A stretch of DNA of 30,252 nucleotides, from IMG/VR virus record IMGVR_UViG_3300037493_002005, positions 1 through 30,252 of that record; one strand, written 5' to 3'. How positions within the stretch are numbered: position 1 is the first letter of the stretch; the number at the start of each line of letters is the position of its first letter. Both the position numbers and the translations under genes were made by a program. This document shows positions 1 to 30,252 of the stretch, in pieces. The DNA is from a virus. The notes under the pieces are model-generated. The model worked only from the letters and a program-made list of their open reading frames with translations. It ran no database searches and had not been told where the DNA came from.

Positions 1-176
1 CCCCGCCTGATTTGTATTTAAATAATTCATCGTTTTACAAAAAAGGGGCGAGGTTTAACGCCCGCCCCCGTTTTAAAATATAGAACCCCTTTAACGAATA
101 TTATTGCACTACGGCAATTCCCGCGAAGTTATCGAAAGGAACCGAAGTAAAAGCCTCAAGGAAATCGGGTTGACCT
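1..176. repeat. Left copy of terminal redundancy (circular overlap)
   Basis: Bases 1-176 match 30077-30252 at 174 of 176 positions; the differences are at 128 (G here, A in the other copy) and 173 (A here, T in the other). The repeat spans the 3' end of the probable major tail protein gene, a terminator hairpin and the start of the next gene, so it is the closing overlap of a circular or circularly permuted molecule rather than a separate element. Both differences are third-position synonymous changes. Confidence 0.95.
40..74 (-). terminator. Rho-independent terminator after the probable major tail protein gene
   Basis: Read on the minus strand, a GGGGCG / CGCCCC stem (bases 63-68 with 45-50) closes a 12-nt loop and is followed directly by six T residues. 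It sits between the stop codon at 101 and the next minus-strand start codon at 28-30 (equal to 30104-30106). It probably limits read-through from the capsid and tail-tube genes into the portal block. A second copy lies at 30116-30150 because of the terminal overlap. Confidence 0.75.
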
Positions 177-646
177 GGCTCCTGAGCGTTAACGGTAATT
201 TGGTAACCGTTAAGGTCGCCTTTCGCCTTTCCTGATTGATACGAACCCGTCGTTAAAAACGCGCCGTCGGTACGTCCTACACAAACGATTTGGTTATCGT
301 ACAATTCAACGAAAACAATTAGTTTCGCTTTGCTCATTTGCTCGAGTTCTTTTTTCTTATCGTTCGAAAGTTTGCCCAAAGTGAGCTCGACCGTTTGATC
401 GTAGTATAAAGTCCCGTTTTCGAGGTTGGCGGTTGGAACTACTGTTACCGCTCCCGTATTTCGATTCGGCTGATATTGGAAAACATCAACGCTTCCCGCC
501 GCACCTGGCAGGCCGTCGATAATTCCGTTGGCATCTAACGTAATTCCGCTGGCGAAAAATTCCCAATTCGCGAAAAATACGTTTTTAACGCCGCCGACCC
601 CCTCGTTACAATCGAGCATAAAGCCCGCCGATAATAAACATGGCAT
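101..646 (-). CDS. Probable major tail (tube) protein
   Basis: The 181-residue protein begins with a Cys-containing segment (C3, C13) followed by GGVKNVFFANW. It has beta-rich sequence throughout and ends in a compact domain containing NGYQITVNAQEP. I recognise this pattern from Bacteroidota phages and prophages, where a protein of this size and N-terminus lies next to the capsid gene and is often taken to be the tail tube subunit or another abundant structural protein. Here it follows the major capsid gene across a 53-bp gap containing a strong GC hairpin, and is itself followed by a terminator. That fits a highly expressed virion protein. The ATG at 644-646 is the only sensible start. The tail-tube role is inferred; a head decoration protein is the main alternative. 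Confidence 0.6.
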   Translation of the reverse strand: MPCLLSAGFMLDCNEGVGGVKNVFFANWEFFASGITLDANGIIDGLPGAAGSVDVFQYQPNRNTGAVTVVPTANLENGTLYYDQTVELTLGKLSNDKKKELEQMSKAKLIVFVELYDNQIVCVGRTDGAFLTTGSYQSGKAKGDLNGYQITVNAQEPGQPDFLEAFTSVPFDNFAGIAVVQ

Positions 647-668
647 ATTATTATATTTTTTAAAGTTA

Positions 669-690
669 GGGGGGGCGTTTAAACCCCCCG
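669..690 (-). terminator. GC hairpin after the capsid gene (possible attenuator)
   Basis: Seven G (669-675) and six C (684-689) enclose the 8-nt loop CGTTTAAA, giving a perfect 6-bp GC stem in the gap between the capsid stop codon (700) and the next start codon (646). On the minus strand the downstream sequence is TAACTTTAAAAAAT, a poor U-tract. The hairpin may be a partial terminator or may stabilise the 3' end of the capsid mRNA rather than stop transcription fully. Confidence 0.5.
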
Positions 691-699
691 TTTAATTTT

Positions 700-1599
700 T
701 TAGAACCACGTTCCGTAAGCGGCGATTTCGTCACCAATACCGAACTGAGCACCAGCAAAGAATTTCGCGCTAAAGCGAACGTTATCCTCAGCAAATTGGC
801 CCATATCCACAACCTGAATATTATTCCAATCGCTCAGGACGTTTGTACCAAACCAAAGGTTAGATTTTTGAGCCATAACCATAGTATTATCGGGCATGCC
901 TGGGCATATTGCCAACTGATAACCCAAATACGATTTTGGCATTTCAGGACCGCCATAAGTGTACCAACCGTTACCCGCCGCCGCGCTTACTTGCATAAAT
1001 GCCTCCCAAACGTTTACGGCGATGTAAATAACAGGCTTTTCAATTGAACGCTTTACCGCCGTTGGACACTCAGCAACAAGCGCCGCAATTTTAGAAATTA
1101 CGTTTGTTGAATCGATAGCTACGGGAGTGGCTACGAAATTAACGCCCGAACCACCAGCATCCATAAGCGTAAGGAGTCCGTCATATTGGCCCGCCGTAGC
1201 GTTTGCACCCGTCCAAAGGATTTGTTCGTTTTGGGCCGCGATTCCCTCGAGCATGTTAGCGATCAACGTCTCGCTCAATGCTGGCTCAAGTTCGCCGTTT
1301 TGAACGAAATTCGCGCCCCAATCCGCGAGGAACGTGTTTTTACAAAGGTTTCTTTGTACTTGGAATTTCTCAAGCGTTAAAATACGTTCGGTAATTGTCA
1401 CCGTACCTAGCGGCGTAAAGTCGCACGTTGGAGCTTCAAAAGTGATATTATCTACGAGCTTTTTTACGACTTGCTTATAATCGATATTTTCTTTAACGGT
1501 TACGTGTTGCAAAGATTCATTTGCAAGGAACGCCGCCTTAATGTACTCACCCGCGTATTTACCCGCGTAGGTGGTTGTTAAATTTGCAGTAGTTGGCAT
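700..1599 (-). CDS. Major capsid protein (HK97-fold)
   Basis: The 299-residue protein forms the icosahedral head shell. Its size, the extended N-terminal arm (YAGKYAGEYIKAAFLANES), the long central helix region (ETLIANMLEGIAAQNEQILWTG, in part) and the C-terminal region with GAQFGIGDEIAAYGTWF fit HK97-type capsid proteins of Bacteroidota phages as I know them. Context is the strongest support: protease, scaffold and this gene lie in that order with the scaffold stop codon only 10 bp upstream. ATG at 1597-1599. No separate delta domain was seen, consistent with a free scaffold protein. Confidence 0.88.
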   Translation of the reverse strand: MPTTANLTTTYAGKYAGEYIKAAFLANESLQHVTVKENIDYKQVVKKLVDNITFEAPTCDFTPLGTVTITERILTLEKFQVQRNLCKNTFLADWGANFVQNGELEPALSETLIANMLEGIAAQNEQILWTGANATAGQYDGLLTLMDAGGSGVNFVATPVAIDSTNVISKIAALVAECPTAVKRSIEKPVIYIAVNVWEAFMQVSAAAGNGWYTYGGPEMPKSYLGYQLAICPGMPDNTMVMAQKSNLWFGTNVLSDWNNIQVVDMGQFAEDNVRFSAKFFAGAQFGIGDEIAAYGTWF

Positions 1600-1609
1600 T
1601 TTTTAAAAT

Positions 1610-2218
1610 TTATTTAATTTTTTCGATATTGTTTATAATACGTTCGCGGAGCGTCATTTGGTTAAATGGCTTTTCCGCTTTTTGCTCGCCGAGAATTACG
1701 CGAGTTGGATTTTTTTCCTTAACCGATACGGTCGCGGGTTGCTTTTTTACGGCGGCCAATTCAGCTTTAACCGCTCCGAGATTTTCGGTAGCTTTTGCGG
1801 CCTGATTTTTCACAGTCGCGAGCTCAGTTTCCAAAGCCGTTTTTTCACCCTCAAGGGTCGAAACGCGTTCGCTCAGTTTGTTAATGGCGCTCAGCAAATC
1901 GTCCGAGCTCATTTCCTCCTCCATTTCAGGAAGGCCCATTTCGGCAATTTGTGACGCCTCATTAACGTCGATAAATTCACCGCTCTCGAGCTCATAACGG
2001 CCCGCGGTTGCTGGGACCATATTACCCTCGGCGTCCTTAGTGTAAACCTCGGCGCCAATGGCGAAACTTTCAGCACTTGTATAAATGGGAGTCCCATCCA
2101 TTAATTTGCCTTCCGTTTCGAGCTTAACTTCCTCGAGCTTTATACCGTGAACGCTTGGGTCAATACCGAACTTTGAAAATATATTTTTCAAAGAATCTTT
2201 TAAATTGGTTTTTGACAT
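1610..2218 (-). CDS. Capsid scaffold protein
   Basis: Calling from the internal ATG at 2216-2218 gives a 202-residue protein. The open frame extends a further 46 codons upstream, but that stretch contains a terminator hairpin and non-protein-like sequence, so the longer start is rejected. The protein has a mixed N-terminal half (KFGID, then two short beta-rich segments), an acidic patch MEEEMSSDD, a heptad coiled coil (roughly residues 108-155 of the called protein) and a basic C-terminus ending NNIEKIK. Acidic coiled-coil proteins directly before the capsid gene are typical scaffolds that guide procapsid assembly and are removed by the prohead protease, encoded just upstream. There is no sequence-specific signature, so the role rests on position and composition. 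Confidence 0.75.
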   Translation of the reverse strand: MSKTNLKDSLKNIFSKFGIDPSVHGIKLEEVKLETEGKLMDGTPIYTSAESFAIGAEVYTKDAEGNMVPATAGRYELESGEFIDVNEASQIAEMGLPEMEEEMSSDDLLSAINKLSERVSTLEGEKTALETELATVKNQAAKATENLGAVKAELAAVKKQPATVSVKEKNPTRVILGEQKAEKPFNQMTLRERIINNIEKIK

Positions 2219-2286
2219 GCGTTTAATGTTTTGCGTATGTAACGGAAAGGCCTGTTTATTTCCCCATTTATTATTTATCGCAAACG

Positions 2287-2318
2287 AAAAAAGGGCTCCA
2301 CTTTTGGAACCCTTTTTT
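2287..2318 (-). terminator. Intrinsic terminator between protease and scaffold genes
   Basis: On the minus strand GGGTTCC and GGAGCCC form a 7-bp stem with one G-U pair around a 6-nt loop, followed by TTTTTT. On the plus strand the same element has a C/A mismatch but is also followed by six T, so termination is favoured in the late-gene direction. It lies 69 bp upstream of the scaffold start codon, implying that scaffold and capsid genes are either attenuated relative to upstream genes or have their own promoter, which I could not identify. Confidence 0.75.
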
Positions 2319-2367
2319 GCTTCACCCTTAAACACTTTGAACCGAAAACACAGCAAAAGCTGATATT

Positions 2368-2952
2368 TTAAAGCGAATTAAATAACTTTTCTATTTCCTG
2401 TAAGGCCAAAGCCTCAGGGCTAACGGCCCCCATATTTAAACCAACGTGATCAAAGTATCCCTCAATTGAGAACCCTTTTACTTTCCCCGCTTTGACGTTC
2501 GCCCATATTTCGGCGTTATCTACTTTCGAACCGATTAACCACGTTCCCACGGGGACGTCCATACCCAAATGAACGCTCTTATCGTTTTCCCCTTCCTTAT
2601 ACCATGACTCTACTACGGTAACGCCCTCAATAGGTTTCAAATGTTCAAAAGTATGAGCGTTTTGAAAACCGTTTTTCATAAAGGCGTGAGCGCAATTATA
2701 AATCGTTTCGCGGTCGAAAACGATATAATACTCCTCGCCCGTTTCTTTATCAATTCTCAAAATGGGCTTATCAGGAATAAGCGCGGGGCCGTATAACATA
2801 CGCCTCTCGTTATCGAGCGCCTCGAGTTTTACTTCCTTTTTTAACGCGATCCAATTCGACTCAATAGCGGGAAATTCCACGAGCGAAATCGCCTCAACTC
2901 CGAGGCTACCCTCGGGCCCGATTACGCATTTAAATATTTTTTTTGAATCCAT
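2368..2952 (-). CDS. Prohead maturation protease (XkdF-like, Peptidase S78_2 type)
   Basis: The 194-residue protein is likely to process scaffold and capsid during head maturation. It has the layout of the XkdF-like serine proteases of Gram-positive and Bacteroidota phages: a beta-rich N-terminus, the histidine region NAHTFEH (H100, H104), a conserved SWY (116-118), the hydrophobic PVGTWLIGSKV segment (134-144), and the putative catalytic serine in KVKGFSIEGYF (S162). The family is known as a herpesvirus-protease-like fold using Ser and His. Position directly before scaffold and capsid genes is the standard protease-scaffold-capsid order. ATG at 2950-2952 follows an A-rich leader, usual in this phylum. 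Confidence 0.85.
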   Translation of the reverse strand: MDSKKIFKCVIGPEGSLGVEAISLVEFPAIESNWIALKKEVKLEALDNERRMLYGPALIPDKPILRIDKETGEEYYIVFDRETIYNCAHAFMKNGFQNAHTFEHLKPIEGVTVVESWYKEGENDKSVHLGMDVPVGTWLIGSKVDNAEIWANVKAGKVKGFSIEGYFDHVGLNMGAVSPEALALQEIEKLFNSL

Positions 2953-3004
2953 TTTTTTTATATATTTGTGGCGTTATTAGTTTTCTATGTTAAAATATGG
3001 GTGG

Positions 3005-3033
3005 GGCCTCCAAACGTGGGGGCCTTTCTTTTT
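3005..3033 (+). terminator. Hairpin terminator oriented against the late genes
   Basis: On the plus strand GGCCTCC (3005-3011) pairs with GGGGGCC (3018-3024) through 7 bp including one U-G pair, with a 6-nt loop and a following TTTCTTTTT. On the minus strand the stem has a C/A mismatch and is followed by CCACCC, not a U-tract. It lies in the 79-bp gap between the tape-measure stop codon and the protease start codon and overlaps that stop codon. It may block antisense transcription. Confidence 0.5.
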
Positions 3034-5590
3034 ATAGTCGCGCCAAGTCTTGAACTTTTGCGCGCGCCTCGAGTGAACTCGCCACGTCACCCGCGAGCAC
3101 ATAGGCGGGCGTCGGTTGCTGAGGTTGGTTCTGAATATTAAACGCCGCCAGCGGGTTAAAATCGGGGACGGTTCCACCCGTCGCCGCCACGCCTTGAGCG
3201 CTCAGGCTTGGGACGCTCGTATTATTTCCCCCACTTGGGGCGGGTGAACTGAATGTCGTCGCCTTAATCTTTGCCACGTTAGCAAGTCCCGCCGCCACGG
3301 CCGCCGCCGCCGCGATAAATGCACGCGGTACGCTCGTAGGGTCGCCAGGAATTAATTGGGACGCGTAAGCGCCCTGAGCGGCTTTATAGGTCTCAATACC
3401 CGTTTGTGCGATTTGGAGGGCTTTTTGGCGCTGAAATGTGGCCTTTTGGCTTTGCTGGCTTTTATCCGCGAACGCCTCGTTTAACGAAAGGAGGGTCGAT
3501 ACGGTATTTGTGGCGGCTTGGATACGAGCGTCGCTTAGTTGCTTCGCCTTATCCGCCTCGGCTTTGGCCGCGTCCTCGCGTTTTTTGGTTTCCTCATCCC
3601 GATACTTTTGGCGAATTTCCCCCTCTTTGGTTAGTAATTCGTTTTCGAGGTTGGCCGCGTCCGAACCCGCCGCCTTTAATATTTCGATTCGTTCAAAATA
3701 AGAGTCTCTAAGCGCCTGTAATTCGCGGTCCTTTGCCGATAACCCAGCTTGGAAATTTTGCTCCTCAAGCGCCTCAAGCTCGGCCGCCTCATTTATTGCA
3801 TTTTGGCGAACTTGATTCGCGAGCGCCTTATCCTTTTCGGCTTGTTGGGCGAGCTCAAGGTCCGAATATTTTTTTAATACCCCAAGGCGCTCGGCTTCCT
3901 TTTCCTCGGCGATTTGGTTTATTAACTTTTGATTGTTTCCCGCCTGAGTTTTTAGCTTTTCATATTTTAAATCGAGTTGGCGGAGCTCCTTTTCCTCATC
4001 ACTTAAACCCGCCTGAAAACGAGCCTCACGGGCGTCCTTAATTGCCTGAGTTACCTCGGCCTCGTTTTGCTTAATTTGTTGGGCGCGTTGCTGGGCCGCT
4101 TGCTTTGCTTTTTCGATACGGTCGGCCTCCGCCTTTTCGGCATCTTCTCGAGCTTTTGCCACCCCCGCCGCTTCATCCTCGGCCGCTTTTATATTAATTT
4201 CACCGTTGGCCGCAAGCGCTTTTGTTCGCGCGTCGACTTGCTCTTTGGTTAATAGAACTCCTTTTTTTTCGAGCTCGTTAACGCGATTAATTAAATTATC
4301 GTTTTCGGCGATTTCCTTTTTACGATAATCGTCGTTAATAGCCTTAACGTCCCCGCCTGTTTTCTGAGCATTTGCCACCGCCAAACGGCGCGCGTTATCG
4401 AGTTTTTTCTGATTCCCCTCGAGGTTCGCGATAGCTGAATCCACAGCATCAGCCGCCGCGACCGCCGTTAATCCGATAGCGTCCGTAAATCCTGTAATCG
4501 CGTCCTTGACAAATCCCACCACCTTACCAATCGCCTCGAAAGCAACCCCAACGCCAGGAATGACGTTCGCGAGTTTATCGAAATTTGTTACTATTAAGGC
4601 GATAATGCTACCTATTAAAAATATAGGGTTCGTTAATAATGCTTTTCCGAGATTTAAAACCGATTTTGTAAACGCCCCCGAGCCTTGCGTAGCGCCTGAA
4701 AAATTAAGGCCCTTAACGTTTTTTGCGAGCCCGTTAATACTGTCAGCGGCCCCCTCGAAATCGAGCGACCCGAGGCGGCTTTTGAGGTTTCTTAAATTAT
4801 TTCCCGCACTTTCGAAAGCAGGCCCAGCGTTCGCCCCAATTTCCTCGTTAAAATCTTTTTGAGCGTCCTTTAATTGCTCGAGCCGCGTTTTTAGTTGCTG
4901 ATATTCGGCCGAGGTTTTCGGGAGGTTGGTAGTTTGGAGCTCATTCGTGAGGTCCTTTATTTGCTGGCGGAAATTTTTAATCGGTTCCGTTGGAACGTTG
5001 GCCCCCAAATCATTCAAGCCTCCTTTTAATTCGTCGACGCTTTTAACACTAACCGCCGCGTCCTCAAAATCTAATGAACCTAAACCCTCTCTAAGTGTGT
5101 TTATATTATTCGATGTCGATTCGATAGCGTTCCCCGCGTTGGCGCCAATTTCCTTATTAAAATCTATTTGGCGATCCTTTAATTCGCTGAGCTCCTCGGA
5201 AAGTTTTTTATATTCATTTGTACCTTGTGCTATTTGCCCGCTCGTTAGTGTATTTTGAAGCTCGTTTATTTGCTCTTTAAGCGTTTTCGTTTGTTGCGTT
5301 GGAAGATTTTTACCAAACGACTCGAGGAGCGCTTTTAATTCCTCAGTTGATTGGCTAACTACTTTCGATGAGCCTCCGAGTTCTTTATATTGCAAAGCGA
5401 GCTCGGCCCATTCGCGCGAACTTGGATCAACTGAGGCCAATTGCTTTTTAAGGTCGCCCACTTGCTGGGCCCAACCCTGAGCCGACGCCCCCGCCTCGTT
5501 AATTGCGCCCGTGAGGTTGTCGATACTTTTGGTAGCGCCCGAATCGTCGACCGTTAAAATTACTTGCGCTTTTAAATTTTCCTCAGCCAT
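3032..5590 (-). CDS. Tail tape measure protein
   Basis: The 852-residue protein sets tail length and is carried inside the tail tube. It is strongly helical with long coiled coils (about residues 100-145, 205-255 and 460-690), a hydrophobic stretch about 318-350 (LLTNPIFLIGSIIALIV), and an Ala/Ser/Pro-rich C-terminus. Two internal duplications are visible. Residues about 84-183 and 187-286 are copies of each other, sharing EIGANAG and LGSLDFE, and two coiled-coil units later each contain FQAGLS. By the usual rule of about 0.15 nm per residue the tail would be near 130 nm, which suggests a siphovirus; this is inference. Its ATG lies inside the end of the upstream 59-codon gene. Confidence 0.88.
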   Translation of the reverse strand: MAEENLKAQVILTVDDSGATKSIDNLTGAINEAGASAQGWAQQVGDLKKQLASVDPSSREWAELALQYKELGGSSKVVSQSTEELKALLESFGKNLPTQQTKTLKEQINELQNTLTSGQIAQGTNEYKKLSEELSELKDRQIDFNKEIGANAGNAIESTSNNINTLREGLGSLDFEDAAVSVKSVDELKGGLNDLGANVPTEPIKNFRQQIKDLTNELQTTNLPKTSAEYQQLKTRLEQLKDAQKDFNEEIGANAGPAFESAGNNLRNLKSRLGSLDFEGAADSINGLAKNVKGLNFSGATQGSGAFTKSVLNLGKALLTNPIFLIGSIIALIVTNFDKLANVIPGVGVAFEAIGKVVGFVKDAITGFTDAIGLTAVAAADAVDSAIANLEGNQKKLDNARRLAVANAQKTGGDVKAINDDYRKKEIAENDNLINRVNELEKKGVLLTKEQVDARTKALAANGEINIKAAEDEAAGVAKAREDAEKAEADRIEKAKQAAQQRAQQIKQNEAEVTQAIKDAREARFQAGLSDEEKELRQLDLKYEKLKTQAGNNQKLINQIAEEKEAERLGVLKKYSDLELAQQAEKDKALANQVRQNAINEAAELEALEEQNFQAGLSAKDRELQALRDSYFERIEILKAAGSDAANLENELLTKEGEIRQKYRDEETKKREDAAKAEADKAKQLSDARIQAATNTVSTLLSLNEAFADKSQQSQKATFQRQKALQIAQTGIETYKAAQGAYASQLIPGDPTSVPRAFIAAAAAVAAGLANVAKIKATTFSSPAPSGGNNTSVPSLSAQGVAATGGTVPDFNPLAAFNIQNQPQQPTPAYVLAGDVASSLEARAKVQDLARL

Positions 5591-5762
5591 TAAACCAATT
5601 TATTAGGATGTAAATAATGAAGCCCCACCAAACGGCAAACGAGCCCCACTTAAATAAACGGAAAAGCCAAAGGCGTTTACCCTTTAAAGCATAAGACGGC
5701 GTTTTTGATTTTACGCCCATTCTGAGGAGCTTGAGCGTTGGGGTTATTGTGTTGGCCTTCAT
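5583..5762 (-). CDS. Small single-pass membrane protein before the tape measure
   Basis: This 59-residue gene is tightly fitted. Its ATG (5760-5762) directly follows the upstream TAA, and its TGA (5583-5585) overlaps the tape-measure start by eight bases. The protein has a basic N-terminal half (MGVKSKTPSYALKGKR) and a C-terminal aromatic hydrophobic segment (SFAVWWGFIIYILINWF, about residues 41-57) that would span a membrane. I do not recognise a family. Position suggests a structural or assembly accessory, or a membrane-active peptide co-expressed with tail genes. The coupling at both ends makes it very likely to be translated. Confidence 0.7.
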   Translation of the reverse strand: MKANTITPTLKLLRMGVKSKTPSYALKGKRLWLFRLFKWGSFAVWWGFIIYILINWFNG

Positions 5763-8700
5763 TTAACGGATTTGTGTATAGTTAAGGCGTAAAAGTACGT
5801 TAACGCCCGTATAAGGATAGCCAGCGCCGCCCGAGGTCACTTTAAAACGGTGCTCGCTTGTATCGGTTGCGGTATCAATTGTAAACGTAAGCGTTAAGCC
5901 CGTGCCGCTATTCGCTGAGCTTATTGAAATAGGAGCCGACGCGGCCGTTACCCCCGCGATTTTTGACATATAAAACGAGCCCGTTTGGTAAATAAATAGC
6001 CCGTTAACGTCGCTCGCGTGTAGTAAATAATCCACAACCCACGTTGTCGAATCGGGAATAGATAAACGAGCCGCGACATCATTCGAGGGGAATAGCTCGA
6101 GCACCTGAGAAACCGCCGTATAATTTCGGGCGTTTGAAAATATAACCGTACCCGCTTGAGCCGCCCCGAAATCCCCCGAGGTCGTACGGTCCCCGCCTCC
6201 GAAATGGAACCCGAAAACGTTGGCGTAAGTATTACGGCCGAGAATCGTCGTCCCCTTATTTGCCCCCTCAAGTTTTAAGGTTGATCCAACGGCAAGCGTG
6301 GCGGCGTTGCCGTCCTCAATAGTTATTTTTTCGCCAGCCAAAACGCTAAATGATGTTTCAGGACTAACGATAGCGTTGGCCGTTGCGGCTAAAACGTTGG
6401 TCGGCCTGTTTACGGATGGGGTTCCAAGCATAATAGCCGCCGCCGCGCCTCCGCCTCCTGGGCCTCCTGGCGTATCGATACCCTCACCAAAAGCCAAACA
6501 TCGGCCCCCGTCGACCTCGCTCCACGTATACCCGTAACGCTCGCAACATATTTGATTTGCGGGCTGAGGGTCACCGTTAAAATCCTCGAATGTTACTTCC
6601 TGAACTTGGCCCGCCGTCACGGTTACCGAAACGGGAACTAATGAGCAATCGGGAACGTCCTCGAGCACTTTTAAAAGGGTGAGTTTTGTCGATTCCTGAA
6701 GCCCGATTTTATAATCGGAAATTTCCAGAATTCGCCAATAGCTATCTTTTATCCAATAGCGATTGTTAAACCCAAACGAAAGAACGTCGCTAAAATCGAG
6801 CGCCAAATGAGCCTCCATTATTCGAGCCTGTGGCGAATAAATTCCATTTAAATACGGCCGCCAATATTCGTTGAATAGATTCCGAAAAGGTGGGGCGGTT
6901 ATCGCATGCAAAGGCGTTTCGGGTGCAAAGTTTAAATCAAAGTCCGCGACGCTTGCATCGACGCTTGAATAATTATTAAAAATATTAATCGCCGTAGCCG
7001 CGACGTCCTGAGCGTAATCGTCGAAAAGTTGCACCGTTGCAATATCAGCAAGGAATAAAAAGCGAAGATTCGGGATAACGAACTCGCGGGCGGGGTTAAT
7101 GAATTTCGGAATTACGATAGCGCTCCCGTCGATGTAAGTCGCTGGCGTGCTTTCGGCGGTGAGTTGGATTTTCAGGTCACCGTTAGCAAACTCGTTAGGC
7201 AAAGCGGTTGCGCTCGTTTGGTAGCCATTCAATATTTGAAACCGTCCGTAAACGCGCCCGTTATCTTGAAAAAACTTGCTGAATTGATCGCCGCCGCCCT
7301 TATAACTAAAATCGAAATTACGCTTTTGAAATTCAGTCGTTGGGCTGAGCGTCACGTCCTTGGAAATATCGAGCTTTTGCGTCCAATTTTCCGTTATTCC
7401 TGAATTTATATAATCCTTAATCGGTACTATTAAAACCTCGCGAGGTACGTCGCGGCTCGGAATCATTACGCCAGCGTGCATATTTAAAACGTCCCGAATA
7501 AAATCTATCTTTTTGATAATTGGCGCGTTGGCCGTAGCGTCGAAAGTATCCCCGTAAAGCCTGAAATAATCCACCAATTCCCAACCTGAGCCCGTTAACG
7601 GGTCGTTTGTCGCTGAGCCGATGAATAAAGGCGTGGCGGGAAAGCTCGAATGAGGTCGCATTTCATCCCCCGCCGCCATAAATAGCGGGTCCGTAGTAAA
7701 TTGAATGGCTTGGATTACCCCGTTATTTTGGTCCGTTCCTGAAACCGCGATTTCCAAGTTAACGACGGTCGTGTAAGCGATAGCGCTCGTATATCTTCTA
7801 AACGTAATTCCCGCAGTATTTGCCCCAAAACTCGCCGTAGGTTGGACGTGAGCGAAAAATCGAAAAGTATAAAACCCGTCATTCGGCGCCACGAAACCCA
7901 AAGCGCCATAATTACCCCCGTTATCTACGAAAACCCCGAAAGGAATTCGAGCGTTATCCACGACGGGCGTAGTTGCCACGCCTAAGCCCGCGTTAAAATA
8001 AATATCTGAGGCCGTTTCCTCAGTTATTACGCGCTGGCTGTTTATCCACGGGACCCAATAGCCTGTTAGAATCGATTCTAAGGGCGTTGGAAGCAAAGTA
8101 AAACCCGCGTCCGTTATAATCCCCTCGAATAATTCCCAAGCGTTTAAAAACGGGGTTAAATCAGCGGCGTAAATCGGTTGCTCGGAATTACTAACGGGCC
8201 TCGAATTCGGGCTCCCGAGTTGGTCCCAATTTTGGCCGCGATCAACTAAGCCCCATTGTACCGAATTTCCGAGGTCCAAATCTACGAGGCTCCAAATGTC
8301 GCCCGAGGTGTAATTAAATGAAACGCCGATATTCCAAATGATTAAACTGTTTGCAACGTCGACGCTCGTTATTACGCGGTTAGTTATATTCGTTCCGTTA
8401 TCAAATCGAATTGTAAAGCCAATCAACTCAGGCGTTACGGGTAACGGGTAAAAGAAATCAGTTTCGCCAATATTTACGTTGGTAGCCATTACCCCCGTTT
8501 CGATAATAAAATCGTCTTGGGTGATTCCGTAGTTTATAACGTGGTTATAACTCGGGAGCCTCGAAATCGTCCCGAGTAAGCCGTCCCCAATCGAACGGAA
8601 TAAATCGGGCGTTTCACCGTAGAACGTAACGAGAATATCCGTTAACAAATCATTTTGCCGAAAGGTTTTCATTACCCGCAAATGTCCCCGCACAATTGGA

Positions 8701-9224
8701 ACCGTATCGACCCGAATTTCGGCCGCTACTTTGGTCGCGTAAATATTCTCAGAATCTAAATAATTCGAGTCATCCAAAAAACCGAAAACGGTAATATTAC
8801 GGTCGCTCGCGGGGATTCTAAACTCGCGCGTAAAATCGCCCAGCGCCTGAAAATTCCCCACGTCCTGAAACGCCCAATTTTGCGAAATGGATTCTAACGG
8901 GTACAAATCCAAATAAGTTTCCTCGACCGCGCCAATTCGAAACGTGGCTCCGTCCCAATTGGGTAAGTCGACCCCAATGTCGTAATTAATTTCGTAAAGC
9001 CCAGGCCAAACGTTCTCAAAAGTTACCACGTTAATTAACCCCCCGTCGTATTCGGTTAAATCGGCCGCTATAATCGTAATCGGTAACCCAACTAGCGAAA
9101 AGAGACCCTCGAAAAAGTTAACGCCGATTTTATTGGTAGGAAACCCCAAAACGCCCGTAGGCTCCTCAAAGGTAGCCTCAATGTTTTGGCCTCTTCTAAC
9201 TATTAAATGAACTTCATTTATCAT
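5763..9224 (-). CDS. Large tail-tip / tail-associated protein
   Basis: The protein is 1153 residues from the ATG at 9222-9224, which overlaps the upstream TGA as ATGA; a TTG two codons earlier is unlikely. The first ~600 residues are beta-rich and match in flavour the large tail-tip or baseplate-hub proteins I know from Bacteroidota phages, with short conserved stretches such as WAFQDVGNFQALGDFTREFRIPAS. Around residues 870-905 there is a Cys-containing junction (DCSLVP, QICCERYGY, GGRCLAF), then a Gly/Ala-rich linker (GGPGGGGAAAA). The C-terminal ~240 residues look like a separate fibre or receptor-contact region. It lies between another tail protein and the tape measure. The hub role is inferred; host-cell attachment by the C-terminus is speculative. 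Confidence 0.7.
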   Translation of the reverse strand: MINEVHLIVRRGQNIEATFEEPTGVLGFPTNKIGVNFFEGLFSLVGLPITIIAADLTEYDGGLINVVTFENVWPGLYEINYDIGVDLPNWDGATFRIGAVEETYLDLYPLESISQNWAFQDVGNFQALGDFTREFRIPASDRNITVFGFLDDSNYLDSENIYATKVAAEIRVDTVPIVRGHLRVMKTFRQNDLLTDILVTFYGETPDLFRSIGDGLLGTISRLPSYNHVINYGITQDDFIIETGVMATNVNIGETDFFYPLPVTPELIGFTIRFDNGTNITNRVITSVDVANSLIIWNIGVSFNYTSGDIWSLVDLDLGNSVQWGLVDRGQNWDQLGSPNSRPVSNSEQPIYAADLTPFLNAWELFEGIITDAGFTLLPTPLESILTGYWVPWINSQRVITEETASDIYFNAGLGVATTPVVDNARIPFGVFVDNGGNYGALGFVAPNDGFYTFRFFAHVQPTASFGANTAGITFRRYTSAIAYTTVVNLEIAVSGTDQNNGVIQAIQFTTDPLFMAAGDEMRPHSSFPATPLFIGSATNDPLTGSGWELVDYFRLYGDTFDATANAPIIKKIDFIRDVLNMHAGVMIPSRDVPREVLIVPIKDYINSGITENWTQKLDISKDVTLSPTTEFQKRNFDFSYKGGGDQFSKFFQDNGRVYGRFQILNGYQTSATALPNEFANGDLKIQLTAESTPATYIDGSAIVIPKFINPAREFVIPNLRFLFLADIATVQLFDDYAQDVAATAINIFNNYSSVDASVADFDLNFAPETPLHAITAPPFRNLFNEYWRPYLNGIYSPQARIMEAHLALDFSDVLSFGFNNRYWIKDSYWRILEISDYKIGLQESTKLTLLKVLEDVPDCSLVPVSVTVTAGQVQEVTFEDFNGDPQPANQICCERYGYTWSEVDGGRCLAFGEGIDTPGGPGGGGAAAAIMLGTPSVNRPTNVLAATANAIVSPETSFSVLAGEKITIEDGNAATLAVGSTLKLEGANKGTTILGRNTYANVFGFHFGGGDRTTSGDFGAAQAGTVIFSNARNYTAVSQVLELFPSNDVAARLSIPDSTTWVVDYLLHASDVNGLFIYQTGSFYMSKIAGVTAASAPISISSANSGTGLTLTFTIDTATDTSEHRFKVTSGGAGYPYTGVNVLLRLNYTQIR

Positions 9225-10510
9225 GTCCAATAATCTTGGCTATAACTCAATTTCAGAGTTACGTTATAAAGTTTACCGTTCCGCTCGCGGCGCTCCAAAA
9301 AACTCGTTTCCGTTAACGATACGGGCCGCATATCGGTACCCGATAAAATTTGCACCTGATTCGATGCAAGGAGCGACCTCAAAAATATATACTCGTTTTC
9401 CTGAATCCAATCCGAGGTAACGGTTAGCGATTGAGTTACGATGTTTTGGCGGTCGTAAAGCTGGCGGTCGTATTGTGTGAATATTGAGGACGTGCCATTA
9501 AATAAAACGCGCTTAAACTGTTTACGTTCCACGTTATCCGTTATTTCGCTTTTCTTTATAAAATTGAAATAATCCCAACCGCCGCGAGAGTTGACAAATG
9601 CGAGGCGAACGTTATCGTAACGGCAATCGTATTGCCCGTAATATTCGGCGTTGTAAAAGTAATAACGGACGCTCGCCTGAGTGGCCGCACCCGCGAAACA
9701 TTGAACGGTATAATACCGCCACGCGGGACTCGATGTTGGATCAGGCATCGACGGGACCGTGCTATTTTTTAAATTCTGAGGCCCGCAAGGAATCCCCTCG
9801 AGAGGGTCGCCCCCGAAAAGCACGTCCGTCGATGTAACCGAACCCGTCGAGCTTACGAGGGTAACGCGGTAACGGTCGGCCGTTGTGGGCGATAAATAAG
9901 TGTTTATTCCTGGGACCATCAATAACCCGTAATCGCTATCGAGCGTCGGTATAAAAACCTGCCCCGCTGTTAGTGTTATACCCATACTTTGCGCAAGCGG
10001 CCAAACGTGTGTGTTAGTTTTACGGTCGCTCATGGCGTAAGCGTTGGCGCTATTGAGCGAAAAGCGTATATCGAAATTCGTGCTCCCGAAAACGTTGGGG
10101 CGAAATCCGTCCGTTGGCTGATAATAGGCGTTAAATACGGCCGTTTCGGTGGTTTCATCTACGCCCTCGTTTTGAGTGAGCACCCCGTCCACGATCCACC
10201 ACTCCGAGAAAACTAACTCGTAAAGGTTCCACCCATTGCCGACCGTTTCCGTATAAGTTGCGGCCGTTGAAATATGAACGTTGGTCCCCTCGTAATTATG
10301 CAAGTTAACGAGCGGGCTCAGGTCGAAATAAATGTGACCATCGGGGCTCGGTTGTAAGTAGAAAAAATAATCCTTTCCGCTCGCCGTATCGGTTACCTCA
10401 ATACCAAATCGAAAGCCAGCATTCCCGCTATTCGTGCTCGTTAAGTCGTAAATGAGTTTTTGGCCGCGTGGCGTCCAATCGTAAGGTTGCTCGTTAATCG
10501 TTAACGCCAT
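9221..10510 (-). CDS. Distal-tail structural protein (Dit-like position)
   Basis: The 429-residue beta-rich protein begins MALTINEQPYDWTPRGQK, an N-terminus I associate with conserved tail proteins of Bacteroidota phages and prophages. Another recognisable part is a C-terminal domain (about 310-429) with KQFKRVLFNGTSS and YSQDYW at the end. It has no signal peptide or membrane segment. Its TGA overlaps the ATG of the large tail-tip gene, so the two are probably made in a fixed ratio. A distal tail protein that joins tube to tip is the best guess from order alone; a baseplate wedge or receptor-binding component remains possible. Confidence 0.55.
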   Translation of the reverse strand: MALTINEQPYDWTPRGQKLIYDLTSTNSGNAGFRFGIEVTDTASGKDYFFYLQPSPDGHIYFDLSPLVNLHNYEGTNVHISTAATYTETVGNGWNLYELVFSEWWIVDGVLTQNEGVDETTETAVFNAYYQPTDGFRPNVFGSTNFDIRFSLNSANAYAMSDRKTNTHVWPLAQSMGITLTAGQVFIPTLDSDYGLLMVPGINTYLSPTTADRYRVTLVSSTGSVTSTDVLFGGDPLEGIPCGPQNLKNSTVPSMPDPTSSPAWRYYTVQCFAGAATQASVRYYFYNAEYYGQYDCRYDNVRLAFVNSRGGWDYFNFIKKSEITDNVERKQFKRVLFNGTSSIFTQYDRQLYDRQNIVTQSLTVTSDWIQENEYIFLRSLLASNQVQILSGTDMRPVSLTETSFLERRERNGKLYNVTLKLSYSQDYWT

Positions 10511-10511
10511 T

Positions 10512-11036
10512 TTATTTAATGTATTTATCGGCTTTTAGTCGAGCCTGTTTAAATATTTCCTTTTGATAAAATAAACGGAATTCCTTTCCGCTTTTTCTAA
10601 ATTCATCTTGGAACGCGTCGCGCATGTAATCGATTCCAACGATGCCACGGGTTCCGATTCGGCGCGCCATTCTCGCCGCCTCCCAAAGTTTTGTTTTTTG
10701 GTTATCTGATTTAAACAAACTTTTCGCTTTCATCCAATCGTAAATCGGCGAAACGGGCGGCCACGTTTTCGGGTCGTTATTTGGGCGGCGTCCCTTTTCG
10801 ATTACGTCGGCGTAGTTACGTGTGGGGTCGTTTGGCTTCACTCCAAACCATTGTAATATTTGCGGCCCTCGTTTGAAGTAACCCCAAGTCAAAGCGGCTA
10901 ATAAGTTACCCCGATAAACACGGTTCACCGACCGCCCGCGAATGGTTCGTTTTTTTCTTAGATTCGCCTGAGCGCGTTTAATTACCCGCGCCCCGAATTC
11001 ATCTAAAACGGGTTTATATGTTTCGAGCTTTGCCAT
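10512..11036 (-). CDS. Head-tail joining / tail completion protein (HK97 gp10-like)
   Basis: The 174-residue protein is strongly basic (motifs ANLRKKRTIRGRSVNRVYRGNL in part, YADVIEKGRRPNN, ARMARRIGTRGI) with aromatic residues around a small central domain. The combination of a basic helical N-terminus and the YADVIEKGR-P pattern resembles the HK97-gp10 / neck-protein group that caps the connector or tail. It starts with TAATG overlap on the preceding gene and ends one base before the next ATG. Family assignment is tentative. Confidence 0.5.
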   Translation of the reverse strand: MAKLETYKPVLDEFGARVIKRAQANLRKKRTIRGRSVNRVYRGNLLAALTWGYFKRGPQILQWFGVKPNDPTRNYADVIEKGRRPNNDPKTWPPVSPIYDWMKAKSLFKSDNQKTKLWEAARMARRIGTRGIVGIDYMRDAFQDEFRKSGKEFRLFYQKEIFKQARLKADKYIK

Positions 11037-13642
11037 TATAATACCTCCGAATATTCGAGCACGCTTCCCGCCCTTATTGTTAACGCCCCCGCGCTTGCTC
11101 CTCTAAATCGTATTGTCCACGTTCCCGAGGCGGTCACGCGGAAAATACCGTCGGCCGTTATCAATCCGTTCGACGCTCCAAATACATTTGTGCCTGTGTC
11201 ATATACGTTTTGATTGCTTACAGCGTTGGCAGTCGCTCCCGTTGCAAGCGTAAATCGAGCGTTAGTAAATGCATTTGCAGGGCCGTTAGTACTTGCGAAA
11301 TATTGGGCCGTAGCAAAAAAAGCAAGCGTCGCGCGCCATTTGTACGTTTTCCCCGCCGTAACGGCAAAACTCAAGCCTGTAACATCCTCGAAACCCGTTC
11401 CAACGTTTACCACGTTCGCGGCCACTACGAGCATAATATCCGAGCCGAGCGAAAGGTCCGTTTTTAACTCCGCCAGCGTCAAAGCGGCGACCGTATTATC
11501 GGCGTTTATTCTGAGGTATCGAACCGCGCTCGGATTCGGGAGCGTGGCGAGGTTGGTCCCTACCGTAGTTAAGCCAATTGAATTTTGTTTACCGTTAAAA
11601 GTTGACCAATCCGCACTCGATAACGCGCCGCGATTTGCCGCGCTCGCCGTGGGTAAATTAAACGTGTGAACGCTTCCCGCTGAGTTGATCGCGAAATCCG
11701 TTCCCGCCGTTCCCGTGGTTAGGCTTTGCACCTGAGCCGTTAAACTGTTTAACGCCGTTATGCCTGTGCTAAACGTCGTTGTTATTTCGCTGAGGTGAGG
11801 GCCCTCAGTGTGGAGCGTTAACGTCCGTCCGCTCGTAGTTACAAAAATTCGGATAGCTATCCTATCGCTCGCAGTTAGAACCGTAGCGGGCACGCTGATA
11901 ACCGACGTATATAAATCGATTACGGTCCCCGCCGTAATACCCTCAGGGTTGGCCGCGTTGCTTGCGATTAACGTTAACGTGGCGCCGTTGTATTTATATA
12001 ATTCAATATAAAAAGAGGGATTTCCCCCAACGCTTGACGCGCTAAAAAACGTTTCGAAATGCCAATTTCCTGATGGTATTAAAAGTAAAGCGGGGTCGTT
12101 TATATCCGTAATAAATTGCGCGATATATCCATTTCCCGCCCCATTAGTTCGAACGAAATCCGTTCCCGTACCTATGATAGCCGTTTTACTTAATTGCTGA
12201 AATGTAGCGCCTCCGATAGTGCCCTGTGAAACGCTACCGTTTAAATAATAATTAACTGAGGCGCCACCGCCGCCGCCCGTTGGAAAATTCGCGAGCGTTC
12301 CGTCGCCCCGTACATATTGCGACGCTACACCCGCGCCCGTTACCGCCAGCGTTCCCGCCGTGGTTACGGGTGAGCCCGCCACCGTGAACGCGCTCGGCAT
12401 GGTTAGGCCTACCGACGTAACCGAACCGCCACCGCCCACCGTGGTAAATTCCACCTCACCCGTTCCCGCGTTGCTCAGGGTTAGAACTTGGCCGACCGTA
12501 GCCGTCGCGTCGTTTACGTTTGGCGTTTTAAGGCGGGCCGAATTCGGGAAAAGGGTTAACGAGGTTTCATTAGATGACGCCGATTCGCTCGCGCTTATTA
12601 CGGCTTTTGTGGTATCGGTTAAAACTTGCGTTTGAGTCGTTCCCGTTACCTTTTGCATCGTTACGGAGTTGGCATCGATACCCAGCGACGCGTCCGAACT
12701 TACGTTAATGTCAATTTTTGAAGTTGAGTTAACGGTAAATTCTGAAGTGCCGTCAATAGTTAGCCCGAACGTGTTCGCGTCGATGGTATTATCGGCCGTT
12801 AATACGGGGTCGGTCGTTATAACATCTTGCAACCCCTGAGCCGTTGGAATGACTGGGAACGTTTGGAGCGCCCCCGTTCCGTCGATGTATTGAACTGATG
12901 TTCCCGCACCTGTAATCGCCAGGGTCCCCGCTCCCGTTATGGGCGAACCTGAAACCGCAAAAGCCGAGGGGACCGTTAAGGCTACTGAGGTAACCGTCCC
13001 ACCTCCGCCACCGCCTCCCGTGGAATTTATTGTAACGGTTCCGTTTCCATTATCTACTATCGTAACGTTGGTTCCTTGCTGTAAATTCAAAAGAGATTGA
13101 AGCCCGTTGTTTACCCCGTTCGTTTGGAGCGTAATACCAACCGCCACGCCCTCACCGCCTGAGCCTGAGCCACCAATCGTAAAGTCGGCGGGTATGTCGC
13201 AAGCGCTCCAATCCCAAGGAACCGAAAGCGTCATTTGTAAGTTAACGCCTACGAGCGTATGAGAAAACTCATTTATGAAAACCTCTATACTCGCGCCCCC
13301 ATCGAGCTCGACGAACGGCCCGAAAACGATTTGCCCGTTTTGAACCTCGGCGAGTAAATCTTCAGCCAGCTTAATACAGTCCGAAATACATTCGCGTTGG
13401 TATTCGGCGGGCGTCTCTTTATCGCGTGGCAAATCGGCGAAAATGATAACGAACGAATAAAGGCGCGTCCCCGCGCGCGGTTCCACCTCTACGGGCAAAA
13501 CGTGCATCCAAGGAAATTGGACCTCCTTTTCAATGTCTATATTGGACAAATCCCCATGCGAGAAACCCTTTATTAAAAAGTGGGCCTCAGCGAAAGCGCG
13601 AAACCTATCAATTAAAACGTTGTAACTTATTTGCGGTATCAT
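11036..13642 (-). CDS. Neck-type domain fused to a tail-fibre protein
   Basis: This 868-residue protein has two unlike parts. Residues 1-155 are a compact globular domain (KGFSHGDLSNIDIEKEVQFP, then FADLPRDKETPAEYQRE and a closing LSVPWDWSACDIP) that I recognise from Bacteroidota phages as a small conserved structural domain near head-tail joining genes. After a Gly/Ser linker comes a fibre: two ~47-residue repeats at about 217-263 and 408-454 (TSVALTVPSAFAVSGSPIT and TSVGLTMPSAFTVAGSPVT), Gly-rich hinges, a middle beta region, a third short repeat-like part (GTNLATLPNPSAVRYLRINA) and a C-terminal domain (about 735-868) likely to touch the host. ATGA overlap ties it to the tail chaperone frame. 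Receptor binding by the C-terminus is inferred. Confidence 0.65.
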   Translation of the reverse strand: MIPQISYNVLIDRFRAFAEAHFLIKGFSHGDLSNIDIEKEVQFPWMHVLPVEVEPRAGTRLYSFVIIFADLPRDKETPAEYQRECISDCIKLAEDLLAEVQNGQIVFGPFVELDGGASIEVFINEFSHTLVGVNLQMTLSVPWDWSACDIPADFTIGGSGSGGEGVAVGITLQTNGVNNGLQSLLNLQQGTNVTIVDNGNGTVTINSTGGGGGGGTVTSVALTVPSAFAVSGSPITGAGTLAITGAGTSVQYIDGTGALQTFPVIPTAQGLQDVITTDPVLTADNTIDANTFGLTIDGTSEFTVNSTSKIDINVSSDASLGIDANSVTMQKVTGTTQTQVLTDTTKAVISASESASSNETSLTLFPNSARLKTPNVNDATATVGQVLTLSNAGTGEVEFTTVGGGGSVTSVGLTMPSAFTVAGSPVTTAGTLAVTGAGVASQYVRGDGTLANFPTGGGGGASVNYYLNGSVSQGTIGGATFQQLSKTAIIGTGTDFVRTNGAGNGYIAQFITDINDPALLLIPSGNWHFETFFSASSVGGNPSFYIELYKYNGATLTLIASNAANPEGITAGTVIDLYTSVISVPATVLTASDRIAIRIFVTTSGRTLTLHTEGPHLSEITTTFSTGITALNSLTAQVQSLTTGTAGTDFAINSAGSVHTFNLPTASAANRGALSSADWSTFNGKQNSIGLTTVGTNLATLPNPSAVRYLRINADNTVAALTLAELKTDLSLGSDIMLVVAANVVNVGTGFEDVTGLSFAVTAGKTYKWRATLAFFATAQYFASTNGPANAFTNARFTLATGATANAVSNQNVYDTGTNVFGASNGLITADGIFRVTASGTWTIRFRGASAGALTIRAGSVLEYSEVL

Positions 13643-13815
13643 TTTCTAAAGGTCGTTTTCATTATTCGCGTTTGCTCACTGCTAAAATCCCTCATGTAAC
13701 TCAGATGCGTAAAAATCGCCGTCGCTGGCGTATCTAAAACGAGTTCGTGTTTGGTTATATCATTTCCCGAGATAGCCTCGAGAATGTGATACCAACCCCA
13801 GCGGCTCAGTCCTGA
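13639..13815 (-). CDS. Tail assembly chaperone, frameshifted C-terminal segment
   Basis: A 58-codon frame that lies -1 relative to the upstream 196-codon gene runs to a TGA at 13639-13641, which overlaps the next start codon as ATGA. The frame has no ATG, GTG or TTG upstream within its open part, so it is best read as the extension of the preceding gene by a -1 frameshift. Its sequence (SGLSRWGWYHILEAISGND, then a helical stretch ending KTTFRK) has the WGWY...GD pattern I associate with the second product of tail-assembly chaperone pairs, which carries a T-type domain that binds tape measure. Coordinates begin at the first codon after the run of five C; the true junction may be further upstream. 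Confidence 0.65.
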   Translation of the reverse strand, partial: SGLSRWGWYHILEAISGNDITKHELVLDTPATAIFTHLSYMRDFSSEQTRIMKTTFRK

Positions 13816-14396
13816 GGGGGTATAACCGTCGCCAGCTCCGTCGTCATCAGACGGTCCAAAGAGTCCAACGAATTGTTGACTAATTCGGCGCCGATACTCG
13901 AAAAAAAAAGCAAGCCCCCTTGAATTCGGTCCATTGTTAACGCGTTAATCGCGTGCATGTATTTTTTAACGTTCGCCGAGTCGTATTTAACGAGGTTATA
14001 ATAGTCCCCAACCTGCTCAGAAATTGGGCGGTAAATTATCGCCGCGAGTTGCGCAAGGTTCGTGTAATCCGTATCCCCATTTGTGAGCCAAATCGATTTC
14101 GAAAGTTGATCCAAGTCGACGTGCTCGCGGAACGTCATGTTATTAATATCGGGAATAAAGCCCAGCTTAACGCCCTCGACGGTTACGGTCGGCGCGTGGG
14201 TGTCCTTTCCCGTCATGCACGCCGTCGTAAACAAATCGATAACCGTTTGCACCGTTTCGGCTTTGAGCCCCTCGCAGTATTCGCGGCTTTTGTTAATAGC
14301 AATCATAGCGCGCTGGGTATCGTCCTCCGCCGTTTCGAAATCAACGAACCGCTTTAACGTTATTTGGTCGGAGCTTACGGGAATATACAGTTTCAT
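13806..14396 (-). CDS. Probable tail assembly chaperone, N-terminal (G-like) product
   Basis: The 196-residue mostly helical protein begins MKLYIPVSSDQITLKRFVDF and contains FIPDINNMTFREHVDLDQ, which is typical of phage proteins that I have seen next to frameshifted tail chaperones. It carries no enzyme motif. A tract of nine T (coding strand) at 13901-13909, within codons 161-165, and a run of five C at 13816-13820, near the stop, are two possible slippage sites. A -1 shift at either would join it to the open downstream frame. Its ATG overlaps the terminase small subunit stop as ATGA. It lies more than 8 kb from the tape measure, an unusual distance for this class. Confidence 0.65.
   Translation of the reverse strand: MKLYIPVSSDQITLKRFVDFETAEDDTQRAMIAINKSREYCEGLKAETVQTVIDLFTTACMTGKDTHAPTVTVEGVKLGFIPDINNMTFREHVDLDQLSKSIWLTNGDTDYTNLAQLAAIIYRPISEQVGDYYNLVKYDSANVKKYMHAINALTMDRIQGGLLFFSSIGAELVNNSLDSLDRLMTTELATVIPPQD
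13813..13820 (-). promoter_or_regulatory. Candidate -1 frameshift site (CCCCC with downstream hairpin)
   Basis: In the upstream frame the message reads ATA CCC CCT CAG GAC TGA; moving back one base gives TCA GGA CTG and the open WGWY frame. Directly after the C run, CUCA and UGAG can form a small hairpin (loop GGAC), and CCCC can pair with the GGGG further along. The shifted tRNA would read CCC in place of CCT, which is acceptable pairing. This is one of two candidate sites; the other is the T9 run at 13901-13909. Confidence 0.45.
13901..13909 (-). promoter_or_regulatory. Candidate slippage site, run of nine U in the tail chaperone mRNA
   Basis: The coding strand reads CTT TTT TTT TCG within the chaperone gene. 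Both P-site and A-site tRNA-Phe could slip back one base with full re-pairing, and a polymerase could also stutter here. The -1 frame is open from here to the TGA at 13639. A shift here would replace the last 31 residues of the upstream product with a longer Arg- and Gly-rich stretch before the WGWY segment, which looks less protein-like, so I rank it slightly below the CCCCC site. Confidence 0.4.
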
Positions 14397-14740
14397 AAAT
14401 TGGCGCTTATGGTTATTACGGGTTGGTTATCGGCGCCCGTGATTTCCTGGCGCTCGATGTACCCGCGTTTTTTACCTTTGGTTTTTAAAAAGAAAATCGT
14501 CGCGGCGGTATCCCCCTCCTTTATTAGCGTGTGGAGTTGGCCCTCGGCGAAATCCAAAACGGACCCGTCGAGCTCATCGACCGCAAGTTTATAATCGGGG
14601 TCGTTCTTAAGCCAATAATAATGGACGTCGCGACTCAACCCAACGGCGGCGGCCGCTTTGGTTACAATTCCCAAATTAGCCTCGAGCGCGTCGAGAAACG
14701 CCCTTTTTTTAGTGTTGAACTTTGCGAACTTATCTTCCAT
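14393..14740 (-). CDS. terS: Terminase small subunit
   Basis: The 115-residue protein recognises phage DNA for packaging. An N-terminal helix-turn-helix is clear (about residues 20-50: KAAAAVGLSRDVHYYWLKND), followed by the helical oligomerisation region with FAEGQLHTLIKEGDTAATIF and the conserved FLKTKGKKRGYIER motif (about 83-97) seen in many Gram-positive and Bacteroidota small terminases. The start ATG (14738-14740) overlaps the upstream stop as TAATG. The large subunit is not next to it but 2.6 kb away on the other strand, which is uncommon. Confidence 0.85.
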   Translation of the reverse strand: MEDKFAKFNTKKRAFLDALEANLGIVTKAAAAVGLSRDVHYYWLKNDPDYKLAVDELDGSVLDFAEGQLHTLIKEGDTAATIFFLKTKGKKRGYIERQEITGADNQPVITISANL

Positions 14741-14844
14741 TACTTTTTGTTTTTGGTTTGATTAATCACATCAACCGCGCCCCAAACGCCGAACGTTATG
14801 AGGGCTATTCCAATTAAGTAATATAAAATTTTTGATAATTCCAT
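14740..14844 (-). CDS. Tiny single-pass membrane protein (34 aa)
   Basis: This 34-codon gene encodes MELSKILYYLIGIALITFGV followed by a short polar tail ending QTKNKK. One hydrophobic helix covers about residues 6-25. Its TAA overlaps the terminase small subunit ATG by one base, which argues strongly that it is translated. The upstream leader is A/T-rich without a Shine-Dalgarno site. No family recognised; a membrane role is the only inference. Confidence 0.6.
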   Translation of the reverse strand: MELSKILYYLIGIALITFGVWGAVDVINQTKNKK

Positions 14845-14915
14845 TTTTTAAAAGTTAAAAAAAGTCGTTTTTCCTTATTTTATTGGTGTTTCACCGACGG
14901 CCAAATCGCATTTAC

Positions 14916-15068
14916 TTAGTTTTCATTTTGGGACTTTTCAGCCTGATATTGACAAACCGCGTAGCGCTGGGCCGCCTCGGGGAATTCCTTAATCGCTTTA
15001 CTGTCAGCCATGCACCGCCCAATAAATTCGTGGCGATCCTCGTTAGGTTGGCGCGTTGGGAGTGGCAT
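14916..15068 (-). CDS. Small conserved phage protein (50 aa, FIGRCM...FP...RYAVC motif)
   Basis: The 50-residue protein starts MPLPTRQPNEDRHEFIGRCM and contains FPEAAQRYAVCQYQAEK. I recognise the pattern: an N-terminal FIxRCM, an acidic/helical middle and R(Y/L)AVC is common in small phage proteins and as an N-terminal extension of some head proteins or proteases, with two Cys that could bind a metal (C19, C39). Function is not known. Its ATG immediately follows the stop codon of the 31-codon gene (TAAATG). A 71-bp AT-rich gap separates it from the next gene. Confidence 0.65.
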   Translation of the reverse strand: MPLPTRQPNEDRHEFIGRCMADSKAIKEFPEAAQRYAVCQYQAEKSQNEN

Positions 15069-15164
15069 TTACTTACTTTTTTTTTGTTTAGTGTTACGAA
15101 TGGCGAATAGTTCGTTTAACTCGCCTTTGATTCGGGCCCAAAGGGCTTTTATTTTAGCTATCAT
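15069..15164 (-). CDS. Tiny basic helical protein (31 aa)
   Basis: A 31-codon frame starting ATG at 15162-15164 encodes an amphipathic helix (MIAKIKALWARIKGELNELF) with a basic tail (KQKKSK). Stop and the next ATG are directly adjacent (TAAATG). It fills most of the space between the Cys-rich gene and the next gene. The sequence gives no function; coding status is supported by spacing only. Confidence 0.5.
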   Translation of the reverse strand: MIAKIKALWARIKGELNELFAIRNTKQKKSK

Positions 15165-15208
15165 ACCATAGTAACGGAATAACCTTAGCCTTTTGCCCGA
15201 AAACGTCC

Positions 15209-15670
15209 CTAATCGTCCAATTGACCCTCGTTAATTTCCGTTTTCAGCCAGCTAATGAGGTCCGACCCTCGGCACGATACGCAACCAACGCGGCTCCCTG
15301 TCATCTTAAACACCCATTCCCCAAGGTCGCGAACCGTTTGGCCTGTTATTGAGCCTTGAGACGGTAGCCCCGAAATGAAGGCCCGTAGTAATTCGGTTTC
15401 CTCATCCGAAAGCCGATAGCGCCCCCATTTATTAATTGGGCAACGGTATAACGAGTATTTCGTTTTGCGTGGCATGTAACAGCCACAAAGCCGAGTTTTC
15501 CGCCGATAGTGGGTTATCTTGTTATTTTCCTTAGCCTCGGCCAAATCCTCGGGGCTGAGCTTGTTTCCTATTATGATAGTGCCGCAACTTAACGTCGAGG
15601 GCTTAAAGTGTTTACAGGCCTTGCATGTCGCTAATCGCTGGGCCCGAATGGTGGGGGGTACGGTGAACAT
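15209..15670 (-). CDS. Cys-rich, probably zinc-binding protein
   Basis: The 153-residue protein has two Cys clusters: C16-x2-C19-x9-C29 with C62-x-C64-x12-C77, and C130-x2-C133 near the C-terminus. RCPINKWGRY follows the first cluster, a pattern I have seen in phage zinc-ribbon-like proteins of unknown role. Between the clusters is an acidic/basic helix (about 40-60). The start lies 59 bp inside the preceding sigma-like gene, and no later Met lies before the Cys cluster, so the overlap appears genuine. Co-transcription with a sigma-like gene hints at a regulatory or DNA-binding role, but this is only inference from position. Confidence 0.6.
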   Translation of the reverse strand: MFTVPPTIRAQRLATCKACKHFKPSTLSCGTIIIGNKLSPEDLAEAKENNKITHYRRKTRLCGCYMPRKTKYSLYRCPINKWGRYRLSDEETELLRAFISGLPSQGSITGQTVRDLGEWVFKMTGSRVGCVSCRGSDLISWLKTEINEGQLDD

Positions 15671-16163
15671 TTTTTCGAATTTTGGTTAATGCGTTTTCAA
15701 CTAACTTATAAAGGGTCTTAATCGGGATTCCTGTTTTGGCGCTCGCGTCCTTATAACTGAAATCGGGAAGCGCGTAGAGCCTCAAAATCACGGCATCCAT
15801 TTGCGGCATAAGTGAAATGTAGGCGTCGACATATTCGTTATTTAACCGCGATCCAAGCCATGGGGCTAACGGTTCCTCGAGATGCTTAACGCTGTTTTCG
15901 TCCCAATTCCTGAGGAACTTACTAAACTTAACATGGTAACGGCTCGAGCGGTCGATAGCCATTAAGAACAAAGCGCGGTTAACGTAAAATTCCAAAGTAC
16001 CCTCAGCCGCTAGGCGCTCGGCTTTCTCGCGTTGGTTTTCGAGAATCTTTAAAAGGGTTTCCGAGAGGAGGTCGTCGCCGCGGTGGGGGTCGCTCATTAA
16101 TCCCCTCGCGTACCTGAGCCATTTGGGATATAATCGAGCCGTTTCAGTTTCCAAAGTTTTCAC
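15612..16163 (-). CDS. Sigma-70-like transcription factor (ECF type)
   Basis: First gene of the late unit, about 183 residues. It contains a region-2-like helix block (LYPKWLRYARGLMSDPHRGDD followed by LLSETLLKILEN), a middle helical part, and a region-4 helix-turn-helix (PDFSYKDASAKTGIPIKTLY, then KLVENALTKIR). This is the two-domain layout of ECF-type sigma factors; in phages such proteins may redirect host RNA polymerase to late promoters. No ATG lies before the region-2 block. I chose the GTG at 16161-16163 because the TTG at 16190 falls within the divergent promoter. The next gene overlaps the 3' end by 59 bp. Late-gene activation is inferred. Confidence 0.7.
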   Translation of the reverse strand: MKTLETETARLYPKWLRYARGLMSDPHRGDDLLSETLLKILENQREKAERLAAEGTLEFYVNRALFLMAIDRSSRYHVKFSKFLRNWDENSVKHLEEPLAPWLGSRLNNEYVDAYISLMPQMDAVILRLYALPDFSYKDASAKTGIPIKTLYKLVENALTKIRKNVHRTPHHSGPAISDMQGL

Positions 16164-16167
16164 CCCG

Positions 16168-16199
16168 TTTTGAATGTAGCAAAAATTCAACTATATTTG
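16168..16199 (+). promoter_or_regulatory. Early promoter P1 (Bacteroidota type)
   Basis: TTTTG at 16168-16172 and TATATTTG at 16192-16199 are separated by 19 bp and match the TTTG / TAnnTTTG elements of Bacteroidota primary-sigma promoters. Transcription would start near 16206 and enter the first early gene at 16232. Confidence 0.7.
16175..16192. promoter_or_regulatory. Operator-like site O1
   Basis: TGTAGC, six A/T bases, then TCAACT. The first half-site is identical to that of the fuller sites at 18688 and 19098; the second half agrees at four of six bases. It ends at the first base of the P1 TATATTTG element. Confidence 0.5.
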
Positions 16200-16220
16200 C
16201 CGCCGTAAATATAAACCAAA
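16188..16220 (-). promoter_or_regulatory. Probable divergent promoter for the late unit
   Basis: On the minus strand TTTG (16220-16217), a 21-bp spacer and TATAGTTG (16195-16188) fit the Bacteroidota promoter with one mismatch in the -7 element. The two -7 elements of the divergent promoters overlap, so RNA polymerase could occupy only one at a time. It would give a short leader before the GTG at 16163. Confidence 0.5.
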
Positions 16221-16231
16221 TTCATAACGTT

Positions 16232-16366
16232 ATGACATTTAACGAAATATCGGGTTTATTCCTAACCCACCTCAGCGCGGCCGTCCTCGGCTTTGCGTTC
16301 GGACATTATCGCGGCTGGCTATCTGAGTATAAACACCAGGAACAAAAGGAGGCCGAAAATGAGTAA
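16232..16366 (+). CDS. Tiny membrane protein (44 aa), first early gene
   Basis: A 44-codon gene about 25 bp downstream of the predicted P1 start. It encodes MTFNEISGLFLTHLSAAVLG, then FAFGHYRGW and a charged tail (EYKHQEQKEAENE). One hydrophobic segment covers about residues 8-24. Its end overlaps the next start by eight bases (ATGAGTAA), a common coupling in this unit. No family recognised. Confidence 0.6.
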   Translation: MTFNEISGLFLTHLSAAVLGFAFGHYRGWLSEYKHQEQKEAENE

Positions 16367-16613
16367 CCCTAGCGCACTTGAGAAATTATTTACTGAATTG
16401 AGCGAATACGCCGACGGCGATAATTTTGTAATTCCCGATTCCGCTTTTCACGATCGATTTAAACGCGGCAAATTACGCGAAGCCCAGCAACGGGCCGACT
16501 CGTTTCATTTTGGATTTAACGCCGCAATTAATACCCTCCAACAAACGAGCGAACGACTTTCGGACCCGCTTTTGCAAATGCTAACTCAGCAAATAAAAGG
16601 AGGTGATCAATGA
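16359..16613 (+). CDS. Small early protein (84 aa), unknown function
   Basis: The start is the ATG at 16359, inside the preceding gene. The open frame extends further upstream but only from a non-ATG codon within that gene. The protein is mostly helical (MSNPSALEKLFTELSEYADG; later LREAQQRADSFHFGFNAAIN and LLQMLTQQIKGG) without Cys or membrane segments. The helix with Y/F-xx-GF/Y-xxA resembles part of the 87-residue protein at 16748, so the two may be distant paralogues. It ends with ATGA overlap on the next gene. Confidence 0.6.
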   Translation: MSNPSALEKLFTELSEYADGDNFVIPDSAFHDRFKRGKLREAQQRADSFHFGFNAAINTLQQTSERLSDPLLQMLTQQIKGGDQ

Positions 16614-16747
16614 AACTCGAGGAATTAAAAACCAGAATTATGAGCGGCCAACAGCAATATTACCACCGCGAGCAACTTATCGAGCTACTCAATAAGTTGG
16701 ATACCCCAAAACAACCCGAAAAAAATAACGTTTTAAGCCTGTTTTAA
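16610..16747 (+). CDS. Small early protein (45 aa) ending in a clamp-binding-like motif
   Basis: The gene begins with ATGA overlap and ends directly before the next ATG. The 45-residue protein is helical and ends KNNVLSLF. LSLF at the extreme C-terminus resembles the QLSLF motif by which bacterial proteins bind the DNA polymerase sliding clamp, although the initial Gln is replaced by Val. The first part (MKLEELKTRIMSGQQQYYHR) gives no family. A host-clamp contact is an inference from five residues only. Confidence 0.6.
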   Translation: MKLEELKTRIMSGQQQYYHREQLIELLNKLDTPKQPEKNNVLSLF

Positions 16748-17011
16748 ATGAGCAACGAAAACCAAACCCCAATTAACGAATGGGTCGATAAGACCCGAAA
16801 AAAACTCAATTCGAACCCCTTGAGCCTTTCGGCTATGGCTTACCGTGAATTCATAAACGAAAGCCCCGAGTTGATTGTAAAAGAAGCCCAATTAATTCGC
16901 CAAGCATACCTCGAGGGGTATCGCGCTGCCTTTGAGGATTTAAAAAACCATTATGAAACGAAAGGAAATGACGCGCCTATCGAGCGAGGACTTGAGGGCT
17001 TTACGCCTTGA
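16748..17011 (+). CDS. Small early protein (87 aa), unknown function
   Basis: Starts immediately after the upstream TAA. The 87-residue protein is charged and helical (INEWVDKTRKKL, then REFINESPELIVKEAQLIRQ and AYLEGYRAAFEDLKNH). The EGYRAAF helix is like FGFNAAI in the 84-residue protein. No catalytic pattern or Cys. It overlaps the next small frame by 59 bp. I cannot assign a function. Confidence 0.6.
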   Translation: MSNENQTPINEWVDKTRKKLNSNPLSLSAMAYREFINESPELIVKEAQLIRQAYLEGYRAAFEDLKNHYETKGNDAPIERGLEGFTP

Positions 17012-17126
17012 AACGCTCGCAGCTTTTCCCGCGCCCGAAAATCAGGCCTCAAAACTGAGGCTAATTTTAAAACGAATAGAAAACGAACTCGACGTTAGAA
17101 ACCCCCTCCGACATGAACTCCGATAA
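16953..17126 (+). CDS. Small overlapping gene (57 aa) bridging two early genes
   Basis: An ATG-initiated frame overlaps the 3' end of the 87-codon gene by 59 bp and the start of the HTH gene by 14 bp, and fills the 101-bp gap between them. The product is helical and basic (TRLSSEDLRALRLETLAAFP, later KLRLILKRIENELDV). A second ATG at 16968 would give a 52-residue form. Protein-like composition in a unit where every other gap is coding makes it plausible; no family recognised. Confidence 0.5.
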   Translation: MKRKEMTRLSSEDLRALRLETLAAFPAPENQASKLRLILKRIENELDVRNPLRHELR

Positions 17127-17298
17127 ACTCAATAACCTAATTAGCGAAACCTTTGGAACCCGAAACGAATTCGCCCTCAAAATGAAGGTTTCACGTTGGA
17201 CGGCTTACCGTTGGCTCGATAACCCCGAAAGGATGGATTTAAAGGCCTTAAAACGCCTCGCAAAGCTCACGGGCAAACCCTTAACCGAACTCGTTTAA
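17113..17298 (+). CDS. Cro/C1-type helix-turn-helix regulator
   Basis: The 61-residue protein is almost wholly a DNA-binding domain: MNSDKLNNLISETFGTRNEF, the turn ALKMKVSRWTAYRWLDN (recognition helix about residues 27-35) and the stabilising helix DLKALKRLAKLTGK. Such small Cro-like proteins usually bind inverted repeats as dimers. It is the only obvious Cro-type factor here, and the operator-like sites at 16175, 18688 and 19098 are candidate targets. It overlaps terL by one base (TAATG). Confidence 0.7.
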   Translation: MNSDKLNNLISETFGTRNEFALKMKVSRWTAYRWLDNPERMDLKALKRLAKLTGKPLTELV

Positions 17299-18593
17299 TG
17301 GTTACTTTTTTACCCAAGCAAATCGAATGTTTGAACGCCCTCGGGTTGGACTCACCCGCCGAGGTCGTTTTATTTGGGGGCGCCGCTGGCGGGGCAAAGT
17401 CGTTCACGGGTTGCGCGTGGCAAATCCAACGCCGTTTAAAATACCCGAAAACGAGGGGGCTAATTGGGCGCTCCAAACTTGACACCCTGAAAAAAACAAC
17501 GCTAAAAACGTTTTTTGAGGTCGCTCAGTTATTCGGGCTCCGAGCTAATGAGCACTATCAGTTCAATGCTCAATCGAACGTTATAACGTTTTACAACGGC
17601 TCGGAAATCATTCTTAAAGATTTGTTTTCGTATCCCTCCGACCCCTCGTTTGATTCGCTCGGGTCGCTTGAAATTACCGACGCCTTTATCGACGAATGTA
17701 GCCAGGTGAGCAAAAAAGCCGTTGACATCGTTAGAAGCCGTATCCGTTATAAACTGCGAGAATTCGATTTAAGCCCGAAAACGTTGTTAACGTGTAACCC
17801 GTCGAAAGGTTGGTTATATAACGAAATATACGCCCCGTGGCGCGCTCAGAACCTCCCGAGCTTCATTCAATTCATACCCTCAAGGGTTAGCGATAATCCC
17901 CACCTCCCCGCCACTTACGCCGAGACTTTGGCGCGGCTTCCCGAGATGGATCGTAAACGCTTGCTTGAGGGTGATTGGGATTACGACGAAACCGCCGACG
18001 CCCTTTTCCTTACCGACGACATCCTGAGGGCTTTTCGTGAGCCCCAAAACGACGGGGAGCTGTATATAACGGCCGACGTTGCGCGGCTTGGAAAGGATAG
18101 GACCGTTATCGCCCTTTGGCGTGGCCTTTCGCTTATCCATATAACCGAACTCAGAAAAAAGAAAATCGACGAAACCGCCGCCGTTATTCGTGCAATGGCG
18201 GACCACCATAAAGTAAAACTTTCGAACGTCCTGGCTGATGCCGACGGGCTGGGCGCGGGGTTAGTGGACGTTCTGAAATGCCGCGAATTTCGTAACGGCT
18301 CAAGGGCCACTAAGCCCGAGCGGTTCGTTAACCTCAAGGCGGAATGTTTTTTTAAGCTCGCCGAATTTATCGAACTCAATAGAATGGTTTTCCCTCAGGC
18401 CAATAGGGACGTTATCGTTAAGGAACTCGATTTAATCCGCCGCAAAAACCCCGATGGGGACGGAAAACTCGCAGTAACAGGAAAGGAGGAAATCCAACGA
18501 ACTCACGGTATGAGCCCCGATTACGCCGACGCTATCGCGATGAGGATGTATTTCGAGCTTTTTCCCAATTATGGGCGCTATTCGTACGCCTGA
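17298..18593 (+). CDS. terL: Terminase large subunit
   Basis: The 431-residue ATPase/nuclease drives DNA packaging. Motifs: Walker A-like GGAAGGAKS at 27-35, Walker B with catalytic glutamate ITDAFIDE at 126-133, coupling motif LLTCNPS at 163-169, then the RNase-H-like nuclease with ITADVARLGKDRT (first Asp D260), a second acidic motif (VLADADGLGAGLVD) and the conserved SPDYADAIAMRM near the C-terminus. Length is normal for the group. It is cotranscribed with early small genes and a Cro-like gene on the plus strand, whereas the small subunit lies in the late unit on the other strand. This would make the two subunits appear at different times unless transcripts overlap. Confidence 0.92.
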   Translation: MVTFLPKQIECLNALGLDSPAEVVLFGGAAGGAKSFTGCAWQIQRRLKYPKTRGLIGRSKLDTLKKTTLKTFFEVAQLFGLRANEHYQFNAQSNVITFYNGSEIILKDLFSYPSDPSFDSLGSLEITDAFIDECSQVSKKAVDIVRSRIRYKLREFDLSPKTLLTCNPSKGWLYNEIYAPWRAQNLPSFIQFIPSRVSDNPHLPATYAETLARLPEMDRKRLLEGDWDYDETADALFLTDDILRAFREPQNDGELYITADVARLGKDRTVIALWRGLSLIHITELRKKKIDETAAVIRAMADHHKVKLSNVLADADGLGAGLVDVLKCREFRNGSRATKPERFVNLKAECFFKLAEFIELNRMVFPQANRDVIVKELDLIRRKNPDGDGKLAVTGKEEIQRTHGMSPDYADAIAMRMYFELFPNYGRYSYA

Positions 18594-18600
18594 GCCGAAT

Positions 18601-18680
18601 TAACATTTTTTAACATTTCGCAAAAGCCCTATTTTAACAAATTTTAACATAATGACTTAAATTTTAACATTTTTTAACTT
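18601..18680. repeat. AT-rich TTTTAAC repeats, helically phased
   Basis: Six copies of TTTTAAC or a close variant lie in 80 bp after terL. Four fall on an exact 10-bp grid (18631, 18641, 18661, 18671), so they face the same side of the helix. Two adjacent copies at 18632-18651 are matched at 19 of 20 bases in inverted orientation at 19071-19090. Candidate iterons of a replication origin or activator sites upstream of P2. Confidence 0.6.
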
Positions 18681-18687
18681 TTTTACA

Positions 18688-18705
18688 TGTTGCAAATATG
18701 CTACA
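18688..18705. promoter_or_regulatory. Operator-like inverted repeat O2
   Basis: TGTTGC, six A/T bases, GCTACA. It is an inverted repeat with one mismatch, and overlaps the P2 -7 element by four bases. It shares half-sites with O1 and O3. Confidence 0.6.
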
Positions 18706-18709
18706 TTTG
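18702..18709 (+). promoter_or_regulatory. Promoter P2 -7 element
   Basis: TACATTTG fits TAnnTTTG and lies about 55 bp before the start codon at 18764. No clear TTTG sits 19-21 bp upstream, where an AT-rich stretch replaces it, so the promoter may need an activator or may be weak. Confidence 0.5.
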
Positions 18710-18763
18710 TAGTGTCCAAAAGGGACGAAAGTTTTTTGAAATAACCCTTTAATAATTAACACT

Positions 18764-19012
18764 ATGAAAAGAGAATTTACAACGGTATTACTTGAGCTCA
18801 AGCGTAAAGAGGACGGCGAAGAGTACAGCGGCGATCCAATCGACTATATTACGCGCGCCACTAAAAAGGCCGCCATTAACGCCGCAAAAAAAGGAGTACA
18901 AAGGCCCGATGTAATAAGTGCTTGGGTATATGAGGAGGGCGAAATGGACGAGCCTTATCGATGCTACATCTACAAAGGCGACGCCGACATTACAGATCAA
19001 ACAGGATGGTAA
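18764..19012 (+). CDS. Unknown early protein (82 aa) inside the repeat region
   Basis: The 82-residue protein starts MKREFTTVLLELKRKEDGEE and continues with a helix of Ala and Lys (TRATKKAAINAAKKG) and a beta-rich C-terminus with AWVYEEGEMDEPYRCYIYKG. I recognise no family. It is the only gene between the two inverted AT-rich repeat blocks and has its own promoter-operator on each side. A role in origin function or in regulation would fit this position, but nothing in the protein itself shows it. Confidence 0.65.
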   Translation: MKREFTTVLLELKRKEDGEEYSGDPIDYITRATKKAAINAAKKGVQRPDVISAWVYEEGEMDEPYRCYIYKGDADITDQTGW

Positions 19013-19070
19013 AAAGAGCGGGGGCGAAAGCCTCCCTTTTTAACCTAACTTATTGAACCTCAATAACCGA

Positions 19071-19090
19071 TTTGTTAAAATTTGTTAAAA
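19071..19090. repeat. TTTGTTAAAA tandem repeat, inverted copy of the 18632 repeat
   Basis: Two perfect head-to-tail copies of TTTGTTAAAA. Together they are the reverse complement of 18632-18651 with one mismatch. They lie just upstream of O3 and P3, the same order as the repeats before O2 and P2. Confidence 0.65.
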
Positions 19091-19097
19091 ATTAGGA

Positions 19098-19115
19098 TGT
19101 AGCAAAAAAGCTACT
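19098..19115. promoter_or_regulatory. Operator-like inverted repeat O3
   Basis: TGTAGC, six A, GCTACT: an inverted repeat with perfect 5-bp arms (GTAGC/GCTAC) one base before the P3 -7 element. It is the clearest of three such sites. Confidence 0.65.
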
Positions 19116-19116
19116 T

Positions 19117-19124
19117 TATATTTG
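19117..19124 (+). promoter_or_regulatory. Promoter P3 -7 element
   Basis: TATATTTG is a perfect TAnnTTTG, 23 bp before the ATG at 19148. The region 19-21 bp upstream is taken up by O3 rather than a TTTG element. Confidence 0.55.
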
Positions 19125-19147
19125 CTAAACAATTAACAATAGAAGCA

Positions 19148-19342
19148 ATGTACACACAACCAACAACAATCGAAACCCTTAAAAAAAACGAAAAAGTAGT
19201 TTCAATCATTCGCGTACAAAAGGAAGGAACCAAACGAGTTTTTTTCTTTCCTAAAACATCGGAAGGTTTTAGACTTAACCGCACGATGTACGCCGCCAAA
19301 TGGGAAGCGATCAAATTGGCTAAAATGTACCTCAATAATTAA
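19148..19342 (+). CDS. Small basic protein (64 aa), unknown function
   Basis: The 64-residue protein (MYTQPTTIETLKKNEKVVSI, later KEGTKRVFFFPKTSEGFRLN and a helical end) follows P3 directly. It is Lys-rich and mixed beta/alpha with no metal or catalytic motif. First gene of the transcript that carries the recombination and replication genes. Function unknown. Confidence 0.65.
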   Translation: MYTQPTTIETLKKNEKVVSIIRVQKEGTKRVFFFPKTSEGFRLNRTMYAAKWEAIKLAKMYLNN

Positions 19343-19364
19343 CTAACCTCAGGGGCGCGGCTGA

Positions 19365-19378
19365 TTAACGCGCGTTAA
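19365..19378. promoter_or_regulatory. Perfect 14-bp palindrome
   Basis: TTAACGCGCGTTAA is fully self-complementary and sits in the 63-bp gap between two small genes. It may be a binding site for a dimeric protein. It has no T-run and no central loop, so it is not a terminator. No matching second copy was noticed. Confidence 0.35.
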
Positions 19379-19405
19379 CTTAGTAATTTAAAAACCCCTT
19401 ATAAC

Positions 19406-19600
19406 ATGTATCAGATTATTATCAAACATCGCCACAACGGAACCGCCCAAATTATCGACTATCCCAAGCTCGGGAGCTGCCTTAACTCATTCAAAGAGAT
19501 TTGTAACGACAAAGGTTATGAGTATGAATGGACGGGCGACCTGCCAACCGCTGGCGGTATCGGCCACGATTACGACATCGAAATCGCAATAACTTTTTAA
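19406..19600 (+). CDS. Small protein (64 aa), unknown function
   Basis: The 64-residue protein (MYQIIIKHRHNGTAQIIDYP, then a single Cys pair C25/C33 and DLPTAGGIGHDYDIEIAITF) is beta-rich with a central helix. No family recognised. ATG follows an A/T-rich leader. It lies 21 bp before the next gene and is probably part of the same transcript. Confidence 0.6.
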   Translation: MYQIIIKHRHNGTAQIIDYPKLGSCLNSFKEICNDKGYEYEWTGDLPTAGGIGHDYDIEIAITF

Positions 19601-19621
19601 CCCCTTAAAACCCTTTATATC

Positions 19622-19915
19622 ATGAAAACAATCACGATTGAATTAGAACGCCCCGCTACCCTTGAGGTCCTCGAATTCGACCTCCCTTACTTCGCAAAAT
19701 TGCATAACTGTTATTTCGCCGTAATTGACCCGCTCGAGGCTTTACGCGTGTATAACTTCACATGGTTAAAAGCCCCCATGATTGACATCGTTCGCCAATC
19801 AGCAAGCGTTAAACAAGCATTTTCATGGGAAGCCGAACCAATCGATAGCGAAGAGTTCTTTCGCGTGTATAACGAGGCCCTGTTAGCTATTAACGAAATT
19901 CGTGAAAAGCTATGA
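19622..19915 (+). CDS. Unknown protein (97 aa)
   Basis: The 97-residue acidic protein begins MKTITIELERPATLEVLEFD and contains LPYFAKLHNCYFAVID and a C-terminal helix EEFFRVYNEALLAINEIREKL. It looks like a small alpha/beta protein; RVYN occurs twice (about residues 42-45 and 81-84). It gives no enzyme motif. ATGA overlap couples it to the following tiny gene. Confidence 0.6.
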   Translation: MKTITIELERPATLEVLEFDLPYFAKLHNCYFAVIDPLEALRVYNFTWLKAPMIDIVRQSASVKQAFSWEAEPIDSEEFFRVYNEALLAINEIREKL

Positions 19916-20016
19916 GACGCGCGGCCCGATTCGTAAAATACGCCGCTTGGACGGTGGCGGTTTACGGACTCCTCAAGTACTGCGAGGAACTTAACCAATG
20001 TTTAGCAAACTTTTAA
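19912..20016 (+). CDS. Tiny membrane-like protein (34 aa)
   Basis: The ATG overlaps the previous TGA as ATGA, and the frame runs 19 bp into the annealing-protein gene, filling an 82-bp gap. The product is MRRAARFVKYAAWTVAVYGL followed by LKYCEELNQC and a short end: a positively charged start and a hydrophobic helix (about residues 10-21). Coding status rests on overlap geometry. Confidence 0.5.
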   Translation: MRRAARFVKYAAWTVAVYGLLKYCEELNQCLANF

Positions 20017-20693
20017 AAACCCTAAAAATGTACCCTTTGAACCCCGAAACCATGGCGCAAATTCAAAAATTTACCCAGCGCCTAAATTCTCAGCCCGATT
20101 TGCTGGGCGTCGAACAAACCCCCGATAGAAAGGCCTCGACCGTGGTTATTTCACATATCGAAATGACGCTCGACGAGCTTTTCTTTGGCCAATGGAAAAC
20201 CGAAAATTTTAAATGGAGCCCCGTAGCGAATGAAATTCAAGGCGCGCTCGAGCTCGTGGTAATTCACCCCGTCACGGGCTACGAAATTCGCCGAACGGGA
20301 GCCGCCTCGATTGTTATTATGGTCGATCGTGTACCCGAAAATGTCACGGGAACCGACCGCAACCAATGGGCGCTCAATCCCGCGAACAAAAAAGCCAACG
20401 CCCTCGACATGGCTTTCCCAAAACTTAAAAGTGAATGTTTAAAGAACGCCGCCCAAAGCCTGGGCCCGATATTCGGCCGCGACCTGAATCGTAAAAATAA
20501 GGACGTTTATAAGCCTTTTAAGATAGCCAGCGCGGGCGAATTACCCGAGGCGTTAATCGCGCGGCTCGAGGTTGGTATCCTGAACGGCGACCCTCAGGCG
20601 GCCGACGCTATCAAAGCGCTCGAGGCCCATCTAAGCCCCGAACAAAAAACCAATTTACAAACCCTATTAATCCAAAAAGAAAATGGAAATTAA
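19998..20693 (+). CDS. Single-strand annealing protein, Rad52-like
   Basis: The 231-residue protein likely anneals complementary ssDNA in phage recombination. It resembles Rad52/Sak-type recombinases: beta-rich front with FFGQWKTENFKW (62-73), and a core helix KSECLKNAAQSLGPIFGRDL (144-163), a pattern typical of this superfamily. Its C-terminus is helical and Ala-rich. The next gene is a YqaJ-type exonuclease, the usual partner (as Bet with Exo, or RecT with RecE). The start could also be M11 or M19; the first ATG overlaps the upstream tiny gene. The exact SSAP subfamily cannot be settled by eye. Confidence 0.7.
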   Translation: MFSKLLKTLKMYPLNPETMAQIQKFTQRLNSQPDLLGVEQTPDRKASTVVISHIEMTLDELFFGQWKTENFKWSPVANEIQGALELVVIHPVTGYEIRRTGAASIVIMVDRVPENVTGTDRNQWALNPANKKANALDMAFPKLKSECLKNAAQSLGPIFGRDLNRKNKDVYKPFKIASAGELPEALIARLEVGILNGDPQAADAIKALEAHLSPEQKTNLQTLLIQKENGN

Positions 20694-21387
20694 TCCTTAC
20701 GTCGCCGAGTACATGGCGACCGTTAACCAACAAACCGCCGCTTGGGATAAACTACGCCTCGGACGTTTCACGGGCTCAGGAATCAGCGCTTTAATGACGG
20801 ACCCGAAAACAAAGGCCGCCAAGGAATCGGGCGAAATGAGCGAAACCGCCAAAAAGTACATTTACGAGAAAGTAATGGAGGAGGTCACGGGGCAAAGCGC
20901 TAACGAGGCAACCTCACGCGCCATCGATTGGGGGAATGAGTGGGAAGAGCACGCCTTGAACGAATTAAAAAGGGCTATCAATTGCGCCGACGATCGTTTC
21001 GAATTTAAACCGTCCTTTAAACTGTTTAACGATTACTTTGGATGCTCGCCCGATGCGTTCGCATGGCTTCCCGATTTCGAGCGCGTGGGGGTCGAAATTA
21101 AATGTCCTTGGAATTCGGTTAACCACTACTTACATTCTCAGGTTCAAACGCCCGAGGACCTCAAAAAAGTTAATCCCGATTACTATTGGCAAATAATGGG
21201 CAACATGCTAACCCATAATTTACCCGCGTGGATATTCGCCAGCTACGACCCGCGCCAACCTGAAAACCGCCGACTCCATTACGTCGTAATCGAGGCCGAA
21301 ATCGACGCCCTGAATGAGCTTTGCGAGCGAATGGAAACCGCTCACCGCTATAAAGAATCAATTAAAAACGCTTGGCTCCATGCTTAA
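20683..21387 (+). CDS. YqaJ / lambda-exonuclease family recombination nuclease
   Basis: The 234-residue protein should resect dsDNA ends to feed the annealing protein. Motifs: GRFTGSGISALM near the N-terminus (28-38), GNEWEEHAL (84-92, conserved Glu), CSPDAFAW (121-128, metal-binding Asp) and VEIKCPW (137-143, the E-x-K catalytic pair of the PD-(D/E)XK fold), then a conserved YYWQIMGNMLTHNLPAW segment. This order matches the YqaJ family. The gene overlaps the upstream one by 11 bp. Confidence 0.88.
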   Translation: MEINPYVAEYMATVNQQTAAWDKLRLGRFTGSGISALMTDPKTKAAKESGEMSETAKKYIYEKVMEEVTGQSANEATSRAIDWGNEWEEHALNELKRAINCADDRFEFKPSFKLFNDYFGCSPDAFAWLPDFERVGVEIKCPWNSVNHYLHSQVQTPEDLKKVNPDYYWQIMGNMLTHNLPAWIFASYDPRQPENRRLHYVVIEAEIDALNELCERMETAHRYKESIKNAWLHA

Positions 21388-21697
21388 TAACTACGTCACT
21401 AAATCCCTTTTTGTATTACTCAAGGAAAACGAGGAGGCCCGCGATAATATGCTCGATTGCGTTAAGCATATCCACAACCTCGAAATGTTGGCCCTATCAA
21501 TACCCCGCGAGGATTATTATAACGCGTTTTTTGGCGAGCGCCTGAGTTCGGTTAAAACCATTGATCGTATATGGCGCAAAATTCAGGAAGACGTCCCCGA
21601 GCTCAGGGGCTCAGAATGGGAAGCCCGCCAGGTTCAAAGCGGCCGCATTGACATAGAGGACCTCAGTTATTTAAAAAATCAATTAAATCTATTTTAA
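21380..21697 (+). CDS. Conserved early protein (105 aa) ending in QLNLF
   Basis: I choose ATG 21380 (overlap of eight bases with the nuclease stop); an upstream in-frame start would lie deep in that gene. The protein is helical: MLNNYVTKSLFVLLKENEEA, RDNMLDCVKHIHNLEML, then SVKTIDRIWRKIQEDVPELR and the end YLKNQLNLF. I know similar Bacteroidota phage proteins with this layout but no function. The terminal QLNLF is an almost ideal match to the bacterial sliding-clamp-binding pentapeptide QL(S/D)LF, so recruitment of the host beta clamp is a reasonable inference. Confidence 0.7.
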   Translation: MLNNYVTKSLFVLLKENEEARDNMLDCVKHIHNLEMLALSIPREDYYNAFFGERLSSVKTIDRIWRKIQEDVPELRGSEWEARQVQSGRIDIEDLSYLKNQLNLF

Positions 21698-21699
21698 AA

Positions 21700-22203
21700 A
21701 TGAAAAAAAACAACACGTTCAATCGAATTCACAAAATTTTCGACATCTTGAGCCGAGGCGGATTTTTTAGCGCTCAGGAAATTGCCGAAATAACAGGCGA
21801 GCCAAAGGGTACAATCAGCCCGCTATTAAGCGCGTTAGTTATTACGAAAAACATTATTAACGATCGCGGGCACGGTTACAAATGCGATTATTTCCATAAG
21901 GATTTAAAACAAATCGCTCAAGACGTGGCAAAGCATGAAAAGAACCGCCGTGAAATAATTCAGGGAAAACGAAAAGCCAAAATGAAAAAGTTTGAAAACA
22001 TCGTGAATCAGGTCGCGAATGAAACGCCAGCTCAATTAAGTATCGACATTAAAGAAAATTTTAAAGAGTTGGCCGAAACGCTGAAAAATAAAAAGTGGGA
22101 TTTTCAGCGCGACGATTCATTTCATATTGAGGAGGCGGTTAAGCTGTTGAAAACTCGCGGCTATAAAGTACTCGCCCCCGTGACTGAGTTTAAAGAAATT
22201 TAG
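21700..22203 (+). CDS. Winged-helix DNA-binding protein, unknown role
   Basis: The 167-residue protein has an N-terminal winged helix (about 8-60: RIHKIFDILSRGGFFSAQEI, then AEITGEPKGTISPLLSAL and the wing INDRGHGYKCDY), a basic middle (KHEKNRREIIQGKRKAKMKK, about 78-97) and a C-terminal helical domain (about 100-167). No enzyme motif is seen. It lies just before the leader RNA and replication genes, so it may be a regulator or a replication initiator, and could be an alternative ligand for the operators at 18688 and 19098. Confidence 0.6.
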   Translation: MKKNNTFNRIHKIFDILSRGGFFSAQEIAEITGEPKGTISPLLSALVITKNIINDRGHGYKCDYFHKDLKQIAQDVAKHEKNRREIIQGKRKAKMKKFENIVNQVANETPAQLSIDIKENFKELAETLKNKKWDFQRDDSFHIEEAVKLLKTRGYKVLAPVTEFKEI

Positions 22204-22319
22204 TACTATTGCGACGCTACTCAGTAATGAAAACATTTATAAATCCCACCGTTACCGTAATGCCATTAGTACATCCGTGCGCTGGGTAGCCGTTGCGCGT
22301 GGCGGTGGGTTTATCTTAA
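22204..22319 (+). ncRNA. Structured leader upstream of the replication genes
   Basis: This 116-bp gap holds a long stem: 22239-22251 pairs with 22303-22314 (CCCACCG with CGGTGGG, then an A/T extension across one bulge), with G-U and further pairs extending inward. Inside are TAATG-C-CATTA (22258-22268) and GCT-GGGT-AGC (22281-22290). The outer stem closes just before the ATG at 22320 and could control translation. A 20-codon frame with ATG at 22227 and TAG at 22287-22289 runs through the structure and may be a leader peptide. Confidence 0.5.
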
Positions 22320-22973
22320 ATGAAAAAATCATTTTTACTTTACATCGATTCGCTCGAGGTGCTGAACGTTTTAACCGACGAACAAGCGGGCCAATTATTT
22401 AAAGCTATTCGATGCCACCAACTCGGAATTGAGTTCGTATGTGAGCCCATTATTCAAATCGCGCTAACTTCATTCATTCAAAATTTTAAACGGGACGATG
22501 AAAAATATTTAATGATTGTAGAACGTAACCGCGCGAATGGCTTAAAAAATAGCAAGTTAAAATATGAAACCCAAAAAACCCAAAGGAACCCAGTGGGTTC
22601 CAATGGCATCCAATCGGGGCCACTCGTAACCGATACTGATAGTGATAATGATAGTGATAGTGAGAATGATATTAAAGAAAAAAAGGATAAAAAAAAGAAA
22701 TTCCAACCGCCAACCCTTCAGGAGGTAAAAAGTTGGTTTATCGAAAACGGTTCCACCGCTGAGGCTGGCGCCAAGGCTTGGCAGTATTACACCGATGGGG
22801 AATGGATCGACTCCAAAGGCACCCCCGTCAAAAATTGGCGCCAAAAAATGAGGGGCGGCCGTTGGCTCGAGGATAAACCCAAAACAACCAAACCCGAAGA
22901 GGTTTACCGCCAGCTCGATCGTGAGCTCGTTCCTGGCTCCGATATTCTTTATAAATACAATCCTCACGGATAA
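22320..22973 (+). CDS. Replication protein, DUF6291-like (helicase loader or replisome organiser)
   Basis: The 217-residue protein begins MKKSFLLYIDSLEVLNVLTD and EQAGQLFKAI, then IIQIALTSFIQNFKRDDEKY and RNRANGLKNS. This is the pattern I associate with DUF6291, a domain found in front of DnaB helicase genes. An acidic Ser-rich linker (DTDSDNDSDSEND, about 101-113) and a Lys block follow. The C-terminal domain (about 122-195) has PPTLQEVKSWFIENG and GWxxYxDGEW-like WQYYTDGEWIDSKG, seen in phage replisome proteins that contact helicase. It lies 14 bp before dnaB, so helicase loading is the likely role; this is by analogy. Confidence 0.7.
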   Translation: MKKSFLLYIDSLEVLNVLTDEQAGQLFKAIRCHQLGIEFVCEPIIQIALTSFIQNFKRDDEKYLMIVERNRANGLKNSKLKYETQKTQRNPVGSNGIQSGPLVTDTDSDNDSDSENDIKEKKDKKKKFQPPTLQEVKSWFIENGSTAEAGAKAWQYYTDGEWIDSKGTPVKNWRQKMRGGRWLEDKPKTTKPEEVYRQLDRELVPGSDILYKYNPHG

Positions 22974-22987
22974 CCCGAAAACCACCC

Positions 22988-24319
22988 ATGTTAACACCCC
23001 CAAACGATACCGAACTCGAAAAAATAGCCCTAGGAGCCATTTTACTCGATTTTAACGCACTTAAACGCGTCGAGGGTATATTGACCCCCGAAAAGTTTTT
23101 TGACCCGCGTAATGGGCTTATTTTCGATTCTATCCTAAAATTAAAAAGTGAAAATTTACCCATCGACATTTTAACCGTAACTCAAACGCTCAGAAAGTCG
23201 AAACAATTGAGCGCGGCGGGCGGTCCCCTTTACCTATCTGAACTCACCACGCGCGTAAGCTCCACCGCCAACCTCGAAACATGGGCGCTCCAAATGGTGG
23301 AAATGTACCTAAAAAGGGAGCTCGCCAAAATGGCGGCGCGGTTAGCTGAAGAGGCCCTTTCGCCCGAAAACGACCCGTTCGACCTTTATAACAGCTACTC
23401 GTTACAACTAACCGACCTCATTAAATCAAACCTAAAGGGCGAAACCTCGCATATTTCCCAAATAACCCCCGAAACTACCCAAAGCATCGAGGAGCGCGAG
23501 CGCCACGGCCTAAGCGGAATACCGACGGGAATTTCTAACGTGGATCACATTCTCGGAGGCCACCAAAAAGGCGACCTCGTTTACATAGCGGCCCGCCCAG
23601 GCATGGGGAAAACCGCCCTCGCGCTGAGCGTTGCCCTTAACATGGCTCAAAGCGGTTATCCCGTGGCGTTTTTTAGCCTCGAAATGAGCCGCGCCCAACT
23701 TGTTTTTAGGCTGGCGTCCATGCTTTCGGGAATGAACGCCGAGAAACTTTCGAAATACACGTTAACGGCTGACGAAAAGCGAACGTATTACCAAACCGTT
23801 GACCGTTTAAACGCCCTCCCGATATACATCGACGACCGCCCAGGCCTTTCCATATTTGATTTAAAAACGCGGGTCCGAACTTTAGCCGAACGTTCCAACG
23901 TCAAAGCGGCGTTTATTGATTACGTCCAACTTTTAAGCGCTGGGAATAAGAAAAATTTTGGCTCTCGAGAACAGGAAATTAGCACGATTTCGAGAGGCCT
24001 CAAGTTGATTGCAAAGGAAAACGCCATTCCCGTAATCGCACTCAGCCAATTAAGCCGCGCCGTAGAGGCCCGCCAAGATAAACGGCCGCTCCTTTCCGAT
24101 TTGCGCGATTCGGGGAGTTTAGAACAGGACGCCGACGTCGTGGCTTTTCTTTACCGCGCTGGGTATTATGACACCAACGCCCCAATTAACGGGGCCGAGT
24201 TCATAATCGCCAAACATCGCAACGGACGTACGGGTATGCTGGGCGTTAATTTCACCCCCGAAACGATGCATTACACAAGCCAACTTAATACACCCAATAA
24301 CGATATTTTTGAATTATGA
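22988..24319 (+). CDS. dnaB: Replicative DNA helicase, DnaB family
   Basis: The 443-residue protein unwinds DNA ahead of the fork. N-terminal domain (1-105) begins PPNDTELEKIALGAILLD as in DnaB; a linker leads to the RecA-like core with GIPTGISNVDHILGG, Walker A ARPGMGKTA (202-210), the FFSLEMS motif (228-234), Walker B AAFIDYVQLL (307-316), and LSQLSRAVE...DLRDSGSLEQDAD with the arginine-finger region. All motifs are intact and the length is normal. With no phage primase or polymerase found, it should act in the host replisome. The TGA overlaps the next ATG as ATGA. Confidence 0.95.
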   Translation: MLTPPNDTELEKIALGAILLDFNALKRVEGILTPEKFFDPRNGLIFDSILKLKSENLPIDILTVTQTLRKSKQLSAAGGPLYLSELTTRVSSTANLETWALQMVEMYLKRELAKMAARLAEEALSPENDPFDLYNSYSLQLTDLIKSNLKGETSHISQITPETTQSIEERERHGLSGIPTGISNVDHILGGHQKGDLVYIAARPGMGKTALALSVALNMAQSGYPVAFFSLEMSRAQLVFRLASMLSGMNAEKLSKYTLTADEKRTYYQTVDRLNALPIYIDDRPGLSIFDLKTRVRTLAERSNVKAAFIDYVQLLSAGNKKNFGSREQEISTISRGLKLIAKENAIPVIALSQLSRAVEARQDKRPLLSDLRDSGSLEQDADVVAFLYRAGYYDTNAPINGAEFIIAKHRNGRTGMLGVNFTPETMHYTSQLNTPNNDIFEL

Positions 24320-24486
24320 AAGCATTTAAAAACTCGGACGGTTCTTTTGACGTCCTCAAGGAAAACCAACTTTTCCACGTGAAAAGCGGCCGCGCTAAAT
24401 ACGTCGGCCAAATCGGCCCAGCGTGGAAAGCGTGGGGCGCTGAGGTTAAAAGGATTCCGAGAACCGTTTCTCAGTTAATAAAATGA
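24316..24486 (+). CDS. Small protein (56 aa) between dnaB and ninG
   Basis: Linked by ATGA to both neighbours, so almost certainly translated. The 56-residue protein (MKAFKNSDGSFDVLKENQLF, then HVKSGRAKYVGQIGPAWKAW) is basic and probably beta-rich at the start. No family recognised. It may be an accessory of replication or recombination by position only. Confidence 0.65.
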   Translation: MKAFKNSDGSFDVLKENQLFHVKSGRAKYVGQIGPAWKAWGAEVKRIPRTVSQLIK

Positions 24487-25019
24487 AACGTTGCAAAATT
24501 TGTAAGGCGCCCTTTACGCCAACTTACTCGAGCTTACAAGCAACTTGCACAAAGCCCCAATGTTTAATTGAATGGGGCCGCGTTACTGAGCGAAAAAAAG
24601 CCAAACGGGAAATTAAAGAAATGAGGGAAAACATTAAAAGCGTTTCCCAATATCGGCGCGAGCTTCAAAAAGTGTTTAATGAATTCATCCGCCTCAGGGA
24701 TAAAAAAGAGCCGTGTATATCTTGCGGCCGAACCCTCCCCGCCAAATATGACGCGGGTCACTTTTACAGCGTGGGGGCTTATCCGAATTTAAGGTTTAAC
24801 GAGGATAACGTTCACGGCCAATGCGTCGAATGTAACCAGCATCGACACGGGAACCTCCTCGAATATTCCCCAAGATTAACAGAACGAATCGGATTCGAGC
24901 GGGCGAGTAAATTAATGGTTATTCGAAACGAGCCGCTGAGGCTGAGCCTTGAGGAAATCAAAGCGAAAACGGAATATTATAAAAACTTAGTCAAAGAATG
25001 GAAAATGAGGAACGAATAA
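24483..25019 (+). CDS. ninG: NinG-like recombination nuclease (Rap family)
   Basis: The 178-residue protein resembles lambda NinG/Rap, a structure-specific nuclease that resolves recombination intermediates. Features: an N-terminal CKICKAPF zinc half-site with second pair (C22, C27), a basic coiled region (about 30-65), and the conserved core CISCGRTLPAKYDAGHFYSV, then GQCVECNQHRHGN (Cys/His metal site, HNH-like). The family usually lies among phage recombination or late-regulation genes; here it follows the SSAP, exonuclease and helicase. Confidence 0.88.
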   Translation: MKRCKICKAPFTPTYSSLQATCTKPQCLIEWGRVTERKKAKREIKEMRENIKSVSQYRRELQKVFNEFIRLRDKKEPCISCGRTLPAKYDAGHFYSVGAYPNLRFNEDNVHGQCVECNQHRHGNLLEYSPRLTERIGFERASKLMVIRNEPLRLSLEEIKAKTEYYKNLVKEWKMRNE

Positions 25020-25159
25020 AGGAATTAAAAAACGAGCTGTTTATCCTCATGGCGCGGCGATCACTCCGCCCCTGTGTAACCGAAAACGCCCGCCAATGGT
25101 CAATAATGGCGGAGCTTTATAACCTCACAGGAAACGAACGTTATAAGTTAAATAGTTAA
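24998..25159 (+). CDS. Small protein (53 aa) with C-terminal LYNLTGNERY
   Basis: ATG at 24998 overlaps the ninG end by 22 bp. The 53-residue product is MENEERIKELKNELFILMAR, then RSLRPCVTENARQWSIMAEL and YNLTGNERYKLNS. The end LYNLTGNERY recurs as LYELTGNEIY in the last gene of the operon, about 570 bp on, so the two may be paralogues reduced to a common C-terminal motif. Function unknown. Confidence 0.6.
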   Translation: MENEERIKELKNELFILMARRSLRPCVTENARQWSIMAELYNLTGNERYKLNS

Positions 25160-25177
25160 CCCTTAAAATTTAAATAA

Positions 25178-25411
25178 ATGAGTAATTTTCAACCAAAGGA
25201 GGGGCAAGGTTCGCTCTTCAGAAACGACAAAAAACAAAACGATAAAAGCCCCGATTATGGCGGGTCGATTATCGTTAACGGCCGCGAAATGCGCTTATCG
25301 GCGTGGGTAAAAGAGGGGAAAAGTGGGAAATTTTTAAGCCTCCAAATCAGCGAAAAGAAACCAACCCAAACGCCAGCCAATGGAAACCAATCCAACGACC
25401 TCCCTTTTTGA
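25178..25411 (+). CDS. Small OB-fold SSB-like protein
   Basis: The 77-residue protein has [11 protein letters not shown] near the N-terminus and a beta-rich core ([17 protein letters not shown], then [16 protein letters not shown]), a pattern I associate with short OB-fold proteins of phages and plasmids. It ends QSNDLPF. DLPF matches the acidic/hydrophobic tail by which SSB proteins recruit partners. With the replication operon around it, an ssDNA-binding role is likely, though a single domain this short would need oligomers. The 3' end overlaps the next frame by 32 bp. Confidence 0.7.
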
Positions 25412-25550
25412 GTTGATCGACCAACTCACGGCCTTAATTTCCAACTATGACGGCCGAAATACCCAGCTTTCGGACGGATTACGCGGGTACATTCAAGGCC
25501 TGAGGGAAGCGCGCCACCTCGCGCAAAATTTACAGGACCGCGAATTATGA
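25380..25550 (+). CDS. Small overlapping protein (56 aa)
   Basis: ATG at 25380 lies within the SSB-like gene, and the TGA overlaps the next ATG (ATGA). The product is [20 protein letters not shown], then [20 protein letters not shown] and a charged end ([15 protein letters not shown]). It is helical. It fills the 135-bp gap between flanking genes. No family recognised. Confidence 0.6.
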
Positions 25551-25741
25551 AAAAAACCCTGTTGGATGAAACGTTTAAACTCACCGCGGAAATTAACGCG
25601 CTGAGGGCTGAGCGGATTGAGCTCTTAAAATCTGAATTCGATTATACTACGCGAGCCTACGCGCACAATCATAAACGCTTAATAGTAATAAATAAACGTT
25701 TGTATGAATTAACAGGGAATGAAATTTATAATCGGCGCTAA
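25547..25741 (+). CDS. Last early gene (64 aa), LYELTGNEIY protein
   Basis: The 64-residue helical protein ([20 protein letters not shown], then AERIELLKSEFDYTTRAYAH) ends VINKRLYELTGNEIYNRR, sharing its C-terminal motif with the 53-residue protein at 24998. Its stop codon overlaps that of the endolysin by two bases (TAA at 25739-25741 against 25738-25740 on the other strand), so the two transcription units meet with no spacer. A strong hairpin begins six bases later. Confidence 0.65.
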   Translation: MKKTLLDETFKLTAEINALRAERIELLKSEFDYTTRAYAHNHKRLIVINKRLYELTGNEIYNRR

Positions 25742-26124
25742 ATTTCAAAATGGGGGCGGTCTTGGAATCTTTTCCAATCGCCCCCCCATTTTACTAAGCC
25801 GTTAAAATTTGCCTTAATAATCGCCGCAAATTTGGCGAATAAATCAACGTCCCAATCGAGAACGCCTTCCGAGTTTTTAAATGCAATATCGAAAGCCTGA
25901 GCGGGTTTAACGTTGTGTTTACCCCCTTTCCTGATATTGGTAACTATCTTTCCTGGCGCCGTTCGGCCCTTGGCGTAGAGTTCGGCTTGCTCCTCGTTAC
26001 TGCGAAACGTGCACGTTAGAAAAGGTTGGGGGTCGTTTGGATATAACGACCGAAATTCATGAGCCGCCAGCGTGTAAGCCCTTTGGAGTCGATAATCGCA
26101 GTCTGTTAATTTTCGGCTTGCCAT
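25738..26124 (-). CDS. Endolysin, L-Ala-D-Glu type peptidase (M15 family)
   Basis: The 128-residue enzyme should cut the peptidoglycan stem peptide at the end of infection. M15/VanY motifs are intact: TCTFRSNEEQAELYAKGRT (37-55), GKHNVKPAQAFDIAF (zinc ligands H70, D79) and RPHFEI (H125 as the third ligand), with WGGDW (113-117) in front. No signal peptide, so it depends on a holin. It lies last in the late unit after two membrane proteins, with 19 bp overlap with the upstream gene. Its last codons form the bidirectional hairpin described separately. Confidence 0.9.
   Translation of the reverse strand: MASRKLTDCDYRLQRAYTLAAHEFRSLYPNDPQPFLTCTFRSNEEQAELYAKGRTAPGKIVTNIRKGGKHNVKPAQAFDIAFKNSEGVLDWDVDLFAKFAAIIKANFNGLVKWGGDWKRFQDRPHFEI
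25747..25792. terminator. Bidirectional terminator inside the endolysin 3' end
   Basis: AAAATGGGGGCG pairs with CGCCCCC..ATTTT (two extra C bulged), and inside it TTGGAA (25762-25767) pairs with TTCCAA (25772-25777) around a TCTT loop. That gives about 18 bp in a two-part stem with A-runs and T-runs at both feet, where the two convergent units meet. The stem encodes endolysin residues WGGDWKRFQDRPHF, including the last zinc ligand. Confidence 0.75.
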
Positions 26125-26687
26125 TTCCTTAATGTTTCATCCTTCATTCGTGAGCCCCGAGAGCTTCCAACGTAGTAAGCAAAAATTGAGGTTCCAATCG
26201 ATAACACGCTCCCGAAAGTCATATCGGCGAGGCGTTGGTTTTCGTGGGGAATTACGATAAATATGAGCGATAAAACGACGCCAATTAATAGGCTGAGCCC
26301 TATAATTACCACGGCGGCGAAAAGCCAATCGCGTTTCCCCGTTGCGCTCAGGAAAGCCGCCTCACGTTCGCGGGCGCTTTTGCGATCGTCGACCTCAGCG
26401 CGGTAAAATTCGAGCTCCGTAGTTAAATCGAGCCGCGTCATTTCGAGTTCAAAGTTTAACCGCAACTTTTCGAACTCCAAAGCGATAGCGTTATGTTCGT
26501 CGCTTTTATGCTTTTGGCCGTTAAGCCACGCGCCCACCGTCTCAAGGGCTTGAACGCCCGTAATATCGCCCGCGATTTCGAGAATATCGCCCGCGACGGG
26601 TTTTACCTTATCCCGAATAAATGAGCCGAATTTTGAGCCCTTAATCCGTTCGCCGACGGGTTTCTTATTTGGGTTCTTTTTGCTCAC
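26106..26687 (-). CDS. Holin-like membrane protein with coiled stalk
   Basis: The 193-residue protein starts with GTG (26685-26687) that overlaps the previous TGA as GTGA. It has a basic N-terminus (KKNPNKKPVGERIKGSKFG), an amphipathic region, a charged coiled segment (about 62-115), two membrane helices (about 121-146: DWLFAAVVIIGLSLLIGVV; 156-175), and a basic C-terminal tail. This is like the so-called 3TM holins of Bacteroidota phages as I know them. Position between a holin and an endolysin suggests a pinholin, antiholin or spanin-like part; the sequence does not decide. Confidence 0.6.
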   Translation of the reverse strand: MSKKNPNKKPVGERIKGSKFGSFIRDKVKPVAGDILEIAGDITGVQALETVGAWLNGQKHKSDEHNAIALEFEKLRLNFELEMTRLDLTTELEFYRAEVDDRKSAREREAAFLSATGKRDWLFAAVVIIGLSLLIGVVLSLIFIVIPHENQRLADMTFGSVLSIGTSIFAYYVGSSRGSRMKDETLRKWQAEN

Positions 26688-27010
26688 TTTTTAGGCATGA
26701 AAAAAGAAATAATTCCCGTAAATATTTTTTTATAATTAGCCATGACGTAAATAAACAGTTTTTCACCCATGAGCGTAGCCATTGGAACGGCCCAGCTGGC
26801 TTCAACACCGAATCCGTTATTCTCGCAGTAAATCGACGTCATATAACCCGAAAAAACGGAAAGGCCGATTACCGCCACCCATTGAATAACGGTTAGGGTT
26901 CGTTTCATATATAACATGTAACTAATTTTCCCCATCGTACCCAGTACGATACCGAACACCCAATTTTGAACGTTCGAAAGGAAATCCGCGAAAGCATCGA
27001 AAAAGCTCAT
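26684..27010 (-). CDS. Holin
   Basis: The 108-residue protein has hydrophobic segments at about 16-34, 41-60 and 72-92, and a basic C-terminus (YKKIFTGIISFFMPKK). Size, three segments and location before the endolysin support a holin that permeabilises the inner membrane. It resembles the group often annotated phage holin family in Bacteroidota. Its ATG overlaps the TGA of the 30-codon gene (ATGA). Confidence 0.75.
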   Translation of the reverse strand: MSFFDAFADFLSNVQNWVFGIVLGTMGKISYMLYMKRTLTVIQWVAVIGLSVFSGYMTSIYCENNGFGVEASWAVPMATLMGEKLFIYVMANYKKIFTGIISFFMPKK

Positions 27011-27099
27011 TTTCTTAGTTTAGTTTTTAGTAAAAGCTCCTTTTCGTACCGCTTGAGCGCCTCAAGTTGCACGCGCTTTTTTTCAGTTAGTTTTTTCAT
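27007..27099 (-). CDS. Tiny basic helical peptide (30 aa) before the holin
   Basis: A 30-codon frame encodes MKKLTEKKRVQLEALKRYEK followed by ELLLKTKLRK. It fits the gap between connector and holin genes with four bases on one side and ATGA overlap on the other. Highly charged single helix, 12 Lys/Arg. Could be a real regulator of the holin or a translation-coupling frame; no family recognised. Confidence 0.5.
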   Translation of the reverse strand: MKKLTEKKRVQLEALKRYEKELLLKTKLRK

Positions 27100-27103
27100 C
27101 AGT

Positions 27104-27667
27104 TTAGGGAATTTGGTTAATCCTCCTCACGCCATAAGTACGGCTCGACGCGGTATTTCCCGAACTAAATAAATAAGTGTTCGACCCTTTCGTAATTCCT
27201 ATCGGGCAACGCTGAGGCCAAACGTTATTCGAATATTCGGGGAATAACGCCGAGTTCGCACACAAATAATCTACCATTAAACTCGTATAATGCTCGGCGT
27301 TTTGCTGCCATTTATTTAATTGATCCTTAAAAACGACATCGGGCACGGGAGTTGAATCCTCGGAGGTTCTTTGAACCATCGTAGCGTTATCGATTTTATA
27401 CGTTAATGCTGGCGCCGCCTCGACCATCGCCCACCATAAAACCACGCGCCGAGCGTAATCGTCAACGAGCGTTAAATAATCGCCCGCGAGGGTATTATTT
27501 GCCACGTCGTTTTTAATCTTTTCGTAAAGGTTCGTCCCCAAATAAGGCGCTAGAAATTTATCCTGAGCCAAATAAATCGAGGGGTATAATAAATTGGGGT
27601 CGACCGCCCCGTTAACGTTGGTATATTTTTTAATATACACGTCGCTTATTAAAAGTATTTCAGCCAT
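27104..27667 (-). CDS. Head-tail connector protein (DUF6712-like)
   Basis: The 187-residue protein begins MAEILLISDVYIKKYTNVNG and has YPSIYLAQDKFLAPYLGTNL followed by helical sequence, a pattern I associate with DUF6712, a conserved family next to Bacteroidota phage portals. All-helical proteins of this size after a portal usually act as the head completion adaptor (gp6/gp15 type). Its ATG overlaps the portal stop (TAATG). The role is by position and fold class only. Confidence 0.65.
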   Translation of the reverse strand: MAEILLISDVYIKKYTNVNGAVDPNLLYPSIYLAQDKFLAPYLGTNLYEKIKNDVANNTLAGDYLTLVDDYARRVVLWWAMVEAAPALTYKIDNATMVQRTSEDSTPVPDVVFKDQLNKWQQNAEHYTSLMVDYLCANSALFPEYSNNVWPQRCPIGITKGSNTYLFSSGNTASSRTYGVRRINQIP

Positions 27668-29724
27668 TATCTTCTATAATTTTTGCCGTTTACGCCGTAA
27701 ATTGGGTTATCAGGGAGAAACCCGTTAAAATCCTGATCCACGGGCAAAAGCGCGACCCTTATATCGTTTCGCACCGTGTACCCCATCCGCTCGGCTTTTT
27801 TAACCGCGATTTGTTGGGAATCATTCGCCAGCGGGTTAATTCCTTTCGCATTTATATAAACCTCTTTTTGCCAAAAGTGATAACAGTTACCGCCGCCTTT
27901 ATAAAGCCAAATCGAGTAATAATCCGTCCCGTATGGACCCCATCCACGGTTAACCGCTTTTTGTTCCATCGCCTCAATATCCTCTTTCCTGTAAAGTTTA
28001 TCGGCGGCAATCATTTTTTTACAAAATTCGCGCTCAGTGGAGGCGCGCCCTTTATATCTATACCGCGTCATGAATGTAACGCCCGCGTAATTCGTTTCGT
28101 CTTGATCGCTTGGCCGCATGGCTTGAGCCCTTCCCGTCGATGCCAATTCATGGGCGGTTATTTTAACGAGCTCCTCGTTTTCGGCGTCATCGTTATCGTA
28201 ATCGACTTCGTAGGAATCTATTAAAATATAACCCGAGGGGGGTTCGGTTCCGAGGGCTATCAGCTCCTCGGCGATTTCCGAGCCCAGCTCCTCGAGTTCG
28301 TTGGTTTCACGCGCGCAACAAACAGGCTTTTTTTTTTCGCCCTTCAAATGAGCCATTAAAGTTTTAACGGAATCCATCGCGACCTCCTCAGGGTTTACGC
28401 TTCCCGCCGTTATACCCGTGAAAATATCGTCGATTTGCTGAGCCGTTAACGTTGGGAACGACGCGCGCATTACACCTTTGGCCGATTCCACAGGTAAAAC
28501 ACCCGTCGCGGCTTGGATTAATATCTCGACCATTGAAGCAATTTGAGCCCCATTAAGCGCCGAACCCGCGACGTTTGCATCGGTAGCCTCAGCCGTTGGC
28601 GTTATTCCTTCCGTTGGCTTAATTTGAGCCGTATCGGCGGTAATCATAAGCGGCGAATTTGGTATAACGGTAATCGTTATATTAGGCATTTCGTAGCTCA
28701 AAATTTGCTCGAGCCCGTCCGCTAGTTTTCTTTGGGCTGGGTCTACGACCTGATTTGTAAAAATTTCAAGGCCGACCGCCATTTCGTCCTTATTCGAACC
28801 GAACCCACCGCCCACGTCACGAATACCGAAAAGCAAAGGCGTTACGACGCGGTGAGCGACCATAATTAAAGAGGTGGATTCTTTCGAAAGAAACTCGTAT
28901 TGTTTATCCGCGTCGCTGAGCGGGAAAGTAGTTATTTCAGGCTTTGGAGTATCGCGCTCGTTAAACGTCATTATGAATTTACCCGCGTTTCGAGCGCCCG
29001 TTAATTCGCGTTCCCAATCCCTTTTAATTTGTTGTTGTTCATCAGGAGCGGGGGCGCCTTGGAATAGGCTTACAATCATGGACGGACTGAGCCCATTCAT
29101 AATATTATTAACGTGGTAAACGCTAATTTCGCGCGCTAATTCGATAGAATTAATAGCGCTGTAATAATCAGGGCGCGGGTAAATATTAGCCCCGCAATAT
29201 GCGAACTTATAAAATATTTGCCTCGGCTCTTCGCCGTTATTCGTTGGATTAAATACGGGTAAAAACTCGGGCTTATTTCTTTTTTTACGCGTGTTCGCCC
29301 AATCGTTGGAATGATAAACGCCGACGATTTCCTCCTCCTCACTCGAGACCGCTATTCTACATTCCTCAAAGGGTAAATGTCGAATTTTTGCGATGTTTTG
29401 GCGATCAACTGAATAAATTACCTCGATATAATAACCGCCGTATTTTTTATAATCATGAGCGCACCCATAAAACACGTCGTAAGCGCTGAGCGCCTCGAGA
29501 CGTTTGTTGTAAACGCCAGCCTCGAGACCTTTTCCCGCAAACATATCGCCAATCGATACACACAAAGAACCGTGAACGGCTCCCGTGGCGGCGAGCTCAG
29601 ATAAATATTGTGGAAATAAATTATCGACGCCGTAATTAACCCAACCCGAACGGTCGGTTTTTTCGGCTGAGCTCCTCACGGTATAATCGGCGAGGTTTAT
29701 TCGTTTAACGTTATGGGTTTCCAT
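27667..29724 (-). CDS. Portal protein with C-terminal Cys/His extension
   Basis: The 685-residue protein forms the dodecameric gate for DNA. Residues about 1-370 are portal-like: SGWVNYGVDNLFPQYLSELA, GYYIEVIYS, PSMIVSLFQGAPAPDEQQQI (clip region), VTPLLFGIRDVGGGFGSNKD and FTNQVVDPAQRKLADGLEQI. A linker follows, then about 385-440 a helical part (AQIASMVEILIQAATGVLPV). Residues 551-685 are an extra domain with YRYKGRASTEREFCKKM, LYRKEDIEAM and YSIWLYKGGGNCYHFWQKEV, resembling the Cys/His region of Mu gpF / SPP1 gp7-type minor head proteins. A portal fused with such a domain would explain why no separate minor head protein gene is found; that is inference. Confidence 0.82.
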   Translation of the reverse strand: METHNVKRINLADYTVRSSAEKTDRSGWVNYGVDNLFPQYLSELAATGAVHGSLCVSIGDMFAGKGLEAGVYNKRLEALSAYDVFYGCAHDYKKYGGYYIEVIYSVDRQNIAKIRHLPFEECRIAVSSEEEEIVGVYHSNDWANTRKKRNKPEFLPVFNPTNNGEEPRQIFYKFAYCGANIYPRPDYYSAINSIELAREISVYHVNNIMNGLSPSMIVSLFQGAPAPDEQQQIKRDWERELTGARNAGKFIMTFNERDTPKPEITTFPLSDADKQYEFLSKESTSLIMVAHRVVTPLLFGIRDVGGGFGSNKDEMAVGLEIFTNQVVDPAQRKLADGLEQILSYEMPNITITVIPNSPLMITADTAQIKPTEGITPTAEATDANVAGSALNGAQIASMVEILIQAATGVLPVESAKGVMRASFPTLTAQQIDDIFTGITAGSVNPEEVAMDSVKTLMAHLKGEKKKPVCCARETNELEELGSEIAEELIALGTEPPSGYILIDSYEVDYDNDDAENEELVKITAHELASTGRAQAMRPSDQDETNYAGVTFMTRYRYKGRASTEREFCKKMIAADKLYRKEDIEAMEQKAVNRGWGPYGTDYYSIWLYKGGGNCYHFWQKEVYINAKGINPLANDSQQIAVKKAERMGYTVRNDIRVALLPVDQDFNGFLPDNPIYGVNGKNYRR

Positions 29725-30106
29725 TGTAAATAATATCGTCGTTAATGGTTATCGTAGGTACGTCGTAATAAATTGTCGAGCTCTTTAAATCGAGCCAACC
29801 GATACGGCAAAGGCCAACGACCGCCGCGTTAGTTGGGTCTAAATTTACGGCTGAATTTTGGCCGTAAACATAGTATCGATAGCGTCCTGGCAGCGTTAGC
29901 CCGAACGTCGTTACGGTTAATTGGGTTATTCGTTGGTTTTCGATTACAATCGTAGGGACTTGGGCGAGCTCCTCGCCAGCGGTGGAATTTTCCTCATGAA
30001 TTAAAATAAACAAATAATGGGTAAAAGCGCCCGCGAAATATTGCCGCGATTCGTTCAAACTTAAATATAAAGTTTGCCCCGCCTGATTTGTATTTAAATA
30101 ATTCAT
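29711..30106 (-). CDS. Conserved structural-block protein (131 aa)
   Basis: The 131-residue beta-rich protein begins MNYLNTNQAGQTLYLSLNES, then RQYFAGAFTHYLFILIHEEN, and contains YRYYVYGQNSAVNLDP. This family is frequent next to portal or tail genes in Bacteroidota phages and prophages as I remember it, without an agreed function. It overlaps the portal start by 14 bp. In the circular genome it lies directly after the terminator following the probable major tail protein. Possibly a virion decoration or connector component. Confidence 0.6.
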   Translation of the reverse strand: MNYLNTNQAGQTLYLSLNESRQYFAGAFTHYLFILIHEENSTAGEELAQVPTIVIENQRITQLTVTTFGLTLPGRYRYYVYGQNSAVNLDPTNAAVVGLCRIGWLDLKSSTIYYDVPTITINDDIIYNGNP

Positions 30107-30115
30107 CGTTTTACA

Positions 30116-30150
30116 AAAAAGGGGCGAGGTTTAACGCCCGCCCCCGTTTT
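30116..30150 (-). terminator. Second copy of the terminator at 40-74
   Basis: Identical in sequence to the hairpin at the left end because of the circular overlap; in the real molecule it exists once, between the probable major tail protein gene and the 131-residue gene. Confidence 0.75.
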
Positions 30151-30176
30151 AAAATATAGAACCCCTTTAACGAATA

Positions 30177-30252
30177 TTATTGCACTACGGCAATTCCCGC
30201 GAAATTATCGAAAGGAACCGAAGTAAAAGCCTCAAGGAAATCGGGTTGTCCT
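30177..30252 (-). CDS. Probable major tail protein, 3' fragment (duplicate of left end)
   Basis: The last codons and stop of the gene at 101-646 are repeated here only because the window runs past one full circle. The two base differences from the left copy leave the amino acids unchanged (Asn AAC to AAT; Gly GGT to GGA). Confidence 0.9.
   Translation of the reverse strand, partial: GQPDFLEAFTSVPFDNFAGIAVVQ

Follow-up and report, generated by a model that had tools for sequence, protein, structure and literature searches.

The window, i.e. the whole stretch of DNA analysed (30,252 nt; IMG/VR virus record IMGVR_UViG_3300037493_002005), carries a G-like gene of 196 codons with an ATG start (13806..14396), hereafter G, which belongs to PHROG family phrog_32199, whose function is listed there as unknown. 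All features described here lie on the minus strand. Directly upstream of G is the gene for the small terminase subunit (TerS; 14393..14740), recognised by its match to PHROG 4044 and its conserved position, and downstream follows a gene for a protein of 868 aa (11036..13642), composed of a conserved N-terminal part of about 155 aa and a fibre-like, glycine-rich remainder. G contains a run of nine U (U9; 13901..13909) within the codons CTT TTT TTT TCG, and this run includes the candidate ribosomal slip heptamer U_UUU_UUU (13902..13908), which is also in frame in relatives. Starting inside U9, a T-like segment in the -1 frame, hereafter T, encodes 87 aa followed by TGA and includes the motif WGWYHILE (13639..13902; defined by sequence and conservation), so that the stretch 13806..13902 is read in both frames in the proposed arrangement. 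The TGA of the T frame (13641-13639) overlaps the ATG of the next gene in an ATGA (13639..13642), an arrangement found in 37 of 38 close relatives.

An earlier note on this DNA, made from the sequence alone, had described a 196-codon gene with an open -1 frame that lacks a usual start codon and ends in ATGA coupling to the next gene. These points were borne out, and no start codon was found ahead of the WGWY motif in the T frame of the window. The length of 58 codons given for the -1 frame had to be corrected, as this frame is open over 101 codons from stop to stop (13944-13639), reaching past U9, and over 89 codons when counted from inside the run. About 1.4% of dinucleotide-shuffled sequences also keep a frame of 89 codons open; the length of the frame alone is therefore weak evidence, whereas its conservation is strong evidence. 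Residues F1, F2 and W39 of the T domain are invariant in 37 divergent sequences, the WxW motif is conserved, and the domain corresponds in part to phrog_38404.

The tape measure gene (852 aa; 3032..5590), assigned like its counterparts in other loci by PHROG profiles and similarity, begins 8.0 kb downstream of the G/T gene and is the fifth gene after it, separated from it by four others, in agreement with the distance given in the earlier note. The order TerS, G/T, 868-type gene, TC174, 429, 1155, tape measure was found wherever the close family is represented by a long locus, and G lies about 8-9 kb from the tape measure there. A position between the major tail protein and the tape measure is usual, but not defining, for tail chaperone genes. 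The G/T gene adjoins neither the tape measure gene nor the putative major tail protein gene, and the large separation from the tape measure is a trait of the family.

Relatives were collected from IMG/VR by a scan with the 196-aa protein, which returned 38 loci, and by scans with profiles of G and of the T domain, which extended the family to members whose G is about 20-35% identical. For the two T-domain scans, the queries were peptide patterns excluding the slip site, and the best 80 of 514 and the best 80 of 583 relatives were kept. The survey of the site took in all distant relatives in which the contig extends across it. It comprised 349 loci with the site, which were reduced to 227 distinct contexts and then to 112 clusters defined by shared 8-mers. 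The number of loci includes contigs represented by overlapping records, which makes the number of clusters the figure to quote, although clusters are not independent lineages. The sample is metagenomic apart from phages P12024S and P12024L and the loci from bacterial genomes. A first scan of a bacterial genome collection gave no match; a second, with distant members as the query, gave a prophage region of Galbibacter pacificus and one Bacteroidetes metagenome-assembled genome (MAG). Among cultured phages, protein searches retrieved only the Nonlabens phages P12024S/L (one genus). Based on the Nonlabens phages, the Galbibacter prophage and the Bacteroidetes MAG, the family most likely belongs to Bacteroidota phages.

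The earlier note had proposed an alignment of homologues as a means to find a conserved slip site. In the 38 close relatives, U9 is exact and in the same codon phase without exception, and the pattern xTT_TTT_TTT_T, with nine or more T in that phase, is present in 112/112 clusters (IMG/VR, P12024S/L and the Galbibacter prophage), among which the identity of the G proteins falls to about 20-25%. The run consists of nine T in 99 clusters, ten in 12 and twelve in one. No run shorter than nine was seen among the 159 loci of the T-domain scans that were checked without a length filter, and the -1 relation of the T frame to the G frame holds in every locus examined. The flanking codons vary, with Leu, Val, Ile or Phe before the run and Ser, Tyr, Trp, Phe or Leu after it. 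Codon preference does not account for the invariance of both Phe codons, since TTT makes up 64% of the Phe codons elsewhere upstream in G. A change of the last T of the heptamer to C was never observed; it would be silent in G and yield Leu in the T frame, where Leu is common at the affected residue. The invariant Phe codons, together with the absence of C at the last heptamer T, argue for selection on the nucleotides themselves. Runs of at least nine T occur at three places in the window when both strands are considered, and shuffled sequences contain more on average. As such a run is not rare by itself and the open frame alone is weak evidence, the case rests on conservation.

The point at which the second frame comes under constraint was located from codon-position variation (33-nt steps) in two separate groups of close relatives. 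In the first group, the substitution level upstream of U9 is 0.38 at position 3 of the G codons, compared with 0.14 and 0.07 at the other two positions; it falls to 0.10 at G position 3 in the 44 nt after U9, and after the stop codon of G the variation moves to position 3 of the T codons (0.34). In the second group, the corresponding values are 0.48 upstream of U9, 0.24 in the 44 nt after it and 0.43 at T position 3 after the G stop. The collapse of third-position variability occurs in the interval that contains U9, so that the change point coincides with U9 in both groups. From U9 to the stop codon of G, the two frames overlap over a median of 172 nt and at most 271 nt (112 clusters). The onset of two-frame constraint at U9 and the conservation of the run together place the frame change at U9 and in the -1 direction, with both predicted products conserved, as judged by sequence comparison.

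The earlier note had pointed to two possible slippage sites, U9 and a CCCCC run (13816..13820). Both runs are present, but only U9 behaves as a site. A shift at CCCCC, which would give the junction VIPPSGLSR, is hardly credible: the run occurs in the window and is intact in 21 of the 38 close relatives, but it has been lost in the other 17, and it does not form a full in-frame X_XXY_YYZ heptamer (A_CCC_CCT). It also lies inside the region that is under two-frame constraint from U9 on. A shift at CCCCC would leave the 80 nt that separate it from U9 coding in one frame only, but variation at third positions is already suppressed in this stretch. In the second group of close relatives, the stop of G lies 36 nt further downstream, beyond the position of CCCCC, and T is unaffected. 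As CCCCC is not conserved and falls within the constrained region, the peptide VIPPSGLSR is a wrong prediction, and the peptide predicted instead for the U9 junction is IQGGLLFFFEYR.

It is improbable, too, that G and T are made as separate proteins, with T started independently or by coupling and without fusion. Such an arrangement would agree with phages P12024S/L, in which an ATG is present in the T frame and two genes are annotated, and with the 14 of 112 clusters that contain some start-like codon ahead of the WxW motif. Against this, the -1 frame of 98 of the 112 clusters is devoid of ATG, GTG and TTG from U9 to the WxW motif, ATG itself occurs there in 5, constraint on the T frame reaches as far back as U9, ahead of every start codon, and U9 is invariant. 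Even P12024S/L have kept U9 and a T frame that is open back to it. Homologues in which the downstream frame is a separate ATG gene, named in the earlier note as evidence against a frame change, are thus not the pattern of the family.

With the frame change at U9, the predicted products are a short protein of 196 aa and a long protein of 252 aa, the latter composed of 165 and 87 residues with the junction GGLLFFFEYR. Most decoding would stay in frame 0 and give the short protein. A minority would enter the -1 frame at the nine-U run, giving a fusion in which the first 165 residues of G are followed by an 87-residue helical domain (junction ...GGLLFF|FEYRRR...). A -1 slip of the ribosome on U_UUU_UUU and the insertion of one U by RNA polymerase would produce an identical protein; mass spectrometry can therefore confirm the fusion but cannot separate the two mechanisms.

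Of these mechanisms, a -1 slip of the ribosome on U_UUU_UUU is somewhat favoured. The heptamer is perfect, and it provides in frame the X_XXY_YYZ motif required for such a slip; in addition, the tail chaperones described in the literature searched all use ribosomal frameshifting. Stimulators of frameshifting are not found in every system. No folding signal was detected on average around U9 in the 112 clusters (z between -0.22 and +0.06). Neither an upstream hairpin, as a stimulator of slippage, nor a downstream hairpin, as a ribosomal stimulator, was conserved (mean z about 0, 112 clusters), and a dip in the mean folding energy upstream of the site was gone under dinucleotide shuffles.

It is quite possible that the same gene gives the same products by another route, in which RNA polymerase slips on T9 and adds one U (or 1+3n) to some of the mRNAs, which are then translated in the ordinary way. 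The homopolymer of about nine A/T that is a feature of transcriptional slippage is present in every cluster, and the run never falls below nine, whereas the ribosomal heptamer needs only seven. The invariant T at the last position of the heptamer, where C would be silent in G and give a common residue in T, and the finding of no structure or other stimulator around the site point in the same direction. The RNA polymerase of bacteria slips on runs of seven or more T (PMC6260861), runs of more than eight (Tn, n>8) are listed among realignment sites (PMC3711429), and U_UUU_UUU is less shift-prone than A_AAA_AAG on E. coli ribosomes (PMC5009743). Programmed transcriptional slippage is found in the Thermus dnaX (A9), Shigella mxiE and Citrobacter tssM (A11) genes (PMC5009743, PMC3711429, PMC4256274), which resemble the present gene in having a homopolymer of at least nine, a short and a long product and no need for an RNA structure, but are not phage tail chaperone genes. 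On the other side stand the ribosomal frameshifting of the described tail chaperones and the fact that amino-acid constraint in one of the frames can account for the first T and likewise for the ninth; nine need not therefore be the selected unit, and the minimum length is suggestive rather than decisive. A mixture of ribosomal and polymerase slippage is possible as well. We suggest only tentatively that a large, unannotated family of Bacteroidota phage chaperones sets its ratio of short to long product by polymerase slippage on an invariant T9 instead of ribosomal frameshifting. If so, it would be the first known case of a tail chaperone that uses transcriptional slippage; an incomplete literature search found no publication on this site or on a tail chaperone made in this way. 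With its invariant run of nine and no detectable RNA structure, the family is a good natural system in which to compare slippage by the ribosome and by RNA polymerase.

Irrespective of the route, the locus very probably encodes two tail assembly chaperone products from one gene in the manner of lambda G/GT, with the -1 change at U9. We infer the function as a chaperone, the ratio of the products and their binding partners; the assignment is based on the layout of a short and a long product related by a -1 change, the place of the gene at the front of the tail block, a hint from the predicted fold and the lack of another candidate beside the tape measure. The layout of two nested products is suggested by the two-frame constraint from U9 on and the conservation of both. 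The G/T gene heads the tail gene block, ahead of TC174, 429, 1155 and the tape measure, in each long locus from the close family, and no other chaperone candidate was noticed next to the tape measure gene of the window. The structural model of G (pLDDT 81.8) had no significant match in the PDB (Foldseek). Among the 299 chains proposed by Foldseek and aligned in a second look, the HK97 tail assembly chaperone 2ob9 came first, as a weak match (Z 3.4, 3.3 A, 56 residues). A comparison of the G model with BFVD retrieved P12024S and many uncultured phage proteins and, as weak matches, two proteins annotated as tail assembly chaperones. The model of the T domain was of low confidence (pLDDT 64), and none of the four chains compared with it in the second look reached Z >=2. 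The BFVD entries A0A6J5N0W0, A0A6J7WJY4 and A0A516L5A8 are single chains that matched the G model as well as the T model, and they may represent either natural fusions in one frame or sequencing slips in the run. The weak structural match from Flavobacterium phage 6H was rejected, as its T_TTT_TTC is present but followed directly by a stop in the -1 frame.

There was no credible match in Pfam and no detectable homology to lambda G or T (hhalign probabilities of 0.1%, single lambda sequences against the family profiles), and the locus was therefore not filed in the lambda gpG/gpT sequence family. This lack of homology to known chaperones, and the adjacency to the small terminase subunit gene in the window and to the large one in P12024S, would suit a real frame-change gene with another role, such as a neck or terminase accessory protein. 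Such a role is unlikely in view of the short/long -1 pair, HK97 gp13 as the best fold match of the second look, the absence of another candidate beside the tape measure in the window and the location of the gene at the front of the tail genes. The family-wide conservation of the frame change and of the distance to the tape measure supports the suggestion of the earlier note that this is a frame-changed, two-product gene of the probable tail assembly chaperone type. By analogy to lambda, the common N-terminal part would coat the tape measure protein, and the additional C-terminal domain would bring the tail-tube subunit, for which a protein of 181 aa is the candidate. A large phage protein family that is unmatched in Pfam and of unknown function in PHROGs would thereby gain a probable function, along with an unambiguous rule by which to annotate the fusion.

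Compared with known systems, the locus appears to be a new, U9-based variant of the phage short/long chaperone frame change. As in lambda gpG/gpGT, a short product and a long -1 product come from one gene, with the C-terminal extension forming a second domain, but there is no sequence similarity to the phage family described here. The slip site of lambda is G_GGA_AAG in place of U9. The shift in lambda takes place near the end of the gene, whereas here it would fall about 31 codons before the stop; and lambda G/T is flanked by V, which encodes the major tail protein, and H, which encodes the tape measure, whereas the present gene lies 8 kb from the tape measure gene, after the terminase gene. 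The long overlap and the conserved separation imply that searches for such genes cannot require a shift near the stop codon or adjacency to the tape measure. HK97 gp13 and gp13-14 (PDB 2ob9) likewise form a -1 pair, so annotated in the record, but the gene order differs (major tail subunit, gp13/14, moron, tape measure). The closest cultured counterparts are the Nonlabens (Persicivirga) phages P12024S/L, in which G and T correspond to P12024S_38 and P12024S_39 and the identical U9 is found in the same phase. Their proteins are 27% identical and are annotated as two hypothetical proteins with no mention of a frame change. In P12024S, the order is terminase large subunit, G and T, and a tape-measure-like gene follows about 6.6 kb downstream.

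In the cultured Nonlabens (Persicivirga) phages P12024S and P12024L, the counterparts of the 0-frame gene G and its -1-frame part T, P12024S_38 and P12024S_39 (14001-14695 of the P12024S locus), are annotated as two hypothetical proteins. A fusion formed at the nine-U run is expected here, and the annotation of P12024S_38/_39 in the P12024S/L GenBank entries could be open to revision. At the related loci L183 (1340-2103), L236, L239 and L243, the 0 frame of G ends only ~10-20 nt upstream of the stop codon of T, and the T domain is therefore mostly double-coded.

When predicted viral protein structures (BFVD) were searched, the models of G and T were both matched by single predicted chains of 243-267 aa (A0A6J5N0W0, A0A6J7WJY4 and A0A516L5A8), which suggests that certain uncultured phages encode the fusion in one frame, or else that the homopolymer was misread during sequencing. 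Flavobacterium phage 6H carries a structural relative of G (10352-10927; weak match), with T_TTT_TTC close to the end of the gene and a 300-nt unannotated gap behind it. Because the -1 frame meets a stop immediately after T_TTT_TTC, the fusion route in this phage, if any, differs.

In the window, G/T is followed by a gene (11036-13642) composed of a conserved N-terminal domain of ~155 aa and a glycine-rich, fibre-like remainder. P12024S harbours a separate 138-aa gene at a similar position downstream of T. The terminase small subunit gene (14393-14740, minus strand) adjoins G/T; a terminase-large-like gene (17298-18593, plus strand), identified by eye rather than by profile search, lies ~2.5 kb from it on the opposite strand.

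Head and tail genes run out at the left end of the window (1-646) with a tail-tube-like gene of 181 aa (646-101). The same block resumes at the right end (29711-30106) with the gene at 30106-29711, and the portal gene (29724-27667) is located in this part. The contig looks as if a circularly permuted genome had been cut within its structural block.

Follow-up and report, generated by a model that had tools for sequence, protein, structure and literature searches.

An 18-bp dyad at three promoters of a Bacteroidota phage, the likely operator of its own Cro-like protein

The closest described counterparts of the locus presented here are the Cro-CI systems of phages lambda and P22, in which small proteins of the Cro/C1 fold are associated with palindromic operators of about 17-18 bp, A/T-rich at their centre and located inside the early promoters. 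A protein of this kind and an operator-like dyad of this size and position also occur in the present locus, for which graded affinities and autoregulation, two further properties of the lambda and P22 systems, are proposed from the sequence. In contrast to lambda and P22, the sites consist of single operators instead of triple arrays, with a sigma-like gene facing the weak one; in addition, neither an integrase (PF00589) nor an S24-type CI partner (PF00717) was found in any of the 13 records searched (0/13), and a temperate switch has been rejected on this ground. With respect to the protein fold, the CI and MOR proteins of TP901-1 and the c2 repressor of P22 share the same helix-turn-helix (HTH) fold as the model built for the Cro-like protein, the closest solved structures being TP901-1 CI (Z 8.9) and P22 c2 bound to its operator (Z 7.8), but they differ by a sequence identity of 12-18% and by their role in the switches that govern lysogeny in temperate phages. 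For the phages of Bacteroidota, descriptions of operators and repressors are scarce. According to the large terminase, the nearest named phages, both with Bacteroidota hosts, are Flavobacterium phage 11b (46%) and Cellulophaga phage phi10:1 (44%), which differ by another gene order around the terminase and have no annotated sigma gene there. No similar DNA was found in the named phages, no phage record gave a tblastn match to the Cro-like protein, and the literature search yielded no account of this operator.

Layout of the genome and position of the dyads

The window, i.e., the whole stretch of DNA analysed, corresponds to a complete IMG/VR virus record (G000, 30252 b; positions 1-30,252). 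Its first and last 176 bp (1-176 and 30077-30252) are near-identical, with two mismatches; although no exact end repeat was found, this repeat makes it probable that the genome is complete, either circular or terminally repetitive. The phage presumably infects Bacteroidota bacteria. A plus-strand block extending from 16.2 to 25.7 kb contains small genes, the Cro-like gene and the genes for the large terminase, a YqaJ recombinase, a DnaB helicase and NinG, and a minus-strand block runs from the sigma-70-like gene (16.16 kb) through the genes for the small terminase, the tail and the head, then past the ends of the record to those for the portal and lysis; the terms early and late, as used for these blocks, are assumed from their gene content. 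The relevant features are the following:

15612..16163, minus strand: gene for a phage-encoded sigma-70-like factor, heading the late operon; GTG start near 16163, frame open to a TTG at 16190
16170..16172, plus strand: -33 TTG of promoter P1, 19 nt 5' of the -7 box
16175..16192, plus strand: dyad 1 (weak), TGTAGCAAAAATTCAACT, at about -29 to -12 of P1
16192..16199, plus strand: -7 box of P1, TATATTTG
16206..16213, minus strand: -7-like box of PM, TATATTTA, candidate promoter for the sigma gene and the late operon
16232..16366, plus strand: first small gene of the P1 operon, called from its sequence, with a homologue in locus L011
17113..17298, plus strand: Cro-like HTH gene, proposed regulator; 61 aa, recognition helix SRWTAYRWL
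17298..18593, plus strand: gene for the large terminase subunit (terL), in the P1 operon with the Cro-like gene
18688..18705, plus strand: dyad 2 (perfect), TGTTGCAAATATGCTACA, at about -26 to -9 of P2
18702..18709, plus strand: -7 box of P2, TACATTTG, overlapping the right half-site of dyad 2
18764..19012, plus strand: small cargo gene behind P2, no family match
19098..19115, plus strand: dyad 3 (one mismatch), TGTAGCAAAAAAGCTACT, at about -31 to -14 of P3
19117..19124, plus strand: -7 box of P3, TATATTTG
19148..19342, plus strand: small cargo gene behind P3, followed on the same strand by recombination and replication genes

The octamer TAnnTTTG is the flavobacterial sigma-A -7 box, located at -12 to -5, and the promoter positions listed above follow this flavobacterial numbering (PMC9723704). 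A preliminary description of this DNA had reported the three dyads together with boxes at 16192, 18702 and 19117, and all of these coordinates and sequences were recovered, including the match of the right half of site 1 at 4 of its 6 positions. Compared to TGTWGC-N6-GCWACA, the sites at 16175, 18688 and 19098 display 2, 0 and 1 mismatches, respectively, and each of them overlaps a TAnnTTTG box or sits 1-2 bp from one, the dyad-to-box spacings in the window being, from the shortest to the longest, 14, 17 and 19 bp. The same description placed the motif at all three early promoters; the dyads do occur at all three, but the P1 operon includes the large terminase gene and is thus not purely early. 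No good -33 TTG was seen at P2 and P3 in the window.

Statistics and conservation of the motif

Under a first-order Markov background, 0.0, 0.1 and 1.8 sites are expected per window at 0, 1 and 2 mismatches, so that sites 2 and 3, the one perfect and the one single-mismatch dyad observed, both at promoters, lie far beyond chance. Two-mismatch sites also occur inside genes, at 7027 and 28303, and the mismatch count alone does not single out site 1. A symmetric matrix was built from the relatives, the 18-mers of the window itself being left out of the training set; it ranks the three dyads first to third in the window, with scores of 26.9 (18688), 21.6 (19098) and 15.5 (16175) followed by 8.9 for the next site; the score of site 1 also exceeds the best of 60 shuffled windows (14.1). 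The matrix scan suggested in the preliminary description accordingly detects no equal-scoring site inside genes. When the search of whole records was relaxed to TGTWKC and 2 mismatches, the counts stayed at the level of the controls, and for this reason no sites of two-mismatch quality are claimed outside promoters.

Eighty related loci, all from uncultured contigs, were gathered via the large terminase, the closest 45 of which share 85% identity or more and cover 492 kb. All of the dyads with at most one mismatch in these closest loci (45/45) are located at promoters, mostly just past terL, and are accompanied by 43 exact TAnnTTTG boxes and 2 variant ones; none was found off promoters in the 492 kb, and the dyad is thus conserved among related phages, a comparison which the preliminary description had called for. 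At the first promoter of the relatives, the left half TGTAGC is almost invariant, 17-18 bp 5' of the P1 box, and the right half is degraded (TCAACT, CTAACA, CAAACA). Among the 31 loci possessing both sites, the P1 site is worse than the P2 site in 28, equal in 3 and better in none, the relaxed -7 pattern of this comparison giving a spacing of 14 for some P2 sites whose true box lies at 19 (the spacings quoted here are those of exact boxes). The weakness of the first site, previously noticed in a single genome, is therefore a conserved property.

The Cro-like protein as candidate regulator

The most satisfactory reading, which is considered likely, is that the Cro-like protein encoded by the phage at 17113-17298 uses the 18-bp dyad as its operator and is an autoregulated repressor, whose binding, dimerisation, repressing activity and timing we infer. 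The protein matches the Pfam HTH_3 profile with an E of 8e-4 (19.8 bits, under the cut-off of 23) and gives weak profile matches to a PHROG transcriptional regulator (E 2e-4) and to 3bs3 (E 0.005). Its AlphaFold2 model (pLDDT 91.6) consists of a compact HTH domain made of five helices (residues 3-13, 17-24, 28-36, 43-53 and 57-60), which resembles over its whole length CI, MOR, P22 c2, SinR and CylR2; as modelled, the protein has the Cro/C1 fold. No cellular homologue was confirmed among the genome contigs searched.

The Cro-like protein occurs all through the 45-locus group wherever its slot is covered, and in more distant loci as well. Among 69 distinct first-promoter regions, TGTWGC precedes the first promoter in 47 of the 50 loci with the gene versus 4 of the 19 without it, a co-occurrence whose Fisher value (4e-9) is overstated since the loci are related. 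Two of the four gene-less loci with the motif (L098 and L105) are contigs ending before the Cro slot, and two of the three gene-bearing loci devoid of the strict motif possess TGTAGAAAAAAAACTACA (L074) or AGTAGCAAAAAAACCACT (L021); in L075 and L076, TGTTGC occurs near the first promoter and no Cro-like gene is detectable. Among the more remote relatives (39-47% identity), the first gene after the dyad-bearing promoter is the Cro-like one: L180 displays TGTTGCAGAATAGTGACA followed by TATCTTTG, with the gene 35 nt further on, and L074 displays its site followed by TACATTTG ahead of the gene. The same pattern, with the gene first after the site, is written in other letters depending on the lineage, namely TGTTGCAGAATAGTGACA in L180, TGTAGCGAATAAATGACA in L177 and TGTTGCACCTTTTAGTCA in L187. 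In the window, dyad 1 is located at P1, upstream of the Cro-like gene, i.e., inside the promoter of the candidate regulator's own operon. Residues S27, R28 and Y32 of the helix are invariant, and no clear covariation of the recognition helix with the half-site was seen, SRHTCYRW standing beside both TGTAGC (L026) and TGTATC (L044). In a cousin clade (L056-L073, terminase 65%), no Cro-like gene is detectable and several promoters bear other palindromes (TGATTT-N5-AAATCA, GCACAAT-N5-ATTGTGC); where the gene order is listed (L058, L060, L072), the Cro slot is occupied by a 202-aa protein, that of L058 (L058:3345-3953) containing a DnaA C-terminal DNA-binding domain (PF08299, E 8e-9).

Other explanations of the dyad have been weighed. 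It is unlikely that the Cro-like protein activates P2 and P3 from a dyad located in the spacer, as MerR does, or that it represses P1 and activates the other promoters. The dyad does occupy the promoter spacer at P2 and P3, which have no good -33 TTG in the window, and its varying distance to the box fits an operator, with activation possible at these two promoters; however, the dyad overlaps the -7 box of P2, its position differs by 5 bp between promoters, a -33 TTG occurs 19-21 nt upstream in many relatives, and the model suggests a protein devoid of any activation domain beyond the HTH fold. The winged-helix protein (21700-22203), the second candidate of the preliminary description, is likewise encoded by this phage and is of the HTH type, matching IclR/MarR-like proteins weakly, but it is very unlikely to bind the dyad: its gene is distant from all three sites and occurs in few loci, with 27-82% identity, and its HTH part varies, in contrast to the nearly constant dyad. 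Being patchy and divergent, and not following the dyad, it was rejected as the binder, and the Cro-like protein appears favoured by both co-occurrence and gene position. Since many bacterial regulators recognise TGT...ACA palindromes, the dyad might also be the site of a host regulator, e.g., of the CRP/FNR type, exploited by the phage, which is highly improbable because the usual CRP and FNR sites measure 16 and 14 bp, not 18, and because the presence of the dyad tracks the phage Cro-like gene, even in distant relatives where the gene comes right after the site. Finally, the shared sequence might belong to the core promoter, as a variant recognised by RNA polymerase or the phage sigma factor, and not be an operator. 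This reading would account for the nearly invariant TGTAGC before the P1 box but is extremely unlikely, given that the spacing to the box elsewhere ranges from 14 to 19 bp, that the second half at P2 and P3 is a true inverted copy and that the sigma gene also occurs in relatives without the dyad.

As an autoregulated repressor, the Cro-like protein would very probably bind the dyad as a dimer spanning the DNA that separates the -33 and -7 elements, so that the host RNA polymerase would be kept off the promoter. It would be made from P1, whose operator associates one good and one degraded half-site, and P2 and P3 would carry near-perfect operators. From this distribution of strong and weak sites it is predicted that the accumulating protein should shut P2 and P3, and hence the downstream cassettes, first, and that P1, which serves its own operon and the large terminase, would be turned down last, at higher concentration. 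This scheme designates one defined protein with its putative site and predicts an order of affinities, which makes it directly testable.

A putative face-to-face promoter pair and exchanged early genes

Dyad 1 adjoins the minus-strand box of PM and would thus be located within two overlapping promoters that point towards each other: P1 and the candidate promoter PM would start near 16204 (plus strand) and 16201 (minus strand), respectively, PM serving the sigma gene and a late operon of about 20 kb. In 28 of the 28 loci examined, the minus strand carries a PM-type box with at most one mismatch at a distance of 33-39 bp from the start of the dyad, and an exact TAnnTTTG occupies this position in L074, L177, L179, L180, L185 and L186. 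Since P1 and PM would overlap, the polymerase could not use both at once, and we infer that the regulation of P1 may set the moment at which the sigma gene and late block are transcribed.

The operator-promoter unit located past terL is followed by a variable gene, the 50 first genes downstream belonging to 22 families with no detectable similarity between families; the window contains two such units in tandem, each with one small gene. Sequence comparison thus indicates a conserved regulatory unit behind which the gene is exchanged. This hypervariable early-gene slot is observed in L003-L046, L082 and L174-L190, and at 18764-19342 in the window; it is worth mining for anti-defence or host-takeover genes, and the dyad offers a sequence tag to find both the early promoters and the slot in dozens of uncultured phages. 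A broader scheme, put forward tentatively and rather doubtful as a whole, would be that the Cro-like protein, by shutting P1, frees PM, a single weak operator then controlling the passage from early to late expression in a phage that apparently does not integrate, and that the post-terL operator-promoter serves as an exchange slot for early cargo genes. If true, any newly acquired cargo gene would come under the same operator control.

Some additional sequence elements also deserve mention. The words TTTTAACA and TGTTAAAA are repeated in an 11-bp phase upstream of P2 and P3 (18600-18682 and 19073-19094), and possibly represent an origin or the sites of a second regulator. At the same place, the cousins L030, L031 and L082 exhibit TTATCCACA and TTTTCCACA words resembling DnaA boxes. 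In the clade with reversed replication genes, TGTCTATCTCTGTC occurs directly 5' of TATATTTG as a conserved promoter element (L050:8798, L052:7027, L053:11629 and others).
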